Position numbers and translations under genes: made by a program. A stretch of DNA of 64,000 bases from Loigolactobacillus bifermentans DSM 20003 (lineage in GTDB: Bacteria; Bacillota; Bacilli; Lactobacillales; Lactobacillaceae), in the NCBI RefSeq assembly GCF_001434575.1, contig NZ_AZDA01000043.1:1-64000 (forward strand), written 5' to 3'. The first letter of the stretch is position 1. The number at the start of each line of letters is the position of its first letter. Under the pieces are notes generated by a model. That model searched no databases. It was not told the origin of the DNA and saw nothing but the letters and a program-made list of their open reading frames with translations. This document shows, piece by piece, positions 1-64,000 of this stretch.

Positions 1-84
1 AAGCCATGATTGCTTAATTCAAAATCTAAATTGTCTAACTTTTCTATTGCACTTCAGGTTGAAGTTGACTTGGCGGGCGCTTTT

Positions 85-885
85 TTAGGTTGCGGTTGCA
101 AGCGACTTTAGTTTGGCCAAGGTTGCCGCGTCCCCAGCGTTTTCAAAGACCACATACTGTTCCGTTGCTGGTAGTTGTAACACAGTTTCAAGCAAATATA
201 GCTCCCCATAATTCGGCAAATTAAATAACAACGGTTGGGTTTTAAAATCAGTGACCGTTAAGGCGGCCCAAGTTTGGTTAAAGATCGGGTCAGCCTTGAT
301 TGACGTGTAAACTTGATACCAGAAAGGCGACTCAGGTGCTAAACTGTAATACTGGCGAAAAACGGCGGTGGCATAAGCTGCGTAGTGGGCCCACTCGGTG
401 AGTCCAGTGCGAAATTGAGCTTGGTGAAACGTGCGCCAGAGCCAATTATTTTGTAAAGCAGTGGTAAGCGGCCCAAATAAGGCCTGGTAACTGGCATTGG
501 CTGCTAAAATGGTAAACTGTTGATCCATGATCAAAGCCGGTGTTGGCAGTTGCGCGTCAATGAAAGCCAAGGTGGTCGCAGCCACTTCTGTATGGTGGGT
601 TAAAGGCGAGGTTAAGCCAATTAAGTTGAAAACATAGTCCATTTCAGCTTGACTAAATTGCAGAACTTGGCCCAAGTTTGCCAGCACAGCGCCTGAAGGT
701 GTTACGCCAGCACGGCCTTGTTCAATGCGGCTATACCAGTCTACGCTCACGTTGGCCCAGGCAGCGACCTCATCGCGGGTTAGGCCAGGGGTACGGCGCT
801 TGCGCTTTGCCGTCACCGGAAAATGAGCTAAAACAGCATGCGTGCGTTTGTAGCGCAAAAAATGGCCTAAAACTTGTTCATTCAT
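85..885 (-). CDS. XRE-family regulator with MmyB-like ligand-binding domain
   Basis: Predicted cytoplasmic DNA-binding regulator of 266 residues. The N-terminal ~75 residues form a helix-turn-helix domain containing LTRDEVAAWANVSVDWYSRIEQGR, cut here to its core WANVSVDWYSRIEQG. The remaining ~180 residues resemble the PAS-like MmyB ligand-binding domain found in this family (LIMDQQFTILAANASYQALFG region). The start is supported by GGGGGAA seven or so bases before ATG. It is divergent from gap, and a TAGGAT-N5-ATCCTA palindrome lies just upstream, so autoregulation or control of gap is possible. Ligand unknown; family assignment is firm, role is not. Confidence 0.85.
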   Translation of the reverse strand: MNEQVLGHFLRYKRTHAVLAHFPVTAKRKRRTPGLTRDEVAAWANVSVDWYSRIEQGRAGVTPSGAVLANLGQVLQFSQAEMDYVFNLIGLTSPLTHHTEVAATTLAFIDAQLPTPALIMDQQFTILAANASYQALFGPLTTALQNNWLWRTFHQAQFRTGLTEWAHYAAYATAVFRQYYSLAPESPFWYQVYTSIKADPIFNQTWAALTVTDFKTQPLLFNLPNYGELYLLETVLQLPATEQYVVFENAGDAATLAKLKSLATAT

Positions 886-901
886 TAAAATTCCCCCAAG
901 G

Positions 902-918
902 TAGGATGATTTATCCTA
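902..918. promoter_or_regulatory. Inverted repeat between MmyB-like regulator and gap
   Basis: TAGGAT-GATTT-ATCCTA is a perfect 6-bp-arm palindrome 17 bases upstream of the MmyB-like regulator start. Its position suggests an operator for that regulator. This is inference from position only. Confidence 0.4.
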
Positions 919-935
919 GGATCAAGTCGAACTTC

Positions 936-984
936 CTGTTGTGGTGTTTCATTTCTATACTATAACTGTTCAAATCAATGAACA
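936..984 (+). promoter_or_regulatory. gap promoter with TGTTCA/TGAACA palindrome
   Basis: A TATACT -10 (about 957-962) preceded at 17 bases by a weak TTCCTG -35 is followed directly by TGTTCA-AATCAA-TGAACA (967-984). The palindrome occupies the predicted transcription start region, a typical repressor position. Which regulator binds is unknown; the adjacent MmyB-like protein is the nearest candidate. Confidence 0.4.
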
Positions 985-1005
985 ACCGTATAGGAGGGAT
1001 TTTGG

Positions 1006-2028
1006 ATGACAGTAAAAATTGGTATTAACGGTTTTGGCCGTATTGGGCGCTTAGCCTTTCGGCGGATTCTGGCACTTCAGGCAACCAGTGACATTGAAGT
1101 GGTTGCAATCAACGATTTGACCAACCCTGCGTTGTTGGCCCATTTATTAAAATATGATAGCGCTCATGGGACATTGGCGGCTGAAGTGCATGCAACTGAA
1201 ACGGCATTGGTGGTGGCTGGTCACACATATCCGGTTTACGCTGAACCTCAAGCCGACCAGTTGCCGTGGGTGGCTAACGATGGCGTGGACCTGGTGTTAG
1301 AATGTACCGGCTTTTATACCAGTGCGGCTAAGGCACAAGCGCATTTAGCGGCTGGGGCCAAACAAGTCCTGATCTCGGCACCAGCAGGTGACACCGTTAA
1401 AACAGTGGTGTATGGTGTTAACGACAATATTTTAACCGCCACTGATCAAATTGTATCAGCCGGCTCTTGTACCACAAATTGCTTAGCACCGATGGCCGAT
1501 GCGTTGGACCGAGAATTTGGCGTTCAGGCTGGGACCATGACGACCGTTCACGCTTATACAGGGACCCAAATGATTTTGGACGGCCCTGTACGTGGCGGTA
1601 ATTTACGAGCTGCTCGTACTGCTGCCAGCAGTATCATTCCCCATTCATCAGGAGCCGCTAAAGCCATTGGCCTAGTGTTGCCCCGTCTAAATGGTAAATT
1701 ACAGGGACATGCCCAACGGATCCCGGTGCCAGATGGGTCATTAACGGAATTAGTGACGGTGTTGAACACGGCTAACGTAACCGTAGACTTGATCAATCAA
1801 CGGTTGAAGCCGTACACCACTGATAATCCAAGTTTCGGCTGGAATGCTGATCACATTGTTTCAGCTGATGTGGTAGGGACCACATTTGGTTCGATTTTTG
1901 ACCCGACTCAAACCGAAGTCGTTACGGCTGGCACCACACAGCTTGTTAAAACGGTGGCTTGGTATGATAACGAATTTGGGTTTACATGCCAACTGGTGCG
2001 GACCTTGTTGAAATTGGCTACATTATAA
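1006..2028 (+). CDS. gap: Type I glyceraldehyde-3-phosphate dehydrogenase
   Basis: Cytoplasmic glycolytic enzyme converting glyceraldehyde-3-phosphate, NAD+ and phosphate to 1,3-bisphosphoglycerate. The 340-residue length is normal. The Rossmann motif [10 protein letters not shown] is at residues 6-15, the catalytic SCTTNCLAP motif places the nucleophile at Cys155, and NDL near residues 36-38 keeps the acidic residue expected for NAD rather than NADP use. It has an AGGAGGG ribosome site. It stands alone, not in the usual cggR-gap-pgk-tpi operon, so it may be a second gap copy or one with its own regulation. A bidirectional terminator follows at once. Confidence 0.95.
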
Positions 2029-2031
2029 GCG

Positions 2032-2057
2032 AAAAAGGCGTATTTTTACGCCTTTTT
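2032..2057. terminator. Bidirectional terminator between gap and GNAT gene
   Basis: AAAAAGGCGTA-TTTT-TACGCCTTTTT is a perfect 11-bp hairpin with T-runs in both directions. It overlaps the last codons of the convergent GNAT gene. Confidence 0.85.
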
Positions 2058-2489
2058 TACTTGCACCATATCCACATGGGGAATGCCATCTTCCAAATAA
2101 GTTTCTGAAACGGGCTTGAAACCAAAGGAACCGTAAAAATCCCGTAAGTAGTCTTGCGCCTGAATTTTAATCGCTTGATCAGGATAGCGCTGGGTAATGG
2201 CATCAATCGTGGCGGCGACAATTTGTCGACCATACTGCTGACCGCGAAAGGCTTGTGCCACCAGTACTCGGCCAAAGCTGATGTGTTGGCCGTCGTCGTG
2301 GGGGATGATGCGGGTGTACGCCACTAGTTCCGTGCCGTGCCACAGCATTACATGAGTGGCGGTGGTGTCTTTGGCGTCCACTTCTTGGTACGGGCAATTT
2401 TGTTCCACTACAAACACAGCGACTCGCGCTTGCATAATGGTGATCAGTGCCGCCGGTGTCAGTTCAGCGGTGGTTTTAATTTCTAGCAT
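2046..2489 (-). CDS. ElaA-like GNAT N-acetyltransferase
   Basis: Predicted cytoplasmic acetyl-CoA-dependent N-acetyltransferase of 147 residues. The pattern MQARVAVFVVEQNCPYQEVD near the N-terminus, followed by SFGRVLVAQAFRGQQYGRQ (acetyl-CoA-binding loop, about residues 70-88) and FYGSFGFKPVSETYLEDGIPH, is characteristic of the ElaA subfamily. The substrate is not known. It is transcribed as a single gene from a promoter inside the end of the upstream gntR gene, through a structured leader of about 110 nt that ends in a terminator-like hairpin. Expression is therefore probably conditional. Confidence 0.85.
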   Translation of the reverse strand: MLEIKTTAELTPAALITIMQARVAVFVVEQNCPYQEVDAKDTTATHVMLWHGTELVAYTRIIPHDDGQHISFGRVLVAQAFRGQQYGRQIVAATIDAITQRYPDQAIKIQAQDYLRDFYGSFGFKPVSETYLEDGIPHVDMVQVKKA

Positions 2490-2506
2490 ATTTAACCTAC
2501 TTTCTC

Positions 2507-2646
2507 AAAAAAAGCCGGTTAACACCTGCCTCGCAATTTGCATTGCGCCCTAATGGCAAGGTGTAACCGGCTTAGCCGTCTGATCCGGGGGTCAAACGGT
2601 GCATGATTTTTTAGTTAGTATAACAGATAACGGCTAGTTGCGCCAA
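2507..2646 (-). promoter_or_regulatory. Promoter plus structured leader ending in a terminator hairpin, upstream of GNAT gene
   Basis: Reading the minus strand: a TTGGCG -35 (2641-2646), 18 bp spacer, TATACT -10 (2617-2622), then two hairpins. The first pairs CCGTTTGA (2592-2599) with TCAGACGG (2576-2583) around a C/G-rich loop CCCCCGGA. The second is a long stem (2512-2573) pairing AAGCCGGTTA-CACC with GGTG-TTAACCGGCTT, followed by seven U. The arrangement, promoter then folded domain then terminator just before a start codon, is that of a riboswitch or attenuator. I do not recognise the class; it lacks the TPP, SAM, T-box, lysine and fluoride signatures. Confidence 0.55.
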
Positions 2647-3374
2647 ACTGACTGTAAGCTCTGATTTTGATCAATATCAAATACGAAATAATTCAAATCG
2701 CCACGGTATTTGGCAATCGAATATTCTAAAGTGGTGCCATCGGCGGTGTGACCTTGGGTGTGAAAATAAAATAGTGGCGCTTGTTCAGGAACGTTGAGCA
2801 AAGCTGCCGTGGTTTCATCTGCGGCCAGCACTTCCAGCTTGCGCCGCACATTGGTAATGGCTAACTTGCGGCTAGCCAGCTCAGCATAAAGTGAGCGCTG
2901 GGTAAAATCGATTTGGGCTAAAGTGGCCAATGGTGCTACTGGCAAATAAGAGGTAACCAATACCACCGGCTGGTTGTTGGCAAAACGCAGCCGCAATAAT
3001 TTATACACTGGGGCCGTTTCAGCCAACCCTAATGCAGCTTGGACTTCGGCAGTGGCTGGTTCTTGTTGAAACAACAACACTTTGGTTTGCGTGGTGAGGC
3101 CTTTAGCGGACATCTCTTGATTGTAGCTTTGGATCACATGGGTAAATTCTTGGGCAATTTTGGTGCGCTTAACCATGGTGCCACGTTTGCGCTTTTTTTC
3201 CAAATAGCCTTGGTCCACGAGTTGCTGAATCGCTTGACGGACCGTGGGGCGACTGACCCCAAATTGGTCGATTAGCGCCATTTCTTTGGGGATCAGGCTA
3301 CCTTCTGGATAAGTGCCATTTTGAATTTTCGCTAGCAAATCCCGAGCAATTTTTTTGTATTTAGGTTCTGACAT
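2634..3374 (-). CDS. GntR-family (HutC/UTRA) transcriptional regulator
   Basis: Predicted sugar- or metabolite-responsive repressor, 246 residues. An N-terminal winged helix (YKKIARDLLAKIQNGTYPEG, then GVSRPTVRQAIQQL) is followed by a UTRA effector-binding domain ending in EYSIAKYRGD near the C-terminus. The start is set at the ATG preceded by AGAGGTG-CATC, 16 codons inside the longest frame. It lies downstream of deoC and an aldo/keto reductase on the same strand but is separated from them by a terminator, with its own TATAAT -10 and an overlapping palindrome, suggesting autoregulation and possibly control of the deoC unit. Confidence 0.9.
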   Translation of the reverse strand: MSEPKYKKIARDLLAKIQNGTYPEGSLIPKEMALIDQFGVSRPTVRQAIQQLVDQGYLEKKRKRGTMVKRTKIAQEFTHVIQSYNQEMSAKGLTTQTKVLLFQQEPATAEVQAALGLAETAPVYKLLRLRFANNQPVVLVTSYLPVAPLATLAQIDFTQRSLYAELASRKLAITNVRRKLEVLAADETTAALLNVPEQAPLFYFHTQGHTADGTTLEYSIAKYRGDLNYFVFDIDQNQSLQSVWRN

Positions 3375-3390
3375 GATGCACCTCTTTTTC

Positions 3391-3411
3391 AATAGGACAG
3401 GACCTATTATA
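3391..3411 (-). promoter_or_regulatory. gntR promoter -10 with overlapping operator palindrome
   Basis: TATAAT on the minus strand (3406-3411) overlaps AATAGG-TCCTGT-CCTATT (3391-3408), a 6-bp-arm inverted repeat. Position at the transcription start fits a repressor site for the gntR product. Inference. Confidence 0.45.
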
Positions 3412-3413
3412 AC

Positions 3414-3439
3414 AAAAAACAAGCCTGAATTGGCTTGTT
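3414..3439 (-). terminator. Terminator of the deoC-AKR unit
   Basis: On the minus strand AACAAGCC-AATTCA-GGCTTGTT is followed by a run of T. It lies just after the aldo/keto reductase stop codon. Confidence 0.8.
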
Positions 3440-3446
3440 CATGGTG

Positions 3447-4295
3447 CTAGAATTTGCGATTATCTGGATCTTTGGCCAAACCGGCCACGCCATGCAGGCT
3501 ATCAATGGTAGCCATATCTTCAGCGGTGAGTTCAAAATCAAACAGTTGGGCGTTTTCTTGGATTCGGGCGGTGTGCACGGATTTTGGCAATGGAATGAAG
3601 TCGTGTTGCAGGGACCAACGCAGTACCACTTGGGCCACGGTTTTACCGTATTTAACGGCTAAGTCTTGCAAAGCAGGCACTTCAAAAATTTTGCCGGTGC
3701 CCAGTGGACTGTAAGCTTCATTAACCATGCTATGAGCGTTGTTGTAAGCCACCAGTTCAGACTGTAAGTCAGATGGATTTAAGAAAATCTGATTGACCAT
3801 GGGGTTAACGGTAGCGTTTTGATAAAGCACGTCCAAATGGTGTTGGCGGAAGTTCGATACCCCAATGGCCCGGGCTTTCCCTGCCTGTAAAATGGCTTCC
3901 ATGCCACGCCAAGTTTCAGCAATATCGTCTTGCCAATGGTCTCGAGATTGGATCGGGTTCGGCCAGTGCACCAAATATAGGTCCACGTAATCCACGTTTA
4001 GTGCCAGCAAACTTTTGTCGATGGCGGCTAAGGCTGGTTGATAGCCGTGGTCAGGGTTCCACAATTTGGTGGTTAAAAATAAATCAGCACGCTTCACACC
4101 TGATTTGTGAATGCCAGCGCCTACACTGGCTTCGTTGCCATAAGCGGTGGCAGTGTCGATGTGGCGATAGCCGGCGTTTAACGCAGCCAGCACGCTTTGT
4201 TCGGCAGTTTCACCATCAGGCGTTTGCCAAGTGCCAAAGCCAACGATTGGAATTTGAACACCGTTACTTAAAGTTTTTGTGGTTGTTAATGCCAT
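3447..4295 (-). CDS. Aldo/keto reductase (AKR5-like, 2,5-diketo-D-gluconate reductase group)
   Basis: Cytoplasmic NADPH-dependent carbonyl reductase, 282 residues, single TIM barrel. The catalytic tetrad is complete: Asp47 (HIDTATAYGNE), Tyr52, Lys77 (FLTTKLWN), His110 (LYLVHWP). The C-terminal cofactor motif LPKSVHTARIQEN is present. It follows deoC by 14 bases on the same strand, so the two are probably cotranscribed, which suggests reduction of an aldehyde released by the aldolase (inference). It is a close paralogue of the AKR at 19259-20119, sharing the opening IPIVGFGTWQTPDG. Confidence 0.92.
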   Translation of the reverse strand: MALTTTKTLSNGVQIPIVGFGTWQTPDGETAEQSVLAALNAGYRHIDTATAYGNEASVGAGIHKSGVKRADLFLTTKLWNPDHGYQPALAAIDKSLLALNVDYVDLYLVHWPNPIQSRDHWQDDIAETWRGMEAILQAGKARAIGVSNFRQHHLDVLYQNATVNPMVNQIFLNPSDLQSELVAYNNAHSMVNEAYSPLGTGKIFEVPALQDLAVKYGKTVAQVVLRWSLQHDFIPLPKSVHTARIQENAQLFDFELTAEDMATIDSLHGVAGLAKDPDNRKF

Positions 4296-4309
4296 GAAAA
4301 TCGTCCTTT

Positions 4310-5026
4310 CTAACGTTGCATCTCAATGCTGTTAACGTGATCGACCGCCATGCGTTGTTTTAAAGCATTGATGATCTTAATGCCAGCGCTGGTCCCAATG
4401 CGGTCGGCACCAGCTGCAATCATAGCCAAAAAATCATCAGAATTGCGAATCCCGCCAGCCGCCTTGACTTTTACGTGAGGTCCGACCGTTTGTTTCATTA
4501 AGCGCACATCCGTTACTGTAGCGCCGCCAGTGCCAAAGCCAGTGGCGGTTTTAATGAAATCTGGTTGGACCTTTTTGGCAATGGTCGCCGCGCGCGTGAT
4601 TTCAGCTTTGGTCAGGTAACAGTTTTCAAAAATGACTTTGCAAGGCACATTTGCGGCATGACAAACTTGTACGATTTGGGTCATTTCGTCGGTGATATAG
4701 GCGTCATTGCCGGCTTTTAGTTCGGTGATATTTAACACATAATCAATTTCATTAGCGCCGTTGGCAATCGCATCTTGGGTTTCAAAGACCTTTGCGGCAA
4801 TGGTGGTTTGGCCTAGTGGAAAGGCAATCGCGGCACCGGTATCAATGTCGGTGCCTTTTAAGGCCTCCGCACAACGTTTGGCTTGGACTTGGTTGATCGC
4901 CACCATCTTGAAATGGTAGTCTTTGGCTTCTTGACACAGCTGTGCCATATCGGCTGGGCTGGCGTCAGCGTGTAAGTTGGTGTGGTCGATCAAACGGGCA
5001 AAATCATCTAGGGTATAAGCAGTCAT
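4310..5026 (-). CDS. deoC: Deoxyribose-phosphate aldolase
   Basis: Class I aldolase that cleaves 2-deoxyribose-5-phosphate to acetaldehyde and glyceraldehyde-3-phosphate in deoxynucleoside catabolism. 238 residues, slightly longer than the ~220 typical of Gram-positive DeoC. The Schiff-base lysine is Lys159 in FIKTATGFG, supported by Asp95 (NEIDYVLN) and Lys188 (VKAAGGIR). A GGAGGTAA ribosome site precedes the ATG. It is not next to deoB, pdp or nupC here, unlike many Firmicute deo operons; instead it pairs with an aldo/keto reductase, and a gntR gene follows. Confidence 0.95.
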
Positions 5027-5041
5027 GAAAATTACCTCCTA

Positions 5042-5087
5042 TATGTTATGACATAATAAAGATAACCTACGCTATTTTAAAAGTCAA
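5042..5087 (-). promoter_or_regulatory. deoC promoter with TATGT/ACATA palindrome
   Basis: On the minus strand TTGACT (5082-5087) and a TTATCT -10 about 16 bp downstream are followed at the predicted start by TATGT-CATA-ACATA (5042-5055). This is a plausible repressor operator. The neighbouring GntR regulator is a candidate, but its own promoter palindrome is different. Confidence 0.4.
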
Positions 5088-5202
5088 ATCAGATATATCG
5101 CGAATAGTTTTATATTAAGTCATGACAATAACGACAAATTGTTGGATGGGCCGTCATTTGTGATAAGATAACTAAGAAGACGATCAAGGGGGAAAACCGA
5201 AA

Positions 5203-5817
5203 ATGGCAACGCAAAAAAGACGGCGGGGGGCCGCGTTACAACAAGCCTTGTTGGAAAGTGCTTGGGCAGAGTTACAGGAAAAAGGTTACGCAGCTGTGAC
5301 CATGGCTGGCGTGGCAAAGCGGGCAGCAACGACGAAAACCGTGTTGTATCGCCGGTGGCCTAAAAAGGTCAACATGGTCATTGCTGCCGTCCGGGCCCAT
5401 CTGCCGTCTGTGCTGCCAGCGGTGCATGATACCGGTAGTTTAGCGGGAGATCTTTACGATTTATTAGCGCAAATTGCAGCGCTGTTTCAAGCGATTCCTA
5501 AGGGGGTCTTAACGGGAATCGTCAAGGATGCCGTGGCCCAAGTTGATTTAAAGCGGTTATTTGCGTTGATGAATCAAGGCGACGGTCAGGATTGGCCGAC
5601 GCCGACAATTTTAGTCACGGCGGTGAATCAAATTTTGCAGCAAGCCACCCAACGGGGAGAGCTTAATGGCGCGGCAATTTCGGCTAAACAACGAAATCTA
5701 TTTAATTTGTTATTGGTAAATGCTGTGCTAACAGAACAAGTGCAACCAGCTGAATTGCGTGCGCTAGCCGATGACGTGCTGTTGCCATTGTGGCGCCAAG
5801 TGGGTCAGGTGAAATAA
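5203..5817 (+). CDS. TetR/AcrR-family regulator
   Basis: Predicted repressor of 204 residues. The N-terminal helix-turn-helix covers about residues 10-60 (YAAVTMAGVAKRAATTKTVLYRRWPKK), and the rest is an all-helical ligand-binding domain of the TetR C-terminal type seen in proteins with an RRW motif. The start has a CAAGGGGG site upstream. A nitroreductase follows on the same strand after 71 bases, the likely regulated partner. Confidence 0.88.
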   Translation: MATQKRRRGAALQQALLESAWAELQEKGYAAVTMAGVAKRAATTKTVLYRRWPKKVNMVIAAVRAHLPSVLPAVHDTGSLAGDLYDLLAQIAALFQAIPKGVLTGIVKDAVAQVDLKRLFALMNQGDGQDWPTPTILVTAVNQILQQATQRGELNGAAISAKQRNLFNLLLVNAVLTEQVQPAELRALADDVLLPLWRQVGQVK

Positions 5818-5888
5818 AGTTGAATCCGATTTTAAATAGCTTATAATAAGTAAGTGTTCAATTCCGATTTTAGAAAGGATCGATTTTA

Positions 5889-6422
5889 ATGGAAACAATG
5901 ACAACAATTACCAGCCGCAAGGCCATTCGCAGTTACACCGGCAAAAAGCCTTCCGAAGCGGCAATGCAACAGATCTTAACCGCTGTCCAAGCTGCCCCTG
6001 TGGCCATGGGTGGTTATGACAAATTACACGTTACCATTATTGAAAATCCAGCAATTTTAAAGGCCATCGACGCAGCTGGCGCCAAGTTCTTTAAAAAGCC
6101 AGACGCTCATCCTTTATATGGTGCGCCAATCTTAGTCTTGATTTCAGCAAAACTTGGCATGGGACCTGCTTTAGGCAATGCGGACTACGCCAGCGCTGGC
6201 ATCTTAGTGCATAACATGGCGTTAGCCGCAACGGACCAAAATGTGGGCAGTTGTTACATTTGGGGTGCGGTAATGGGCATGAATCAAGATGCTGATTTGG
6301 TGGCCAAATTAGACTTACCAGCAGGCTTTGTTCCTTGTTGTGGGGTCACCCTGGGTGAAACCACAGAAACATTTGCACCACGGGAAATTCCTGCTGGCCG
6401 GTTAGCGATTACAAAATTATAA
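5889..6422 (+). CDS. Nitroreductase-family protein
   Basis: Predicted FMN-dependent NAD(P)H oxidoreductase of 177 residues. The family opening TTITSRKAIRSYTGKKPSEAAMQQIL (core SRKAIRSYTGKKPSE, about 9-23) provides the FMN phosphate-binding Arg/Ser cluster, and GYDKLHVTIIENP plus GSCYIWGAVMG form the fold core. RBS AGAAAGGA precedes the ATG; a second ATG three codons in is possible. It sits after a TetR gene and is closed by a terminator. Substrate unknown. Confidence 0.88.
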   Translation: METMTTITSRKAIRSYTGKKPSEAAMQQILTAVQAAPVAMGGYDKLHVTIIENPAILKAIDAAGAKFFKKPDAHPLYGAPILVLISAKLGMGPALGNADYASAGILVHNMALAATDQNVGSCYIWGAVMGMNQDADLVAKLDLPAGFVPCCGVTLGETTETFAPREIPAGRLAITKL

Positions 6423-6430
6423 TGCTCAGC

Positions 6431-6457
6431 AACCAGCGTCGATGGCGCTGGTTTTTA
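6431..6457 (+). terminator. Terminator after nitroreductase gene
   Basis: AACCAGCG-TCGATGG-CGCTGGTT followed by TTTT. Confidence 0.8.
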
Positions 6458-6512
6458 ATTCGGTTGAAAACGAACATCAGTTCTGGTATGATCATATCAA
6501 GGGGGTCAGGTC

Positions 6513-7835
6513 ATGAAACAAGAATCATTATTTGAAGCCAACAATGCGGCATCAGAACCACTGGCAGCGCGAGTCCGCCCGCGCACTTTACAGGCCTTTG
6601 TCGGGCAGCACCAGCTGTTAGGACCAGGTAAAGTGCTGCAAACCATGATTGAAAGTGACCGACTACCTTCCTTGATTTTTTGGGGCCCGCCAGGCACCGG
6701 CAAAACCACGCTAGCTGAAATTATTGCCAATCAAACCCATGCCCGTTTTGTACGCTTTTCAGCGGCTAATGGCAGTGTGGCGCAAGTGAAAAAAGCCATG
6801 GCTCAGGCCGCTGAGCATCAAGAACTAGGCGAACGCACGGTGATGTTTATTGATGAAATTCATCGTTTCAATAAAGCCCAACAGGACGCGTTTTTACCTT
6901 ACGTGGAAGCGGGGGCAGTCACCTTGATCGGGGCGACGACGGAAAATCCGTCTTTTGAATTGAATTCAGCGCTATTGTCACGGGCCAAAGTATTTGTGTT
7001 ACAGGCGCTAAGTCCTTTTGAGCTGGTGCAGTTGTTGCAACAGACTTTAGCACACCCGCAGGCTTTTCCTGACTTAACCGTCCAGATTCAGCCTACCGAG
7101 TTGCAGGCGATTGCTGACTTTGCCAATGGGGATGCCCGGCGTGCGTTAAATACCTTAGAAATTGCGGTGTTAAATGGTCAACGGGATGGGCAAACGGTCA
7201 CCGTTGATGCCGCCAGTCTGGATCAATTAACCAACCAACGTTTGTCCCGTTATGACAAAAAAGGTGATGAACACTATAACTTGATTTCGGCGCTGCACAA
7301 GGCTATGCGCAACAGTGACACCGATGCGGCAATCTACTGGCTGTCCCGCATGTTGGCTGGCGGGGAAGAACCACTTTATATTGCCCGGCGCTTAGTGCGC
7401 TTTGCGTCAGAAGACATTGGACTAGCGGATACCAATGCGTTAAACGTGGCGGTGAATGTGTTTCAAGCTTGTCAGTTTTTAGGGATGCCGGAATGTGATG
7501 TGCATTTAACGGAGGCCGTCACTTATTTAGCGTTGGCCCCAAAATCCAATGCGATTTACCGGGCCCGGGAGAAGGCCAAACAAGACGTGCACCGTTATCC
7601 CAATGCAGAAGTGCCGCTGCAAATTCGCAACGCCCCAACGGCTTTAATGAAGGCATTAGATTATGGCAAAGGCTATCAGTACGCCCATGACACGGCGGCC
7701 AAGTTAACGGACATGCAAACCATGCCCGATGAATTGATTGGCGAAACATACTATGAACCCACGGATCAAGGCCGGGAGCCGCGGTTTAAGGAACGTTTAG
7801 CCGCCATTAAGCGCTGGCATTTGCAACAAAAATAA
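6513..7835 (+). CDS. rarA: Replication-associated recombination protein A (AAA+ ATPase)
   Basis: Clamp-loader-like AAA+ ATPase acting at stalled replication forks, 440 residues, usual length for RarA/MgsA. Walker A GPPGTGKT is at residues 58-65, Walker B is MFIDEIHRF, and sensor 1 is GATTENPSFELN. The C-terminal MgsA tetramerisation part includes GGEEPLYIARRLVRFASEDIG. RBS GGGGGTCAGG. It is followed by a small conserved-looking protein gene after 50 bases without an obvious terminator, so the two may share a transcript. Confidence 0.95.
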   Translation: MKQESLFEANNAASEPLAARVRPRTLQAFVGQHQLLGPGKVLQTMIESDRLPSLIFWGPPGTGKTTLAEIIANQTHARFVRFSAANGSVAQVKKAMAQAAEHQELGERTVMFIDEIHRFNKAQQDAFLPYVEAGAVTLIGATTENPSFELNSALLSRAKVFVLQALSPFELVQLLQQTLAHPQAFPDLTVQIQPTELQAIADFANGDARRALNTLEIAVLNGQRDGQTVTVDAASLDQLTNQRLSRYDKKGDEHYNLISALHKAMRNSDTDAAIYWLSRMLAGGEEPLYIARRLVRFASEDIGLADTNALNVAVNVFQACQFLGMPECDVHLTEAVTYLALAPKSNAIYRAREKAKQDVHRYPNAEVPLQIRNAPTALMKALDYGKGYQYAHDTAAKLTDMQTMPDELIGETYYEPTDQGREPRFKERLAAIKRWHLQQK

Positions 7836-7885
7836 CTGAAACGTTGTTGGTTTGCGGAGTTTATCCTTAGTGAGGTGAATAAACA

Positions 7886-8326
7886 ATGCGACAACAATTA
7901 GGCGCATTAGGCGCAGCAGAACGGCATCAATTTGTCGGTACTTTTAAGCGTTACGGGTTTAAAACAGATTACGGACATGCTAAACCAACGCTTTTGTTGG
8001 TTGACGTGACATTATTACCCGATCAGTGGTTAACGGATCACGCATGGTTTAATTTAACCAAAGGTTTTGCCACATTAGGCCAGTTACAATCAGGGGATCA
8101 AGTTCAATTTAACGGTCGGGTGGCACGTTATCAAAAGGGTTATCGTGGCCACAATTTTGAACGGCGCCAGGCAGCCCCTTTGCGCTGGGATTACAAAATT
8201 GAGCGCCCGACTAAAGTCCAGTTAGTCGACGCAACCTTGCAGCGACCACCTTTGCCGACAACCCAATTTGAGTTGCTCCAAATGATTGCACAAGCGACTG
8301 AAACCACACGCTATTTGCCTTGGTAG
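7886..8326 (+). CDS. Hypothetical protein, possible nucleic-acid-binding beta-barrel
   Basis: 146 residues, no signal peptide and no membrane segment. The segment FVGTFKRYGFKTDYGHAKPT, then LLLVDVTLL and LQSGDQVQFNGRVARYQKGYRG, has the alternating pattern and GDQVQFNGRV turn of an OB-like barrel; KGYRGHNF and KIERPTKVQLV add basic patches. I do not recognise a named family, although proteins of this look occur in lactobacilli. RBS GAGGTGA. It lies between rarA and a HAD phosphatase on the same strand. Function not assigned. Confidence 0.7.
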   Translation: MRQQLGALGAAERHQFVGTFKRYGFKTDYGHAKPTLLLVDVTLLPDQWLTDHAWFNLTKGFATLGQLQSGDQVQFNGRVARYQKGYRGHNFERRQAAPLRWDYKIERPTKVQLVDATLQRPPLPTTQFELLQMIAQATETTRYLPW

Positions 8327-8392
8327 GGATTTGACGTTGCTGGTAGCACATGGGATACTGGGGGCATTATGTTGTAAAGGAAGTTATCCGTT

Positions 8393-9193
8393 GTGCACAA
8401 TGTTAAATTAATGGCCTCTGATATGGACCATACCTTATTAACTGAGGCAGGGGCGTTACCACCACATTTTGGCGATTATTTAGATGCGTTAGCCGCTAAA
8501 CAGATTAAATTTGTGGTGGCTTCTGGTCGGCCGCTGTATACGTTGCAGGACCTATTTCCAGAACATGGGGATCAAATGGTATTGATCTCTGATAATGGGG
8601 CAGTGATCGCAAATGAAGGCCAAGTGATTGCGAAAACACTGATTCCAACGGCTGAATTGTTAGAAATTTGCCAATTTGTTAGCGCTGAGCTTGCCGGACA
8701 TCCATTATTATGCGGGATTCACGGGGCAGTAGCTGCTCAGTCCGACCAGCAATATGACGCCGTTTATCGGGAATTTTATCATCAGCTAGACTATTTAGCT
8801 GACTTGCAGCAATGGTCTGGTGAGGGCGATAAAATTACCGTTTATTTTCCCGAGGGCAATGCTGAGACCGTTTTTCAGACGGTGCTGGCACCGCGTTACG
8901 GGAAATGCTATTCGGTTGCAGTTAGCGGTCCCAATTGGGTGGACATTATGCCGCAACATATTAACAAAGGCCAAGCCATGGCAAAAATCAGCCAGCTGTT
9001 CCACATTGACGCGGACGAAATGGTGGCCTTTGGTGATACGTTTAACGACGCAGAAATGTTGCAATATGTGAAGTATGGGTACTTGGTGGCCAACGCCAAT
9101 CCGGGGATGTCCCCTTACGCCCATTACCACACAGCTAGCAATGATGACTACGGCGTGGTCCAAGTCATTAAGCAAGTTTTAGCCGACCAATAG
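8393..9193 (+). CDS. Cof-type HAD-IIB phosphatase
   Basis: Predicted cytoplasmic sugar-phosphate or nucleotide phosphatase, 266 residues. HAD motif I is ASDMDHTLL (residues 8-16), motif II is VVASGRPLYTL, motif III is the Lys in INKGQAMAKIS, and motif IV is VAFGDTFNDAEML, with the large C2-type cap of the Cof family between II and III. The start is GTG with AAAGGAAG upstream. A strong terminator follows. Confidence 0.92.
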   Translation: MHNVKLMASDMDHTLLTEAGALPPHFGDYLDALAAKQIKFVVASGRPLYTLQDLFPEHGDQMVLISDNGAVIANEGQVIAKTLIPTAELLEICQFVSAELAGHPLLCGIHGAVAAQSDQQYDAVYREFYHQLDYLADLQQWSGEGDKITVYFPEGNAETVFQTVLAPRYGKCYSVAVSGPNWVDIMPQHINKGQAMAKISQLFHIDADEMVAFGDTFNDAEMLQYVKYGYLVANANPGMSPYAHYHTASNDDYGVVQVIKQVLADQ

Positions 9194-9227
9194 AAAATGC
9201 GATTCTCGTTTGAGAGTCGCATTTTTT
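9194..9227 (+). terminator. Terminator after HAD gene
   Basis: AAAATGCGATTCTC-GTTT-GAGAGTCGCATTTTTT, one mismatch in a 13-bp stem. Confidence 0.85.
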
Positions 9228-9232
9228 AGCAT

Positions 9233-9398
9233 AAGACTGGACAATCAGCGGAAAGGAGACCTTTGCGACAGCAAAGGTACCTTATAGACCTTAGCTGGTG
9301 CCATGTGTCTTGCGGTGCGGTCTGCCGCCACAAGACTGGACAACCAGTGGAAATCAGACCTTTGCGACAGCAAAGATACCCTATAGTTTTTAGCTGGT
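9233..9398 (+). repeat. Two tandem copies of a structured repeat (locus A)
   Basis: Two units, 9233-9299 and 9331-9398, both begin AAGACTGGACA. Each has an outer stem (ATCAGC/GCTGGT at 9244-9249 and 9294-9299; ACCAGT/GCTGGT at 9343-9348 and 9393-9398) enclosing an inner hairpin CCTTTGC-GACA-GCAAAG(G). Between them sits a further hairpin with GTCTTG (9307-9312) and CAAGAC (9331-9336) arms. The G-U type pairs only work if the plus strand is the RNA. The same architecture, with different stem sequences, recurs at 62094-62197 and 63537-63739. Here no plus-strand gene follows; the last bases overlap the end of the gdx gene. A 27-codon ORF starts at 9303. Confidence 0.8.
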
Positions 9399-9707
9399 CA
9401 ATTTAATACCAATTAACCCAATCAACAAGAACGCCACAAAAACCCAAGTAATCGGGTTGATGCGATCACCTAGTAGCAACACGCCAACGGCCACACTGCC
9501 AACAGCGCCGATGCCGGTCCAAATGGGATAGGCCAAGCTCATAGGGAGCCGCTTAATCGCCAGCGTGAGAAAGACGAAACTTAACACCATGCCAATGACG
9601 GTTACACTGGCAAAGCCCAACTTGTGGAAGCCGTCGCTTAGTTTGAGACAAGTGGCCCACACCACTTCAAATAAACCTGCAATCAATAACTGTAACCATG
9701 CCATCAT
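9390..9707 (-). CDS. gdx: Small multidrug resistance family transporter, Gdx/SugE type (guanidinium exporter)
   Basis: Inner-membrane antiporter of 105 residues with four hydrophobic segments. The opening LIAGLFEVVWATCLKLSDGF carries the membrane glutamate at about residue 14 and the Gdx/SugE-type context, unlike the AEVIGTT context of EmrE; MSLAYPIWTGIGAVG also fits Gdx/SugE. Members of this subtype export guanidinium in exchange for protons. The call is strengthened by a guanidine-riboswitch-like leader directly upstream. GGAG precedes two adjacent ATG codons; either may be used. Confidence 0.85.
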   Translation of the reverse strand: MMAWLQLLIAGLFEVVWATCLKLSDGFHKLGFASVTVIGMVLSFVFLTLAIKRLPMSLAYPIWTGIGAVGSVAVGVLLLGDRINPITWVFVAFLLIGLIGIKLTS

Positions 9708-9727
9708 AAAAACTCCATTCTGCCATT

Positions 9728-9837
9728 AAAAAAGCACCACTGATCATCCTATTAAGCCTAAAGGATGATTAGCGGTGCCCACTACCCGGCGGTAGTTTTA
9801 TTGCATTCAGCTTAACAGATTGAAAATCGGGCGTCAA
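9728..9837 (-). promoter_or_regulatory. Probable guanidine riboswitch (class IV-like) and promoter of gdx
   Basis: Minus strand: TTGACG (9832-9837), 17 bp, TAAGCT (9809-9814), then a short hairpin CTACC-GCCG-GGTAG (9782-9795) immediately followed by GGGCACC. The long terminator hairpin pairs GCACCGCTAATCATCCT (9762-9778) with AGGATGATCAGTGGTGC (9734-9750) and ends in six U. A small CCG-loop hairpin followed by an overlapping terminator, in front of a guanidinium exporter, is what I recall of the mepA-motif (guanidine-IV) riboswitch, an ON switch by transcription antitermination. Class assignment is from memory and needs a covariance model. Confidence 0.55.
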
Positions 9838-9877
9838 TGATTGTTGATGAAGGCCTAATAACAGGCAGTCACAAGTT

Positions 9878-10789
9878 TTACGCAGTTGGCTTAAAAATTC
9901 TAGTTGCTTGTTGTGCTAAGCGCTGAAAAGCCGGTGTGGCGCGTTGTTGCTGTACTGAAAATTCAGTGAAGCGCTGATTTAACGCGGCAATTTCTTTAAA
10001 ATTACCAGCAGCCAGTTTCAAAATAGGGGTGTGGTACAGCAGGCGCAATCCTAGGTTCATCACCCAAGGCGTTGCGATGAGCCGCTCCTGCCAGTGAGGA
10101 CGTTGTATGTGACGGTCAATCAGTAATGCTTGTAGCTCACCAAAGGCATGTGCTGCGACTTTGAAATAAGGGCGGGCTTTGTGTGCATCCGTTTGGTACA
10201 GCATATCAAAATTGTTTAAAACAGTGATCAAGGCCGCGTGTTGGGCGAGCCAGTCAAATAGATCTAGGCGTTGTCCCCAGGTGTAGGCCGTCTTTTGAAA
10301 AATCTGGTGTAAGGTGGCTTGTGGAACGGGCGCTTGACTGCCAGCAATCACATCTAAGTGGCCTTTGCCAAAGCGTAATACGTTGATTTGGGCGCCTTGC
10401 CGGGTGCCACCTGTGTTTTGAAAGCCAAAATACAGTGCTTTTTGTGGTAATGCTTGTTGTAAGGGTTCTGGTGTAAGCTGGTTGCCAATCAGCAAAATCT
10501 GGTGACTACAATTTGCTTGAAGGACGGGGACGACAGTTGGAAAATCGTTGTATTTCATGGTTACAAAAATAAAGTCGTAGGCGTCGTCAGCGGCCAATGT
10601 TTGAATCACATGAATTGGGGTTTGCGTGGTTTGATGCTGTAAAATATGGTGCAGGCGCAGACCGTGTGTGACGAGCTGCTGATAGCGGGGACCGCGGGCT
10701 AAAATGGTGACGTGGTTTTGCGGATTGTTACAAAGTTGAGCGGCTAAAAAGCTGCCTTGAATCCCAGCGCCATAAACTAAAAGTTTCAT
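9878..10789 (-). CDS. Ketopantoate reductase-like protein (ApbA/PanE family)
   Basis: Predicted NADPH-dependent 2-dehydropantoate 2-reductase-type enzyme, 303 residues. The Rossmann motif YGAGIQGSF is near residues 6-14 and the ketopantoate region FIFVTMKYNDF follows. The C-terminal catalytic lysine context of true PanE (NKL..N) is not obvious, and RQGAQINVLRFGKG is divergent, so a non-pantothenate substrate is possible. The ATG at 10789 is preferred over an upstream GTG. It is divergent from a TetR gene, its likely regulator; no pan genes are nearby. Confidence 0.75.
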   Translation of the reverse strand: MKLLVYGAGIQGSFLAAQLCNNPQNHVTILARGPRYQQLVTHGLRLHHILQHQTTQTPIHVIQTLAADDAYDFIFVTMKYNDFPTVVPVLQANCSHQILLIGNQLTPEPLQQALPQKALYFGFQNTGGTRQGAQINVLRFGKGHLDVIAGSQAPVPQATLHQIFQKTAYTWGQRLDLFDWLAQHAALITVLNNFDMLYQTDAHKARPYFKVAAHAFGELQALLIDRHIQRPHWQERLIATPWVMNLGLRLLYHTPILKLAAGNFKEIAALNQRFTEFSVQQQRATPAFQRLAQQATRIFKPTA

Positions 10790-10925
10790 GAGCAACACTT
10801 CTTTCTGGACAGTTGTTGTTTAATCAATTGATGTCGCTTATTATAAAAGGGACCGAATCAGGCAACAACCAACAATATTGGGATTGTGTTGCTTAATCAA
10901 CGATTATCAGAAAGTGGGTGGCGCA

Positions 10926-11420
10926 ATGGACCGCCGTAAACGAAAAACACAAGCTTTATTAAAGGAAACGTTATTAAGCTTATTACATCACCAAACGTTT
11001 AACAGCATCACGATTCGCCAATTGTGTGATCGGGCGGATCTTAATCGCAGTACCTTTTACCTCAATTTTCAGGATAAGTATGATTTGTTAGCCCAGATCA
11101 TTCGGGGTGAAATTTTACAATTGGTGCAAGCCTGCCACCAGCAACCGGCCACAGAACAATTAAATGCCACATTTCATTATTTAACCCAGCATCGGCAACA
11201 ATTTCGGTGTTTATTACAAGCGGATGATCATGGGGTTTTTGCGGCAACATTTGGCCAGTATTTAACCACTCATTTATCTCAGAAGCGGACCTTATCACGG
11301 TTGGAACAAGCCTTTTTTGTTGGTGGGATTATTGCGGCATTGCGGACCTATTTATTGGAACCAAATGTGGCGATTACGGAATTGAATCAAGTGGCCCAGT
11401 TATTGCAACAAGCGCAATAA
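10926..11420 (+). CDS. TetR/AcrR-family regulator
   Basis: Predicted repressor of 164 residues. The N-terminal helix-turn-helix FNSITIRQLCDRADLNRSTFYLNFQDKYDLL is of the short TetR type seen in DhaS-like regulators; the C-terminal half is helical with a poorly conserved ligand pocket. The start is the ATG with GTGGGTGGCG upstream, 16 codons inside the longest frame. Divergent from the PanE-like gene across 136 bases containing an imperfect GCAACA...TGTTGC repeat at 10862-10892, a possible operator. Confidence 0.85.
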   Translation: MDRRKRKTQALLKETLLSLLHHQTFNSITIRQLCDRADLNRSTFYLNFQDKYDLLAQIIRGEILQLVQACHQQPATEQLNATFHYLTQHRQQFRCLLQADDHGVFAATFGQYLTTHLSQKRTLSRLEQAFFVGGIIAALRTYLLEPNVAITELNQVAQLLQQAQ

Positions 11421-11502
11421 GTGCGACTGGAAAACAGGCCGCAAGACCGAGGTGGTGCGACACAACTTCTGCTATACTCATTTTTGAAAAGGAATGATGA
11501 GG

Positions 11503-12564
11503 ATGCAGGATGGGTTCGGTGATCAGCGCTGGTTAGGTCGCGCTGAATTCGGCGGTTGGTTGATACTGGGGCTTTTTGGAAATTTACCGTTGTTTGTGGT
11601 GAGTCATGCGTTGATCGCCACATTTTTATTAGTGAAAACGATTTGGTGGCCGCAGTGGCGCCCGAGACTTAAATTGGGGTTAAGCAGTGCTTACATCATT
11701 ATTTTAACGTTACAAGTGGTTTTTGAAACAGCGGTGGTCTTTGCGGACGATCCGTGGGGTCATGTGTTGTTACGCTTGGTGGCCGCCAGTTTAGTACCGG
11801 TGCCGTTTTGGGTGGCACGTTGGTTGACGCAAACACAGGCCTTTGAATGGCCGTCGTTGGCTGACTTGACCACCATTAGTTTAAACACCTACCAGCAAAA
11901 TCGCGCACGTGTTGCGCAGGTGGTGACGCAAACCGGACATGTGCGCCAAGTGTTGTCATTGCCCCATTTACAGGCCCTTTTTATGGAGCTGCACCGACAC
12001 AGTTTGGTGCAGTATCACAATGCAGCTTCCTTGGATCAGGCCTACTTTGAGCGCGCAACGGCAGCGTTAGGAGACCCTTATTTGTACATTGTGATCTCTA
12101 ACACTGGTAGTACCGCCAGTGAGGTGATCGGGTTATTTACCCAAAAACAATTTAACCATGCGTCGCTGAGTTTTGATGCGGCTTTGACCACGTTACTCAG
12201 TTATAACGGTGGGGAGCGGGTGTATGCACCAGGGTTAAACCCAGAAATGGTGCAGGCCTTTCATCAAAAAGCCGACGCGTCAGTGTTAGTATATCGTTTG
12301 TCGGTGACAGTGGCGCAAAAGCAAAAAGTGCTGGCGACCGTGCAAGCAATCAATGCCACCGGCAGTGCGTACAATATTTTAGGCTTGGTCACCAAGCACT
12401 CATTACGTCGGAACATGATGTTCTGTTCGCAATTTGTTTATCGCATGTTACAAATTGGCGAGGTGGCCTATTTCCAGAAGCAACCTGGTGAGGTACGGCC
12501 AACGGATTTTGTGGAGTTGGACTATCGTCGGCAGTTAGAATTTGTTCAGGAAATTCAATTTTAG
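11503..12564 (+). CDS. Membrane protein with C-terminal permuted NlpC/P60-like (YiiX-type) domain
   Basis: 353 residues. Three hydrophobic segments lie in the first ~115 residues, followed by a soluble domain. In that domain LYIVISNTGSTASEVIGLF, then FNHASLSFDAAL, precedes MMFCSQFVYRML by about 95 residues. A His in NHASLSFD before a Cys in FCSQFVYRM is the permuted order seen in YiiX/YaeF-type papain-fold hydrolases, suggesting a cysteine peptidase or amidase/acyltransferase. ATG at 11503 is chosen because AAAAGGA is nine bases upstream; two earlier ATGs (11494, 11497) are too close. Substrate and topology are unknown. Confidence 0.65.
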   Translation: MQDGFGDQRWLGRAEFGGWLILGLFGNLPLFVVSHALIATFLLVKTIWWPQWRPRLKLGLSSAYIIILTLQVVFETAVVFADDPWGHVLLRLVAASLVPVPFWVARWLTQTQAFEWPSLADLTTISLNTYQQNRARVAQVVTQTGHVRQVLSLPHLQALFMELHRHSLVQYHNAASLDQAYFERATAALGDPYLYIVISNTGSTASEVIGLFTQKQFNHASLSFDAALTTLLSYNGGERVYAPGLNPEMVQAFHQKADASVLVYRLSVTVAQKQKVLATVQAINATGSAYNILGLVTKHSLRRNMMFCSQFVYRMLQIGEVAYFQKQPGEVRPTDFVELDYRRQLEFVQEIQF

Positions 12565-12573
12565 CGCACACAA

Positions 12574-12599
12574 AAACGGACGTCGCAAGACGTCCGTTT
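12574..12599. terminator. Terminator between membrane gene and DAACS gene
   Basis: AAACGGACGTC-GCAA-GACGTCCGTTT, perfect 11-bp arms, with a longer U-run on the minus strand. It closes the thiS-to-symporter operon and probably the plus-strand gene too. Confidence 0.85.
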
Positions 12600-12602
12600 G
12601 CT

Positions 12603-13832
12603 TTAGGCTTTGGTTTGGTACACTTGACGGTCTAATTGGTCTTCATCTGCCGCAATCATAATCGCAGTGGTGGTGTCGCCAACCACGTTGAGAACGGTGC
12701 GGAAAATACCAGAGAACCAGTCGATGCCGGCAAGGAGACCAATGCTTTCCAGGGGCAAGCCGATGCTTGGTACAATAATGGCCAAGGCGACTAAGCCGCC
12801 ACCAGGCACCACCACCGTGCCGAGACAGGCCACAATCGATAAGGCGACAATTTTGATCATGATGATCGGTGAAATCGCTAGGCCGTAAAACTGACTCATG
12901 GTGACGCAGGCTAAGGCTAGATACATGGCCAAACCGTTGCTATTTAGCGCCATGCCCAGGGGTAGCACAAGTTCACTGATTTGTTTATGGACGCCTAGGC
13001 GTTTTTCGGCGTCGGCCATTTCAACCGATAGGGAGGCGGCTGAAGAGGTGGTGGTCATGGCGACAATAATAATGCGAGAAAAGCCATGTAAAATGCCACG
13101 AAGCGGGATGTGTGCGCGGATCGTGATCATGGCGAACAAACCGAATAAGAACAACAGGGTACCGGCGCCGAACAAAATGAGAAATTTCGACAGCGGTAGA
13201 ATCACTTTGGCACCATTGGTGGCCGTCACCCAAGCCATTAGCGCACCGATGCCGATAGGGGCGAGCTTCATGACTAAGGTAATCAAATCAATGAGCAGTT
13301 GATTGATTTGGCGAATGCCAGTGAGTAAGGTTTGATAGTGCTGATTTTGGTTGGCTTTGCTTAACGCAATGCCGAAAAATAAGGCGAAAACAATAATTTG
13401 GATCGTGTTGCCTTTGGCCAGTGCCTCAAAAATATTCGTGGGAAAGAAGCCTAAAATCGTATTTTGTAATGACGGCTGGTGGGCCAATAATTGTTTAGCG
13501 TTGGTGCCTGCCAAGCTGAGGTGCAAGCCGTGGCCAGGGTTAAACCACCAGCCAGCAACCAAGCCGATACAGGCGGCTAAAATGGTGGTGACGGTAAACC
13601 AAGCGGCAGTTTTAAGGCCTAAGCGTCCCAGTTGTTTCATGGGCAAACTACCAATGGCCTCGATCACGGCACAGAAGATCAAGGGGATCACCGCCATTTG
13701 GATCAGGCGGAGAAAAAGGTCGCCGACGATTTTAATACCAGCGACTTGTTGACCACCGACCAAGCCTAACCCAATGCCCACTACCATGCCGATGATGATC
13801 TGAGTGGTTAAATTAAACTTTTTATGCATCAT
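12603..13832 (-). CDS. Dicarboxylate/amino acid:cation symporter (DAACS/GltP family)
   Basis: Integral membrane secondary transporter of 409 residues with about eight hydrophobic helices and two re-entrant loops. The family serine-rich and binding motifs are recognisable but altered: TTTSSAASLSVEMADAEKRLG instead of the usual SSSA-TLP stretch, and ALNSNGLAMYLA instead of NMDG. This suggests a substrate other than plain glutamate/aspartate. It follows the amidohydrolase gene by 13 bases in the thiS-thiF-thiG operon and is under TPP control if that operon is read through. The start may be either of two adjacent ATGs (13832 or 13829). Confidence 0.82.
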   Translation of the reverse strand: MMHKKFNLTTQIIIGMVVGIGLGLVGGQQVAGIKIVGDLFLRLIQMAVIPLIFCAVIEAIGSLPMKQLGRLGLKTAAWFTVTTILAACIGLVAGWWFNPGHGLHLSLAGTNAKQLLAHQPSLQNTILGFFPTNIFEALAKGNTIQIIVFALFFGIALSKANQNQHYQTLLTGIRQINQLLIDLITLVMKLAPIGIGALMAWVTATNGAKVILPLSKFLILFGAGTLLFLFGLFAMITIRAHIPLRGILHGFSRIIIVAMTTTSSAASLSVEMADAEKRLGVHKQISELVLPLGMALNSNGLAMYLALACVTMSQFYGLAISPIIMIKIVALSIVACLGTVVVPGGGLVALAIIVPSIGLPLESIGLLAGIDWFSGIFRTVLNVVGDTTTAIMIAADEDQLDRQVYQTKA

Positions 13833-13845
13833 ACACCGCCTTTAT

Positions 13846-15027
13846 TTAATAAGCTTGTTGGTACAAGCTGGCCGCTAGTAACGCCACACCTTTGGCCAGG
13901 TCTGCCGCCGATGTGTGTTCTTCAGGACAATGACTGACGCCGTTATCGCTAGGGACAAAGAGCATCGTGGTGGGCACCGCTGTGTACATGATCTGGCTGT
14001 CGTGGCCGGCACCAGAAAAAAGTTGTTCGTAAGGCAGGCCAAGTTCTTGCGCTAAAAGTTCATTTTGGCGTAACAAGGCGTGGGATAAGCGGGTCGCTGA
14101 CACGGTTAAAGTGGGTGTTAAAGTGACTTGCGGATCTGCGGCCACACAGGCGTCTAATTGTTGGGTGAATTGCGTCAGTTTGGCGTCAGTTTCGTCACGG
14201 CAATCCACCGTAAAACGACATTCACCGGCAATTACGTTGTCCACGTTAGGGTGAACGGTGATGGCACCAATGGTAAAGGTCAAGCTAGCCGAACCTTGCT
14301 GGGCCACGTCATACAAATGGGTCATTAAGGCGCTGGCCCGTTGGACTGCGTCTTGGCGGTGGATCATTGGGGTGGTGCCAGCATGGTTGGCCTGGCCGTG
14401 CACCGTTACCACGTACCGCCGTTGCGCCACAATGCCAGTGACTAAACCAATGGCTTTGTGGGCTAACTTTAACCGTGGGCCTTGTTCAATGTGTAATTCC
14501 GTAAACGTTGCTGGTAGCGCGGGCCGTTTGGTGTGCACCTGCGGCAAGGCCTGCAGTGGGGTCACGGCTTGTTGGCGGGCGGTTTCAAATGAAATGCCGG
14601 CGTCATCTAAAAGCGGTTGGGTTTGTGGCTGGCCAAGATAAAATTTTGAGCCGGTAAACGCCGCAGGAAAGCGGCTGCCTTCTTCTTCACTAAATGCAAT
14701 CAAACGTAACGTTTTACGCGGTCGATCATAGGTTTGCCGCAGTTGTTCAATGGCGCATAAGCCACCAAGCACACCGTATAACCCATCATATTGCCCGCCG
14801 TGTTGCACGGTATCCATGTGCGAACCAGTGGCCACCGCCAAGCCAGGTTGGCTGCCTGGAAAGTCTAAATAGACGCTGCCGTAGTCGTCTACCGTTACTT
14901 TGGCGCCAAATTCCTGGCCCAGTTGGATCAAACGTTGTTGGTTGGCTTGCCAAGCGGCATTGTAGACCAAGCGATTTTGACCGGATTTGTCCGCAACGTT
15001 AAACTGGGCCAGCAATTCAGTGAGCAT
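13846..15027 (-). CDS. M20-family amidohydrolase (N-carbamoyl-amino acid hydrolase/allantoate amidohydrolase type)
   Basis: Predicted dinuclear-metal amidase, 393 residues. Metal ligands are visible in ATGSHMDTV (His), YDGLYGVLG (Asp), FSEEEGSRF (Glu), LHIEQGP (His) and GAGHDSQ (His), as in hydantoinase/carbamoylase-type M20 enzymes. The start codon overlaps the thiG stop (TAATG), so translation is coupled to thiamine synthesis. By analogy with YlmB, an M20 protein that deformylates a thiamine breakdown pyrimidine in Bacillus, it could act in thiamine salvage, but it belongs to a different M20 subgroup. Alternatively it may supply a precursor. Enzyme class is firm, substrate is not. Confidence 0.85.
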   Translation of the reverse strand: MLTELLAQFNVADKSGQNRLVYNAAWQANQQRLIQLGQEFGAKVTVDDYGSVYLDFPGSQPGLAVATGSHMDTVQHGGQYDGLYGVLGGLCAIEQLRQTYDRPRKTLRLIAFSEEEGSRFPAAFTGSKFYLGQPQTQPLLDDAGISFETARQQAVTPLQALPQVHTKRPALPATFTELHIEQGPRLKLAHKAIGLVTGIVAQRRYVVTVHGQANHAGTTPMIHRQDAVQRASALMTHLYDVAQQGSASLTFTIGAITVHPNVDNVIAGECRFTVDCRDETDAKLTQFTQQLDACVAADPQVTLTPTLTVSATRLSHALLRQNELLAQELGLPYEQLFSGAGHDSQIMYTAVPTTMLFVPSDNGVSHCPEEHTSAADLAKGVALLAASLYQQAY

Positions 15028-15791
15028 TATTGGCTAACGCCAGTTAAAGGTGAGGATGCGGCAGCTTTTTTATCTAACACCCGTCCAGGATGGGCCAAGA
15101 ACCCTTTGCGGCCTGCTTCAACGGCTAGCTTAAACGCTTCGGACATTAACGGAATATCCCCAGCAGTGGCCATGGCAGTGTTGGCCATGACGGCAGCGGC
15201 GCCCATTTCCATGGCTTCCGCAGCGTGGCTTGGGCGGCCGATGCCGGCGTCTACGATGATCGGTAATTCAATTTCATTGATCAAAATTTGGATCAACGCT
15301 TTTGTGGCCAAGCCTTTGTTGGTGCCAATCGGAGCCCCTAATGGCATGATTGCTGCAGCGCCAGCGTCGACTAATTTATGGGCTGCGTTTAAGTCAGGGA
15401 GCATGTAAGGCAATACGGTAAAGCCTTCATCCGCCAAGACTTTCGTGGCCTTAATGGTTTCTTCGTTGTCAGGCATGAGGTATGTCTTATCCGGCACGAC
15501 TTCTAGTTTGATAAAATCACTGCCGCTGAGTTCTCGAGCCAAATGCGCGGTGCGAATGGCTTCTTCGGCGTTGGTCGAACCGGAAGTATTGGGTAAGATC
15601 GTCACATTATCGGGAATAAAATTGAGAATGTTTTCATCGGCGTTGTTGGTCCGGCGTAGCGCCATGGTAATGATTTGGGCGCCGGCTTTATTAACCGCGG
15701 CGTCGATCAAGTCGTAAGAATATTTACCAGAGCCTAAAATAAAACGGGATGTGAAATGATGACTGCCTAAAATAAGTTCGTCTGCTGACAT
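15027..15791 (-). CDS. thiG: Thiazole synthase ThiG
   Basis: TIM-barrel enzyme that condenses 1-deoxyxylulose-5-phosphate, dehydroglycine and the ThiS thiocarboxylate to the thiazole of thiamine. 254 residues. Opening FTSRFILGSGKYS, the Schiff-base lysine region FIKLEVVPDK, PIIVDAGIGRPSHAAEAMEMGAAAV (core VDAGIGRPSHAAEAME) and the C-terminal TAMATAGDIPLMSEAF are typical. The start is ATG with AGAGGAGG, six bases after thiF. No thiO or thiH, the usual dehydroglycine sources, is seen in this window. Confidence 0.95.
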   Translation of the reverse strand: MSADELILGSHHFTSRFILGSGKYSYDLIDAAVNKAGAQIITMALRRTNNADENILNFIPDNVTILPNTSGSTNAEEAIRTAHLARELSGSDFIKLEVVPDKTYLMPDNEETIKATKVLADEGFTVLPYMLPDLNAAHKLVDAGAAAIMPLGAPIGTNKGLATKALIQILINEIELPIIVDAGIGRPSHAAEAMEMGAAAVMANTAMATAGDIPLMSEAFKLAVEAGRKGFLAHPGRVLDKKAAASSPLTGVSQ

Positions 15792-15796
15792 AATGA

Positions 15797-16450
15797 TTAT
15801 TCCTCCTCTAAAACAGGTAAGTGCATGAGTAAGCGTAAAATCGCGTTGGCTTCGTGACCGGCGCACACCATCACCCGCGGCGCCATTAAACCTTCTGCGC
15901 CTTTAGTGGTGCCGTCACCACAAATATAAACATGGGGTAACTGTTGTTTAGTGATCATGTTATTGGTGGGATGAATCCCGGCCATGCCGTTGCCCATCAC
16001 CAGCGGTTTGTCTGGAAAATGCGCGGTGATGCCATTCATCAGCATGGCTTTAGCGGCTGGATTATCAAAGGCTTCACAAGCCACGTCGCAATCCGCAAAC
16101 AAATCAGGAATGTTGGCGTCCGTGATCTCCAGTTGCTGAGTGTCGATGGTGATAAAGGGATTGAATTCCAACACATTTTGTTTCAGCGCAGTGACTTTAG
16201 GCAGGCCAATTTGACTGACTTTGTATTGTTGCCGGTTTAAATTACTCAGCTCAATGGTGTCAAAATCAATCAAGGTCAAATGGCCTACGCCACTACGCGC
16301 CAAAGCAATGGCAATGTTGGAGCCAAGGCCGCCAGCCCCGGCAATGGTCACATGGGCTTGGCTTAACGGTGCAGTGGAATCCGCCACGTTGCGTTCTTTC
16401 ATACCTAAATAAAAATCTTGTACGTCTAATCCTTCAAACTTGAGTGTCAT
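15797..16450 (-). CDS. thiF: ThiF-type adenylyltransferase for ThiS
   Basis: E1-like enzyme that adenylates the C-terminus of ThiS before sulfur transfer. 217 residues, the short form found in anaerobes and other Firmicutes. The ATP-binding motif IAGAGGLGSNIAIAL is at about residues 36-50, then LIDFDTIELSNLNRQQY carries the conserved Asp/Asn/Arg residues. It lacks a rhodanese domain. It lies between thiS and thiG, spaced by 17 and 5 bases, in the operon led by the second TPP riboswitch. Confidence 0.93.
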   Translation of the reverse strand: MTLKFEGLDVQDFYLGMKERNVADSTAPLSQAHVTIAGAGGLGSNIAIALARSGVGHLTLIDFDTIELSNLNRQQYKVSQIGLPKVTALKQNVLEFNPFITIDTQQLEITDANIPDLFADCDVACEAFDNPAAKAMLMNGITAHFPDKPLVMGNGMAGIHPTNNMITKQQLPHVYICGDGTTKGAEGLMAPRVMVCAGHEANAILRLLMHLPVLEEE

Positions 16451-16467
16451 ACGATCTGTCCTCTCTG

Positions 16468-16665
16468 TTACCCACCACCGACAAATGAAATTAATTCAAC
16501 GTGGTCGTTTTCTGACAACGTCATGGTGTCAAGCTCATCGCGATGAATAATGGCGCCATTGAGTTCAACGACAACGTTTTGTGTGGTGTCTGTTTTTTGT
16601 TGTAAGAGTTCTGTTAAGGTTTTACCGACAAAATTAGCGGTCGGTTCGCCGTTTAAATTGATCAA
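16468..16665 (-). CDS. thiS: Sulfur carrier protein ThiS
   Basis: Ubiquitin-like sulfur carrier, 65 residues, ending in VGGG, whose terminal Gly is adenylated and thiocarboxylated. The start is assigned to TTG at 16663-16665 because AAAGGAGG lies seven bases upstream; the longer frame starting at 16752 would run through the riboswitch. First gene of the unit thiS-thiF-thiG-amidohydrolase-symporter. Its ribosome site is part of the expression platform of the TPP riboswitch. Confidence 0.92.
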   Translation of the reverse strand: MINLNGEPTANFVGKTLTELLQQKTDTTQNVVVELNGAIIHRDELDTMTLSENDHVELISFVGGG

Positions 16666-16670
16666 AAAAA

Positions 16671-16784
16671 GTCCTCCTTTCAGCGACGCGAAAGAAGGGC
16701 AATTTCCTGCAATGCGTACTTCCTTCGGCCGTGTTAACGATATCAGGTTCATGGGTCTATTCTCAGCCTTGCGGCACCCCAGAC
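16671..16784 (-). promoter_or_regulatory. TPP riboswitch upstream of thiS with SD-sequestering hairpin
   Basis: Minus strand 16784-16716 reads GGGGTGCC...GGCTGAGA...ACCCATGAACCTGATAT...GCCGAAGGAAGTAC, the THI-element core. Downstream, CCTTCTTTC pairs with GAAAGGAGG, the thiS ribosome site, through an eight-base loop, and a T-run follows. This looks like translational repression, possibly with termination. GAAGG in the aptamer could pair with the CCTTC of the sequestering strand when TPP is absent (inference). Confidence 0.93.
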
Positions 16785-16806
16785 GATGTGATGGATGATG
16801 AAATTT

Positions 16807-17430
16807 TCAGGCCATCACCCCCTTTAGTGTTTCCCGGAGTTGATGGACTTTGGTGATAACATTTGGTGCTTGCATGATCTCGCTGACCACCGCCACACCG
16901 GCAATTGGAATGTCGGTAAAGGTGTTCAGACGGTGCTCTTTAATGCCGCCAATGGCCACAACTGGAATGTTCACGGCTGTGATAATGGCTTTTAGCGTGT
17001 CGATGGAGGTGCGGTGGGTGACCACTTTGGTTTGGGTGGGATAAATAGCCCCCACGCCAAGGTAATCCGCGCCAGCTGCAGCAGCTGCTTCAGCGCGAGC
17101 CACACTTTTAGCTGAAACCCCCAAAATCTTGTCGGGGCCTAGCAGTTTGCGCGCCACGGCGACAGGCAGGTCCGCATCACCAATATGAACACCAGCCGCA
17201 TCGACGGCTTGGCACACGTCGATGCGATCATCAATGATCAACGGCACGTGGTAGCGGTCGGTTACGGTTTTGACTTGTTGGGCCAGGTCATAATAGCGAC
17301 CAGTGCTCACGTCTTTTTCCCGTAATTGCACCAAGGTCACACCGGCACCACAAGCTTGTTCAATATGTTTTAAAAACTCGGTGTCAGAATCGTTGTAGCG
17401 ATTGGTCACCAGATAAAGTTGATAATTCAT
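16807..17430 (-). CDS. thiE: Thiamine-phosphate synthase
   Basis: TIM-barrel enzyme that joins hydroxymethylpyrimidine diphosphate and thiazole phosphate into thiamine phosphate. 207 residues. [28 protein letters not shown] (core LVQLREKD), [27 protein letters not shown] and [15 protein letters not shown] are diagnostic. The ATG at 17430 has a TGAGGAT site; the longer frame begins in the riboswitch terminator. It has its own TPP riboswitch and is followed by another riboswitch before thiS. Confidence 0.95.
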
Positions 17431-17450
17431 ACGGTTATCCTCATTTCCAT

Positions 17451-17582
17451 AAAAAAAACAGCCTTTTTGCCTGTGCAAAAAGACTGTCCGTGATTGTCAT
17501 TAAGGACTGTATCTTCCTTCGCAGGTTTTAACCAGAGCAGGTTCGGTGGGTATGATCTCAGCCATTGCGGCACCCCAGATAC
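17451..17582 (-). promoter_or_regulatory. TPP riboswitch with intrinsic terminator upstream of thiE
   Basis: Minus strand 17582-17509: GTATCTGGGGTGCC, GGCTGAGATCATACCC, GAACCTGCTCTGG, CTGCGAAGGAAGATAC, the THI-box order. A terminator follows: CAGTCTTTTTGC-ACAG-GCAAAAAGGCTG with eight T (17451-17486), ending just before the thiE ribosome site. Transcription-termination OFF switch. Confidence 0.95.
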
Positions 17583-17711
17583 GTTAATTAAGTTAACAAG
17601 GTAAAAGTAGCACATCTTTTGAGAAAGCGCAACCACTTTTTTTAGAATCATTGCGCTGTGTGTTTCAGCCAGCCGGTATGCGGCTGGGCCTGAAGTTGAG
17701 TTTGAACTTTT

Positions 17712-18116
17712 TTAAGCACCAGGCAACGCCGCTTCATTCGCCGAAAAGTGCGGGGTGACTTGTAACTGGGCTAAGCGGGCATCGCCCCAGTCACACATGG
17801 CGTCGATAATCGGCATCAGTGATTGCCCAAGGGGGGTAATCGTATAAATGACTTTTAGCGGTTTTTCTTGTTCCACCGTCCGGGTGATCAGTTGGTCTTG
17901 GGTCATTTCTCGCAGTTGGTTGGTAAGGACTTTGTGGGTGACTTTCGGTAGTAAGCGCCGCAGCTCATTAAAGCGGTAAGCACCGTGTTCGTTTAGCTGG
18001 CACAAAATGATCAATTTCCATTTACCGGCAAACATGGCTAAAGTGAATTCTTTGGCACAGCTGTAATCACCGTTTTCAAGGCGGTTTAACACGTCTTCAC
18101 GGGCAGCATCTGTCAT
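17712..18116 (-). CDS. HxlR-family winged-helix regulator
   Basis: Predicted MarR-like dimeric regulator, 134 residues. GDYSCAKEFTLAMFAGKWK carries the N-terminal cysteine often redox- or electrophile-sensitive in this family (YodB/HypR type), and FNELRRLLPKVTHKVLTNQLREM is the recognition region. It is divergent from an aldo/keto reductase gene at 18236, the likely target. No perfect operator palindrome was seen in the 120-base spacer. Confidence 0.9.
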   Translation of the reverse strand: MTDAAREDVLNRLENGDYSCAKEFTLAMFAGKWKLIILCQLNEHGAYRFNELRRLLPKVTHKVLTNQLREMTQDQLITRTVEQEKPLKVIYTITPLGQSLMPIIDAMCDWGDARLAQLQVTPHFSANEAALPGA

Positions 18117-18235
18117 GGTAACACGTTCCTTTCCTAAGGCACTTTCAAGTGCGTACTTGTTTCAAAGTGTCTTTCAGTATAAGTTAGACGCAGTGAGATG
18201 TAAATAGAAGCGGCGTTTAAGAAAGTGAGTGAATC

Positions 18236-19213
18236 ATGAATTATCGAACATTAGGTCAAACAGGTTTTAAAGTGAGTGACGTATCACTCGGCACCTGGCA
18301 ACTTGGTGGCAAATGGGGTGCGCCTTTTGATCAAGCCGATGCGGAAGCCACATTGGCAGCGGCTTATGAAAAAGGGGTTAACTTTTTTGACACCGCAGAC
18401 GGCTATCAAGACGGTGCCAGTGAAAAAGTAGTGGGCGCCTTTGTCAAGCAGCACCCAGATGTGCATTACACCACGAAAATTGGGCGGAAAGAAGTGCCGT
18501 TAAGTTTAGACCACTTTGACCCCGCACATTTGCGGCGCTATGTGGATGAATCGTTACAAAATATGGGCGTCGAGGCCTTGGATCTGGTGTTATTACATTG
18601 TCCACCCATGCAAACCTATTACCAACCAGAAATGTTTTGGACGTTGGATCAATTGAAACAAGCCGGGAAAATCAAAAACTACGGCGTCAGTGTTGAGCGG
18701 GTGGAAGAAGCCATTAAGGCCTTAGACTATGACATTGCAGCGGTTGAAATTATTTTCAACATGTTCCGGTTACGCCCAGCCGAGTTATTTTTTGATTTGG
18801 CGAAACAGCACAATGTGGGCATCTTGGCGCGGGTGCCGTTGGCCAGTGGTTTGTTAACTGGGAAACTGACCCAAGACACACAGTTTGCCCCAACCGATCA
18901 ACGGGCCAACAACCGCCACGGTGAATTATTTGACAAAGGGGAAACCTTCTCCGGTGTTGACTATGCCACCGGCGTGGACGCCGCCAATGAATTGAAAACG
19001 CGATTAGGCACCGACAATTTGGCTGCCTTGGCGTTGCGCTACATTTTAATGTACGACGCGGTGTCCGCGGTGATCCCTGGTGCCAGTAATCCAGGTCAAA
19101 TTGAACGTAATACGATTGCATCAGACTTACCAGCACTTACCCCGGCTCAAATGGCGCTCGTCCAGGATGTTTACAACCAGCGCATCAAAAAGCCGGTACA
19201 TTATTTGTGGTAG
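18236..19213 (+). CDS. Aldo/keto reductase
   Basis: Cytoplasmic NADPH-dependent reductase of 325 residues with the long-chain AKR opening MNYRTLGQTGFKVSDVSLGTW. Tetrad residues are visible: Asp and Tyr in FFDTADGYQDG, Lys in YTTKIGRKE, His in LVLLHCPP. C-terminal SAVIPGASNPGQIERN binds the cofactor. Divergent from HxlR; a second AKR follows 45 bases downstream and may be cotranscribed. Substrate unknown. Confidence 0.92.
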   Translation: MNYRTLGQTGFKVSDVSLGTWQLGGKWGAPFDQADAEATLAAAYEKGVNFFDTADGYQDGASEKVVGAFVKQHPDVHYTTKIGRKEVPLSLDHFDPAHLRRYVDESLQNMGVEALDLVLLHCPPMQTYYQPEMFWTLDQLKQAGKIKNYGVSVERVEEAIKALDYDIAAVEIIFNMFRLRPAELFFDLAKQHNVGILARVPLASGLLTGKLTQDTQFAPTDQRANNRHGELFDKGETFSGVDYATGVDAANELKTRLGTDNLAALALRYILMYDAVSAVIPGASNPGQIERNTIASDLPALTPAQMALVQDVYNQRIKKPVHYLW

Positions 19214-19258
19214 TGTTAAAATAAAGGGAACAACTATTTTTGAAAGAAGGTTACATTT

Positions 19259-20119
19259 ATGACAACATTAAGCAGTTTGACGGATACTTACACGTTAAGT
19301 AATGGCGTTGAAATTCCAATTGTTGGGTTCGGGACTTGGCAAACACCAGACGGCGATGTGGCACGGGAATCCGTTAAAGCCGCGATTGCAGCAGGCTATC
19401 GTCACATTGATACCGCCGCAGCGTATGGTAATGAGGAAAGTGTTGGCGCCGGGATCCAGGAAAGTGGCATTCAGCGCTCAGACCTTTTCGTCACCACTAA
19501 ATTGTGGAATCCGGATCATGGCTATGACAACGCGAAAAAAGCCATTGATACTTCTTTGCAAAAATTAGGCTTAGACTACGTGGATCTCTATTTGGTACAT
19601 TGGCCAAATCCAATCGACTACCGGGACAACTGGGAAGCTGTTAACGCTGAAACTTGGCGGGCAATGGAAGAAATCTATGCCGCTGGTAAAGCGCGGGCCA
19701 TTGGAATCTCTAACTTCTTCCCGCGGCATTTTGAAGCGCTAATGAAAACCGCAAAAGTCACCCCAATGGTGAACCAGATTTTCTTAAATCCTTCTGACCT
19801 GCAACCTGAAGTGGTTCAAATGAACAACGACAATCACATGCTCAGTGAAGCTTACAGCCCACTGGGCACCGGGAAAATTTTTGAAGTACCGGCTTTAAAA
19901 GACATTGCAGCGAAATACCATAAAACCGTGGCCCAAGTCGTGCTCCGTTGGTCCTTGCAACACGGCTTCTTACCATTACCAAAGTCAGTCCATGCGGATC
20001 GCATTGCGGAAAATACCAAGCTGTTTGATTTTGAGCTAACGGCTGCGGATATGACAGCAATCGATGGGTTGCACGGTGTGGCTGGTGTAGCTAAGGATCC
20101 AGATACACGCCAATTCTAA
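19259..20119 (+). CDS. Aldo/keto reductase (AKR5-like)
   Basis: 286 residues. Tetrad Asp51 (HIDTAAAYGNE), Tyr56, Lys81 (FVTTKLWN), His114 (LYLVHWP) is complete, with LPKSVHADRIAEN near the C-terminus. It is a close paralogue of the AKR paired with deoC at 3447-4295 over the full length. RBS AAAGAAGG. It is the last gene before a bidirectional terminator and likely belongs to the HxlR-controlled unit. Confidence 0.92.
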   Translation: MTTLSSLTDTYTLSNGVEIPIVGFGTWQTPDGDVARESVKAAIAAGYRHIDTAAAYGNEESVGAGIQESGIQRSDLFVTTKLWNPDHGYDNAKKAIDTSLQKLGLDYVDLYLVHWPNPIDYRDNWEAVNAETWRAMEEIYAAGKARAIGISNFFPRHFEALMKTAKVTPMVNQIFLNPSDLQPEVVQMNNDNHMLSEAYSPLGTGKIFEVPALKDIAAKYHKTVAQVVLRWSLQHGFLPLPKSVHADRIAENTKLFDFELTAADMTAIDGLHGVAGVAKDPDTRQF

Positions 20120-20128
20120 TTAGAACAT

Positions 20129-20160
20129 AAAAAGCGTTGCTCCTGGGAGCAACGCTTTTT
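20129..20160. terminator. Bidirectional terminator between AKR gene and thiC
   Basis: AAAAAGCGTTGCTCC-TGG-GAGCAACGCTTTTT, 14 or more perfect pairs, T-runs on both sides. Confidence 0.9.
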
Positions 20161-20170
20161 ATATGCCGTG

Positions 20171-21469
20171 CTATAAAATATCAATGGTTTCCCCAGCCAG
20201 CGCCTTATTCATGCTGCGCACGGCACAGAATTTACCGCACATGGTACAGGTGTCTAAGTCGTTGGGCTTCCGCGCTTCCCATAAATTTTGGGCGGTTTCA
20301 GGATCTAGCGCATACTGCCATTGGGCGTCCCAGTCCAGCTTTTGGCGGGCTGCGGCCATTTTGTCGTCTTGGTTGCGGGCGCCGGGGACGCCTTTGGCAA
20401 TGTCAGCGGCGTGGGCAGCGATTTGTGAGGCGATAATCCCTTGGCGGACTTCATTAATATTGGGTAACGCCAGGTGTTCGGCTGGGGTGACATAACAGAG
20501 AAAAGCAGCGCCAGACGCGGCGGCAATGGCCCCACCAATGGCGGCGGTAATGTGGTCATAACCCGGGGCAATATCGGTGACCAGTGGGCCAAGTACGTAA
20601 AATGGGGCACCGTGGCACAAGGTTTGTTCCAGTTTCATGTTGGCCTGAATTTGATCCATGGCTAAGTGGCCAGGGCCTTCCACGATCACTTGCACATCCC
20701 GCGCCCAAGCCCGTTGGGTCAATTCGCCTAGCCGAATCAGTTCGGTGATCTGACAATTGTCTGTGCCGTCAGCCAAACAACCGGAACGGCAGGCATCGCC
20801 TAAGGAAATGGTCATATCGTATTCCCGACAAATGTCTAAGATTTCATCGAAATGTTCGTAAAACGGATTTTCTTCACCGGTCATGGTCATCCAAGCGTAC
20901 AGCAAGGAGCCACCGCGCGAGACAATGTTCATTTTGCGGTGGCCACCTTTGATTTGTGACAAGGTTTCCCGGGTAATGCCACAATGCATGGTAGCAAAGT
21001 CCACGCCGTTTTCCGCATGGAGCCGCACCACGTTAATGAAATCCGCAGCGGTTAAGGTGCTTAAGTCTCGCTGGTAATGGATTACGGCGTCGTAAACGGG
21101 CACCGTGCCGATCATGGCGGGACACTCACGAATCAGTTGTTGGCGGAAGGGTTGGGTGTTGCCGTGGGAGGACAGATCCATAATCGCGTCGGTGCCCATT
21201 TTAACGGCTAATTCAACCTTTTTCACTTCTTCCGCGTAATTTTTAATATCCCCGGAAATCCCTAAATTAGCGTTGATCTTGGTTTTCAGCATGGCGCCAA
21301 CCCCGCTAGGATCAAGGGATTTGTGGCGTTTGTTGGCACAGATCACCACTTGCCCAGCAGCGACTAACGGCAACAGTTCTTCAACGGTGCGATGTTCTTT
21401 TTCAGCGACGCGGCGGAGTTGTTCGGTGATAATGCCTTGTTTTGCGGCTTCCATTTGGGTAGCATACAT
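20171..21469 (-). CDS. thiC: Phosphomethylpyrimidine synthase ThiC
   Basis: Radical SAM enzyme that rearranges aminoimidazole ribotide into hydroxymethylpyrimidine phosphate. 432 residues, the short form lacking the N-terminal extension of E. coli ThiC. The cluster cysteines are in CTMCGKFC (Cys408, 411, 415), one residue tighter than the CX2CX4C spacing I know from the long form. [17 protein letters not shown] and [13 protein letters not shown] are family motifs. Single gene behind its own TPP riboswitch, with a terminator after it. Together with thiE/S/F/G it points to de novo thiamine synthesis, uncommon in lactobacilli. Confidence 0.95.
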
Positions 21470-21560
21470 TTGAAACGCATCCTTTCTATGACGACCAGCA
21501 ACGACTTACAGCATTAAATGGGACTTGCCAGCACGACAAAAAAGGTGGTTGTAGCAAATT

Positions 21561-21706
21561 AAAAAGCCAGCAGCTCGCAACAAAGCAGAGCCACTGGCAG
21601 TATTTCACTACTCGTTTGATCCCTACGTTGGCATTATCCAAATCAGGTAAAATGGGTCAAAGCGCAGAACGCTTACTCTCAGCCCACTGATGTGAGCTCC
21701 CCGATG
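21561..21706 (-). promoter_or_regulatory. TPP riboswitch with terminator upstream of thiC
   Basis: Minus strand 21706-21616: CATCGGGGAGCTC, GGGCTGAGAGTAAG, GACCCATTTTACCTGATTTG, GGATAATGCCAACGTAGGGA, a canonical THI box. The terminator GCCAGTGGCTC...GAGCTGCTGGC followed by TTTTT lies at 21561-21598. The ~90 bases between it and thiC hold the ribosome site only. Confidence 0.96.
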
Positions 21707-21863
21707 TCATTTAATTGGCCTAACCTTAAACCCAGGTTTCAATTTTTGTCAACTTGTTTTTGAAAACGGTTTCTAAAACGCGACGGTAAAAGCGCACTAG
21801 GGCAAGCCATCATCACTTTGAAAAACGAAATTGTTTATTTTTGAAATTAAAAAACAACGCACG

Positions 21864-22514
21864 TTAATGCGTTGCATTTGAATCCAGAAAGCCGTGTTCT
21901 AAAATATCCATGTACGTCTTAGTTTCGGCGACAATGCCGTCAAAGGCCTCGATTTTAATGTGCGGATCAGCTTGGATCATGGCCTTACTTTCTTCGGAGA
22001 TCAAATTGGTAAAGCTTAAGATCAGGCGGGTCACCGTTTTAAGCTCAACGCCAGGGCGTAGTGGCAGCCGTTTTAAAATCGGATCGATCAACAGCGGCAC
22101 GGAATCATTAAGCAGATTGGCCCAAATGGCCTGGACTTGCGGTTGTAAACTGGCAGGCAGGCTGTCGCTGGCGCTATAAGCTTGCATGGCCAAGGTGAAT
22201 TCGTCGGGGTATTGCAGCTGCAAGGCGATTTTATAGCGTAAGGCGCGCGCCACCATTTCTTGCAAATTAGGGGCGTCTTGCCACACGTGCCAGTCAGCGA
22301 CAGCGTTGATTTTGTCAAAGGTTTGTTGCACCGTTTCCAGGTACAAATTGGCCTTGGATTTAAAATAGTGAAACAGCAGCCCTTTAGACACGTTGGCTTC
22401 GGCGGCAATCACATCAGTTTTGGTGTCGCGATACCCGCTCGCCGCAAATTCATGGCAGGCTACGGTGATAATGCGTTGGGTCTTTTCAGGGTCGATGGCA
22501 GGGCGTTTGGTCAT
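21864..22514 (-). CDS. TetR/AcrR-family regulator of an ABC exporter operon
   Basis: Predicted repressor of 216 residues with helix-turn-helix YRDTKTDVIAAEANVSKGLLFHYFKSKANLY at about 27-58 and a helical ligand domain. It is the third gene after an ABC ATPase and permease on the same strand (19-base gap), so it probably autoregulates the operon through the palindrome at 25109-25128. The gene order resembles drug-inducible ABC exporter operons of lactic acid bacteria. Confidence 0.9.
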   Translation of the reverse strand: MTKRPAIDPEKTQRIITVACHEFAASGYRDTKTDVIAAEANVSKGLLFHYFKSKANLYLETVQQTFDKINAVADWHVWQDAPNLQEMVARALRYKIALQLQYPDEFTLAMQAYSASDSLPASLQPQVQAIWANLLNDSVPLLIDPILKRLPLRPGVELKTVTRLILSFTNLISEESKAMIQADPHIKIEAFDGIVAETKTYMDILEHGFLDSNATH

Positions 22515-22533
22515 GGTTGATGCACACCTTTCT

Positions 22534-24156
22534 TTAATTCGTTAACAGGTCCCGACGCCGATAACCCAGGTAGCCAAGGCCAATCAGCACAATACCTAAA
22601 GCCGTCATCCAGCCTGCTGTGCCCCAATTGATCGTGTGCACAGGCACCGCGTTGACCCAACCGTAAGGGGTGAGCCGCAAGGCCCATTTTGGCAAGTCCA
22701 GCATGCTGCCAAGGTACAGGGAAAAGAAACCGTAGGCCGGTATCAACCACGCAATATTTTGCCACCGTGGGAGGAAGCCCACTAGGCAGGCGGTGATACC
22801 AAAAGTGACGATCAAAGCTGGGGTAAAGCCCCAAAAAGCGCGCATGAAGCGGGTGAGATCAATGGCGTTGTGGCCCATGGCCGCGGCGCCAGCCACATCC
22901 ATGCCGTAAATGCCTAAGGCAAAGGCCACAATGGCGCCGATCAAACCGAAAGCACTAAAGCTCAGGTAAAGCCGTAACCGCGAGATGGCTTTGGCGTGCA
23001 GCTGTTCAAAGTAACCTTTACTGTCGTCCCGGTTCAGGCGTAGCAACGTGATCAAACCAGGGATGGTGGCCAGCACTACGAAAATAAGGGCCAGTTTATT
23101 GGCAAATTGTAACACCAACGTTTGGTTGGCTGTTTTAGTAGCTGCAGCGCCAATTAATTGGGCCATGGCGGGGTTGGTTTTAACCAGGTCCCCAGCCGTG
23201 CCGAAAATCGACCCATAAGTGGCGCCTAAAATGAATAACGCCACCAGCCAAACAATGGTGCTGATCCGTTCCAGCCGGGCAATCAAGCTAAGCGGGCCTT
23301 GTAACCAACGACTGGCAAACTGGCGGCCTTTACGTTGGGGCAGTAGCCCAGCGCCTAAGTCGCGGCGACTGCTTAAGACAAAGGTGATCACGGCAACCAC
23401 GGCTGTTAACGCCAACATGTAAATCACCGGTAACCAATTGTTTTGACCATAAATATCTAACTTTTCGATCCAACCATAAATGGTCCACCAGGTGTAATCT
23501 GGGTTTTGGACATCGGTACCCATCCGCGCAATGAACAATACGCCTAGGACCAAATAGCTCAGCATGGTGGCCCCACGACTGCTGTCGCTGATTTGGGCCA
23601 CCAGTAAGGTGAATAAGCCAAACATCAGGCCAAAAGCGGCCAGGCCTAAACCGAACAGCCAGTTGCCAGCGGCGTTGCTGCCCGTCATGCCAGCTGCTTG
23701 TAAGCCTAGTGCTTCTAACACGCCAGCTAAGCCGTTGATGAGGATCAGTTCTAACAAACTGGCCCACAGGCTGGCGTGTTGACCCACGGCGTGGGCACGA
23801 ATCAGCTCGGAAACACCAGAGTCTTCATCGGCGCGGCTACTGTGAACGCCAAAGTAAATGTTCATCATGGCCACAAATAAACCCATAAAGACCATCATTT
23901 CGGCGGCGTAAACATCGGCAACGGTGTAGGGTTTGTTGGCGGTGAAAGGGCCTAGCAACGACACCATAGCGGGGGTTTTCAGGGTGGTAATAATGCTGGC
24001 CATGGCCTGTTGCGACCCGTATAGGCCGTCAAATTTAGCAGCGGCACCGGCCATTAATCCCACTAAACCCAGCCACCAGAGACCAATTTTTAGCCAGTCG
24101 CGCCGCAGGTAAAGGCGTAATAACAAGCCGGTTTGAGCCGTTTTAGTGTTGCGCAT
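22534..24156 (-). CDS. ABC exporter permease (ABC-2/tetronasin-resistance type)
   Basis: 540 residues with about twelve hydrophobic segments in two halves, the architecture of double-length permeases such as TnrB3-like antibiotic exporters. GVHSSRADEDSGVSELIRAHAVG is typical of this group. Overlaps the ATPase gene by 14 bases, indicating translational coupling. Probable export of a hydrophobic drug or antibiotic across the cytoplasmic membrane. Confidence 0.87.
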   Translation of the reverse strand: MRNTKTAQTGLLLRLYLRRDWLKIGLWWLGLVGLMAGAAAKFDGLYGSQQAMASIITTLKTPAMVSLLGPFTANKPYTVADVYAAEMMVFMGLFVAMMNIYFGVHSSRADEDSGVSELIRAHAVGQHASLWASLLELILINGLAGVLEALGLQAAGMTGSNAAGNWLFGLGLAAFGLMFGLFTLLVAQISDSSRGATMLSYLVLGVLFIARMGTDVQNPDYTWWTIYGWIEKLDIYGQNNWLPVIYMLALTAVVAVITFVLSSRRDLGAGLLPQRKGRQFASRWLQGPLSLIARLERISTIVWLVALFILGATYGSIFGTAGDLVKTNPAMAQLIGAAATKTANQTLVLQFANKLALIFVVLATIPGLITLLRLNRDDSKGYFEQLHAKAISRLRLYLSFSAFGLIGAIVAFALGIYGMDVAGAAAMGHNAIDLTRFMRAFWGFTPALIVTFGITACLVGFLPRWQNIAWLIPAYGFFSLYLGSMLDLPKWALRLTPYGWVNAVPVHTINWGTAGWMTALGIVLIGLGYLGYRRRDLLTN

Positions 24157-25054
24157 TGGACCCCACCTCCTTTTGGTTGTAGTAACGCAGGAAGAGATCT
24201 TCTAAGGTTGGTGGGGTACTTTGCAAGGCTTTTACCCCTAAAGGTGCCAAAGCCGTCATCACCTCACCTAAGGCTTCTGAATCTACGGCAAAGGTGGCGT
24301 GCTGGTCCGTTTGCTTAAAGCCGTGCACCGCTGGTAAGGCCGCTAATGCCCCGGCTGATTGTGTGGTGGTCACGGTGATTTGGGTGCGGCTTAACTGCCG
24401 CATGTCTGCCAGTGAGCCAGTTTCAATGATCTGCCCATCACGAATGATCCCAATGCGGTCACACATGCGTTCCACTTCGCTGAGAATGTGACTAGAAAGC
24501 AAAACGCTTTTACCAGCGTCTTTTAAAGCCAACACTTCTTGTTGGAAAATTTCTTCCATCAACGGATCCAAGCCACTAGTGGGTTCATCAAAAATGTATA
24601 AGTCGGCCGCTGTGGAAAAGGCTGCAATCAAAGCAACTTTTTGCCGATTCCCTTTGGAATAAGTGCGACATTTTTTAGTCACGTCTAATTTGAATTTTGT
24701 GATCAATTCATCGGTACGGGGGCTGTGCTTTTGCCCGTTTAGCTTGAGAAACAGGTCGATGACTTCACCACCGCTTAAATTAGGCCATAAATAGACATCG
24801 CCAGGCACGTAAGCCAAGCGTTTGTGAATCGCCACTGCGTCGGTCCAAACATCTTGGCCAAAAATGGTGGCCTCACCGCCGCTTTTTTTCAAAATACCTA
24901 ACAACGTGCGAATGGTGGTGGATTTACCGGCACCGTTGGGACCAATAAAGCCAAAAACTTCGCCAGCGTTGACGGTTAAGGTCACATCTTTTAATGCCTG
25001 AAACTTGCCGAATTTTTTTTGTAAATGATTGATGGTGACAACTGCTTCTGTCAT
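24143..25054 (-). CDS. ABC transporter ATP-binding protein
   Basis: 303-residue nucleotide-binding subunit partnering the adjacent permease. Walker A GPNGAGKST is at about residues 43-51, the signature is the degenerate TYSKGNRQKV, and Walker B is LYIFDEPTSGLDP. The C-terminal ~80 residues form the extra domain common in drug exporter ATPases. The ATG at 25054 with AAAAAGGAG is chosen over a start 29 codons upstream that would lie in the operator region. Confidence 0.93.
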   Translation of the reverse strand: MTEAVVTINHLQKKFGKFQALKDVTLTVNAGEVFGFIGPNGAGKSTTIRTLLGILKKSGGEATIFGQDVWTDAVAIHKRLAYVPGDVYLWPNLSGGEVIDLFLKLNGQKHSPRTDELITKFKLDVTKKCRTYSKGNRQKVALIAAFSTAADLYIFDEPTSGLDPLMEEIFQQEVLALKDAGKSVLLSSHILSEVERMCDRIGIIRDGQIIETGSLADMRQLSRTQITVTTTQSAGALAALPAVHGFKQTDQHATFAVDSEALGEVMTALAPLGVKALQSTPPTLEDLFLRYYNQKEVGSNAQH

Positions 25055-25108
25055 ATAACTCAACTCCTTTTTGTTGGGAACCCTTGATAGCACCTTAAGC
25101 TTAACCGC

Positions 25109-25140
25109 CGTTGACCAGTGAGTCAACGAATAACGAGTCA
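25109..25140 (-). promoter_or_regulatory. Operator palindrome upstream of ABC-TetR operon
   Basis: CGTTGAC-CAGTGA-GTCAACG (25109-25128) is a perfect 7-bp-arm palindrome; a further GAGTCAA half-site lies at 25134-25140. It is 55 bases before the ATPase start, fitting a TetR-family operator at the promoter. Confidence 0.55.
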
Positions 25141-25183
25141 ATGCGACACTTGCGCTAGAAAGGCGTCAGATCGGTATTTCGGC

Positions 25184-25213
25184 CAAAAAAATAACCCAGT
25201 CAATGGACTGAGT
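25184..25213 (-). terminator. Terminator of MFS gene
   Basis: Minus strand ACTCAGTC-CATT-GACTGGGT followed by TATTTTTTT, with one G-T pair. Confidence 0.75.
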
Positions 25214-25271
25214 CATTGGAAAACAGCAAGTGCAGCATAAAGGGCTACAACAAGTCCTTTTGATGAGGCAA

Positions 25272-26678
25272 TTAGTGCGCCTTCAGCCGATTGGTCAGGA
25301 ATAAGGCTGGCAGTGCCAAAATAGCGGTGAAAATCACAGCCCACAAAAAGCCTTGTTGATAGCTGGTGGCAATTTGGGTCAACGTGTGGGCGTGTTGGTT
25401 TTGGTAGCCGACCACGATTGTGGCAAGAAAGGCGGACCCAAACGCACCGCCGACGTTTTGCATGATCCGGGTGGCAATAGACACTTGGGCGGAAAATTGT
25501 TTGTCAGCCCCGACAAAGGCGTCGGTCATCAGCGGGCTTAAAATCGCACCGGCACCGATCCCCCGGACAAACAGCACCAGCATGAGCAACCAGTAGGCGC
25601 TGTGTTGGTTAAAATAAATAAACGGCAGGGAGCCGATCAAGGTAATTGCCAAACCACCTAACGTGACCCACCGGGCGCCAATTTGGTCGATCAAACGACC
25701 AACCACTGGCCGTGCCAGCAACATCCCGATGCCTTGCGGTAACAGCGACAGACCTGCAATGGCCACCGATTCCCCACGTAAGTTTTGGAAGAAAAGGGGC
25801 AGTAATAACATGGGACCATTGGTGGCCACGCCGGCTAAAAATAAGCCCACCATGGCCGCGCTAAAGTTGAGCCGTTTGAACAAGGTCAGCGGAATCAAAA
25901 CGTTGGTGCGTTTAAAGGCGGCGTACACCAAGTAGCCCACCAGTAAGACTAAACCAATGGCCACATCCGTTAGGGTGGTATGGTTGGTGAAGTTGGCTTT
26001 TTGGCTGGCTTGAACTACGCCGTAGATCACGCTGGCGGACATGCCAGCAAGGAGTAATACGCCGATCCAGTCAAATTTGGCCTGGGGATTTTTCGCCGGC
26101 GTGGCTGGTAGTTTGGTCCAAAGGAGCCACGCTGCAATGATCGTTACAGGGACGTTGACCAGGAAAATCCAGCGCCAAGTTAAATATTGTACGATCACGC
26201 CACCAATCACCGGGCCAACAATGGGGCCCAGCATGATCGGTAAGCCGACCACCGCCATCAACCGGCCCATGGCGCCGCTGCCGGCCACATCGACTAATAA
26301 CGTGGTGAGCAGTGGCGTGATCAAGCCAGCGCTAAAGCCTTGCACCAGCCGAAAGGCAATTAAGCTGTCAATGTTCCAGGCAAAGGCTGCGCCTAAGGAC
26401 ATCAAGCCAAACAACAGCTCGGCTACCAAAAAGGTGTTTTTACCGCCAAAGCGTTGGTCCAGCCAACCCGTAAAAGGCACCGCCACCACCATGGCCAATA
26501 AATAGCCAGTGACCACCCATTGGACGGTATTTAAACCAGTGTTAAAATCATGGGCCAAGTGATTGATGGCAATATTGACCATGGTTGAATCTAACATTGG
26601 GGCAATTGCGCCTAAAACAATGAGCCACGCTTGATTGACCACCGAACGCGGCAATGCTGTTTGATCTGATTTTTGCAT
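25272..26678 (-). CDS. MFS multidrug transporter, DHA2 (EmrB/QacA) family
   Basis: Proton-driven drug efflux pump of 468 residues with 12-14 predicted membrane helices. The opening LDSTMVNIAINHLAHDF (motif D1), GWLDQRFGGKNTF (motif A region) and GPIVGPVIGGVIVQYLTWRW (motif C, core GPIVGPVIGG) identify the family. It has a strong, palindrome-rich promoter but no adjacent regulator gene. Separate from the ABC operon downstream, with a terminator in between. Confidence 0.92.
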   Translation of the reverse strand: MQKSDQTALPRSVVNQAWLIVLGAIAPMLDSTMVNIAINHLAHDFNTGLNTVQWVVTGYLLAMVVAVPFTGWLDQRFGGKNTFLVAELLFGLMSLGAAFAWNIDSLIAFRLVQGFSAGLITPLLTTLLVDVAGSGAMGRLMAVVGLPIMLGPIVGPVIGGVIVQYLTWRWIFLVNVPVTIIAAWLLWTKLPATPAKNPQAKFDWIGVLLLAGMSASVIYGVVQASQKANFTNHTTLTDVAIGLVLLVGYLVYAAFKRTNVLIPLTLFKRLNFSAAMVGLFLAGVATNGPMLLLPLFFQNLRGESVAIAGLSLLPQGIGMLLARPVVGRLIDQIGARWVTLGGLAITLIGSLPFIYFNQHSAYWLLMLVLFVRGIGAGAILSPLMTDAFVGADKQFSAQVSIATRIMQNVGGAFGSAFLATIVVGYQNQHAHTLTQIATSYQQGFLWAVIFTAILALPALFLTNRLKAH

Positions 26679-26705
26679 GATAAGCCTCCAATAAGATACT
26701 TAAGT

Positions 26706-26765
26706 TTCTAATTTAGAATACTAGAGTATCTTAATCTGATTGACAGCACTTGTCAATCTTTTTTC
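26706..26765 (-). promoter_or_regulatory. MFS promoter with stacked palindromes
   Basis: Minus strand TTGACA (26751-26756), 17 bp, TAAGAT (26728-26733). Three inverted repeats cover it: GATTGACA-GCACT-TGTCAATC at 26738-26758, ATACT-AG-AGTAT at 26718-26729, and TTCTAA-T-TTAGAA at 26706-26718. The first is followed by TTTTTT on the plus strand and could double as a terminator. Likely repressor operators; the regulator is not adjacent. Confidence 0.6.
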
Positions 26766-27158
26766 AGAAAAATAGTGCGGAACATGAAGCAACCTCAGGT
26801 AAGTTTTCCTGAGGTTGGTTTAAATGCTATTAATGGTCGTGTTTCGGGCCATCCAGTTACCGACCGGCTACAAGTTCGAATCAGTCGTGCTGACCACTCG
26901 TTGCGTGTCGCAGGATCCTTTCAAGATTGCAATTTTAGATCAGCACCCCGCTGACATTGCGAAAGGCAGTTTTTAAAGCCGGCATGCTAGGGTCAATGTC
27001 ATTGAGACGCAATTTTTGAATGTTCAAAATCAAGCCGTGTTTGTTTATGGTGTCATGATGCACCCTTATTTCACAGGTATTAAGTTTCAAACATAAATGG
27101 AAAAATTACGTCTGAATGTAAAACGGTCTCGTATTTGTAGTCGTCACGTGCTAAACTA
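26766..27158. other. Gene-free stretch with hairpin and possible coding remnant
   Basis: Contains a hairpin AACCTCAGG-TAAGTTTT-CCTGAGGTT (about 26794-26819). From about 26926 on the plus strand a frame reads FKIAILDQHPADIAKGSF, then stop, then more residues such as AVFVYGVMMHPYFTG before another stop, suggestive of a decayed gene. I cannot name the family. A TTCGAATC string near 26876 is not part of a tRNA. Confidence 0.35.
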
Positions 27159-27179
27159 TTGGTATTGGAGGTGGTTGCT

Positions 27180-27938
27180 ATGGTCGCAAAACGAGTTGAT
27201 CGTATTTTACAGCGGGTGACAGAAGCCGGCGAAGTGGAAGTCAGTCAGCTGGCAAAAGAGTTGTCCGTGTCGCAAGTTACTATTCGCAAGGATTTGACGT
27301 TATTAGAAGAAAAAGGACTGTTGCAACGCCAACATGGGGTGGCTATTATCAATGACCCAACAGACTTACGCGCCCGCTTGGCACAAAATTATGAAACGAA
27401 ACGCCAAATTGCGTTATTAGCTGCTGAAGCGGTGAAGAATCAAAGTACGATCATGATCGAATCTGGCTCGACTTGTGCATTGCTGGCCGAGGTTTTAGGG
27501 CAACAAGGTAAGCGTGTCACGATTATTACGATTTCAAGTTTCATTGCCGATTACGTCAGGGACTATCCGAATATTGATGTGATCTTGTTAGGCGGTAATT
27601 ATCAAGCTGCTGCGCAGGTAGTCGTTGGGCCGCTGACCAAAGTGTTGTTAGCGCAGTTTCAAGTCACCCAGTGTTTTGTCGGAACCGATGGGTATGCTGC
27701 AGACTCAGGCTTTTTCGGCAACGACTTAATGCGCAGTGAAGTGGTGCAAAATATGGCACAACATGCGGATCGGGTCATTATTTTAACCGATTCGCAAAAA
27801 TTTAATCGCACTAGTTTGGTCCATCAACTGGGGTTTGACGCCGTTGATGCAGTGGTCACCGACAGCGGTATTACACCTGAAGTGCAGCAACAATTGGCCC
27901 GCCATCAGGTTAAAGTGAGTATCGCAAAATCAAAATGA
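27180..27938 (+). CDS. DeoR/GlpR-family regulator
   Basis: 252-residue sugar-metabolism regulator. The DeoR helix-turn-helix VSQLAKELSVSQVTIRKDLTLLEEKG (core LSVSQVTIRKDLTLLE) at about 20-45 is followed by a DeoRC phosphosugar sensor domain containing IMIESGSTCALLAE and VILLGGNY. The ATG at 27180 with GGAGGTGG is chosen over a start seven codons upstream. It is monocistronic with no metabolic gene beside it, so its targets are elsewhere or lost with the remnant upstream. Confidence 0.92.
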   Translation: MVAKRVDRILQRVTEAGEVEVSQLAKELSVSQVTIRKDLTLLEEKGLLQRQHGVAIINDPTDLRARLAQNYETKRQIALLAAEAVKNQSTIMIESGSTCALLAEVLGQQGKRVTIITISSFIADYVRDYPNIDVILLGGNYQAAAQVVVGPLTKVLLAQFQVTQCFVGTDGYAADSGFFGNDLMRSEVVQNMAQHADRVIILTDSQKFNRTSLVHQLGFDAVDAVVTDSGITPEVQQQLARHQVKVSIAKSK

Positions 27939-27950
27939 AAATCATTGTCA

Positions 27951-27975
27951 GTCGATCATGTTGATCGGCTTTTTT
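27951..27975 (+). terminator. Terminator after DeoR gene
   Basis: GTCGATCA-TGT-TGATCGGC followed by TTTTTT. The ~210 bases beyond show no gene. Confidence 0.85.
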
Positions 27976-28187
27976 GTTTGGCTGCAGCTCGCTTGCAGAA
28001 TGGTTATTAAACGCTGACTGTATTGCAATCCATTTAAGCAATTGAGGGGACGACGGACCTCATGTGGACTTTTAAGTGGTTTCCATTTGAAATATAAATG
28101 AATGCTGAATAGCTGGTCTTAAAGGGTAAATCAAGCTGGCTGCCATTCAAACGCAAAGTCCTGTTGTACGAAGGCTAATCGCAATAT

Positions 28188-28226
28188 AAAAAGCGCAACG
28201 CCTTCAATTTTTGGCATTGCACTTTT
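28188..28226 (-). terminator. Terminator after Hsp31-like gene
   Basis: Minus strand AAAAGTGCAATGCC pairs with GGCGTTGCGCTTTT (two G-U pairs), followed by T. Confidence 0.8.
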
Positions 28227-28228
28227 CC

Positions 28229-28912
28229 TTAATGCTGTTCAAAATAATCAATGACGGCCAAGCCGATACCTTTAGCGGATTGGGGATTTTGGCCGGTGAT
28301 CAAGCGGTCTGCCACCACTACATTTTCAGTGTAAGCGGCGGCTTTGGTGTACTGGGCCCCGGCTTTTTTCAAGGCGTCTTCAGCTAAAAATGGTACTTTA
28401 TCCGTTAGTTGGTTAAGGGCTTCTTCTTCGTTGGTAAAGCCAGTTAACGGTTTGCCGTTGATCAAGGCGCTACCGTCTGGATTTTTCACAGCTAATAAGC
28501 CAACGACACCGTGGCAAACGGCCGTGATCAAGCCACCATTTTGATAAATGGTTTGGGCGATCTGGGCAATCGCCGTGCTGTTAGGAAAGTCCCACATCAC
28601 CCCGTGACCGCCGGCGTAATAAATCACATCATAGGCAGCTGGGTCCACTTGGTCAGGACGTAAGGAATGCGCTAAATTTTGCTGGCGGTACGCGGAATCA
28701 CCATAGTACCGCCAATTGAGATCATCCATTTCGGTTAAGCTACCAGGATCTAACGGCACATAGCCGCCAGTTGGGCTGACATAATCCACGGCCACATCAT
28801 GTTCACGCATGACATCATGGAAGTGGGTGGCTTCGCTAAACCAAACCCCAGTGGCACGGTCGGTGCCGTCAAAACGCGCATGGTTAGTGACTACGATCAA
28901 AGCTTTTTTCAT
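28229..28912 (-). CDS. DJ-1/PfpI superfamily protein, Hsp31-like
   Basis: 227-residue class I glutamine-amidotransferase-fold protein. The nucleophile elbow is TAVCHGVVGLL, and YYAGGHGVMWDFP precedes it, the Hsp31/glyoxalase III-type context. GVWFSEATHFHDVMRE places the conserved Glu. Expected role: methylglyoxal detoxification or protein repair. The ATG at 28912 with GAAAGAAG is preferred to a GTG six codons upstream. Single gene with its own terminator. Confidence 0.87.
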   Translation of the reverse strand: MKKALIVVTNHARFDGTDRATGVWFSEATHFHDVMREHDVAVDYVSPTGGYVPLDPGSLTEMDDLNWRYYGDSAYRQQNLAHSLRPDQVDPAAYDVIYYAGGHGVMWDFPNSTAIAQIAQTIYQNGGLITAVCHGVVGLLAVKNPDGSALINGKPLTGFTNEEEALNQLTDKVPFLAEDALKKAGAQYTKAAAYTENVVVADRLITGQNPQSAKGIGLAVIDYFEQH

Positions 28913-29150
28913 TATCAAGACTTCTTTCACTAAGTTTGTGGCCCTAGCTTACAAAAAGTCAGTACGAACTGTCAATTGGTGTAAATCGCTTGTGCCGCAC
29001 TCAGTGGTGGTGTAACAGTGTTTTGGCGCGTGATTCAATTTTGCGCTGGTTAAGATGCCGGTTTGGAATAGTTTGGTAAAATGCCGGTTTAAAGGTAAAC
29101 AACAATCAGAAAACCGAAAATCGGCACTGAGCAGGTACTGGCGAGCTTCG

Positions 29151-29972
29151 TTACAGTTTGGTAGCGGCCAGCCAGTTTTCGTGGGCCTTAATATGGGTTA
29201 AGGCCGTTTCAGCTTGCGTTAATAACAGTAAAAATAGCGCTTCAATTACAGCCGTGGCCGCCACTCGGGAAAAGTAATATTCCGATGCGAACACTTGTTG
29301 GCGCACAGCAGTTTGAATGTGCTGATCGGCGGCCAACGCAATGGGGGAGTCAGCGCGATTGGTAATCGCAATGACAGGTAAGTGGCGTTGGTGAGCAGCT
29401 TGGATTTGCGTGAGCAGATCGCGGGTTTCGCCAGAATTGGAGATCACCAGCAACACCGCATCAACCGGTAAGTTTAAGGTTTGGCCCATTGCCGTATCCC
29501 AGGTCGGGTCGGTGAGGGCTAATTTGCCCAGCTGATTAAATTTATAAACCGCATCAGCAGCCACTGGTTGGGTGCCGCCAGCCGCGGCAACTTGGATCAC
29601 GCTGGCTTGGCGCAAGGTTTTTAAAATGATTTTTAACGTAGCGGGGGCCACGTTGGTCAGGGTTTGTTGCACCTCGGCCACTTTATTGGCGGTAATGCCA
29701 GCTAACGCTTGGGCCAAATCATCCGCTAGCACCGTTGGTGTAGTGGGGGCCGTCAGCTGGGCCAGTTGAATTTTGAGTTGGTGAAAGCCAGCTAAGCCGA
29801 GGGTTTTACAAAACCGGGAAATCGACGCCTGGCTGACTTGGGCTTGTTGGGCCAAGTTAGCAATGGTCAGGTCCACCACTTGTGTCGGCGCCTTTAAAAT
29901 GGTTTGGGCAATTTTACGATCCGTTTGCGAAAAAGTGGGCAGTTGGCTATTCAGTTGATCAATGAGATTCAT
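29151..29972 (-). CDS. MurR/RpiR-family regulator
   Basis: 273 residues: N-terminal HTH_6 domain (LTIANLAQQAQVSQASISRFCKTLGLAGFHQLK, core QVSQASISRFCKTLG) and a C-terminal SIS sugar-phosphate-binding domain with AVLLVISNSGETRDLL. It is divergent from an RpiA-like and a Gfo/Idh-type gene, which it probably controls in response to a phosphosugar. Confidence 0.92.
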   Translation of the reverse strand: MNLIDQLNSQLPTFSQTDRKIAQTILKAPTQVVDLTIANLAQQAQVSQASISRFCKTLGLAGFHQLKIQLAQLTAPTTPTVLADDLAQALAGITANKVAEVQQTLTNVAPATLKIILKTLRQASVIQVAAAGGTQPVAADAVYKFNQLGKLALTDPTWDTAMGQTLNLPVDAVLLVISNSGETRDLLTQIQAAHQRHLPVIAITNRADSPIALAADQHIQTAVRQQVFASEYYFSRVAATAVIEALFLLLLTQAETALTHIKAHENWLAATKL

Positions 29973-30057
29973 GGTAGGTCATCCTTGTTTGACAAAATTT
30001 AATTTCAATCATATTATAACAATGAAATTAAATTTTAACAACGAAGGAAGTTTGAAA

Positions 30058-30720
30058 ATGACCGCTCAAATTCAGCAAGCCTTAGCCTTGATCCAACCAG
30101 GGATGACCGTTAGTTTAGGTGGTGGCCGTCATATGCAATGGTTAGCGGACGTCATCGCCCACAGTCCTTTAACCGACGTGCAATTGTGTAGCCCCTCGGC
30201 CTTAACCTTGGCCGCTTGTCGGCAATTGCAGTTACCAATTTGTGAGCAACCAGTCAAAATAGACTTGGCTTTTGACGGCTGTGACAGTGTGGACCAGCAA
30301 TTTAACTTATTGAAAAGTAATGGCGGCATTCATACAGATGAACATTTATTTGCGCAACTGGCTGATCAGTATGTGATTCTCACCGAAGCGGCTAAAGTTA
30401 CACCGCGGTTAAACGCTAAGGTACCACTGACGGTAGAAGTGTTGCCAGCTGCGGTAGCAACTTTGTTAACCCACGCAACGCATTTAGGCTTAACCGCCCA
30501 AGTGCGGGTTGCGACGAATTACCAAGGTTATGTTTACACTCGCGCTGGCAATCTGTTGGTGGATTGTCAAGCTACCAACTGGGATAATTTAGCCGGTTTA
30601 AACGCCATGTTGCTGCAATATACCGGGGTGATTGCCACGTCATATTTCCCGCAAGCGGCGACACTAGTATTGGCTGAAGCAGACAACGGTGCGGTGCAAG
30701 TTTTACGAAAGGAAGGGTAA
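30058..30720 (+). CDS. Ribose-5-phosphate isomerase A-like protein, divergent
   Basis: 220 residues. The catalytic part aligns with RpiA: DLAFDGCDSVD (RpiA DGADEI), LLKSNGG (KGGG lysine), TDEHLFA (catalytic Glu region), and VPLTVEVLPAA (PVEVVP). The two Asp, the Lys and the Glu are retained. The N-terminal phosphate motif GTGSTA is replaced by SLGGGRHMQWLA, and the DGADE Glu is Ser, so the substrate may be another sugar phosphate. ATG at 30058 with GAAGGAAG. Forms a two-gene unit with the following oxidoreductase, divergent from RpiR. Confidence 0.75.
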   Translation: MTAQIQQALALIQPGMTVSLGGGRHMQWLADVIAHSPLTDVQLCSPSALTLAACRQLQLPICEQPVKIDLAFDGCDSVDQQFNLLKSNGGIHTDEHLFAQLADQYVILTEAAKVTPRLNAKVPLTVEVLPAAVATLLTHATHLGLTAQVRVATNYQGYVYTRAGNLLVDCQATNWDNLAGLNAMLLQYTGVIATSYFPQAATLVLAEADNGAVQVLRKEG

Positions 30721-30721
30721 A

Positions 30722-31699
30722 ATGACTTACAATTGGGGTTTAATTGGAACTGGTGTCATTGCCCATGAAATGGCAGACGCCTTGCAACAGGTCAACGGCG
30801 AGATCTATGGCGTAACGGCGCGCAATCAAACACGGTTACAAGCGTTTGCCACAGCAAAAGGCGTCGCCCACACGTATCCAGATGCCACTGCGTTGATCAA
30901 TGATCCCGCAATTGACGTGGTGTATGTGGCGACGCCGCATAATTTACATTATGACTTAATTAAGGAAGCCTTGCAGGCCGGCAAGCATGTGTTTGCGGAA
31001 AAGGCGATTACGGTAAATGCCGCCCAATTGGCTGAATTAAAGCAGTTGGCCCAGGCCCAAGGTTTGATTTTAACCGAAGGCTTTACCTTGTTTCACATGC
31101 CGATTTATCAAAAGGTGCAACAGCTGATTGCTAGTGGCAAGCTAGGCCAAATTAAATTGGTACAAGTGAATTTTGGCAGTTTAAAAGATTATGATCCGAC
31201 CAATCGCTTCTTTAGCAAGGACTTGGCTGGTGGCGCCTTGTTGGATATTGGCGGCTACGCCACGGCGTTTGCCCGGCTGTTTTTAGGGAGTCAGCCGAAT
31301 AATCTGCTTACCACAGTGAAGTTTTTTGAAACCGGCGTGGACGAGCAATCTGGCATTATTTTAAAAAATCAGCAAGAACAAATGGCCGTGATGGCGCTGT
31401 CGTTACGGGCTAAACAGCCTAAACGTGGGGTGATTTCTGGCACCAAAGGCTACATTGAGATCAACAATTATCCCCGGGCCACGGAAGCGCTGGTGACTTA
31501 TACCCCAGATGCCCATGCCACCACTACGGAAACCTTACAAGCTGGGACTGCAGATCAAGCGCTGGCCTATGAAGTGGCAGACATGCAGCGCTACATTGCC
31601 CAAGGTCACGATGACGGGCAATTGGCGCTGTCGTATGATGTCAGCCAAACCATGACCGCGATCCGCAATGCTTGGGGGTTGCGTTTCCCGGAAGACTAA
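30722..31699 (+). CDS. Gfo/Idh/MocA-family oxidoreductase
   Basis: 325-residue NAD(P)-dependent sugar or inositol dehydrogenase. Rossmann motif GLIGTGVIAHEMADAL at the N-terminus, then VYVATPHNLHYDLIKEALQAGKHVFAEKAI (core GKHVFAEKA; the conserved EKP is EKA) and the C-terminal barrel with LAGGALLDIGGY. It starts one base after the RpiA-like stop, with GAAAGGAAGGG inside that gene, so the pair is cotranscribed. It overlaps the convergent MerR gene by four bases. Confidence 0.92.
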   Translation: MTYNWGLIGTGVIAHEMADALQQVNGEIYGVTARNQTRLQAFATAKGVAHTYPDATALINDPAIDVVYVATPHNLHYDLIKEALQAGKHVFAEKAITVNAAQLAELKQLAQAQGLILTEGFTLFHMPIYQKVQQLIASGKLGQIKLVQVNFGSLKDYDPTNRFFSKDLAGGALLDIGGYATAFARLFLGSQPNNLLTTVKFFETGVDEQSGIILKNQQEQMAVMALSLRAKQPKRGVISGTKGYIEINNYPRATEALVTYTPDAHATTTETLQAGTADQALAYEVADMQRYIAQGHDDGQLALSYDVSQTMTAIRNAWGLRFPED

Positions 31700-32136
31700 G
31701 CGCTATGGTCTGGGGTTTCCGCGGCAGCTGGCACTACAGGTAACACACACTGGCCGGTAACCGCGGCTTCACTACCAGCGTCACAAGCGGCTTGGAAAAA
31801 GCGCACTTTGTGGTCTAATTTGGCTAAACGAGTTTCAGCGTCCTGAATTTGTTGCCGGACAGCTTGTTGCTGGCGCTTAAATAACGCCAGTCGTTGGGGT
31901 AAAGTCACATCGCCAGCCAGGGACATATCCACAAAATTCTTAATTTCGGCTAGCGACATGCCGGTATCTTTTAAGCAGGAAATTAAATTAATAAAGTCCA
32001 CATCGGCGCTGCTAAATTGCCGCCGACCTGCGGCATTGCGCTTCACAAAAGGTAACAGGCCTGCTTTATCATAAAAACGTAGGGTGTATTCGGTGATCCC
32101 AGTTTGGGTGGCCACTTGGCCGATTGAGTAAGGCAT
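31696..32136 (-). CDS. MerR-family regulator of an aldo/keto reductase
   Basis: 146 residues. Winged-helix opening YSIGQVATQTGITEYTLRFYDKAGLLPF, then a coiled-coil dimer helix and a C-terminal effector part containing cysteines (CDAGSEAAVTGQCVLP). The ATG at 32136 with GAAAGGAAG is chosen. Divergent from the AKR at 32247, whose promoter has the 19-bp spacer and palindrome that MerR proteins activate by DNA distortion. Confidence 0.92.
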   Translation of the reverse strand: MPYSIGQVATQTGITEYTLRFYDKAGLLPFVKRNAAGRRQFSSADVDFINLISCLKDTGMSLAEIKNFVDMSLAGDVTLPQRLALFKRQQQAVRQQIQDAETRLAKLDHKVRFFQAACDAGSEAAVTGQCVLPVVPAAAETPDHSA

Positions 32137-32186
32137 GAGACAACTTCCTTTCAAATAACATGACCTTAGTGTAGCACAGTTTGCCC

Positions 32187-32217
32187 TTGACTTAGAGGCT
32201 ACTCTAAGTCTTATACT
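32187..32217 (+). promoter_or_regulatory. MerR-type promoter of AKR gene
   Basis: TTGACT (32187-32192) and TATACT (32212-32217) are separated by 19 bp, and ACTTAGAG-GCTA-CTCTAAGT (32190-32209), a perfect palindrome, fills the spacer. A related site with 19-bp spacing lies at 36625-36655 before another AKR. Confidence 0.85.
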
Positions 32218-32246
32218 GAAGGGATTAAAACAAGGGAGCGTTTTAA

Positions 32247-33200
32247 ATGAAAACAGTGCAACTTGGCAACACAGAGCTTACCGTTTCAAATGTAGCCTTA
32301 GGTATCATGCGCATGGACAGCTTAAGTACCGACGAAGCGGCCAAGGTGCTAACCACGGCTAAAGCTGCTGGCATTAACTACATTGATGCCGCTGATATTT
32401 ATGGTGGTGGCGATTCTGAAAAAGTCTTTGCCGCCGGTTTAGCTGCCGCTGGCTTGTCGCGCAACGATTTTTACATTCAGTCCAAAGCGGGCATTATTGT
32501 GGACAACGCAGGGAGCCACGGCGATGTGTTCGTTGGCCATCGGTATGATTTTTCCAAGCAACATTTGTTAGCTGCTGTTGACGGAATTTTAAGTCGGTTA
32601 CACACGGATTATTTGGATGCTTTCTTATTGCATCGCCCAGATCCATTAATGGAGATGGACGACGTTGCCGCTGCGTTTGACACCTTACAAACTAGCGGTA
32701 AAGTCCGGCATTTCGGGGTATCGAACTTTAATCCCCAACAGGTGGCCTTGGTGCAAAGTGCCGTTAGCCAACGCTTGTTAGTCAACCAGTTGCAATTTGG
32801 GTTAATGCACACCGGCATGGTGGACTATGGTATGCACACGAACATGACCGATCCGGATAGTGTGAGCCACGATAGCGGCCTGCTGGAATACTCCCGGCGC
32901 AAAGGGATGACCATTCAAGCTTGGTCACCTTACCAATATGGCATGTTTGACGGGCCATTTGTAGACAATCCCAAGTTTCCAGAATTAAACACGGAATTAG
33001 CCAAAGTAGCAGCCGCCAAAGGTGTGACGAAAAACGCCATTGCCACGGCTTGGATCTTGCGTCATCCCGCCAAAATGCAAGTGATTCTGGGCAGTATGAA
33101 CCCGCAACACATCCAAGAAAGTGCCGCTGGTTCTGACGTTGAATTGACGAAACAAGAATGGTATGACTTGTACTTTAGCGCTGGCCATACTTTACCTTAA
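32247..33200 (+). CDS. Aldo/keto reductase (YdhF-like group)
   Basis: 317 residues. Asp/Tyr in YIDAADIYGGGDSE, Lys in YIQSKAGI, His in AFLLHRPDPLMEMDDVAAAFD; HRPDPLM and LEYSRRKGMTIQAWSPYQYG resemble YdhF-type reductases. C-terminal MQVILGSMNPQHIQES binds NADPH. Divergent from and presumably activated by the MerR protein. Substrate unknown. Confidence 0.92.
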   Translation: MKTVQLGNTELTVSNVALGIMRMDSLSTDEAAKVLTTAKAAGINYIDAADIYGGGDSEKVFAAGLAAAGLSRNDFYIQSKAGIIVDNAGSHGDVFVGHRYDFSKQHLLAAVDGILSRLHTDYLDAFLLHRPDPLMEMDDVAAAFDTLQTSGKVRHFGVSNFNPQQVALVQSAVSQRLLVNQLQFGLMHTGMVDYGMHTNMTDPDSVSHDSGLLEYSRRKGMTIQAWSPYQYGMFDGPFVDNPKFPELNTELAKVAAAKGVTKNAIATAWILRHPAKMQVILGSMNPQHIQESAAGSDVELTKQEWYDLYFSAGHTLP

Positions 33201-33203
33201 GAC

Positions 33204-33245
33204 AAAAAAGTGTGTCAACTGAGCCATCAGTTGACACACTTTTTT
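33204..33245. terminator. Bidirectional terminator
   Basis: AAAAAAGTGTGTCAACTGA-GCCA-TCAGTTGACACACTTTTTT, 19 perfect pairs, between convergent AKR and NmrA-like genes. Confidence 0.92.
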
Positions 33246-34156
33246 TACTTGCTGATCACCGTATGGGCTTGGGGGCCATTGCCGCTGCGATAAGCTGCCG
33301 CAAATTGTTGGGCGAAGTCGGCCAGTTTCACTTGGCCGGTGTAAACATCGTGGTTAGCCAGGTCGGCGTACAGTTGGTCAGGGTGTTTTTGGTATTGGGT
33401 GCTTTGTAGGTAAGGACCCACAATGGTTTCAGGGACCCCAGCTTGACGCAAACCGGCAGCGAATTGGTCATCAGTGATCTCAACGTATTTTAAATCCGGC
33501 AAGTCTAAGGCTTGGGCTAGTGCGGCAATCAGTTGGTCGCCGGTGAAGGTATCGCTGATCACGTAATGAATAGTTTTACCAGTTGGCACTTGGGTTAATA
33601 AGGTGAAAACTTTCGTCGCAATATCGCTAGGCGCCACGTATTGATGCACGGCGTTGCTAGGAATGTTGTTGAAAATCGCGTGTTGGGCTTTAATGCTGGT
33701 CATGTTGGCATACAAGTTGTTATAAAAGCCAGTTGGGCGCACAAAGGCCACGTCTACATTGGGCAGGCTGGTTAAAGCGTCTTCAATAAAATGATAAGCG
33801 TATAAGGTGCCGGCGGGTTTGTCTTGCGCGGCGATACTGCTGAGATTGACCACCTTTTTTACCCCGGCGTTGGCCACGGCGGTTTTGAAAATCTCGGCTT
33901 GGCGTTTGGCGCTGCCAAATAAATCGGGATCTGAACCGGAGATCATTAAGTACACCACGTCGCGGCCGGTAAATTGTTGGGTGAGAAAGGCCACATCCGT
34001 CATAGTCCCCACGGCAGCCGTAGCGCCTAGCGCTTCAATTTGGGCCTGGCGTTGGGGGTTGGTGGTGATCACCGTCACGTCATGCCCTGCTTGGATCAAT
34101 TGCGGCACGACAATGCGGTTAATGTTGCCTAGAGAACCGAGTAATGTATATTTCAT
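33245..34156 (-). CDS. NmrA-like NAD(P)-binding protein
   Basis: 303-residue atypical short-chain dehydrogenase. The glycine motif LLGSLGNINRIVVPQLI is degenerate (GxxGxxx), as in NmrA/HSCARG-type redox sensors or quinone reductases; the Tyr-Lys catalytic pair is not evident (LYAYHFIEDAL instead). Divergent from two TetR genes; its -35/-10 spacer is filled by the operator at 34223-34240. Probable redox-sensing or reductase role. Confidence 0.85.
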   Translation of the reverse strand: MKYTLLGSLGNINRIVVPQLIQAGHDVTVITTNPQRQAQIEALGATAAVGTMTDVAFLTQQFTGRDVVYLMISGSDPDLFGSAKRQAEIFKTAVANAGVKKVVNLSSIAAQDKPAGTLYAYHFIEDALTSLPNVDVAFVRPTGFYNNLYANMTSIKAQHAIFNNIPSNAVHQYVAPSDIATKVFTLLTQVPTGKTIHYVISDTFTGDQLIAALAQALDLPDLKYVEITDDQFAAGLRQAGVPETIVGPYLQSTQYQKHPDQLYADLANHDVYTGQVKLADFAQQFAAAYRSGNGPQAHTVISK

Positions 34157-34184
34157 GTGAAAGTCTCCTGACGAATTATTATTT

Positions 34185-34249
34185 AAAAGATAATGCTATC
34201 TTTTTAGAATGATGCTAGTATAAAAGATAGCTCTATCTTTGTCAAGCTT
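34185..34249 (-). promoter_or_regulatory. Promoter with two TetR-type operators
   Basis: Two sites share AAAGATA-N4-TATCTTT: 34185-34204 (ATGC spacer, arms of eight) and 34223-34240 (GCTC spacer). On the minus strand TTGACA and TATACT flank the second site with exactly 17 bp, so the operator fills the spacer of the NmrA-like gene promoter. Likely bound by the divergent TetR at 34297. Confidence 0.8.
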
Positions 34250-34296
34250 GTTTATTACGCTGATTTTCGGTAGACTCATGAAAAAGGGGTGTATAG

Positions 34297-34866
34297 ATGC
34301 GTACGAAAGATACCACCAAAACCACGCGGATCTTAGATGCCGCGGCAGCGATTATTTTAAAAAAAGGGGCCGCCGCCGTTTCAACGGTGAAAGTGGCGAA
34401 AAAAGTTGGCATTGCCCAATCCAATGTTTATTTATACTTTAAAAATAAAGACGCACTGTTACAGGCCGTTTATCAACGGGAGCAGGCACGGATTCGGGAA
34501 AGTGGGGATTTAAGCCAACTAGCAGATCGACAAGTGCCGGTGCAACAGCGACTGCGATTGTATTTACAGTCGTTGTACGATTTTGCTTTGGCCCATCCCG
34601 ACAGTTTGACCTTGATCCAGCAAGTGAAGTTTTTGCTGGGCCATGATATTGTGTTTGCTGAAGCACCTGGTAATTTGGTGGTGGCATTGTTGCAGGAGGC
34701 CATTGCCGCCAAAGTGATCAAGGTGGTGCCAGTGAATATTCACATGGCGCTGGTGTTTGGGGTGCTTTACGCCCACGCGTTAAATGTGCAGCAGGGCCAT
34801 TATGCGGCAACAACTTATGATTTTGAAACTTTTTATCAGTTGATTTGGCAGGGGATGGCAGCATGA
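34297..34866 (+). CDS. TetR/AcrR-family regulator (first of tandem pair)
   Basis: 189 residues. Helix-turn-helix AAAVSTVKVAKKVGIAQSNVYLYFKNKDALL at about 26-56; C-terminal helical ligand domain. Divergent from the NmrA-like gene, with two matching operators between. Its stop overlaps the next TetR start (ATGA), so the two regulators are translationally coupled. Confidence 0.9.
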   Translation: MRTKDTTKTTRILDAAAAIILKKGAAAVSTVKVAKKVGIAQSNVYLYFKNKDALLQAVYQREQARIRESGDLSQLADRQVPVQQRLRLYLQSLYDFALAHPDSLTLIQQVKFLLGHDIVFAEAPGNLVVALLQEAIAAKVIKVVPVNIHMALVFGVLYAHALNVQQGHYAATTYDFETFYQLIWQGMAA

Positions 34867-35441
34867 GACAAAAAGACCCACGTAAAATAGCAGCGTTACA
34901 GACAGCGGTGATCCAAGTGTTGATCACTGAAGGCTATCAAAATTTAAGTGTGGCGAAAATTGCCAAACTGGCGGGAATCTCGCCGGCTACGTTGTATATT
35001 TATTATCAGGATAAGCAGGACATGCTGAGTCAAGTTTACTTACAGATCAAGGATCACATCGATACCCAACTGTTTGCGGCACACGATGAACAGGCAACGG
35101 TGGCGGCGCAATTTCGGTTGCTGCTCACCAATTATGCCCACGCGTTGCGGCTGTATCCCAAAGAAGCAGCGGCTATGCGAATTTTTAACCAAACGCCCGA
35201 ATTGGTAGCGCCAGCTGCGTATGCGCAAAGCATGGCCCGGGCTAAGCCAATTGCTCGGTTATATCAACAAGGCATTGCCACAAAGGCCCTACGCAATTTG
35301 GCCCCAGAACTGTTAATTGCTTTTACGTTTCAGCCGCTGGATCAGTTGGCTGAAAATCACTTTCGGGCGGCGACACCTTTTACAGATGCTGAGATCGCGA
35401 TGGCAATCGACATGGCTTGGGCGGCGTGTGCGCAGCATTAA
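34863..35441 (+). CDS. TetR/AcrR-family regulator (second of tandem pair)
   Basis: 192 residues with helix-turn-helix YQNLSVAKIAKLAGISPATLYIYYQDKQDML. The start is the ATG overlapping the previous stop. Sequence differs from its upstream partner outside the HTH, so this is not a very recent duplication. Candidate regulator of the epimerase-like gene at 35618, whose promoter holds GTGAATGA-type repeats. Confidence 0.9.
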   Translation: MRQKDPRKIAALQTAVIQVLITEGYQNLSVAKIAKLAGISPATLYIYYQDKQDMLSQVYLQIKDHIDTQLFAAHDEQATVAAQFRLLLTNYAHALRLYPKEAAAMRIFNQTPELVAPAAYAQSMARAKPIARLYQQGIATKALRNLAPELLIAFTFQPLDQLAENHFRAATPFTDAEIAMAIDMAWAACAQH

Positions 35442-35508
35442 TTTAAACGTGGTAACCCTTGGGGCCACTGGCTTTGCGACGTTGACGTGATTAACTTATG
35501 CCAGGCGC

Positions 35509-35600
35509 TTGTTTTTAAGTGAATGACCATTTATGATAGAGAAACTTTCAGACGTGCGCTGTGCGTCTTTTTTAAATCATTAAAATGAACATTCATTCAC
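35509..35600 (+). promoter_or_regulatory. Promoter, operators and terminator before epimerase-like gene
   Basis: TTGTTT (35509-35514), 17 bp, TATGAT (35532-35537). The spacer holds GTGAATGA-CC-ATTTA. A terminator AGACG-N9-CGTCT-T5 lies at 35550-35573, just after the predicted start, and AATGAA-CA-TTCATT, followed by CACTTAAAGGAG, is at about 35584-35597 before the gene. The two operator-like sites share the GTGAATGA motif in opposite orientation. The terminator may serve the tetR pair or act as a leader attenuator. Confidence 0.6.
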
Positions 35601-35617
35601 TTAAAGGAGCTTTAAAC

Positions 35618-36628
35618 ATGCAAAAAAATGATTTGGTTTTGGTCACTGGGATTACCGGCTACATGGCCACTTGGTTGGCTCAAGATTTGTTACAACGAGG
35701 CTACCGGGTACGCGGGACTTACCGTTCCACCAGCAAGTTACCGCGCATCAAACAATTATTGCCGGGCATTGAATTGGTACCAGCAGACTTAAACGGAGAT
35801 GCCGGTTGGGCGGCCGCGCTAAAAAACGTGCAATGGTTGTTTCACGTGGCGTCACCACAAGCAGTGGCCACAGAAAGTCATCGTACGGATACGGCAATCA
35901 AAGGCATCGACAATATCTTTAAAGTGGCTTTAGCCAGCCCAACGTTGCAAAAAATCGTGCTCACCAGTTCAGAAGCCGCGATTGCCTATGGCAACCAAGG
36001 TAAAACCGTCTATACTGAAAATGATTGGACGAATGCGGCCGCGCCAGGCCTGGCAGATTACATGAAAAGCAAGACTTTGGAAGAACACCGAGCGTGGCAA
36101 TTGATCAATGACCCGCAACGCAATCCCCGTCAAATTGCGATGACGGCTATTAACCCTAGCTTTGTGCTAGGCCCCTCATTAGTGCCTTGGGCCCGGTATT
36201 CGGCGCAACAGATCAAGCAGTTATTGCGGGTGCCGTTTAACATTCCCATGCAAGGCTATGCGGTAGACGTGCGGGATGTGGCACAAATGCAAATGGCGTT
36301 AATGCAGCAACCTGCCGCTAACGGCACCCGTAACTTGGCGATTGGGATGCCGATGAGTATGGCGGAATTGAAGCATTTCGTGTTAACGGATTTTCACGCG
36401 CAAGGGTTACGTGGTTGGCAATTACCGTTTCCCACAGGTTTATTGCGGCCTTTTCAGCGCAATACCACGGTTGGTGATTTTTACCCACGGTTAAAAGGAC
36501 AGGTGACCTATCAGCCGTTACATCCAGCGTTTTACCAGCCTCAATTTACCGATCTACGCCAGTCCTTGCGGGCCATGGTGACCCAGTTGTTACGGGATGG
36601 GTTGATTGGTAGAAAACAAAATGCTTGA
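35618..36628 (+). CDS. NAD-dependent epimerase/dehydratase (extended SDR, dihydroflavonol-reductase-like)
   Basis: 336-residue cytoplasmic oxidoreductase. VLVTGITGYMATWLAQDLLQRGYRVRGTYR (core VTGITGYMATWLA) binds NAD(P); LTSSEAAIAYG supplies Ser, and YMKSKTLEE supplies the Tyr-Lys pair. The group reduces aldehydes/ketones such as methylglyoxal or cinnamoyl substrates; the actual one is unknown. ATG at 35618 with AAAGGAGC. Confidence 0.9.
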   Translation: MQKNDLVLVTGITGYMATWLAQDLLQRGYRVRGTYRSTSKLPRIKQLLPGIELVPADLNGDAGWAAALKNVQWLFHVASPQAVATESHRTDTAIKGIDNIFKVALASPTLQKIVLTSSEAAIAYGNQGKTVYTENDWTNAAAPGLADYMKSKTLEEHRAWQLINDPQRNPRQIAMTAINPSFVLGPSLVPWARYSAQQIKQLLRVPFNIPMQGYAVDVRDVAQMQMALMQQPAANGTRNLAIGMPMSMAELKHFVLTDFHAQGLRGWQLPFPTGLLRPFQRNTTVGDFYPRLKGQVTYQPLHPAFYQPQFTDLRQSLRAMVTQLLRDGLIGRKQNA

Positions 36629-36655
36629 CCTAGAGTAGACTCTAAGGTGTAAATT
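36625..36655 (+). promoter_or_regulatory. MerR-type promoter of second AKR
   Basis: TTGACC, 19-bp spacer, TAAATT. The spacer TAGAGT-AG-ACTCTA plus AGG shares TAGAG-N4-CTCTAAG with the MerR promoter at 32187. The -35 overlaps the upstream stop codon. Probably controlled by the same MerR protein. Confidence 0.65.
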
Positions 36656-36699
36656 GAATTTTGTAAGCATCAGCTTTTCACATTGAAAGGAAGCGCAAC

Positions 36700-37542
36700 A
36701 TGCAAAAAACATTCACTTTTAAAAACGGCAAAACCATTCATCGTTTAGGCTACGGGACCATGCAATTACCTGGTAAAGGCATTTGGGGCCCAGCCGCTGA
36801 CGCCAAACAAGCCGCCAGCGTGATCACCACGGCCATTGACAATGGGGTTAATTTCATTGATACCGCCGATAGTTATGGGCCATTTTATGCCAATCTTTAT
36901 TTGCGGGATGCCTTGCAACAGCGGCCTGACGCTGATGTGATGGTGGCGACTAAAGTCGGTTTGACCCGTCAAGGCCCTGATATTTGGACGCCAGTTGGGG
37001 CGCCAGCTTATTTGCGCCAACAAGTCGAATTAAACCTGTTTAGTTTAGGTTTGGATCACCTTGATCTGTTGCAATTGCATCGTATCGACCCCAATTACAC
37101 CTTGGAAGAACAAATCGGTGAATTGGCTGCCTTACAACAAGAAGGCAAAATCAAGCAAATTGGATTAAGCCAAGTTTCAGTGGCTGAATTAAAGGCAGCC
37201 CAAAAAATTGCCCCAATCGTTTCCGTCCAAAACCGTTACAATTTAATCGATCGGGCAGACGAAGACGTGTTAGATTACGCGGAAGCCAACGGCATTGCCT
37301 TTATCCCATGGTTCCCATTGGCCACTGGTAAATTAGCCCAAGGTGAGACCTTACAACAAATTGCGGCGAAGTATCACGCCCAACCAGCGCAGATTGCCTT
37401 GGCCTGGTTGCTGAAGCGCTCAGATGTGATCTTACCAATTCCTGGGACTTCTTCAGTGGACCATGAAAAGCAAAATATCACAGCCCAAGACATTGATCTC
37501 AGTCAAGCTGATTTTGATGCGTTGGCTCAATTAGGCAAATAA
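36700..37542 (+). CDS. Aldo/keto reductase
   Basis: 280 residues. Asp/Tyr in FIDTADSYGPF, Lys in VATKVGLTRQG, His in LLQLHRIDPNYTLEEQIGEL. C-terminal VILPIPGTSSVDHEKQN binds NADPH. Group resembles plant-type/YakC-like AKRs acting on aldehydes. Behind a MerR-type promoter; a terminator follows at 37554-37587 (AATCG-TAGC...GGCTG-CGATT, T-run). Confidence 0.92.
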   Translation: MQKTFTFKNGKTIHRLGYGTMQLPGKGIWGPAADAKQAASVITTAIDNGVNFIDTADSYGPFYANLYLRDALQQRPDADVMVATKVGLTRQGPDIWTPVGAPAYLRQQVELNLFSLGLDHLDLLQLHRIDPNYTLEEQIGELAALQQEGKIKQIGLSQVSVAELKAAQKIAPIVSVQNRYNLIDRADEDVLDYAEANGIAFIPWFPLATGKLAQGETLQQIAAKYHAQPAQIALAWLLKRSDVILPIPGTSSVDHEKQNITAQDIDLSQADFDALAQLGK

Positions 37543-37553
37543 GGCAAATTTGG

Positions 37554-37587
37554 AATCGTAGCTAACAAACTGGCTGCGATTTTTTTG
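37554..37587 (+). terminator. Terminator after AKR gene
   Basis: AATCGTAGC and GGCTGCGATT pair with one bulge, followed by seven T. Confidence 0.7.
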
Positions 37588-37642
37588 TGCGGCGCAGTCG
37601 AGGCACTACAACGGATCGCGGACCTTGATTACAAAAGACAAC

Positions 37643-37701
37643 TTGACGTTTAACCAAAAACGTGTAAACTCTTAAAATGTAAATCGTAATAGTTACTATT
37701 T
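37643..37701 (+). promoter_or_regulatory. Zur-type zinc box and promoter
   Basis: TTGACG (37643-37648), 16 bp, TAAACT (37665-37670), followed by AAATCGTAAT-A-GTTACTATTT at 37681-37701. The Bacillus Zur consensus as I know it is AAATCGTAAT-N-ATTACGATTT, so only two positions differ. Located before a zinc-binding lipoprotein and a zinc-free S14 gene. Confidence 0.8.
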
Positions 37702-37790
37702 ACAAAATGATCAGCGCTGATCAAATGAATTAACATAGCAGCTGCAATCTGGCCATTTCATCAGATTGCGATGATAAGGGGACGTGACTT

Positions 37791-38684
37791 TTGAAATTAA
37801 AGCGAATCATAGCAAGTTTAGGCTTCATCGCCTTGTTGGCGGGCTTAGCGGGATGTGGTCAAACCACGAAACTGGCCCAATCAGGTCATTTACAGGTCGT
37901 GGCCAGTGTGGATTTTTATGGGGAAGTGGCACAAAAAGTGTTGGGGAAACAAGGCACCGTCACATCGATTATCGATCGGCCGAACGTGGATCCGCATGAT
38001 TATGAACCCACGACAAAAGTCGGCAAAACCGTGGCCAAAGCGGATGTGGCCGTGTTAAATGGTGCCGGTTATGACACCTGGTTAACCAAACTCACCAAAA
38101 GTAGCAGTCACCACATTGCCACCGTATCGGCGGCCAAAGTGGTCGGCGTGAAAAATGGCGAAAATGAGCATATTTGGTATAAGCCGCAAACCATGCCGGC
38201 CATGGCGCGTGCTTTGGCGAAAAAGTTTGGCCAGTTAGATCCGAAACACCGTCAAGTTTATCAAAAAAATGCGCAGGCCTATATTCGGTCATTAAAGCCG
38301 TTGCAACAACAAATCAAGCAGTTAAAGGCCCATGCGCACGGTGAAAAAGTGGCCGTATCGGAGCCAGTTTTCGTGAATGCGTTGCATGCGCTAGGGTATC
38401 AAGTCAGTGACGCCCATTTTGCGGCGGCCATTGAAAAAGGCAGTGATCCTAGTGCGAAAGATGTGCGGCAGTTAAGCGCCGCGCTAGCCCAGCATCAAGT
38501 GGCCTTTTTCGTGCAAAACACCCAAGTCCAAAGTGCGGCGGTGACCAACATGGTCAAAAAAGCCCAAGCGGCCGGGGTGCCGATTTTAAAAGTGACAGAA
38601 ACCAAACCCGTGGGCAAAACATATCAACAATGGATGACCGCGCAATATCAAGCGTTGGCCAAAATACAACAAGCAGGTGATTAA
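37791..38684 (+). CDS. Zinc ABC transporter substrate-binding lipoprotein (ZnuA/AdcA type)
   Basis: 297-residue surface lipoprotein with signal peptide and lipobox LAGC at residues 19-22. VVASVDFYGEVAQKVLG and NVDPHDYEPTTK (metal-binding His) start the cluster A-1 fold; ENEHIWYKPQTMPAMA gives a second His and AAIEKGSDPSAKDVRQL follows. No long His-rich loop is present. The start is TTG with AAGGGG nine bases upstream. No permease or ATPase genes adjoin, so it must work with a transporter encoded elsewhere. Zur-type box upstream. Confidence 0.9.
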   Translation: MKLKRIIASLGFIALLAGLAGCGQTTKLAQSGHLQVVASVDFYGEVAQKVLGKQGTVTSIIDRPNVDPHDYEPTTKVGKTVAKADVAVLNGAGYDTWLTKLTKSSSHHIATVSAAKVVGVKNGENEHIWYKPQTMPAMARALAKKFGQLDPKHRQVYQKNAQAYIRSLKPLQQQIKQLKAHAHGEKVAVSEPVFVNALHALGYQVSDAHFAAAIEKGSDPSAKDVRQLSAALAQHQVAFFVQNTQVQSAAVTNMVKKAQAAGVPILKVTETKPVGKTYQQWMTAQYQALAKIQQAGD

Positions 38685-38954
38685 ATGGCTCGGAAAGCTA
38701 AAATTGAAAAGTTAAAACGACAAAACCAAACGGTGGCCCGTTATGCTGCCCAACGGCAGGCCTTAAAAGCAGCAGGGGACTATGCTGGCTTGGCCCAATT
38801 ACCACGAGATGCCAGCCCAGTAAGGTTACGCCAGCGTGACCAAATCGACGGCCGACCACGCGGCTATATGCGCAAATTTGGCGTGTCGCGGATTCGCTTT
38901 CGGGAGCTGGCCCATGCTGGCCAACTGCCTGGGGTGCGTAAGGCGAGTTGGTAA
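38685..38954 (+). CDS. rpsN: Zinc-independent 30S ribosomal protein S14 paralogue
   Basis: 89-residue S14 of the long, cysteine-free (C-) type: [19 protein letters not shown] at the N-terminus and [24 protein letters not shown] at the C-terminus, with no CXXC zinc motif. In Bacillus such a paralogue (YhzA/RpsN2) is induced by zinc starvation and replaces zinc-containing S14. It begins immediately after the zinc-binding lipoprotein stop (TAAATG) and shares its Zur-type promoter. Confidence 0.95.
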
Positions 38955-39351
38955 AGCGTTACTTGACGTGGTCTCAGGGTCTGACTAAACGAAAAGCATC
39001 AAATCCGAAAGTAGGCGGGACAGGTTAACTTTAACGGATTGATGTGCAACGCCAGCTTCAGTGGTGACGGGTCAGGTAATGCTACCAGGCTTGATTGCGG
39101 CCACCCAGCAAAGTAATGTCAGGTTTTTCAAAATCAAAAAGACCCATTGCAGTTTACGCTCTTCGAAAAACGGTAAGCTCAAGTGGCCTACGCTGCCAGT
39201 GCCGAGATGCAGGCTTTTAACCAGCAAAAAGCCACGTTATTTCCGGCGGTATCGGCGGAGCTGGTCACCGAATTAACACCAACAAAAAAACTGATGCCGC
39301 AGCATCAGTTAGGAGGCAAGCAGCACTTGTAAGTGGTTGCTTGTTTTTTTT
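38955..39351 (+). other. Intergenic stretch with coding remnant and terminator
   Basis: A plus-strand frame at about 39060-39113 reads MLPGLIAATQQSNVRFF, and a different frame at about 39182-39331 reads QVAYAASAEMQAFNQQKAT and continues to a stop; together they look like pieces of a decayed gene I cannot name. A hairpin AACTGATGC-CGCA-GCATCAGTT is near 39289-39310, and a terminator CAAGCA...TGCTTG with eight T ends at 39351. Confidence 0.4.
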
Positions 39352-39365
39352 AGATTGTACAGATA

Positions 39366-39935
39366 CTAGCGTGTTGTCAGTTGTTCTAAATAGGCTTGGC
39401 GTTGTGCAGGGGTACTTGAATTGATTTCACCAAAATGAGACCAAGTCACTTGTTGCGCAGGAATGCCTAAATCACGTAGTAATGTATTGATTAGCCAGTT
39501 TTGAATGGGATTACCGTAGTTATTTTCCAACTGAGATTGACTAACCTCAGAGGTCGTAAAAATAGCGACTTGTTGGATCCAAGTTAAATGACCATGCCAA
39601 TTGGTATCTTCGTGGTAGGCAAACCCAGGTAACATGACTTTATCAATAAAGCCTTTGATGATTGCCGGTGCGTTGGACCACCAAATTGGGAAAATGAAGG
39701 TTAATTTAGAACTAGCACGTAATTGAGCTTGATACTGTTTGACCAGTGGATCTAGGGCAACCCCGTGACTGAAATTTTTTAATTCTTCAGCCGTGTAGGC
39801 CGGCCGAAAGCCATCATGATAAAGATCAATGATTTGATAGGCCGTTTTAGCCGCCGCTAATTTTGTAGTAATGGCTTTTAATTCAGCGTTGTTAAAACTA
39901 CCAGACCAAGGATGTGCGTAAATGATTGTTTCCAT
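39366..39935 (-). CDS. NAD(P)H-dependent FMN oxidoreductase (flavodoxin fold, MdaB/KefF-like)
   Basis: 189 residues. IIYAHPWSGSFNNAELK binds FMN phosphate; FIFPIWWSNAPAIIKGFIDKVMLPGFAY is the classic quinone-reductase signature (core FPIWWSNAPAIIKG). Expected two-electron reduction of quinones. The ATG at 39935 is chosen 25 codons inside the longest frame. Divergent from an HxlR gene, with a palindrome between. Confidence 0.9.
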   Translation of the reverse strand: METIIYAHPWSGSFNNAELKAITTKLAAAKTAYQIIDLYHDGFRPAYTAEELKNFSHGVALDPLVKQYQAQLRASSKLTFIFPIWWSNAPAIIKGFIDKVMLPGFAYHEDTNWHGHLTWIQQVAIFTTSEVSQSQLENNYGNPIQNWLINTLLRDLGIPAQQVTWSHFGEINSSTPAQRQAYLEQLTTR

Positions 39936-40016
39936 AATCGACAAAACCTCGCTTTCTATGTTAAGTTCATCATACTGGCACAATAAATTGGCAACAAGTA
40001 CGGTAATCATTGTGCC

Positions 40017-40038
40017 TTACGCACTTAAAGGTGCGTAA
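40017..40038. promoter_or_regulatory. HxlR-type operator
   Basis: TTACGCAC-TTAAAG-GTGCGTAA, perfect 8-bp arms, midway between the divergent FMN oxidoreductase and HxlR genes. Confidence 0.7.
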
Positions 40039-40088
40039 TTGGTAAAAGATAGGCATTTTGTGATTAAAATTTAGGAAGAGGTTTTTTT

Positions 40089-40439
40089 ATGTCAGATGTC
40101 GATTATGTGAATCAAGTGGATCTCGCTCAAACTGGTTTTGGCTATACGATGAAGCTGATTGGTGGTAAATACAAACTGTTGATTTTATATGCGCTTGCTT
40201 TAAACGAAAAGCCAGTTCGCTTTAATATGCTGGAACGCCAACTTGGCAATGTGACGCATAAAACGTTGACCAATAGTCTGCAGGAACTCGCGCATGCTGG
40301 GTTGGTTAAACGCACAGCCTATTCGGAGATCCCGCCGCATGTGGACTATCAGTTAACTGACCAAGGGCGTTCCTTGTTGCCAGTTATGGATACAATTTGT
40401 CGTTGGGGGGAACTTCAGCTTAATCAGCAAACTTGTTAA
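40089..40439 (+). CDS. HxlR-family regulator
   Basis: 116 residues. GYTMKLIGGKYKLLILYAL and FNMLERQLGNVTHKTLTNSLQELAHAGL are the winged helix. The N-terminal Cys typical of electrophile sensors in the family is absent; the only cysteines are near the C-terminus. Likely represses the divergent quinone reductase and itself. The end overlaps the convergent response regulator gene by four bases. Confidence 0.9.
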   Translation: MSDVDYVNQVDLAQTGFGYTMKLIGGKYKLLILYALALNEKPVRFNMLERQLGNVTHKTLTNSLQELAHAGLVKRTAYSEIPPHVDYQLTDQGRSLLPVMDTICRWGELQLNQQTC

Positions 40440-41053
40440 AGTTCAATCAGATTCAACTGCAACGCCTTCGCCACTGCTTCCGCCCGGGAAAACACGCCTA
40501 GTTTATTGTAAATGCTTGTCAGGTGGGCCTTGATCGTCCGTTCACTGACGTCTAAATTGGAGGCAATTTCTTTGCTATGCAAGCCTTGGGCCACTTGGGT
40601 GAGAATGGCGTGTTCCCGTGATGTCAGGTCAATGGCAGGGGGGTGTGGGGCAAAGGCCTTGCCGGTAAGGCGCGGCTCTAAATAGGTTTCACCTTTAACA
40701 GCGCCGCGAATCACCTTTAAAATGGTGGCTTGATCGGCGTCTTTTAGGAGAAAGCCCTTGGCCCCAAGTTGCATGGCTTGTTGAATCGGGGCTTGATCGT
40801 CAAAGGTGGTGAGCACTACCACAGGCAGGTCGGGCTGTTCTTGTCGCAGTTGTCGCAAAAGGGTAATACCATCCATTTGTGGCATGCGAATGTCAGTTAA
40901 CACAAGGTCAGGGTGTTGTTGGCGGGCCAGTGCTAAGCCTACCACGCCATTTTCGGCTAGGCCGACCACCTCGATGTCCGGCACCGTTTCAAAAATCAAT
41001 TCTAAACCGGTGCGTAAAATTTGATGGTCATCTACGATCAATAGTTTCATCAT
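40436..41053 (-). CDS. NarL/LiaR-type response regulator
   Basis: 205 residues. Receiver domain LLIVDDHQILRTGLE with phosphoacceptor Asp54 (LVLTDIRMPQMDG); C-terminal LuxR-type HTH LTSREHAILTQVAQGLHSKEIASNLDVSERTIKAHLTSIYNKLG (core SKEIASNLDVSERTIKAHL). Starts one base after the histidine kinase stop; either of two adjacent ATGs may be used. Pairs with the kinase upstream; the MacB-like ABC gene next door is a plausible target. Confidence 0.93.
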   Translation of the reverse strand: MMKLLIVDDHQILRTGLELIFETVPDIEVVGLAENGVVGLALARQQHPDLVLTDIRMPQMDGITLLRQLRQEQPDLPVVVLTTFDDQAPIQQAMQLGAKGFLLKDADQATILKVIRGAVKGETYLEPRLTGKAFAPHPPAIDLTSREHAILTQVAQGLHSKEIASNLDVSERTIKAHLTSIYNKLGVFSRAEAVAKALQLNLIEL

Positions 41054-41054
41054 G

Positions 41055-42281
41055 TCATTCCTTTCGAGTTATGGGCAAGGTCAAGGTGACGGTGGTTCCT
41101 TCATCAATGGCACTGACCACGGTAATCACACCGTTTAAGCGTTGGGCCCGCTCTTGCAGGCCTTGTAAGCCAAAATGGCCAGATTTTTGTGCCTTATATA
41201 AGTCAAATCCGACGCCAAAATCAATGATCTTCAGCTTGAACACTTGGTCATGTTGTTGACTGGTGATCAAGGCTTGGTCGGTTTGCGCATGTTTGGCCAC
41301 GTTGGTTAACGCTTCAGTGACGATCCGGGTGATCTCAGTAAGTTGACTGGGACTATAATCCGGTACGAGGCTTAAGCGCAAGGTTGTGGTTAAGTGATAG
41401 TTTTTGGCAATGGCGGTGGTGACTAAATTGAGCCGGGCAGGGAGGTCTTCTTCAGGGGTGCTGCGTAAATCCGTTAAGGTCAGCCGGGAATCTTTAAGTG
41501 CTTGCCGCGTGGTCGCGCGACTTTGCGCAATGATTTTGGCAGCACGTTGGGAATCGCCATTTTTAAGAAACGTTTGGGCGGCGTCTAATTGGAGCACCAC
41601 GCCGGCCAGATCTTGGGTAAAGGTGTCATGTAATTCTCGTGCTACCCGTTGACGTTCGGTGCGAATTGCTGCGGCTTCCACTTGGTTGTAAGCCAATTTT
41701 AGTTCATCATAAAGGTTTTCTAATTCTTGGCGTGAGGCGAGTTGACGCTGATAAAAACGCCAGTAATAAAAAACAATGGCTATCACAAATACAAAGGATT
41801 CCAAAGTGATGGTGCCTAATAGTGGGCCAACCATCAGGAAATACAGCCCCCACATGCCAAGATATAAAAACGTGATGATATTCAATACCAGGTGTGATCG
41901 CTGGTAAGTCGTAATGGCCTCGATCATGAGCACTGGATAGGTACCAACTAAGATCACGGGTGACGCATGGCCTAACAACGTGGTGTAGATCAGAATTAAC
42001 CCTAGGGGCAGCCCAATCAACAACCAACGCCGTTTAGTATATAACCAGGCGTTAAACCAAATCGTGGCAATAATGCTGAGTACCGCACCGATCACAAATA
42101 AAGAATCCAAAAAGTGTGCATTTTGAGGAACCTGTTCAAAATGGAAGGTCGCTTGACGTTCAATTGATAAACTGGAACTCAGAACATAAATCGCAATAAA
42201 GCCAATCATGATCATCCCAATAATCAGTGGCCCGCGAATCGTGCGTAATGTTTTTAATTTTTGCGCTTCTGTTTGGTCCAT
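41055..42281 (-). CDS. NarL-family sensor histidine kinase (LiaS-like)
   Basis: 408 residues. About five hydrophobic helices in the first 175 residues, a coiled linker, then HisKA_3 with His218 in RQRVARELHDTFTQDL and a HATPase_c domain with TEALTNVAKHA, LKIIDFGVGFD and GHFGLQGLQERA. No extracellular sensor domain of size, so it likely senses a membrane signal or a partner protein. Operon with the response regulator. Confidence 0.92.
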   Translation of the reverse strand: MDQTEAQKLKTLRTIRGPLIIGMIMIGFIAIYVLSSSLSIERQATFHFEQVPQNAHFLDSLFVIGAVLSIIATIWFNAWLYTKRRWLLIGLPLGLILIYTTLLGHASPVILVGTYPVLMIEAITTYQRSHLVLNIITFLYLGMWGLYFLMVGPLLGTITLESFVFVIAIVFYYWRFYQRQLASRQELENLYDELKLAYNQVEAAAIRTERQRVARELHDTFTQDLAGVVLQLDAAQTFLKNGDSQRAAKIIAQSRATTRQALKDSRLTLTDLRSTPEEDLPARLNLVTTAIAKNYHLTTTLRLSLVPDYSPSQLTEITRIVTEALTNVAKHAQTDQALITSQQHDQVFKLKIIDFGVGFDLYKAQKSGHFGLQGLQERAQRLNGVITVVSAIDEGTTVTLTLPITRKE

Positions 42282-42316
42282 GGGGACACCTCACTTTCAA
42301 AGGCTATCATACCGCA

Positions 42317-42351
42317 AAAATCGCGTTACAGCTGGGCTGTAACGCGATTTT
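42317..42351 (-). terminator. Terminator after MacB-like gene
   Basis: AAAATCGCGTTACAGC and GCTGTAACGCGATTTT, 16 perfect pairs around TGG. It separates the ABC gene from the two-component operon. Confidence 0.85.
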
Positions 42352-42355
42352 AAGC

Positions 42356-44389
42356 TTATTCTGCTGCTAAAGCGTCGATTGGGTTGAGTTTTGCAGCACT
42401 ACGCGCGGGTAATAGTGCAGCTAACAATGCAATGATCAACGCTACAATGAACACAGTGATCACGTTGCCCAAGGAAATCTGCACAAAGGCGAAGTTAGCA
42501 ATATTGCTGAGTAGGCTATTAGCAATGAACTCTCCAACAAAGGCCAAAACAGTGGCTAACACGGCACTTAACACGCCAATGATCAAGGATTCGCTAATGA
42601 ATAACTGGCGCACATTGCGCTTACTTTCCCCTAAGGCCCGAAGAATTCCGATTTCCTTCGTGCGGGCGCTAACGGACATGTACATGGTCACAATGATCAT
42701 TAATGCAGAAACCACTAATGAAATCGCTGCGATTGCTGCTAACACATTGGTGGCCAAAGAAACGTAGGTCTGAATGGTGCTGATCATGGAACTGATCGAG
42801 GTAGCACTAAATTGACGCTTGCTGCTGGTTTCTAACTTGTTGATTTTTTTAGTGACGCTTTTAACGTTGTCTAAGTGATCAATATTGACGGCAACGCTGG
42901 TGGCTGCGGTGCTAACGTTGGCCGCTTTCATGGCACTGGTCAACGTAGCGGTGTTGACATAATTATCGTTAGCCATGCCCATGCTGTTGGATGTGGCGGT
43001 AATGCCGGATACTTTGGCAGTCAATTTCACGGTCACTTTTTTGCCGGCCTTATTTTGGGTTTGGTAATTTAATGTAATGGTTTTGCCGATCAAGGACTGC
43101 CAGTTGTTGCCAGCTAACTTTTTAGCAACACTGTCACGATCGACCACAATTTCACCTTTGCCCGGTTTGTTCCCTTTTTTAATCGTATTGGTGGTGGCGC
43201 TGGCGTTCCAGTTGGCGAGGTTCGTCATGGTTACGGCTTTGCTGCCTTTTTTGGCTGTTACGGTACTTGCTGAATACACTTTGTCAACGGCCGTAATGTG
43301 CTTGACGTTTTTCAAACGGCTAATCTGAGCGCTGGTGACTTTTGGTTGGCTGGTGGTACCAGTAGTTGACGCTTGCGTGGTTGCGGCTTGTTGCGGCTGT
43401 TGCGCTTGCTGATCAGCACCACCTTGTTTGCCGCCGCCTGCGCTAGTTTGCGCCGGTTTTTGATACCGGCTGACGCTGACCACTTGCGGATTGACCATAT
43501 CGGTGACCTGTTTGTTAATGTAGCCGCTGATTCCATTGCCTAATCCGGAAAACAGCATCACCGCAAATAGGCCAATGGCGGTCCCGATGACGATTAAAAA
43601 GTTACGCCAGAAATTATATTTAAAATGTTTGGCAGCCACTTTATAGGAAACACTGGCTGGCAACAATTTGGATTGGATCCGCGGTTTATCGCTTACCGGA
43701 TAAGGGTCATGCAGACGCTGGTTGTGATCGATTTGCCCATCGGCTAAATGGACGATGCGGCTGCCAGCGTCGGCGACGGCTTGAGAGTGGGTCACCGTAA
43801 TGACTAAGCGGCCATCTTTGGCAATCTCATCTAAAATCTGCAAGACTTCTTGGGTGTTTTGTGAGTCCAAGGCGCCAGTGGGTTCGTCGGCAATGATAAT
43901 TTTGGGATCACTGGCTAAGGCGCGGGCAATGGCCACTCGCTGTTTTTGCCCACCGGATAACTGGTTGGGGTACTTTCTGGCCTGTTCAGTTAAGCCCACC
44001 CGCGCTAGTAATTCTTTGGCTCGCTGTATCCGCTTTGTTTTATTTAAGGTGGTCATGTCCAGTGGAATCAGGACATTGTCCAACACGGATAAATGGCTGA
44101 TCAAGTTGTAAGACTGATAAATGTACCCAATGGTGTCCCGCCGGTAAGTGTCCATGGCCTTTTCATCATGGTGGTCCAACCGCTGTCCGTCCACGGTAAC
44201 GCTCCCTTGGAACTGGCAGTCTAAGCCACCAATGATGTTCATTAAGGTGGATTTACCCCCACCAGATTCCCCTAAGATCGACACGAAATCTCCGAGATCG
44301 AAATCTAAATCGATTCCCTTTAATACGGGAAATTCTTCTTTGCCGAGATAGTAAGATTTATGAATGTCACGTAATTCTAAATAGCTCAA
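42356..44389 (-). CDS. MacB-like ABC transporter, fused ATPase and permease
   Basis: 677 residues. N-terminal ATPase: Walker A GESGGGKST, signature LSGGQKQRVAIARAL, Walker B IIIADEPTGALDS. Four hydrophobic segments: one at about residue 265, then, after a ~260-residue extracytoplasmic domain with Gln/Thr-rich low-complexity part near 320-345, three at the C-terminus of FtsX type (TKEIGILRALGESKRNVRQLF). The start is set at TTG (44389) because GATGGAGG lies eight bases upstream; GTG/ATG six codons earlier have no ribosome site. Role: export or mechanotransmission at the envelope, perhaps tied to the two-component system. Confidence 0.88.
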   Translation of the reverse strand: MSYLELRDIHKSYYLGKEEFPVLKGIDLDFDLGDFVSILGESGGGKSTLMNIIGGLDCQFQGSVTVDGQRLDHHDEKAMDTYRRDTIGYIYQSYNLISHLSVLDNVLIPLDMTTLNKTKRIQRAKELLARVGLTEQARKYPNQLSGGQKQRVAIARALASDPKIIIADEPTGALDSQNTQEVLQILDEIAKDGRLVITVTHSQAVADAGSRIVHLADGQIDHNQRLHDPYPVSDKPRIQSKLLPASVSYKVAAKHFKYNFWRNFLIVIGTAIGLFAVMLFSGLGNGISGYINKQVTDMVNPQVVSVSRYQKPAQTSAGGGKQGGADQQAQQPQQAATTQASTTGTTSQPKVTSAQISRLKNVKHITAVDKVYSASTVTAKKGSKAVTMTNLANWNASATTNTIKKGNKPGKGEIVVDRDSVAKKLAGNNWQSLIGKTITLNYQTQNKAGKKVTVKLTAKVSGITATSNSMGMANDNYVNTATLTSAMKAANVSTAATSVAVNIDHLDNVKSVTKKINKLETSSKRQFSATSISSMISTIQTYVSLATNVLAAIAAISLVVSALMIIVTMYMSVSARTKEIGILRALGESKRNVRQLFISESLIIGVLSAVLATVLAFVGEFIANSLLSNIANFAFVQISLGNVITVFIVALIIALLAALLPARSAAKLNPIDALAAE

Positions 44390-44472
44390 TTGTTTAGCCT
44401 CCATCACTGATTGGTAGTTGATGGGACTAGTTTACTGAAAATAGGGCGACATGCCATCGTCCAAAGGGACCG

Positions 44473-44498
44473 AAAAAAGCTGCCCAAATGGGCAACTT
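44473..44498 (-). terminator. Terminator after TetR gene
   Basis: Minus strand AAGTTGCCC-ATTT-GGGCAGCTT followed by TTTT. Confidence 0.8.
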
Positions 44499-45064
44499 TA
44501 AAAAAGAAAACTGCTCATCCCGGAAGTGTTTAGGCGCACAATGGTTTGGCGCAGTTTCGCTTTGGGCAAAACGTCAGGTTGCCGTAAGGATAATTGAAAC
44601 AAGGACAACGTATTATTAATGGTGAAATGGGCCACAATAGCAGCATTTTCAGAAGAGATCGGATAATCTTGTTGCAGTCGTTGGGCAAAAGCGGCCGTGG
44701 TACGGCGTCTGATTTTTTGGGCAAACGGACTGTAGGCATCATCGAATAAAATCGTACGGGCAAAGGCATCATGTTCTTCAAATAAGGCATTTAATTGGTC
44801 AAAAATAAAGCCAGGTTGTAAATGCGTATTGGGAAAAGGTTGGGCCGTTAAAATCTGCTTTAAATGCTCTGAGATCTGGATCACATAGCTGGCTAGCAGA
44901 TCGTCAATTGAATTGTAATGCAGATAAAATGTTTTACGGTTAATATCGGCGACCTCTGTCAACTTTTTAACGGTGAGCTCAGGTAGCGGGGTGGTTGGCG
45001 CCAACGTTTCAAAAGCTGTTTGAATAGCAAGCTGGGTGCGCTGGGCCCGTTTATCAAGCGTCAT
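44498..45064 (-). CDS. TetR/AcrR-family regulator of YhgE/Pip gene
   Basis: 188 residues. HTH PLPELTVKKLTEVADINRKTFYLHYNSIDDLL, of the short-HTH TetR subgroup; helical C-terminal domain. The ATG at 45064 with TTAAAGGAAG is chosen 39 codons inside the longest frame. Divergent from the large YhgE/Pip gene; such pairs are common in Firmicutes. Confidence 0.9.
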   Translation of the reverse strand: MTLDKRAQRTQLAIQTAFETLAPTTPLPELTVKKLTEVADINRKTFYLHYNSIDDLLASYVIQISEHLKQILTAQPFPNTHLQPGFIFDQLNALFEEHDAFARTILFDDAYSPFAQKIRRRTTAAFAQRLQQDYPISSENAAIVAHFTINNTLSLFQLSLRQPDVLPKAKLRQTIVRLNTSGMSSFLF

Positions 45065-45190
45065 GGCAATCGCTTCCTTTAAGTTAATAATGACCAGTTT
45101 TCTAAAATTTGTGGCATAAACCCCAGATGTTGCAAACGTGATGTGGTCAAAGCCACCTGAGATGATTATGCTCATAGACACGTGGTCATT

Positions 45191-45201
45191 ATCTACTAGA
45201 T
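45191..45201. promoter_or_regulatory. Short palindrome in TetR-YhgE spacer
   Basis: ATCTA-C-TAGAT, with GTGGTCA direct repeats at about 45143 and 45183. Candidate TetR operator region; weak evidence. Confidence 0.3.
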
Positions 45202-45230
45202 GATCGGTATTTTCAAGCTAAGGAAGCGAG

Positions 45231-47918
45231 TTGAAATCAATGTTTAAAGCAGAGTGGGCCTATATTCGACAACATCGTTTATTGCTGATCGTTTTATGTG
45301 TCGTGATGTTGATTCCGTCAATCTATGCGGTGATCTTTTTAAAATCTATGTGGAATCCTTATGGCGAAGTTAAGCAGCTACCGGTGGCGGTGGTGAATCA
45401 GGATCAAGCGGTCACTTACCAAGGCAAGCGTTTGGCTGTGGGCCAGCAACTGACTAAGCGTTTACGGCAGTCCCACGCAATGGCCTTTCACGAAGTAGCC
45501 GCTCAAGCACAGGCGCAGCGAGGCCTAAAAAGTGGGCGCTACTATATGGTGATCACCGTTCCGCGGCATTTTTCCAAACAGGCCACCACGTTGACTCAGC
45601 GACGGCCTCAAAAAATGGTGTTACATTATACCACCAGTGCGGGGCATAATTACATTGCTAGCAAAATGGGCAGTACAGCTGCAGCAAAAATTCAAACGCA
45701 AGTCAGTCAGGAAGTCACGCGCACTTATGCCAAAACTTTATTAACTGGGCTGCAACAGCTGGATCAAGGCCTGACAACTGCTAGCAAGGCCAATGCAAAA
45801 CTAGCAGCAGGCGCCCAGCAAGCCCAAACAGTGAACCAAAGCTTAACCCAGAATTTGCAAACCTTGACGCATAGTTCGTTAACGTTGGCGCAGGGCAGTC
45901 ACAAGGTCACCACTGGGTTACAAACCTACGTTACCGGTGTCGATCGGGTCCAAACAGGCAATCAAAAAGTGACCCAAGGGTTGGCGCAATTGGCCAGTCA
46001 AACAGGGACGTTGCAAAGTGGGACGCAAGCGTTAAACCATGGTGCGGCGCAAGTCAGCACTGGGGTGCAGCAGTATGTAACCCATGCGGGCCAGTTAAGC
46101 AGCGGAACAGCGCGCTTAAATACCGGCACGCAGCAACTGAATGCCAGTGTTAGCGGTTTGGCCACCGGTGCCCAGCAGTTGGCTCAAGGCAGTACCAGTT
46201 TAGCCACGAATTTGCAGCAGCTCCAAGCCAGTAGTCAAACTTTAAATCACGCGGTACAACAGTTGCAAAGTGGCGCCCAGCAAAGCGCTGCGCAAACGAC
46301 GCAACAGTTGGCACAATTGAAACAAGCGCTGAATCAAGTTAGCGGTGCTGCAACTCAGGTCACCGCCGTGAAAACGGCCTTGAGCCAGTTACAAACGGCA
46401 GTGACCGCCTTAGGTCAAACGCAAAGCAACAGCAATGCGTTGCAAGCCAAAGTGGCGGCAGTAGCGGATCAGCAGCATTTAACTGCGACCCAAAAGCAAG
46501 CGTTGGTCAGTGCTGTGGGGACGACTAACGCGGCCCAGCCGGATACGGCAGCGGTGACCCGTGCCATGACAGCGTTAAGCAGCGCCGTCACCAGTTTAGC
46601 CGATCAAACCAATTCGACGCAGTCGTCAGCCATCACCACTGGCCTGAACCAGCTGCAAAGTCACCAAGCTAGCTTAAACACACAATTGGCGCAATTGGCC
46701 ACCGGCACCCAGCAACTCACCAGCGGGTTAACAGCAGCTAGCGGTGGCGCGCGAACCCTAAAGACCCAAATGGGAACATTGGCGCAACGGACCCCGACCA
46801 TGGTGGCTGGGGTGCAGCAGTTGGCCACAGGGACGCAAAACTTGGCGCAGCAAACCAATCAATTTGCGCAAGCCGGCAGCACCTTGACCAGCGGGGCTGA
46901 TCAGGTCAGTGGTAATTTAGCCACTTTAGCTGGTAAAACACCAGCTTTGACCAATGGGGTGCAACAGTTAGCCCAAGGAAGTCAAACCTTAGGCACCGGG
47001 TTAGAGCGCTTGATTGCAAGTAACCAAGCGTTGTTAAATGGTGCTGGTCAAATTAGCCAAGGCAACCAAAAATTAGCCAGTGGCGCCACACAATTAACCA
47101 GTGGTGCCGGTCAGTTAGGGCAAGGCTTAGCCCAGCTTCACAGCGGCAACGCGCAACTTGGTACCAAATTAAAAGCCGCGGCTGAAAAAGGTACTTTAAA
47201 GCCCACAGCGCAAACGCAGCGTCAACTGGCACAGCCAGTTCGCTTAAGCCATACGGAATTAGATCAAGTGCCCAATAATGGCACTGGGATGGCGCCATAC
47301 ATGTTGTCGGTTTCCTTATTTGTTGGGGCATTAGCCTTAAACATGATGTTTGACCTGTACACCCCACGGCGTTATCCAAAAACGGCTTTTAGCTGGCTGT
47401 TGAGTAAAGCGACCATTTGGGGACCATTTGTTCTTGGTGAAAGTCTAATCGTTTACGCGTTGTTATGCGGGATCGATGGCTTAAACCCAGTGCACGGTTG
47501 GGCGACATTAGGGCTGATCGTCCTAACAGCCTTATGTGCCATGTTACTGGTGAATTGGTTGAATTTAGCTTTTGGGAAACTAGGGGCTTTTCTCAGCATG
47601 GTACTTCTGGTACTCCAGTTAAGCGGTTCAGCCGGTACCTACCCGATTCAATTATCCAATCACTTTTTCCAATGGCTCCATCCTTACTTACCGATGACGT
47701 ATAGTGTGGCCGGGTTACGCGAAACGTTAATGATCGGTGGGGCTGCAACTAGCGCTGCGATAACGTTATGCGGCATTTGCGTTGTTTTGCTAGGCTTGAT
47801 CTGGCTCTTTTATTTACGGCGGCTCCCCCGTCTTAAAGCCATTGATTTTCGAGATCCGCGGGCCGTTCGGGCAACCCAAAGTCGGTTAGCCGCCCGCATT
47901 GAAGCGCAAAAAGATTAA
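45231..47918 (+). CDS. YhgE/Pip-family membrane protein with long repeat-rich extracellular region
   Basis: 895 residues. One membrane helix near residues 16-36, then the YhgE N-terminal domain (LPVAVVNQDQAVTYQGKRLAVG; GRYYMVITVPRHFS), a ~500-residue extracytoplasmic section of heptad-like repeats with units such as LASGATQLTSGAGQLGQGL and a Gln/Thr/Ser/Ala-rich composition, then about six membrane helices of ABC-2-like type at the C-terminus. TTG start with AAGGA six bases upstream; ATG at 45240 is an alternative. Related to the phage infection protein Pip and to ESX/type VII-associated EsaA-like proteins. Function in export or envelope unknown. Confidence 0.9.
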   Translation: MKSMFKAEWAYIRQHRLLLIVLCVVMLIPSIYAVIFLKSMWNPYGEVKQLPVAVVNQDQAVTYQGKRLAVGQQLTKRLRQSHAMAFHEVAAQAQAQRGLKSGRYYMVITVPRHFSKQATTLTQRRPQKMVLHYTTSAGHNYIASKMGSTAAAKIQTQVSQEVTRTYAKTLLTGLQQLDQGLTTASKANAKLAAGAQQAQTVNQSLTQNLQTLTHSSLTLAQGSHKVTTGLQTYVTGVDRVQTGNQKVTQGLAQLASQTGTLQSGTQALNHGAAQVSTGVQQYVTHAGQLSSGTARLNTGTQQLNASVSGLATGAQQLAQGSTSLATNLQQLQASSQTLNHAVQQLQSGAQQSAAQTTQQLAQLKQALNQVSGAATQVTAVKTALSQLQTAVTALGQTQSNSNALQAKVAAVADQQHLTATQKQALVSAVGTTNAAQPDTAAVTRAMTALSSAVTSLADQTNSTQSSAITTGLNQLQSHQASLNTQLAQLATGTQQLTSGLTAASGGARTLKTQMGTLAQRTPTMVAGVQQLATGTQNLAQQTNQFAQAGSTLTSGADQVSGNLATLAGKTPALTNGVQQLAQGSQTLGTGLERLIASNQALLNGAGQISQGNQKLASGATQLTSGAGQLGQGLAQLHSGNAQLGTKLKAAAEKGTLKPTAQTQRQLAQPVRLSHTELDQVPNNGTGMAPYMLSVSLFVGALALNMMFDLYTPRRYPKTAFSWLLSKATIWGPFVLGESLIVYALLCGIDGLNPVHGWATLGLIVLTALCAMLLVNWLNLAFGKLGAFLSMVLLVLQLSGSAGTYPIQLSNHFFQWLHPYLPMTYSVAGLRETLMIGGAATSAAITLCGICVVLLGLIWLFYLRRLPRLKAIDFRDPRAVRATQSRLAARIEAQKD

Positions 47919-47923
47919 ATTTT

Positions 47924-47967
47924 TACAAGGTGCCCGTTCAGATGTGACGGGCCACCTTGTTTTTTTG
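47924..47967 (+). terminator. Terminator after YhgE gene
   Basis: ACAAGGTG-CCCGT and ACGGG-C-CACCTTGT with one bulge, then seven T. Confidence 0.85.
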
Positions 47968-48037
47968 CAACCAAGCCGTACTAAAAGCAGGGCAATGGTA
48001 TACTAACGGTGAAACCGTTTGAAAAGGAGATTTTTGC

Positions 48038-48556
48038 ATGGGAAAAAAGATTGTGATGATCACAGGTAGCGCCCACCATCCCGGTAGCTCAGAAGCGTTA
48101 GCTGATGCGTTTGAAACCGGGGCTAAAGCGGCCGGCCACGACGTATATCGCTTTAATGCCGGGGCGGAACAGGTTGAACCGTTACGCGTGACGGCCGATC
48201 AAGTGACGATCCCGGCTCAAGATACAGTGGCAACGGCTTTGTTGCCCCGGTTGCTAAAGGCCGACATTGTAGTGCTGGTGACGCCAATCTATTATTTCGA
48301 AATGGTAGGTACGCTAAAAACGGTGATCGATCGTTTTTATCAGTACAACCATGAATTGAAAGGGAAAAAGAGTGTGCTGTTGGCCACTTGTAATAGCGGA
48401 CCAGACACATTTGAATCCTTGCAGGCCTTTTACCGCCAGTTTACCCAGTACATGCGTTGGGAATCCTTAGGCACCGTTTTGGCCGATGGCGTTTACTTGC
48501 CAAAAGATCTGGCAGATTGGCCGGCACAGGCAGAGGCCCTTGGACGCCGGTTATAA
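48038..48556 (+). CDS. Flavodoxin-family NADPH-dependent FMN reductase (copy 1)
   Basis: 172 residues. KIVMITGSAHHPGSSEALADAF binds FMN phosphate, and VLVTPIYYFEMVGTLKTVIDRFYQYNHELKGK is the family signature (core TPIYYFEMVGTLKTVIDRF). RBS AAAAGGAG. Tandem paralogue at 48613-49134. No CX(10)C iron-sulfur cysteines. Confidence 0.88.
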   Translation: MGKKIVMITGSAHHPGSSEALADAFETGAKAAGHDVYRFNAGAEQVEPLRVTADQVTIPAQDTVATALLPRLLKADIVVLVTPIYYFEMVGTLKTVIDRFYQYNHELKGKKSVLLATCNSGPDTFESLQAFYRQFTQYMRWESLGTVLADGVYLPKDLADWPAQAEALGRRL

Positions 48557-48612
48557 ATAAGTTACGCCGAAACAGTGAGTTGCTATTTTTTTAAATGAAA
48601 AAAGGTGAGAAT

Positions 48613-49134
48613 TTGTCAAAAAAGATCGTGCTATTAACAGGGAGTGGGCATCATCCAGGCACCTCAGAAGCTTTGGCGGATGCGTTTGAACGTGGGGCGC
48701 TGGCCGCTGGTCATCAGGTGGTCCGTTTTAATGCTGGGGATGTGCCGGTTGACTTTTTAAAGTTAGCCGCTGATCAAACCGTGTTGCCCAGCCAAGATCA
48801 GGTGGCCACCACTGTGTTGCCCCAGGTGTTGGCTGCGGAGGTGATCGTGCTGGTGACACCGTTGTATTACTTTGGGATGACCGCCCAATTAAAAGCTGTG
48901 GTGGACCGTTTTTACACCTATAACCATGCTTTAAAGGACAAACAATGTGTATTGTTAGCCACAGCCCACCGTGGCCCAGAGGCCTTTGCCACGTTGCGGT
49001 CTTTTTACCGGCAATTTACTCAGTACATGCGTTGGGAATCCTTAGGCGAAGTGTTGGCCGATACCGTCCGGACGCCAGCCGAACTAGGGGATTGGCCTGC
49101 TAAGGCCGAAGCGCTAGGGCGACACCTGACTTAA
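48613..49134 (+). CDS. Flavodoxin-family NADPH-dependent FMN reductase (copy 2)
   Basis: 173 residues from TTG at 48613, preferred because AAAGG is seven bases upstream and the N-terminus then matches copy 1 (SKKIVLLTGSGHHPGTSEAL). The two copies share most residues, including QFTQYMRWESLG, and their downstream bases also match (AATAAGTTACG and CTATTTTTTTA in both). This is a tandem duplication. Confidence 0.87.
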   Translation: MSKKIVLLTGSGHHPGTSEALADAFERGALAAGHQVVRFNAGDVPVDFLKLAADQTVLPSQDQVATTVLPQVLAAEVIVLVTPLYYFGMTAQLKAVVDRFYTYNHALKDKQCVLLATAHRGPEAFATLRSFYRQFTQYMRWESLGEVLADTVRTPAELGDWPAKAEALGRHLT

Positions 49135-49159
49135 GCCGCCGTTATGAATAAGTTACGTC

Positions 49160-49200
49160 AAAAAAAGCCGTTCCTATTTTTTTAGGGTGACGGCTTTTTT
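49160..49200. terminator. Bidirectional terminator
   Basis: AAAAAAGCCGT...ACGGCTTTTTT, between convergent FMN reductase and ABC permease genes. Confidence 0.85.
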
Positions 49201-49203
49201 GCG

Positions 49204-49869
49204 TTAACGGACCAATAAGTGGCGGTGACTACGGCGGTAATTAACGTAACCGACCAGCAAGCTTAGCCCAATGAAACAGCCTATAAAAGGCAACGCACCG
49301 TGTTGCTGATAGCTTTTAAGTAAGTTGGCAAATACCGTCGCGCCCCAGTGGGTTCGTTGGATCAACAGGTAAATGCCGCCAATACCAGCGGCGACAATGG
49401 CGCCTACCAGCGACATGGCCACTTGGGCGACTTCAGGTCCTTTTTGGAGTTGTAATTGTAAGGTGATGCTTAACAACATAAACGTGCCACTACCAATGGC
49501 AACGGTAATGAAGCTTAAATCTTGCAGCGGCAGTTGCCAGTGTAGCAGCGCGTTAACGCTGGCGCTAATGATTGCCATTAGTAAGGTGCCACTGGCAATC
49601 ATGGCCAATAAAAAGAGAAACTTTTGGCGCACGTATTGCCGTTTAGTAATGGGTAACGTGAGTAAGAACGCCAGGCCGTGATTTTGTTGATCAAAGGTGA
49701 CGGTACTTAAGGTTAAAAACGCCACGGTTAACGCAAACAGTAACATGCTTAGTTCAATGCCGAAGCGTTTAAAAATCAACAGACACAGAAGCGCTAATAA
49801 AAAAATCAGACCAAAGGCTAAGCGTTGTTTTTTCAACACCAGCCAATCTTTGACCCATAAGCCTTTCAT
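49204..49869 (-). CDS. ABC-2 type permease
   Basis: 221 residues with six hydrophobic helices. Opening MKGLWVKDWLVLKKQRL followed by TFDQQNHGLAFLLTLPITKRQYVRQK resembles permeases paired with YtrA-type GntR regulators. Overlaps the ATPase gene by four bases. Substrate unknown, possibly a cell-wall-active peptide or antibiotic. Confidence 0.87.
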   Translation of the reverse strand: MKGLWVKDWLVLKKQRLAFGLIFLLALLCLLIFKRFGIELSMLLFALTVAFLTLSTVTFDQQNHGLAFLLTLPITKRQYVRQKFLFLLAMIASGTLLMAIISASVNALLHWQLPLQDLSFITVAIGSGTFMLLSITLQLQLQKGPEVAQVAMSLVGAIVAAGIGGIYLLIQRTHWGATVFANLLKSYQQHGALPFIGCFIGLSLLVGYVNYRRSHRHLLVR

Positions 49870-50720
49870 GCGGTGACACCTTCTTTCGTTAGCAGTAATA
49901 AAATTTGGTCTAATGAACCGGGTTCAATCACCAATTGTGGGTAGGTTTCGTGATAGTATTGGCGTTCATTGGTCAGGCATAAATAGCCAAAGTCAGTGGG
50001 TTGTGTAACCAGCAGGTGCGCTTGGTCCAAATTGGCGAAATCAGCTGCAGCTACTTGGAGCACCCCATAGGCATTCAGCAGCACATCTGTTTCTTCTTGC
50101 AACACAACCTGACCTTGTTCGATAAAAATCAGCTGATCGCAAAGTTGTTCCAAATCGCTGGCAATATGCGAACTGATCAAAATACTACGCTGAGGATCCG
50201 AGTCTAAATAGTCCTGTAGTAGCCCCAGTAATTGTTGGCGGACCACCACATCTAAGCCGGCTGTGGGTTCATCTAAAATTAAGAGTTTGGCGTTGTGATG
50301 CAAGGCGACTAGTAACTTTAATTTGGCTAACATCCCCGTTGAAAAAGTGCGCAATGGCTTGGCCAACGGCAGCTGGTAGTGGGTACAGGCTGTTTGAAAA
50401 GTTGATGCTGAAAACGTGGTATAGGTGGCTTTTAAAATCCGAGTTAGGTCGTTGATCGTAAAGGTTTCGGCAAAGAAGCTATCGGGAAAAGTGGTGCCAA
50501 TCAAACTGCGTTGTGCAGGGGGCAATTGGGCCACAGGCTTTCCAAAAATCGTGATTTGACCGTGATCAGGTTGAGTCAGCCCTAAAATCAGCTCAAAGGT
50601 CGTTGACTTACCAGCGCCGTTGCGACCGACTAAACCGATAATTTGCCCGGTGGGGACATTTAAGGAAATGTTTAAGTCAAAATGAGGATAGTGCTTGGTA
50701 ACTGCGTTAAGTTGCAACAT
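49866..50720 (-). CDS. ABC transporter ATP-binding protein
   Basis: 284 residues. Walker A GRNGAGKST, signature TFSTGMLAKLKLLVAL (divergent from LSGGQ), Walker B LLILDEPTAGLD. C-terminal ~70 residues are an extra domain. Directly follows the gntR stop and overlaps the permease, so gntR-ATPase-permease form one operon. Confidence 0.92.
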   Translation of the reverse strand: MLQLNAVTKHYPHFDLNISLNVPTGQIIGLVGRNGAGKSTTFELILGLTQPDHGQITIFGKPVAQLPPAQRSLIGTTFPDSFFAETFTINDLTRILKATYTTFSASTFQTACTHYQLPLAKPLRTFSTGMLAKLKLLVALHHNAKLLILDEPTAGLDVVVRQQLLGLLQDYLDSDPQRSILISSHIASDLEQLCDQLIFIEQGQVVLQEETDVLLNAYGVLQVAAADFANLDQAHLLVTQPTDFGYLCLTNERQYYHETYPQLVIEPGSLDQILLLLTKEGVTA

Positions 50721-51095
50721 TTAATTCGCCTCCCATAATAAAGCCACCAAAGTGGTGATGTCCGCTTGGGTCAGCTGATACTGCTTGGCCTTAGTAATTG
50801 TTTGGGTCAATTCTTGTTGAATTTCTTGCCGCTGTGCTTCTTTTTCCATTTCTGGGTCAACAGCAGCCACGAAACTGCCTTTGCCAGGGACGGTGTGGAT
50901 CAGGCCGCTGGCGTCTAGCTGGTCGTAGGCCTTTTTGACAGTTAAGGCGCTAATATGCAATTCTTTGGCCAGCTTGCGGACGGACGGTAATACGGTTTCC
51001 GCAGTGAGCTGACCTTTCATAATTTGTTGTTGAATTTGGTTATAAAGCTGTTCGTAAATCGGCACCATGCTATTGTGCTGAATCATGAGTTGCAA
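50721..51095 (-). CDS. GntR-family regulator, YtrA type
   Basis: 124 residues: winged helix VPIYEQLYNQIQQQIMKGQL and LPSVRKLAKELHISALTVKKAYDQL plus a short tail, no large effector domain. TTG start at 51095 has AGAGGTG six bases upstream; ATG three codons further in lacks spacing. Represses its own ABC operon in known YtrA systems, usually relieved by envelope-active compounds. Confidence 0.9.
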   Translation of the reverse strand: MQLMIQHNSMVPIYEQLYNQIQQQIMKGQLTAETVLPSVRKLAKELHISALTVKKAYDQLDASGLIHTVPGKGSFVAAVDPEMEKEAQRQEIQQELTQTITKAKQYQLTQADITTLVALLWEAN

Positions 51096-51121
51096 GAAAA
51101 TCACCTCTTTGAATAATAAAC

Positions 51122-51149
51122 AGTATATAACAGCATAGAACAGTGTCAA
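51122..51149 (-). promoter_or_regulatory. Promoter of GntR-ABC operon
   Basis: Minus strand TTGACA, 16 bp, TATACT. The spacer has repeated CTGTT/ATGCTGTTATATACTGTT steps, a likely GntR binding region. Confidence 0.6.
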
Positions 51150-51162
51150 GTGATTTTACGCC

Positions 51163-51205
51163 AAAAAATCGCTTGATACCGTTAAGATGCTGGTATCAAG
51201 CGATT
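51163..51205 (-). terminator. Terminator after isochorismatase-like gene
   Basis: AATCGCTTGATACC pairs perfectly with GGTATCAAGCGATT; the minus strand continues TTTTTT. Confidence 0.85.
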
Positions 51206-51218
51206 CTTGTCATAATGA

Positions 51219-51725
51219 TTAGTTGTTTTGGGTGTTTAAAAATTCAGTCCAAGTGCAGACTTGGTGGAACTTGGCCAAGTTGGTGGCCTGTAGCGCTGCG
51301 TTACGCGCCATTGTGGCGTCACGGATAACAATGGTGGTGAGGCCATATCCTTCGGCATCGGCCACCGTTTTGGCAATGCCGTTATCTGTAGTCAAGCCGG
51401 TGATGACGACGGTTTGGGCGTTGGCTTGGCGCAGGCGTTTGATCAAATTCGGTTGACTAAACGCGCTGGGTTTGGTGCGTCCTAACAGACAACTACCATC
51501 ATTTAGAGTGGTGGTGAGCAGTGAGCGACTGAAATATTTGGGTAACAAAGGTGGTTGCAGCACCAGGTTAAATACTGGCAATTGGTGCTGGGTAAACCAA
51601 GTTACCGCCAGCTGATTGCGTTGCAGTAACGTCTCAAAGTCAGCTGGATCTTGCCGAAAAACATAGTGCGCTAAGGCTTTTAAGCCAGGTTGCAAATCAA
51701 TGGTGATCAATGCCGTTTTTGACAT
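51219..51725 (-). CDS. Isochorismatase-fold protein lacking the catalytic cysteine
   Basis: 168 residues of the cysteine hydrolase superfamily. ALITIDLQPGL supplies the catalytic Asp, LLGRTKPSAF the Lys. The nucleophile segment, normally VITGxxTxxCV, reads VVITGLTTDNGIAKT, so Gly116 stands where Cys is expected. It is therefore probably inactive as a typical nicotinamidase/isochorismatase, or uses another mechanism. Frame is intact. Single gene between terminators. Confidence 0.82.
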   Translation of the reverse strand: MSKTALITIDLQPGLKALAHYVFRQDPADFETLLQRNQLAVTWFTQHQLPVFNLVLQPPLLPKYFSRSLLTTTLNDGSCLLGRTKPSAFSQPNLIKRLRQANAQTVVITGLTTDNGIAKTVADAEGYGLTTIVIRDATMARNAALQATNLAKFHQVCTWTEFLNTQNN

Positions 51726-51807
51726 TAAGCCACGACCTTTCGTTAAAAGTTAGGTTTAGTGTACCTGTTTTTGGTGAGGAAGCCAATCTGACAGTGATTG
51801 AATACGT

Positions 51808-51914
51808 GTGGACGAGAAGTGGACGAGAGTGGACAAGCGTGGACGAGACCGGACGATAACCGGACGATAACCGGACGATAACCGGACGATAACCGGACGA
51901 TAACCGGACGATAA
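51808..51914. repeat. Short tandem repeat array (11-bp units)
   Basis: Six exact CCGGACGATAA units fill 51849-51914. They are preceded by four diverged 10-11 bp units of GTGGACGAGA type (51808-51848). The minus strand reads TTATCGTCCGG repeated. It lies between the isochorismatase-like gene and the terminator of the SDR gene and is not coding. Likely variable in copy number. Confidence 0.95.
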
Positions 51915-51952
51915 AACCAGCCCGCAAATGTAATGATTTGCGGGCTGGTTTT
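51913..51952 (-). terminator. Terminator after SDR gene
   Basis: AAAACCAGCCCGCAAAT-GTAATG-ATTTGCGGGCTGGTTTT, 17 perfect pairs. Confidence 0.9.
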
Positions 51953-51954
51953 CA

Positions 51955-52653
51955 TTACCCACGTAATTGCGGATAAATTTCAATGAATTCCCCATGATGG
52001 GACTGACCGTCATTTAGCAAAGCGCTGATTTTCGTGGCCACGTCGGCAGGGCTGTGGAAGCCAGGGTAGGTCAGGTTGCCGTTCAGGTCAGTGGTGGTCG
52101 GGCCAGGGTGAATGCTAAAGGTAGTGGCACCGGCCTTGGCTTGGGTCAGGTCTAACGCCATAGCTTGGGTCATCACGTTTTGGGCGGCTTTGGAAGTTTT
52201 ATAAGCTAGTGGATTCCACAATGGGTTTGGGTCAGTGGGAATGGTAATGTTCACAATGCGGCCAGCGTTTTGGTTCAGGCGGGGTAACAGGCCTTGGGTT
52301 AGTTGGTAGGTGCCGAAGAAGTTGACTTGCATGGTGGTTTGCAGGTCAGTTAGCGGGGTGGTCAGGCTATTGGCGGCACCACCAGGAATGCCGGCGTTGT
52401 TGATCAGTAGGTCTAAGTCAGGGTAAGTGGCGTTGATTGCAGCAACCGTTTCGGTTAAGGCGGCACTGTCTGCCAGATCCACGTGCACATAGGTGACGTT
52501 GGTGATGTCTTGCGTGGCCAATTGGGCGATGGCGGCTTCAGCGCGTTGAGCGTTGCGGGCACCGAGTAACACTTGTTGGGCTTGGGGTGCTAAAGCTTGG
52601 ACTAAGGCCAGGCCAATACCTTTATTGGCGCCAGTGATTAAAATAGTTTTCAT
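51955..52653 (-). CDS. Short-chain dehydrogenase/reductase
   Basis: 232 residues. ILITGANKGIGLALVQAL (cofactor), LDLLINNAGIPGG, catalytic YKTSK. The usual catalytic Ser three turns earlier sits in NITIPTDPNP, where Ser is replaced by Thr/Pro, so activity may be altered. Divergent from MerR; the palindrome between them is probably its promoter element. Confidence 0.88.
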   Translation of the reverse strand: MKTILITGANKGIGLALVQALAPQAQQVLLGARNAQRAEAAIAQLATQDITNVTYVHVDLADSAALTETVAAINATYPDLDLLINNAGIPGGAANSLTTPLTDLQTTMQVNFFGTYQLTQGLLPRLNQNAGRIVNITIPTDPNPLWNPLAYKTSKAAQNVMTQAMALDLTQAKAGATTFSIHPGPTTTDLNGNLTYPGFHSPADVATKISALLNDGQSHHGEFIEIYPQLRG

Positions 52654-52694
52654 CAGATCACAGCTTTCATTTAATTTGTTATAATGAGCTTAGA

Positions 52695-52714
52695 CCCTCA
52701 ACCTAGGTTGAGGG
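52695..52714. promoter_or_regulatory. MerR-type operator between SDR and MerR genes
   Basis: CCCTCAACCT and AGGTTGAGGG form a perfect 20-bp palindrome. On the minus strand TTGCCC and TAAGCT flank it with 19 bp, the MerR spacing. Confidence 0.75.
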
Positions 52715-52742
52715 CAAGGCTTATTTTGAAAGAAGTGAAAAA

Positions 52743-53183
52743 ATGTCAACTTATACCATTAAAGACGTGGCCCAGCAGTTTCAGTTGCCGATTTCCACCA
52801 TTCGTTATTACGATGAAAAAGGGTTATTGCCGTTTGTCGCCCGGGATGTGCACGGCAATCGGGTGTTTACTGATTCTGATTTAAACTTGATCAAAACCAT
52901 CGTCTGTTTGAAAACCACGGGGATGCCGTTGAAACAGATCCGGCAGTACATTCAATTGTGTTTACAAGGCCCCACGAGTATTCCGCAGCGGCAAGCGTTA
53001 TTAGCCCAGCATAAAGCTGCCGTGTTGCAGCAACAACAAGCTTTGGCGCAAGCATTACAAGAAATTGAGGTTAAATTAAATCGGTACAGTGCGCCAAATG
53101 CCGTGGGGATGATCCAGGCTGAGCTGGCTTATGTGGCCCAAGAAAAAGCGGCGCTGGATTTGCCGAACGCGTTTGCGCATTAA
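52743..53183 (+). CDS. MerR-family regulator
   Basis: 146 residues. TIKDVAQQFQLPISTIRYYDEKGLLPF is the winged helix, followed by a long coiled coil and short tail without a cysteine metal site. Divergent from an SDR gene; the pair mirrors the MerR-AKR unit at 31.7-33.2 kb but has a different operator sequence. Confidence 0.92.
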   Translation: MSTYTIKDVAQQFQLPISTIRYYDEKGLLPFVARDVHGNRVFTDSDLNLIKTIVCLKTTGMPLKQIRQYIQLCLQGPTSIPQRQALLAQHKAAVLQQQQALAQALQEIEVKLNRYSAPNAVGMIQAELAYVAQEKAALDLPNAFAH

Positions 53184-53322
53184 AGGTGGGCGGTTAAATC
53201 CATGGTGCGTCAGGTTGCTTTCTGAGAAACTCTCATTTTTAATTCATAAATTGTTGAATGCAAATTTGCTCCAAGCTTGTAAACTAAAGCATAATTGTTT
53301 TTAGAAAGCAGGCTGAACAAAA

Positions 53323-54465
53323 GTGAAATTTAAAACACGCCGGCAACGTTATGCGGCACAGCAAGGCCCGAATTGGGCGCTGTTGGGGTTACTTGGCGTT
53401 TTCGGATTGGTGGCGGTTTTTGCCATTGGCTGGAGTCTCGGACGGCGCCAGGCCCCACAACGGGTGAAAATCGAAACGGTGCCAGCAGTGAACCATCAGC
53501 CTGCCCACGTTAACGCCGCGGCCTAACGTGAGCTGACCCAACAATTTCAAGCGGCCAATTTTTCTGGAACCGCGATCATCATTCAAAAAGGGCGTTTGGT
53601 GGCCCAGTACAGCCACGGTTTCGCGAATGTCAGCACCAAACAAGGCAACGGTTTGAAAACCATGTATGAAATTGATTCGGTGCAGAAAAGTTTAACGGCT
53701 GGCATTTTGGCCCAGCAATTAAATGCCAATAAGGTGCAGTTTACCACGCCATTAGCCCATTTTTACCCGCGTTTTAAGCCGGAGCCCCAGTTAACGGTGG
53801 CCCATGCCTTGCACATGACCTCTGGGTTAAGCACCAAGGCCACCTTGCCTGGCAAAACGGATCAGGCGGTGTTAGCCGCTAATTTACGCAAGCTCACCTA
53901 TCAACCGAAAAATTTTGGTAAATTTCAATACACGCCAGTGAACTATGTGCTGTTAGCTGGCATTAGTGAAAAGCTGACCCACCGGAGTTACCGGCAGTTA
54001 TTTACCAGGACGTACATTAAGCCGCTGGGGTTAAAACAGACCCGGTTTGCGGATGCTTTAGGCCAGACGCCATTAGCGGCCCAAGGCTATTACGCCAAGG
54101 ATTACCACCAAAAACAACTAACGGTGGCCAAGCCGAATTGGGACCTGATTCGCGGTGAGCTGGGCACGGGCCAAGTGTTCATGTCGGTGCTGGATCTGTA
54201 TCATGCTGAACAGGCCTTGGTCAATGGTAAGATCACCGGCGCTAGTCATGATCTGTTGTACGTGAAAAAGGGCGTTTACAGCGGTGGTTTTTATGTGAAG
54301 CAACCGTATTACCAAGCCAACGGCACCGGCTATGGGTACAACGGCAGCATTGCCATTAGCCACAACGGCCAAAACGCAGTGCTGTATTTAAGCAATATCC
54401 AAACCAACAATCGCAATCAGCTGTTAACGGCAGAACGCAAGTTAATGGTGAAATATGGGCAATAA
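53323..54465 (+). pseudogene. Serine hydrolase (beta-lactamase/PBP-like), interrupted by in-frame stop
   Basis: One reading frame with a single TAA at 53524-53526. The first part (67 residues) has a membrane anchor WALLGLLGVFGLVAVFAIGWSLG; the second continues in the same frame with RELTQQFQAANFSGTAIII and the hydrolase domain: SVQK (SxxK) in YEIDSVQKSLTAG, YTPVN (YxN-like), and a late GYGYNGSIAISHNG. Intact length would be ~380 residues. Without the stop it would be a membrane-anchored penicillin-binding/esterase-like protein. Likely a recent nonsense mutation, unless the stop is read through. Confidence 0.85.
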
Positions 54466-54473
54466 GTAAGTAT

Positions 54474-54499
54474 CCACCAGCTTAGCTGGTGGCTTTTTT
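54474..54499 (+). terminator. Terminator after broken hydrolase gene
   Basis: CCACCAGC-TTA-GCTGGTGG followed by CTTTTTT. Confidence 0.85.
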
Positions 54500-54528
54500 A
54501 TTCGTCCTAAAAGGGCTTGCTACACACA

Positions 54529-55140
54529 AAAGCCCCTAAAAAGGGGCCCAGCAAAGACTACCAACCGCTTACCGTCGTATTAGTCTAGTTGTTATGATTA
54601 TCGAATGGATCTCGATAATCTCGCTTCGTCATTTTATCGTTGAGTTGATCTTCAGCCTCTTGTTCTCGAATATATTTTGCAATTGTTTTTTGATTCAGTC
54701 CTACTGTATTAACATAATATCCTCTTGCCCAAAAAACTCCTGTTACCGTATTTATATTTTAAATTGGCGTGTCGCTCGTGTATGATGATCGCACTACGCC
54801 CTTTTAAATAACCTACAAAGCTAGCCACACTCATTTTAGGTGGGATTTTTACGAGCATATGGACGTGATCTGGCATTGCGTGTGCCTCAATTATTTCAAC
54901 ATCTTTCAATTCACATAAACGTCGTAAAATTCTCCCGATGTCTGCTCTTAATTTGCCATAAATAACTTTTCTACGATACTTGGGTGTAAAAACCAAGTGA
55001 TACTTACAATTCCATCTCGTATGTACTAAGCTACTATCGTCTTTTGTTTGTGAAGACATAAAACATCCTTTCGATTCTATTTTTGGTTGGTAGGATGGCT
55101 ATTATTACGTATTGGAATTGATTTTTTTTGAACAGTTGGT
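54529..55140 (-). mobile_element. IS200/IS605-family element (tnpA only)
   Basis: Contains a Y1-type transposase gene and flanking hairpins typical of the family: GCCCC-TAAAAA-GGGGC near 54531-54546 downstream, and ATCCT...AGGAT with TCGATTC inside at about 55066-55098 upstream. No tnpB is present and no target duplication is expected. Exact ends are not determined. Confidence 0.7.
54585..55059 (-). pseudogene. tnpA: IS200-type transposase TnpA, frameshifted
   Basis: The frame opens with HTRWNCKYHLVFTPKYRRKV and has the HUH motif MPDHVHMLVKIPP. At a run of six T (about 54742-54747) it shifts: the original frame ends after RSFLGKRILC, whereas one base fewer restores FWARGYYVNTVGLNQKTIAKYIREQE (core GYYVNTVGLNQKT, carrying the catalytic Tyr region) up to a TAG at 54585. 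A one-base expansion of the homopolymer has probably inactivated it, unless frameshifting occurs there. Confidence 0.85.
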
Positions 55141-55142
55141 GT

Positions 55143-56552
55143 TTACTCTTCGTAGGCTAAGACTTCATCAGATAGCGGTTCTTCTTTCAATGCCAAGGCC
55201 AGGACCAGCAGCACAATGGCGACTGGAATCGTCCAGTTGAAAACGGTCTGGTAGGCCACCAGCGCATGGCTGCTGTGAGCCGCCAGCGTCACGGCGAGAA
55301 TCACGCCGTAGATTGCTGACCCAAACGCGCCGCCTAAGGTCTTGAAGAAATTCAACACGCCAGTCGCCGTGCCGAGGTCTTTGATGGCAACGGTGTTTTG
55401 GCCTGCCAACAAGCTGATTTGGGTGAACAACCCGACACCAAGGCCGATCGGGATCTGCCACAACATGATCAACCACGTTGAGCTATAAGCGGTTAGACGG
55501 CCGAGGCCGAAGAAGCCGATGCCGACCAAGACGGCGCCGATAATTGGAAAAATTTTGTACTTGCCGGTTTTCTCAATCACAGACCCGGCAATCATCGTTG
55601 CCACGATCATGGCCACCATCGTTGGGGCAATGTAGAAGCCGGACTGGCTGGCGGAAACGTGGGCAATAGTTTGCGCAAACATCGGAATGAAAATCATCGA
55701 GACGAACAGCACGGCGGTCGACAAGGCGAACATGATGCTAGCGTTGACGAAAGTGCCATTTTTGAACAAGGACAACGGCGTCAAGGCGCTGTCTTTTTGC
55801 CGGTGTTCAACCAGCAGATAAGCGACCAACGATACGATGGCAATGGCAATCATCGTATACATCGACCCGGAGTTCCACGCCACGCTTTGACCACCAAGGG
55901 TCACGACCAGCAGCGTGAACGTGGTGAAGGCCGTGGCCAACAACCCGCCGAGGTAGTCGATTTTCTGGGTTTGAGCATTGTTGCGTGGCAGATGGAGCTT
56001 GAATGCTTGGAGGATCAAGGCAATCACGCCAATCGGCAGGTTGATGAAGAAAATCCATCGCCATGACAAGAATTGAACGAAGTAACCGCCGAGAATCGGC
56101 CCGGCGACCAGACTGATCATGCTGATCAATCCGAACAGTGCCTGATACTTGCCGCGGCTTCTCGCAGGCACAACGTCTGCCATTACGGCTTGGACTAGCG
56201 AATTCAAGCCGCCGGCACCGATGCCTTGAAATACCCGCGCGGCAATCAGAAACGGCATCGACGTTGCCAGGCCGCTCATCAGCGACCCAAGCAAGAATAT
56301 GGCCAAGGCGATCTGTAAGATATTCTTGCGCCCGAAGATGTCGCCGAGTTTACCAAAAATCAGCGTCATCACGGCGCTGGTCAACATGAAGCCTGTGATG
56401 ATCCAAGACGACAAGTTTAGCTGGCCGAGGTCAGCGACGATGCCGCTCAAGGCGGTGGTGGTGATGGTTTGGTCCAGCGATGACATGAACAAGACGAGGC
56501 TGAGTGGTAAGAACGTCCAGAACAGGTTCGTTGGTTTTGTAGTAGTTTGCAT
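55143..56552 (-). CDS. MFS multidrug transporter, DHA2 family
   Basis: 469 residues, 12-14 helices. Motifs: MSSLDQTITTTALSGI, GKLGDIFGRKNIL (motif A), VAGPILGGYFVQFLSWRW (motif C). Codon use is GC-richer than most neighbours. The ATG at 56552 with AAGAGGAG is chosen. Divergent from TetR at 56680 with matching operators. Part of a block that looks imported. Confidence 0.92.
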   Translation of the reverse strand: MQTTTKPTNLFWTFLPLSLVLFMSSLDQTITTTALSGIVADLGQLNLSSWIITGFMLTSAVMTLIFGKLGDIFGRKNILQIALAIFLLGSLMSGLATSMPFLIAARVFQGIGAGGLNSLVQAVMADVVPARSRGKYQALFGLISMISLVAGPILGGYFVQFLSWRWIFFINLPIGVIALILQAFKLHLPRNNAQTQKIDYLGGLLATAFTTFTLLVVTLGGQSVAWNSGSMYTMIAIAIVSLVAYLLVEHRQKDSALTPLSLFKNGTFVNASIMFALSTAVLFVSMIFIPMFAQTIAHVSASQSGFYIAPTMVAMIVATMIAGSVIEKTGKYKIFPIIGAVLVGIGFFGLGRLTAYSSTWLIMLWQIPIGLGVGLFTQISLLAGQNTVAIKDLGTATGVLNFFKTLGGAFGSAIYGVILAVTLAAHSSHALVAYQTVFNWTIPVAIVLLVLALALKEEPLSDEVLAYEE

Positions 56553-56574
56553 AAATGCTCCTCTTTTCGAAAAT

Positions 56575-56653
56575 GTTACTTGGTAACTTTTAACAAGGGA
56601 CATCATAACAATTGAACAATCTATTGTCAACTAAAAGTTACTAGGTTACTTTT
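56575..56653 (-). promoter_or_regulatory. MFS/TetR divergent promoter with two operators
   Basis: Operators GTTAC-TTG-GTAAC with TTTT after it (56575-56591) and AAAAGTTACTAGGTTACTTTT core at 56633-56653 share the GTAACTTTT half. Minus strand TTGACA, 17 bp, TATGAT lies between them. Confidence 0.75.
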
Positions 56654-56679
56654 TTACGGTTTTATGCTATGATGAGGTC

Positions 56680-57240
56680 ATGGGAAAACGAGAAGAAAAA
56701 AAACAAGCTAAGCGTGAAGAAATCTTCACCGTTGCAATTAAATTATTCGATGAGCAAGGCTATGATAATGTAACCACTGCACAAATCGCCGCCAAATGCC
56801 ATATCGCTAAGAAGACTCTTTTTCAATACTTCGCGTCCAAAGAGGATATTATCTTTGAGGACGAAAACGAGTTGATCAACACAGTAATCGCGCAAATATC
56901 CCGAGAGGGTGATGTTTGGAGCCAATTCGTCGCGTGGTTATCAAGCAATACACATGATAAAGATGCGGAACAGACAAATATTCCCGAGGCATTGCGGTTA
57001 CCAGAAATTATCGAGGCAAACAACACCTTGTTCGGTCGTCTCTTGAAAATGTGGGCTAAGTATCAAGTGCGGATAACGGACTTTCTAGTGAACGAACGGG
57101 GATATTCCTATTTGCGGGCCTCGGCATTGGCGGATATTATGGTTCATGTGTTAAAGGAAAGCTTTTCTCAACAAGCATCCATAAAGGAAATTCTAGATGC
57201 GCATGTGAGCGTCGCAAAGATGTGTCTAGAATCGAAGTAA
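56680..57240 (+). CDS. TetR/AcrR-family regulator of MFS pump
   Basis: 186 residues. HTH YDNVTTAQIAAKCHIAKKTLFQYFASKEDII at about 27-57; long helical ligand domain. AT-rich relative to the window average, as are the following TetR and MFS genes. Followed by a terminator GGCCG...CGGCC-TTTTT at 57250-57283. Confidence 0.9.
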   Translation: MGKREEKKQAKREEIFTVAIKLFDEQGYDNVTTAQIAAKCHIAKKTLFQYFASKEDIIFEDENELINTVIAQISREGDVWSQFVAWLSSNTHDKDAEQTNIPEALRLPEIIEANNTLFGRLLKMWAKYQVRITDFLVNERGYSYLRASALADIMVHVLKESFSQQASIKEILDAHVSVAKMCLESK

Positions 57241-57249
57241 TTAGGTTGT

Positions 57250-57283
57250 GGCCGCTTCTGGAACTGATAGTGACGGCCTTTTT
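57250..57283 (+). terminator. Terminator after TetR gene
   Basis: GGCCG with CGGCC around a ~19-base loop, then TTTTT. Moderate strength. Confidence 0.6.
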
Positions 57284-57316
57284 AATGGTTAAATCAAAAT
57301 TAAGACAATTTCGTTG

Positions 57317-57339
57317 ACCGAAAGTCATTGACTTTCGGT
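57317..57339. promoter_or_regulatory. Palindromic operator before second TetR gene
   Basis: ACCGAAAGTCA-T-TGACTTTCGGT, 11-bp perfect arms, 37 bases before the start. TTTTTT follows, so it could also terminate. GACCGAAAGTCAT recurs before the MFS gene at 58005-58017. Confidence 0.75.
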
Positions 57340-57375
57340 TTTTTTCAGCGTATAACTTATTTCTGGAGGTGCGGC

Positions 57376-57969
57376 ATGACAAAACGAGACGAGGCTGCAG
57401 AGGCAACCAAACAACTTTTAATAGAAACCGCTGACCGATTATTTGGTCAACATGGTTTTGAAAATCTATCCGTCGAAGATATTACAGCTGCCAGTGGTGT
57501 AGCCAAAGGCACGTTTTATCACCACTTCAAGTCGAAATCTGACATTATCCCGGCAATCATTCAAAGCCATCTTGCGGACTTTAATCTGACTGTTCCAGTA
57601 GAAGAAGATGCTACTGCCATCGATGGCATTGGTCTTTACCTAGAACAGTTCGTTGAACTACTACTGAACTTCAATGTCAGGCGTGCTCGCCAATGGATTC
57701 AATATATTGTTGAGCCATCAAACCAGCAGAAATGGTTAGACGACTGGCTGAGTATGAAGAAGTTCCTCACAACCTTAATCAAGGATCAGAAGTTGGCTGA
57801 ATCGACCCCGATAGATCAACTTGCTAAGCAGTTGATGACGGAAATATACGGTGTCATGGTAAGCTGGTGCATTTCCCCGGATGACGTTTCTCCAAAAGTT
57901 GTGATTACGGATTTCAACAAGAATCAGCTTCCTTATATTTTAGAAACATATCTTCAATCTAACAGCTGA
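57376..57969 (+). CDS. TetR/AcrR-family regulator
   Basis: 197 residues. HTH FENLSVEDITAASGVAKGTFYHHFKSKSDII at about 28-58 and a C-terminal helical domain. The ATG at 57376 with CTGGAGG is chosen 16 codons inside the longest frame, which begins inside the operator. It precedes a Bcr/CflA-type MFS gene whose upstream region carries the same GACCGAAAGTCAT motif, so it likely represses both. Confidence 0.9.
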   Translation: MTKRDEAAEATKQLLIETADRLFGQHGFENLSVEDITAASGVAKGTFYHHFKSKSDIIPAIIQSHLADFNLTVPVEEDATAIDGIGLYLEQFVELLLNFNVRRARQWIQYIVEPSNQQKWLDDWLSMKKFLTTLIKDQKLAESTPIDQLAKQLMTEIYGVMVSWCISPDDVSPKVVITDFNKNQLPYILETYLQSNS

Positions 57970-58015
57970 GGTCATTGCGACCTCTTTATTTTAGGACTTT
58001 CATTGACCGAAAGTC
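57968..58015 (+). promoter_or_regulatory. Terminator and operator between TetR and MFS genes
   Basis: GAGGTC-ATTGC-GACCTC-TTTATTTT (57968-57992) terminates the TetR transcript. GACTTTC-N7-GAAAGTC (57995-58015) matches half-sites of the palindrome at 57317. Confidence 0.65.
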
Positions 58016-58035
58016 ATCGAAACGGAGGAATTATC

Positions 58036-59211
58036 TTGAATTCAAAAAAGTCACTGTCATTCCTGCTCATCTTAAGTGGGTTAATGGCATCAACATCACT
58101 TTCCACAGATGTTTATTTACCGGCAATGCCGGCAATGCAAAGCAATCTCGGCGGGAAGTCTGCATTAACTGTCACAAGCTTTCTGATAGGATTCGCCATT
58201 GCACAACTGATATGGGGCCCAATCAGCGACAGAATTGGTCGAAAGAAACCGTTGTTTATTGGCATGGGGTTGTTCTTAGTAGGATCAATCGGCTGTGCAG
58301 TATCACCAACAATGGGACTAGTTATTTTCTGGCGGGTAGTGCAGGCCATTGGCGCTTGTGTGGGGCCGATGCTTAGTCAGGCCATGATCAGGGATCTTTA
58401 TGTCGCTAATAAAGCGGCCGAGATGCTATCTATACTGACCGTCATTTTATCGATTGCACCAATCCTTGCGCCATCACTAGGTGGGCTCCTGCTTAACGTC
58501 GGTTCTTGGCGACTGATCTTTATCTTCATGGCGATTATCGCCGCAGTGCTGCTAATGTCCGTATTGAAATTACCAGAAACACTAAAACCAGAGAATCGGC
58601 ACTCTTTTCCGATTTCGATTGTGTTCAAGCGGTACGGTCAATTATTGAAGCAAAAGACGTTTGCACTGTACACTGCTAGCTTGACTCTTTTCTACGTTGG
58701 CATTTATGCATTCATTACGGGCTCATCGACGGTTTATATCAGCTACTTCCATGTTAGTTCACAAGCATATGGTTTATTCTTTGGCGTGAACATCATTGGG
58801 GTGTCCTTGGTCAGTCTGTTAAACCGCTGGCTGCTTAATCATTACTCATTATCAACGCTGATGAAAGCCTCAACCACTATTGCGGCGTTATCTGCGATCG
58901 TATTGATGATCGACGGTATCACAGGATTTATGGGAATCTGGGGAATTGTGGTACCGATGTTCTTCGTCTTTAGCATGAATGGTATCATCACCGCCTGTGC
59001 TACCTCAGCTGCGCTTGCAGATGTTCCAGATGACATGGCTGGTTCGGCGGCAGCGTTAATTGGTTCGTTGCAATATGGGAGCGGAATCCTATCATCAGCA
59101 CTACTTGCACTTTCAAATGGTACCCCTACGGTAATGGCTTCCATTATTGGGGTTGCAGTTACCCTTTCGGCATTGGTTGCATGGTTTAGTAAGGAACAAT
59201 CAAATAACTAG
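58036..59211 (+). CDS. MFS drug transporter, Bcr/CflA family
   Basis: 391 residues, 12 helices. STDVYLPAMPAMQSNLGG and QLIWGPISDRIGRKKPLFIG are diagnostic of Bcr/CflA pumps. TTG start with CGGAGG seven bases upstream. Behind the TetR-type operator. Codon use differs from the core genes, consistent with lateral transfer of the 56.6-59.3 kb block. Confidence 0.92.
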   Translation: MNSKKSLSFLLILSGLMASTSLSTDVYLPAMPAMQSNLGGKSALTVTSFLIGFAIAQLIWGPISDRIGRKKPLFIGMGLFLVGSIGCAVSPTMGLVIFWRVVQAIGACVGPMLSQAMIRDLYVANKAAEMLSILTVILSIAPILAPSLGGLLLNVGSWRLIFIFMAIIAAVLLMSVLKLPETLKPENRHSFPISIVFKRYGQLLKQKTFALYTASLTLFYVGIYAFITGSSTVYISYFHVSSQAYGLFFGVNIIGVSLVSLLNRWLLNHYSLSTLMKASTTIAALSAIVLMIDGITGFMGIWGIVVPMFFVFSMNGIITACATSAALADVPDDMAGSAAALIGSLQYGSGILSSALLALSNGTPTVMASIIGVAVTLSALVAWFSKEQSNN

Positions 59212-59252
59212 GCACGTGATAAGATTTTCACCCCTTGCTAGCTTCATCAGAA

Positions 59253-59283
59253 AGCCTCTAGTCGCCTGACTAGAGGCTATTTT
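59253..59283 (+). terminator. Terminator after MFS gene
   Basis: AGCCTCTAGTC-GCCT-GACTAGAGGCT, 11 perfect pairs, then ATTTT. Confidence 0.85.
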
Positions 59284-59365
59284 GTTTGAAATGTCAAATA
59301 AGTTTGATATAAAATGTAAAACATGTTTTGCTATAATTATTAAAGCATGAAGCGAGGTCAAGCCA

Positions 59366-59560
59366 ATGGAGAATTCAATTCGAGTGCGGCGTAAGGCATT
59401 GAAAATGTCCCAGGCGGAGCTAGGGGACCTGACCAAGGTGACGCGGCAAACCATTAACGCCATTGAAAACGCCAAGTATGATCCGTCATTGGCGTTGGCG
59501 TTTAAATTAGCGCGCACCTTAGACACAACGGTGGATGACTTGTTTCAGGATCAGGCTTAA
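59366..59560 (+). CDS. Small XRE-family regulator
   Basis: 64 residues, essentially one HTH_3 domain: IRVRRKALKMSQAELGDLTKVTRQTINAIENAKYDPSLALAFKLA. Such YozG/Cro-like regulators usually precede a small membrane protein gene; here the following membrane gene is interrupted by a stop. RBS is weak (GCGAGG). Confidence 0.9.
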   Translation: MENSIRVRRKALKMSQAELGDLTKVTRQTINAIENAKYDPSLALAFKLARTLDTTVDDLFQDQA

Positions 59561-59591
59561 TGGGGATTGTTATCAATTTGGAGGCGATAAA

Positions 59592-60056
59592 ATGAGTCGG
59601 GCAAATCGTATTATTCGATTAACGTTTTGGTTTAATAATTTGCAATTTATTTTGTTGGCGTTGCTGGCATTATGTACGTTTTCAAACATGCCTTAGGTGA
59701 ACACGCGGCCTAATTCAGCGGTCTTGATTGGGGTCGTGGTGCTTTTAGTTGTCTCATGGATCGTTGAGTATGGCATTCTATTTAAGAAATACGATGTGGG
59801 GCCGATGCAGTTATCCCGGCATCCATTGGATTATTTTACCGACGATGAACGGGAGCAGGCCATGGCCAAGCAAGTGCATGAAAAAGTAATGCGGCAATAT
59901 ATGTGTTGGTTTTTCTTACTGTTTGCGGTGGTGCTTTTTCTCAGTCAGAGCCCAGCTTGGTTGCCGCTGATTTTTATTTTGATCTGGAGTTTTGCGGCCA
60001 TTTTGATCAATTGTCAATATTTTTATTGGTGGCATCAATTAGATGCCGCGGTTTAG
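59592..60056 (+). pseudogene. Small membrane protein partner of XRE regulator, with in-frame stop
   Basis: ATG at 59592 with TTGGAGG upstream opens a frame beginning MSRANRIIRLTFWFNNLQFI and containing one membrane helix, stopped by TAG at 59694-59696. The same frame resumes at once with GTG at 59697 and runs 119 residues with further helices (IGVVVLLVVSWIVEYGILF; WFFLLFAVVLFL). The whole reads as one ~154-residue protein split by a nonsense codon. Reinitiation at the GTG is possible but it has no ribosome site of its own. Confidence 0.7.
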
Positions 60057-60104
60057 CAGGGCCGCTGGTTGCAAAGGAAATCTAGCGACGTGATAATATT
60101 TAAT

Positions 60105-60149
60105 AAAGAGGCGATCCATTCCCAATTAACGGGACGAATCGTCTTTTTT
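60105..60149 (+). terminator. Possible terminator
   Basis: AAAGAGGCGAT and ATCGTCTTT with a G-U pair around a 22-base loop, then T. Weak to moderate. Confidence 0.5.
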
Positions 60150-60253
60150 AGGTGCTATTTTATAACTAAAACGTATAGTTATCATTACAAAATAGGCATT
60201 AGACATTAAAATGAATTGGCCGTAAACTTTGGACTTGTAAAGAAACGGAGGTC

Positions 60254-61109
60254 ATGAACGTGAAGCAAATTCAACTGAACAATGGTGTTTCAATGCCACA
60301 GCTGGGCTATGGTGTTTTTCAAATTGACGACTTGGCGCAATGTGAAAGGTGTGCGTGACGCCTTGCAAACGGGCTATCGTTTGATCGATACGGCAGCCTG
60401 CTATGGCAATGAGGCCGCGGTGGGCCGCGCAATTGCTAAAAGTGAGGTGCAACGTGAGGACATTTTTATCGCGAGTAAGGTTTGGATTCAAGCTGCCGGG
60501 TATGAGCAAACGTTGGCGTCTTTCCAAAAGACATTGGACAACTTGCAAACGGACTATCTCGACTTGTATCTGATCCACATGCCCTACGGTGATTACTATG
60601 GGAGCTGGCGCGCAATGACTGAACTTTATCATGCTGGTAAGATTCGTGCCATCGGTGTTTGCAATTTTCTCCCGGACCGATTGGTTGATTTGATCCAAGC
60701 TTTTGATGTTGTGCCGGCAGTGAATCAAATCGAACTACACCCATTTTCCCAGCGGCGCGATCTACGTGAGTTGATGACGAAGTACCGGATCACGCCAATG
60801 GCTTGGGCGCCTTTTGCAGAAGGCCAGCACCAGCTATTTACGCAGCCTGTTCTCAAAGCAATCGGGGCTCAATACGGCAAGACGCCAGCCCAAGTGACGT
60901 TGCGTTGGTTACGTCAAAATGATGTGGTCGCCATTCCGAAGTCGGTGCACCTTGAACGGATCCGCCAAAACTTTGCCGTTGATGACTTCACGTTATCAGC
61001 TGACGACATGGCCCAAATTAACGCTTTAGATACAGGCCACCCGCTGATTTTAGCAGTGAATACTTGCAAAGAGGCCTATCGCTTGCACCAGATCACGTTT
61101 GTCCAATAG
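60254..61109 (+). pseudogene. Aldo/keto reductase, frameshifted near the N-terminus
   Basis: ATG at 60254 with ACGGAGG opens VKQIQLNNGVSMPQLGYGVF, which runs to a TGA near 60356. The reductase continues in another frame from about 60345 (KGVRDALQTGYRLIDTAAC) through HMPYGDYYGSWRAM to the end, with Lys in IASKVWIQ and His in LYLIHMP. The shift lies at GTGAAAGG, consistent with loss of two bases or gain of one. Otherwise a complete AKR5-type reductase of ~280 residues. Confidence 0.85.
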
Positions 61110-61991
61110 TTACGCGTTGTTTGGTAAGATCGTTTGCATGGCTTTTAAAAAGGCGCTTGCTGCTGGTGATAGCTGGCCTGCTTTAGGCCAAATGAGACTG
61201 GCGTGGCCTTCAAGACGGGGTGCTAAGGGGATAAAGCGCAATTCGGTATTGGCAGTATTAATAATCCCATCTAGACATAAAGCAATGCCAACACCGGCTG
61301 TTACCAAGATGCTGGCGTTATACAACAAGTTATAGGTTGCGACGGCATTAAGTTGGTGCTCACTAGAGCCAAGCCAATCCGTTAAAAGATCAATGCTCCC
61401 ATGCTGCTGTGGGGTGATCACCGGTTGATCCTGCAAGTCCGTCACCGTTACGCTCGCTTGGCTGCCCAATGGTGAATCGCGGCGCACTAACACTCCCCAG
61501 CCGGTGGTGCCCGGCAAGTTGATAAAGTGGTAGTCGCTTTTATCTGTTGGTTCCATCACCACACCGAAGTCCAGTAACCCGGTCTGCATCCGCGTGTGGA
61601 CATCGTTGGCATCCGTGCTGTAAATATGAGCGCTGACCCGTGGTGCCGTTTTGCGCAGCTGACCGATGGCGGCGGCCACGGTTGTCATCATTGGCGCTTC
61701 AGCACTGCCAATCATGATCTGACCGCTGATTTCTTGCGTGCGTTGTACGTTTGCAACGGTTTTGTCAGCAAGGGCCACGATTTGACGGGCTTGATTAACA
61801 AAATAGTCGCCAGAATTAGTCAATTCGATGGCCCGGCTACCGCGTTCAAACAAAGTGACGCCTAGCTCGTCTTCCAGATCACGCAATTGCCGTGAAATGG
61901 TGGGTTGCGACACATGCAATTTTTCAGCGGCATGTGAAATGTTGCGTTCATCAACCACGGTCAAAAAATAACGCAAAACACGTAATTCCAT
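61110..61991 (-). CDS. LysR-family regulator
   Basis: 293 residues. N-terminal HTH MELRVLRYFLTVVDERNISHAAEKLHVSQPTISRQLRDLE (core AAEKLHVSQPTISRQLRDLE) and a substrate-binding domain with GWGVLVRRDSPL. CynR/YybE-like group. Divergent from an acetyltransferase-SDR-NAD(P)H-binding operon at 62205, the likely target. Convergent and adjacent to the broken AKR. Confidence 0.92.
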   Translation of the reverse strand: MELRVLRYFLTVVDERNISHAAEKLHVSQPTISRQLRDLEDELGVTLFERGSRAIELTNSGDYFVNQARQIVALADKTVANVQRTQEISGQIMIGSAEAPMMTTVAAAIGQLRKTAPRVSAHIYSTDANDVHTRMQTGLLDFGVVMEPTDKSDYHFINLPGTTGWGVLVRRDSPLGSQASVTVTDLQDQPVITPQQHGSIDLLTDWLGSSEHQLNAVATYNLLYNASILVTAGVGIALCLDGIINTANTELRFIPLAPRLEGHASLIWPKAGQLSPAASAFLKAMQTILPNNA

Positions 61992-62093
61992 TTTTTAACA
62001 TCTCCATACGTTTTAAGCATAGTATAGCATTCAATGAAGGTATTAGACAGAATAACGAGTTACACCTAAACTAAGATTATGAGCTTAACAAAA

Positions 62094-62197
62094 GGAGGAC
62101 CATGTTTCCATCGTGGCAGTTTTCGTCCGCCAGAATGGTCATCCTCCGGAAATAAGATTTTGCGATAGCAAAATCTAACCTTAGAGAATTTAGGAGG
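62094..62197 (+). repeat. Structured repeat, locus B (leader of acetyltransferase operon)
   Basis: Order: GGAGGACCATG (62094), a hairpin with CCAT..TGGC and GCCA..ATGG arms, ATGGTCA linker, TCCTCC (62142-62147), inner hairpin GATTTTGC-GATA-GCAAAATC (62156-62175), a conserved single strand (CTAACCTTAGAGAATTTA), then GGAGG (62193-62197), which is the ribosome site of the next gene. TCCTCC can pair with either the upstream or the downstream GGAGG. A 17-codon ORF starts at 62102. Confidence 0.8.
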
Positions 62198-62204
62198 TCT
62201 CGCC

Positions 62205-62765
62205 ATGACAATACCACTGGCTAATTTGATCAACGCCGGAACGGTTCATTGGACCGGCGATTTGCCACATCAAGTTGATGCAATTGTTGCGCAAGCCAGC
62301 AATAACTTGATCGACTTCAATCAAACAACAACTGAAACAAAACGCCGCGCCATACTTGGTCAACTCTTTGGTGCACCACTAGACCAAGCCACGGTGCTCA
62401 ATCCGCCGTTTCAAACTGATTTTGGTGCCCATACGTTTATTGGCAAACACGTCTTCATTAATCGTGACTGCTTTTTCGTGGATCTTGGTGGGGTCTATAT
62501 CGAAGATAACGCTTTGATTGGACCTCGTGTCATGCTCATTTCGGTTGGACATCACGAAGATCCCGCTTATCGTCGTGATTTAGTGCTTAAGTCAGTCCGT
62601 ATCAAACAAGGCGCATGGCTGGGTGCCAACGTTACCGTGCTCCCTGGTGTCACCGTGGGCGAGCATGCAATCGTTGGTGCAGGGGCCGTGGTCACCAAAA
62701 ACGTTCCCGCCAATACGGTTGTGGCAGGCGTCCCTGCAAAAGTCTTACGAACGATTCAGCAATAG
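62205..62765 (+). CDS. Hexapeptide-repeat O-acetyltransferase (maltose/galactoside acetyltransferase group)
   Basis: 186 residues. Left-handed beta-helix of hexapeptide repeats (HTFIGKHVFINRDC to VTVGEHAIVGAGAVVTKNVPANTVVAGVPAKVL, core GEHAIVGAGAVVTKNVP). The catalytic His sits in LISVGHHEDP. Transfers acetyl from acetyl-CoA to a sugar or related hydroxyl; substrate unknown. The stop TAG is the first part of TAGAGATTTTAGGAGGA, the conserved 3' end of the structured repeat, which supplies the SDR ribosome site. Confidence 0.88.
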   Translation: MTIPLANLINAGTVHWTGDLPHQVDAIVAQASNNLIDFNQTTTETKRRAILGQLFGAPLDQATVLNPPFQTDFGAHTFIGKHVFINRDCFFVDLGGVYIEDNALIGPRVMLISVGHHEDPAYRRDLVLKSVRIKQGAWLGANVTVLPGVTVGEHAIVGAGAVVTKNVPANTVVAGVPAKVLRTIQQ

Positions 62766-62788
62766 AGATTTTAGGAGGAAAACAAATC

Positions 62789-63532
62789 ATGATTGAAAAC
62801 AAAGTTGTCGTGATCACAGGCGCATCCAGCGGAATTGGTGCTGCCACCGCAAAATTACTCGCCAGCCAAGGGGCCAAAGTCGTCCTAGGTGCGCGACGGG
62901 AAGACAAACTTGCGGCACTCGCCGATGATATTAACGCTGCTGGCGGCCAAGCCGTTTATCGGGTTACCGACGTCACCCGTCCAGCAGATAACGAAAATCT
63001 CATTCAATTGGCAAAAGACGCTTTTGGTGGCATTGATGTGATGTTCTTAAACGCTGGTTTGATGCCGGTTGCCCCGATGTCGGCCTTACACGTTGAAGAA
63101 TGGAATCGGATGGTTGATGTCAATCTTAAAGGCGTACTCAACGGAATCGCAGCCGCATTGCCAATTTTTAAAGGCCAAAAATCAGGCCACTTTATTGCGA
63201 CGAGTTCCGTTGCTGGTCTTAAAGCCTACCCTGGCGGCGCTGTCTATGGCGCCACCAAGTGGGCAGTTCGTGACTTAATGGAAGTGTTACGGATGGAAGC
63301 GGCCCAGGAAGGCAGCCACATTCGCACCGCCACCATTTATCCAGCGGCTATCAAAACGGAGCTATTAAATACGATCACCGATCAGACGGCAGGCGCTGCT
63401 ATGCAGCAGACTTACGATAGCTACGAAATTAGCGCTGATCGTATTGCTAAAGTTGTTGCGTTTGCCATCGACATGCCTGCCGATACAAATGTGAATGAAT
63501 TTACCGTTGGTCCAACTGATCAACCTTGGTAG
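62789..63532 (+). CDS. Short-chain dehydrogenase/reductase
   Basis: 247 residues. VVVITGASSGIGAATAKLLA (cofactor), MFLNAGLMPVAP (NAG), catalytic Ser in FIATSSVAG, YGATK (Tyr-Lys), C-terminal FTVGPTDQPW typical of YdfG/clavaldehyde-like oxidoreductases. ATG at 62789 behind TTTAGGAGGA. Second gene in the LysR-divergent operon. Confidence 0.92.
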   Translation: MIENKVVVITGASSGIGAATAKLLASQGAKVVLGARREDKLAALADDINAAGGQAVYRVTDVTRPADNENLIQLAKDAFGGIDVMFLNAGLMPVAPMSALHVEEWNRMVDVNLKGVLNGIAAALPIFKGQKSGHFIATSSVAGLKAYPGGAVYGATKWAVRDLMEVLRMEAAQEGSHIRTATIYPAAIKTELLNTITDQTAGAAMQQTYDSYEISADRIAKVVAFAIDMPADTNVNEFTVGPTDQPW

Positions 63533-63536
63533 TTAA

Positions 63537-63739
63537 GGAGGGCCATGCGTCCTGCGGCGAGGTTTGACGCCACAAGACTGGACATCCTCCGAAATACGAT
63601 TTTGCGATAGCAAAATCTAACCTTAGAGATTTTAGGAGGAGCCATGTTTCCTACGAGGGTGATTGCGCCCGTAGGAATGGACATCCTCCGAAATACGATT
63701 TTGCAGTAGCAAAATCTAACCTTAGAGATTTTAGGAGGA
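63537..63739 (+). repeat. Structured repeats, locus C (two copies before the NAD(P)H-binding gene)
   Basis: Copy C1 (63537-63640) and C2 (63635-63739) share the GGAGG used between them. C1 hairpin arms: GTCCTG..GGCG and CGCC..CAAGAC. C2 arms: TTCCTACG (63648-63655) and CGTAGGAA (63670-63677), a different but perfectly paired sequence. Each continues TGGACA-TCCTCC-GAAATAC-GATTTTGC-N4-GCAAAATC-TAACC-TTAGAGATTTTA-GGAGGA. The last GGAGGA is the ribosome site for ATG 63744. ORFs of 21 codons start at 63545 and 63644 and both end with DILRNTIL plus one residue. Confidence 0.85.
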
Positions 63740-63743
63740 ATAT

Positions 63744-64000
63744 ATGGTTAAAATTCTAATTCTCGGCGCAAATGGCGCCACTGCAAAAATTGTGACTAAC
63801 CGCTTACTGGCGGAAACTAATGCTGATCTTATTCTGTACTTACGCAACGCAGAACGTCTATCACAGTACAATGATCATCCTCGCGTCACCCTCGTTGAAG
63901 GCGACGCGACAGATGTTGCCGCACTAAGCACGGCCATGGCAGGGGTAGCTATCGTTTACTCGAACCTTGGTGGTACGGCCTTAGCAACCGATACCAAGGC
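63744..64000 (+). CDS. NAD(P)H-binding protein (NmrA/SDR-a type), truncated by window end
   Basis: First 85 codons only. VKILILGANGATAKIVTNRLL is the Rossmann motif; LILYLRNAERLSQY and VEGDATDVAALSTAMAGVAIVYSNLGG follow as in NAD(P)H-binding flavin reductase-like proteins. ATG at 63744 is five bases after TTTAGGAGGA of repeat C2. Third gene of the operon; the stop lies outside. Confidence 0.85.
   Translation, partial: MVKILILGANGATAKIVTNRLLAETNADLILYLRNAERLSQYNDHPRVTLVEGDATDVAALSTAMAGVAIVYSNLGGTALATDTK

Follow-up and report, generated by a model that had tools for sequence, protein, structure and literature searches.

The intergenic repeats found in the window, by which we mean the whole 64,000-nt stretch of Loigolactobacillus bifermentans DNA that was analyzed, are best read as members of a mobile, structured family that is associated with Shine-Dalgarno sequences, is of the MITE/BOX type, and inserts in an unusual way. 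The argument is built on the anatomy of the repeat unit, on the pairing of an internal segment with the end of the unit, on the position of the repeats before start codons, and on one exact insertion with seven empty orthologous sites; mobility as such is what we infer from comparing these sequences. At its center stands a feature that the sequence-only reading of the window had overlooked: the outer stem's 3' arm usually serves the next gene as its Shine-Dalgarno sequence.

Anatomy of the Repeat Unit

The repeat is structured and about 98 nt long. From 5' to 3', a unit consists of GCCATG, hairpin 1, TGG(A)CA, a segment designated X', GAAAT, hairpin 2 (arms GATTTTGC/GCAAAATC), a linker of about 15 nt, and a terminal segment X. 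In most units X is AGGAGG, and X' is then usually TCCTCC. Within an array, 0–2 nt separate the X of one unit from the CCATG of the next. The copies in the window are given below with their matches to a covariance model of the genome's own units; the boundaries of C1 were set by analogy with the empty site at rpoC.

9211..9298, + strand: unit A1, degenerate, ending in AGCTGG (9293-9298); model match 9211-9299, 44.3 bits
9299..9397, + strand: unit A2, with X' ACCAGT at 9343-9348 and X AGCTGG at 9392-9397 as pairing partners; model match 9295-9398, 91.8 bits
62093..62098, + strand: AGGAGG upstream of unit B, read from the sequence
62099..62197, + strand: unit B, with X' at 62142-62147, hairpin 2 at 62156-62175, and X AGGAGG at 62192-62197, ending 7 nt before the ATG at 62205 of a gene with hexapeptide-transferase repeats (Pfam PF00132); model match 62094-62198, 105.4 bits
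63536..63541, + strand: upstream X (AGGAGG) before unit C1, just after the upstream gene's stop codon, read from the sequence
63542..63639, + strand: unit C1, beginning GCCATG-hairpin 1-TGGACA, with X' TCCTCC at 63585-63590 followed by GAAAT, hairpin 2 (GATTTTGC/GCAAAATC) at 63598-63617, a linker, and X AGGAGG at 63634-63639; model match 63537-63640, 101.9 bits
63640..63738, + strand: unit C2, of the same anatomy as C1, with X' at 63684-63689 and X AGGAGG at 63733-63738; the ATG at 63744 follows after 5 nt (start codon taken from the sequence); model match 63636-63739, 106.8 bits

All five copies that the sequence-only reading had claimed are recovered by the model as members of the family. 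The stems, loops, and conserved segments that it listed are present as described, except that one of its 5' hairpins, GTCCTG/CAAGAC, holds a C.A mismatch. Downstream of A2, no start codon with a long frame was found within 3–16 nt on the same strand.

Copy Number, Arrays, and Distribution

A 216-bp query holding C1 and C2 gave 55 matches in the 3.13-Mb genome. From the stretches around these matches, 81 units of about 100 nt were aligned into a covariance model, R1, which matches the window's genome at least 148 times (150 of 1283 candidates were scored). When the window and the fetched stretches were searched with a profile, 151 units were recovered, a count that includes partial ones. They form 80 arrays, of which 33 are single units, 29 hold two, 13 hold three, four hold four, and one holds five.

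The repeat was found with R1 in all eight Loigolactobacillus genomes, and in none of 52 genomes drawn from the rest of the family and order. The latter result reflects the narrowness of the model, since a second model, R2, built from 71 units of several species, matches 13 genomes outside the genus. With nine candidates scored per genome, R2 matched 21 of 397 Lactobacillaceae genomes in eight of 40 genera, some of these genera being represented by a single weak match. Pediococcus would account for six of the 21, judging by a genome in their genus whose match places are equal to those in Pediococcus parvulus. Pediococcus parvulus also gave a match to a DNA pattern, and there are homologues among the weaker matches, some of which look like chance; at one locus of this species (L222), a guaB-like start (gene named by eye) is preceded by a unit of another type, in which hairpin, linker, and end keep their order. 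Units preceding start codons were likewise read at L225 and L232/L234 in other Lactobacillaceae, with gene names again given by eye. The outer parts of the unit and X' vary across the genus and are not conserved. In L. jiayinensis and L. zhaoyuanensis there is a unit type that ends in GTAGAG instead of AGGAGG, and its X' is not complementary to that end (by eye). At distant sensitivity, no match was found in a plasmid collection searched with C1/C2 and an L. backii array, or in a phage collection searched with C1/C2; viral contigs gave no match to one DNA pattern of the TTTC-type hairpin 1.

Units also occur inside larger repeats. A composite repeat of about 330 nt (by eye) is present in five copies (L035, L182, L183, L184, and L189), each with one unit and, upstream of it, a terminator-like hairpin in which a change in one arm is matched in the other from copy to copy; in none of the five does a gene start follow the unit in the unit's sense. 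In other Lactobacillaceae (L221, L223, L229, L051, and L059) the unit lies within larger repeated blocks with long complementary ends, and in some of these blocks a second unit type adjoins on the opposite strand (both by eye). At L172 and L042, another inserted sequence interrupts the unit in or just behind hairpin 1.

An Exact Insertion between rpoB and rpoC

The junction of rpoB and rpoC is where insertion is resolved to the base. In all seven congeners, compared at one genome per species, the site is empty, with a short spacer that reads TAGGAGG (six species) or AAGGAGG (one), then TCAGCTAA or TCGGCCAA, and then the start codon GTG; the sequence right after the Shine-Dalgarno of the congeners is TCAGCTAAGTG or TCGGCCAAGTG. 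In the window's genome, TAGGAGG and TCAGCTAAGTG are set exactly 98 nt apart by one complete unit, which runs from GCCATG to TTTAGGAGG and lies directly 3' of the native TAGGAGG. The rpoB stop codon, which is the TAG of TAGGAGG, and the distance from the Shine-Dalgarno to rpoC are unchanged (by eye). Because the unit ends in TTTAGGAGG, rpoC keeps both its Shine-Dalgarno and its spacing. It is worth pointing out that TAGGAGG now flanks the insertion on both sides, but that each arrayed unit brings its own X; a duplicated 7-bp target (TAGGAGG) looks identical to an AGGAGG carried in by the element. Between the ends of the rpoC insertion, GCCATGATTCC and AAAGCATTTAGGAGG, no terminal inverted repeats were seen by eye, which sets the repeat apart from MITEs of the DDE type.

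Other genes show the presence and absence of units with flanks too diverged for the junction to be placed to the base. Orthologues that are free of a unit and have their own Shine-Dalgarno were found for a ferritin-like gene (L067 versus L017), for plsX (L124 versus L011), and, by eye, for gyrA in all seven congeners; unit-free orthologues, likewise with a Shine-Dalgarno of their own, exist for an oxidoreductase gene in six congeners and for two other genes in three each. In the pair L. binensis and L. jiayinensis, one locus carries a unit (L074) and its counterpart does not (L076). A ksgA-like gene (named by eye) is preceded by one unit in L. backii and by two in L. iwatensis. In L. iwatensis, the last 29 nt or so of a unit stand alone before a gene (L171, with the orthologue L164), and such solo 3' ends occur in the window's genome as well (L235 and L236); they resemble the solo repeats that recombination would leave behind. 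The pair L163/L170, in which the gene start could not be located, was left out of these comparisons.

In our judgment, the repeat is probably a mobile element of the MITE/BOX type, non-autonomous and about 98 nt long, that inserts in one orientation 3' of Shine-Dalgarno sequences. Integration would take place directly 3' of AGGAGG and in a single orientation, and since the element ends in a copy of AGGAGG, the downstream gene would retain a Shine-Dalgarno at the original distance while the target would be recreated at each insertion. Further insertions, or recombination between units, would then lengthen and shorten the arrays. Catalysis would be provided in trans by an enzyme that recognizes hairpin 1, X', hairpin 2, and X in the folded single strand, perhaps in the manner in which the ends of IS200/IS605 elements are read. 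A side effect on translation is predicted by folding, in that X' could mask the Shine-Dalgarno wherever X' is not itself held by the upstream X and hairpin 1.

The search for a helper enzyme yielded none. The window does contain one transposase gene of the relevant type:

54660-55017, - strand: gene of an IS200-like Y1 transposase that is split between two frames, with two PF01797 pieces

A Y1 transposase (PF01797) is present in only two of eight congeners, and the repeat in eight of eight; an IS200-type Y1 transposase was therefore rejected as the general helper, and a helper that has since been lost is compatible with these counts.

Pairing of X' with the Downstream X

Among the 124 units with letters on both sides, X' pairs with the downstream X at five of five positions, GU allowed, in 114. 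The combinations include CCTCC/GGAGG (79 units), CCAGC/GCTGG (17), CCTTC/GAAGG (6), and, once each, CCACC/GGTGG and CCGGC/GCCGG. Tandem junctions at which the upstream and the downstream X differ are informative about the partner: in all 16 of them X' fits the downstream X better, and the upstream X was thereby ruled out as its conserved partner. If units recombine inside hairpin 1, as the arrays suggest, the domain from X' to X would stay whole. The X'–X pairing is kept also in copies that have no downstream gene. In first units of arrays, a full match to X' stands just upstream in 27 of 61, versus nine of 61 after shuffling.

One extension of the mobile-element explanation is that X' acts as a guide: the repeat would home to a Shine-Dalgarno by base pairing, rebuild the Shine-Dalgarno upon insertion, and retarget when X' and X change together, as the subtypes CCAGC/GCTGG, CCTTC/GAAGG, and CCGGC/GCCGG might have done. 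That X' and X covary even in copies away from gene starts speaks for it. The first units with X' CCAGC at L020, L005, L178, and L004, which stand after GGAGG, speak against it, as does the GTAGAG type with its lack of a complement; recombination in hairpin 1 could explain the former. On balance, we consider the guide doubtful.

Covariation of the Stems and a Possible Translational Switch

Over 23 pairs and 81 units (80 distinct rows, identical units being dropped before the pairing counts and the tree-based test), 94.7% of cells are paired against 83.5% in shuffled alignments, none of 500 being as high, and pairing drops to 37–49% when the partners are slid. Changes on both sides occur in 14 pairs, a count that none of the 500 shuffles reached; further pair types, one of five measures, were no more numerous than in the shuffles (28 versus 28.8). 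A tree-based null of our own making, modelled on that of R-scape, gave nine column pairs at E < 0.05 with 127 units and 60 simulations. These include 15–36, 16–35, and 11–40 in hairpin 1 and 63–78 in hairpin 2, and the outer stem is borderline, with E values of 0.05 and 0.1 at ranks 10 and 13 of 5253. With 40 simulations, seven pairs reached E < 0.05, of which four are true pairs of hairpins 1 and 2; the other three are non-pairs at positions close together in hairpin 1 and probably reflect subfamilies. All of these E values are rough, because recombination between units violates the tree. In a cross-species test of 71 units, one of the two best-ranked pairs falls in hairpin 2 and the other in hairpin 1, and the next (E ~0.03) are non-pairs. 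Hairpins 1 and 2 covary, and the outer stem covaries by the counts while being borderline on the tree. The claim that this is a structured family with compensatory changes is thus borne out by the pairing counts and by the tree-based covariation.

Such changes invite a reading in RNA, and a cis-acting translational switch, which is compatible with mobility, is the alternative that fares best; we regard it as possible but on the whole not likely. Here X', as an anti-Shine-Dalgarno, would alternate between the upstream X and the terminal X: paired with the upstream X it would extend hairpin 1 and leave the Shine-Dalgarno free, paired with the terminal X it would hide the Shine-Dalgarno, and the balance would be shifted by a bound protein, a ligand, the ribosome, or temperature. 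Predicted folding agrees with the two states. Across 52 arrays, X' is predicted to pair with the upstream X at a mean of 0.54 and with the Shine-Dalgarno at 0.06, and the openness of the Shine-Dalgarno in full arrays is 0.35, versus 0.36 in 32 control genes (p = 0.68). When the folded context is cut to 60 nt and lacks the upstream X and hairpin 1, openness falls to 0.15 against 0.35 in the controls (p = 2e-5), and the Shine-Dalgarno pairs with X' at 0.62. The conservation of pairs speaks against the switch, since the upstream X fits X' worse in the 16 mixed junctions, so that the first state would be weak or absent there, and the X'–X pairing persists where there is no downstream gene to control.

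The downstream genes do not point to a common signal, either. Of 60 downstream proteins, 20 were scanned, all picked by eye and ten of them as likely housekeeping proteins. These ten match GyrA, GyrB, RpoC, PlsX, SerC, FabF, AccC, RibBA, RadC, and PpaC; the ten others include TilS, MarR, ferritin-like, ABC, and Usp domains and one protein without a family (at L012). No common regulon or metabolite theme was found among these 20 of 60 proteins, half of them chosen as likely housekeeping, which counts against the switch, and a metabolic regulon was rejected on the basis of this sample.

Wobble pairs bear on the question of RNA or DNA, for a C.A on one strand is a G.U on the other. In the outer stem they favor the sense strand, as the switch would have it (GU 17 versus CA 5; p = 0.017, with units that are not independent), and in hairpin 1 they do the opposite (GU 7 versus CA 83, mostly at a few subfamily-wide positions). 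Hairpin 1 is therefore not like a sense RNA at those positions; the positions being few and spread by subfamily, they represent few independent events. Hairpin 2 is even (GU 5 versus CA 6). As wobble use favors neither strand, single-stranded DNA read by a transposase would explain the covariation equally well. A complement that acts in RNA, in single-stranded DNA, or in both would fit this mixed evidence, and a function of the repeat in RNA is possible, judging from the predicted folds. The sequence-only reading had taken paired change as the mark of selection on RNA structure, and in this it went too far: the family behaves as an inserted repeat with a precise empty site, and the wobbles point both ways.

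Position before Start Codons

Of 79 arrays that are followed by more than 150 nt, the 11 with an incomplete last X were left out and the other 68 were assessed for position; the test asked for a start codon with a long frame 3–16 nt past the end of the match. The last X is Shine-Dalgarno-like (GGAGG, GAAGG, GGGGG, or GGTGG) in 64 of the 68, and a start codon follows just after it, in sense, in 56 of these 64. Five of the eight without a start are copies of the one composite repeat, and another runs into an assembly gap. The four arrays that end in GCTGG or GCCGG have no start codon after them (0/4; Fisher p = 6e-4 versus 56/64). On the antisense strand the test was passed by one of 79 arrays, and at random positions by 562 of 4000. 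Taken with the presence of the repeat in all eight genomes of the genus, these counts agree with the expectation of many homologues, often directly before start codons. In the other congeners, a looser test placed 44 of 96 arrays before a start codon, and 0 of 96 in antisense.

There is, however, a control that limits what can be concluded. AGGAGG outside arrays, in the same stretches and under the same test, stands before a start in 21 of 27 cases, from which 56/64 is not clearly different (p = 0.07). Since a lone AGGAGG is mostly found before starts, the position of the arrays alone does not show targeting. An ordinary tandem or interspersed repeat without site specificity, which inserts anywhere between genes and whose survivors before genes supply the Shine-Dalgarno, would give much the same picture; it would also accommodate the four complete arrays with another X away from gene starts and the composite copies in other places. 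What it leaves unexplained is the exact junction 3' of TAGGAGG at rpoC and the near absence of antisense arrays (1/79), and for these reasons we think it unlikely. A mobile element that inserts 3' of the Shine-Dalgarno accounts for both, and the points counted against it are that a single insertion is resolved to the base, that its target duplication can be read in two ways, that the search for a helper found none, that its pre-start position is what AGGAGG alone gives, that arrays before genes are fewer in the other congeners, that the five composite-repeat copies have no start codon, and that the GTAGAG type has no complement.

Leader mini-genes, in which the ATG of GCCATG behind AGGAGG would open a short coupled peptide in each unit, are very improbable, for while the ATG is present in 121 of 128 units, 51 of the 121 frames stop after 4–5 codons, the rest vary, mostly between 14 and 29 codons, and seven units carry ATA; a conserved leader peptide was ruled out by these reading-frame lengths.

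Relation to Known Repeats and RNA Families

With Rfam 15 at the gathering score, the window gave two matches, neither of them on the units:

17497-17587, - strand: TPP riboswitch (Rfam, gathering score)
21602-21713, - strand: TPP riboswitch (Rfam, gathering score)

At a lax threshold there was no match around B and C up to E = 5, and around A there were three with E of 0.23–3.2, far below gathering, of which RsaJ (E = 3.2) overlaps A2. For 12 related loci, the matches up to E = 0.5 were a group II intron, mir-584, and TeloSII_ncR30, none of them on the matched units. The group II intron (RF00029, L225:6-76) scores above gathering; it comes from another lactobacillus genome, where an array follows some 500 nt farther downstream. 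The family had gone unrecognized in the sequence-only reading, and with no credible Rfam match on the units this stands. A known MITE had been named there as something that would undo the claim of a new structured family; the repeat is indeed MITE-like in kind, but no named MITE that was compared matches it. Our search of the openly accessible literature found no description of the family. Candidate structured RNAs of Lactobacillales are found in Weinberg et al. 2010 (PMC2864571); in the portion of that report available to us, most are listed under an Rfam number, so that the Rfam searches include them, and Lacto-int, which is given no Rfam number there, lies outside that coverage.

The closest parallels in habit are the BOX, RUP, and SPRITE repeats of Streptococcus pneumoniae, which are small, numerous, folded, non-coding, and spread over the chromosome (PMC3049150). 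BOX elements hold a variable number of tandem boxB units and are thought to affect co-transcribed genes, and the proteins of BOX open reading frames are described as lacking good Shine-Dalgarno candidates (PMC3049150). The repeat described here is similarly small, numerous, folded, and variable in its number of tandem units; it differs from that account, in the part available to us, by its insertion at a Shine-Dalgarno, the restored Shine-Dalgarno, and the internal complement of its end (PMC3049150). This separation from BOX is by description.

By analogy, the arrangement of the unit also recalls that of other mobile elements. At the ends of IS200/IS605 and REP/RAYT elements, a hairpin carries at its 5' foot a short complement of the terminal cleavage site, and IS200/IS605 elements insert in a fixed orientation 3' of a fixed short target, with a tetranucleotide as the guide complement. 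The order hairpin, target complement, hairpin, linker, and target copy, in a single orientation, is like that of an IS200/IS605 right end. The 5' guide that defines such ends (PATE and REP included) has its counterpart in X'-hairpin 2-linker-X, fully complementary in 114 of 124 units. Unlike in IS200/IS605, the complement is five to six nt long, and the Y1 transposase is confined to two of eight congeners. Translational riboswitches and leaders, for their part, sequester the Shine-Dalgarno with an anti-Shine-Dalgarno that has a competing anti-sequestor. The predicted folds of the repeat resemble them in both respects; unlike riboswitches, it stands in about 150 copies before unrelated genes, and its outer parts and X' are not conserved across the genus.

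Significance

What is new here is a family, missed by the Rfam searches, in Loigolactobacillus, Pediococcus, and some other Lactobacillaceae, together with its Shine-Dalgarno-ending arrays before start codons and the exact 98-nt insertion at rpoC. If the mobile-element explanation is true, a gene-dense genome would have been colonized by a repeat that aims at the Shine-Dalgarno and then replaces it, and its spread would be tolerated even before gyrA, gyrB, and rpoC without switching essential genes off. If the guide is true as well, this would be a guide-directed mobile repeat for which the ribosome-binding site is a safe harbor. The family would offer a natural system in which to study how small repeats choose their sites and whether a complement of 5–6 nt guides them. 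As a by-product of this spread, more than 50 genes may have gained a common translational element.
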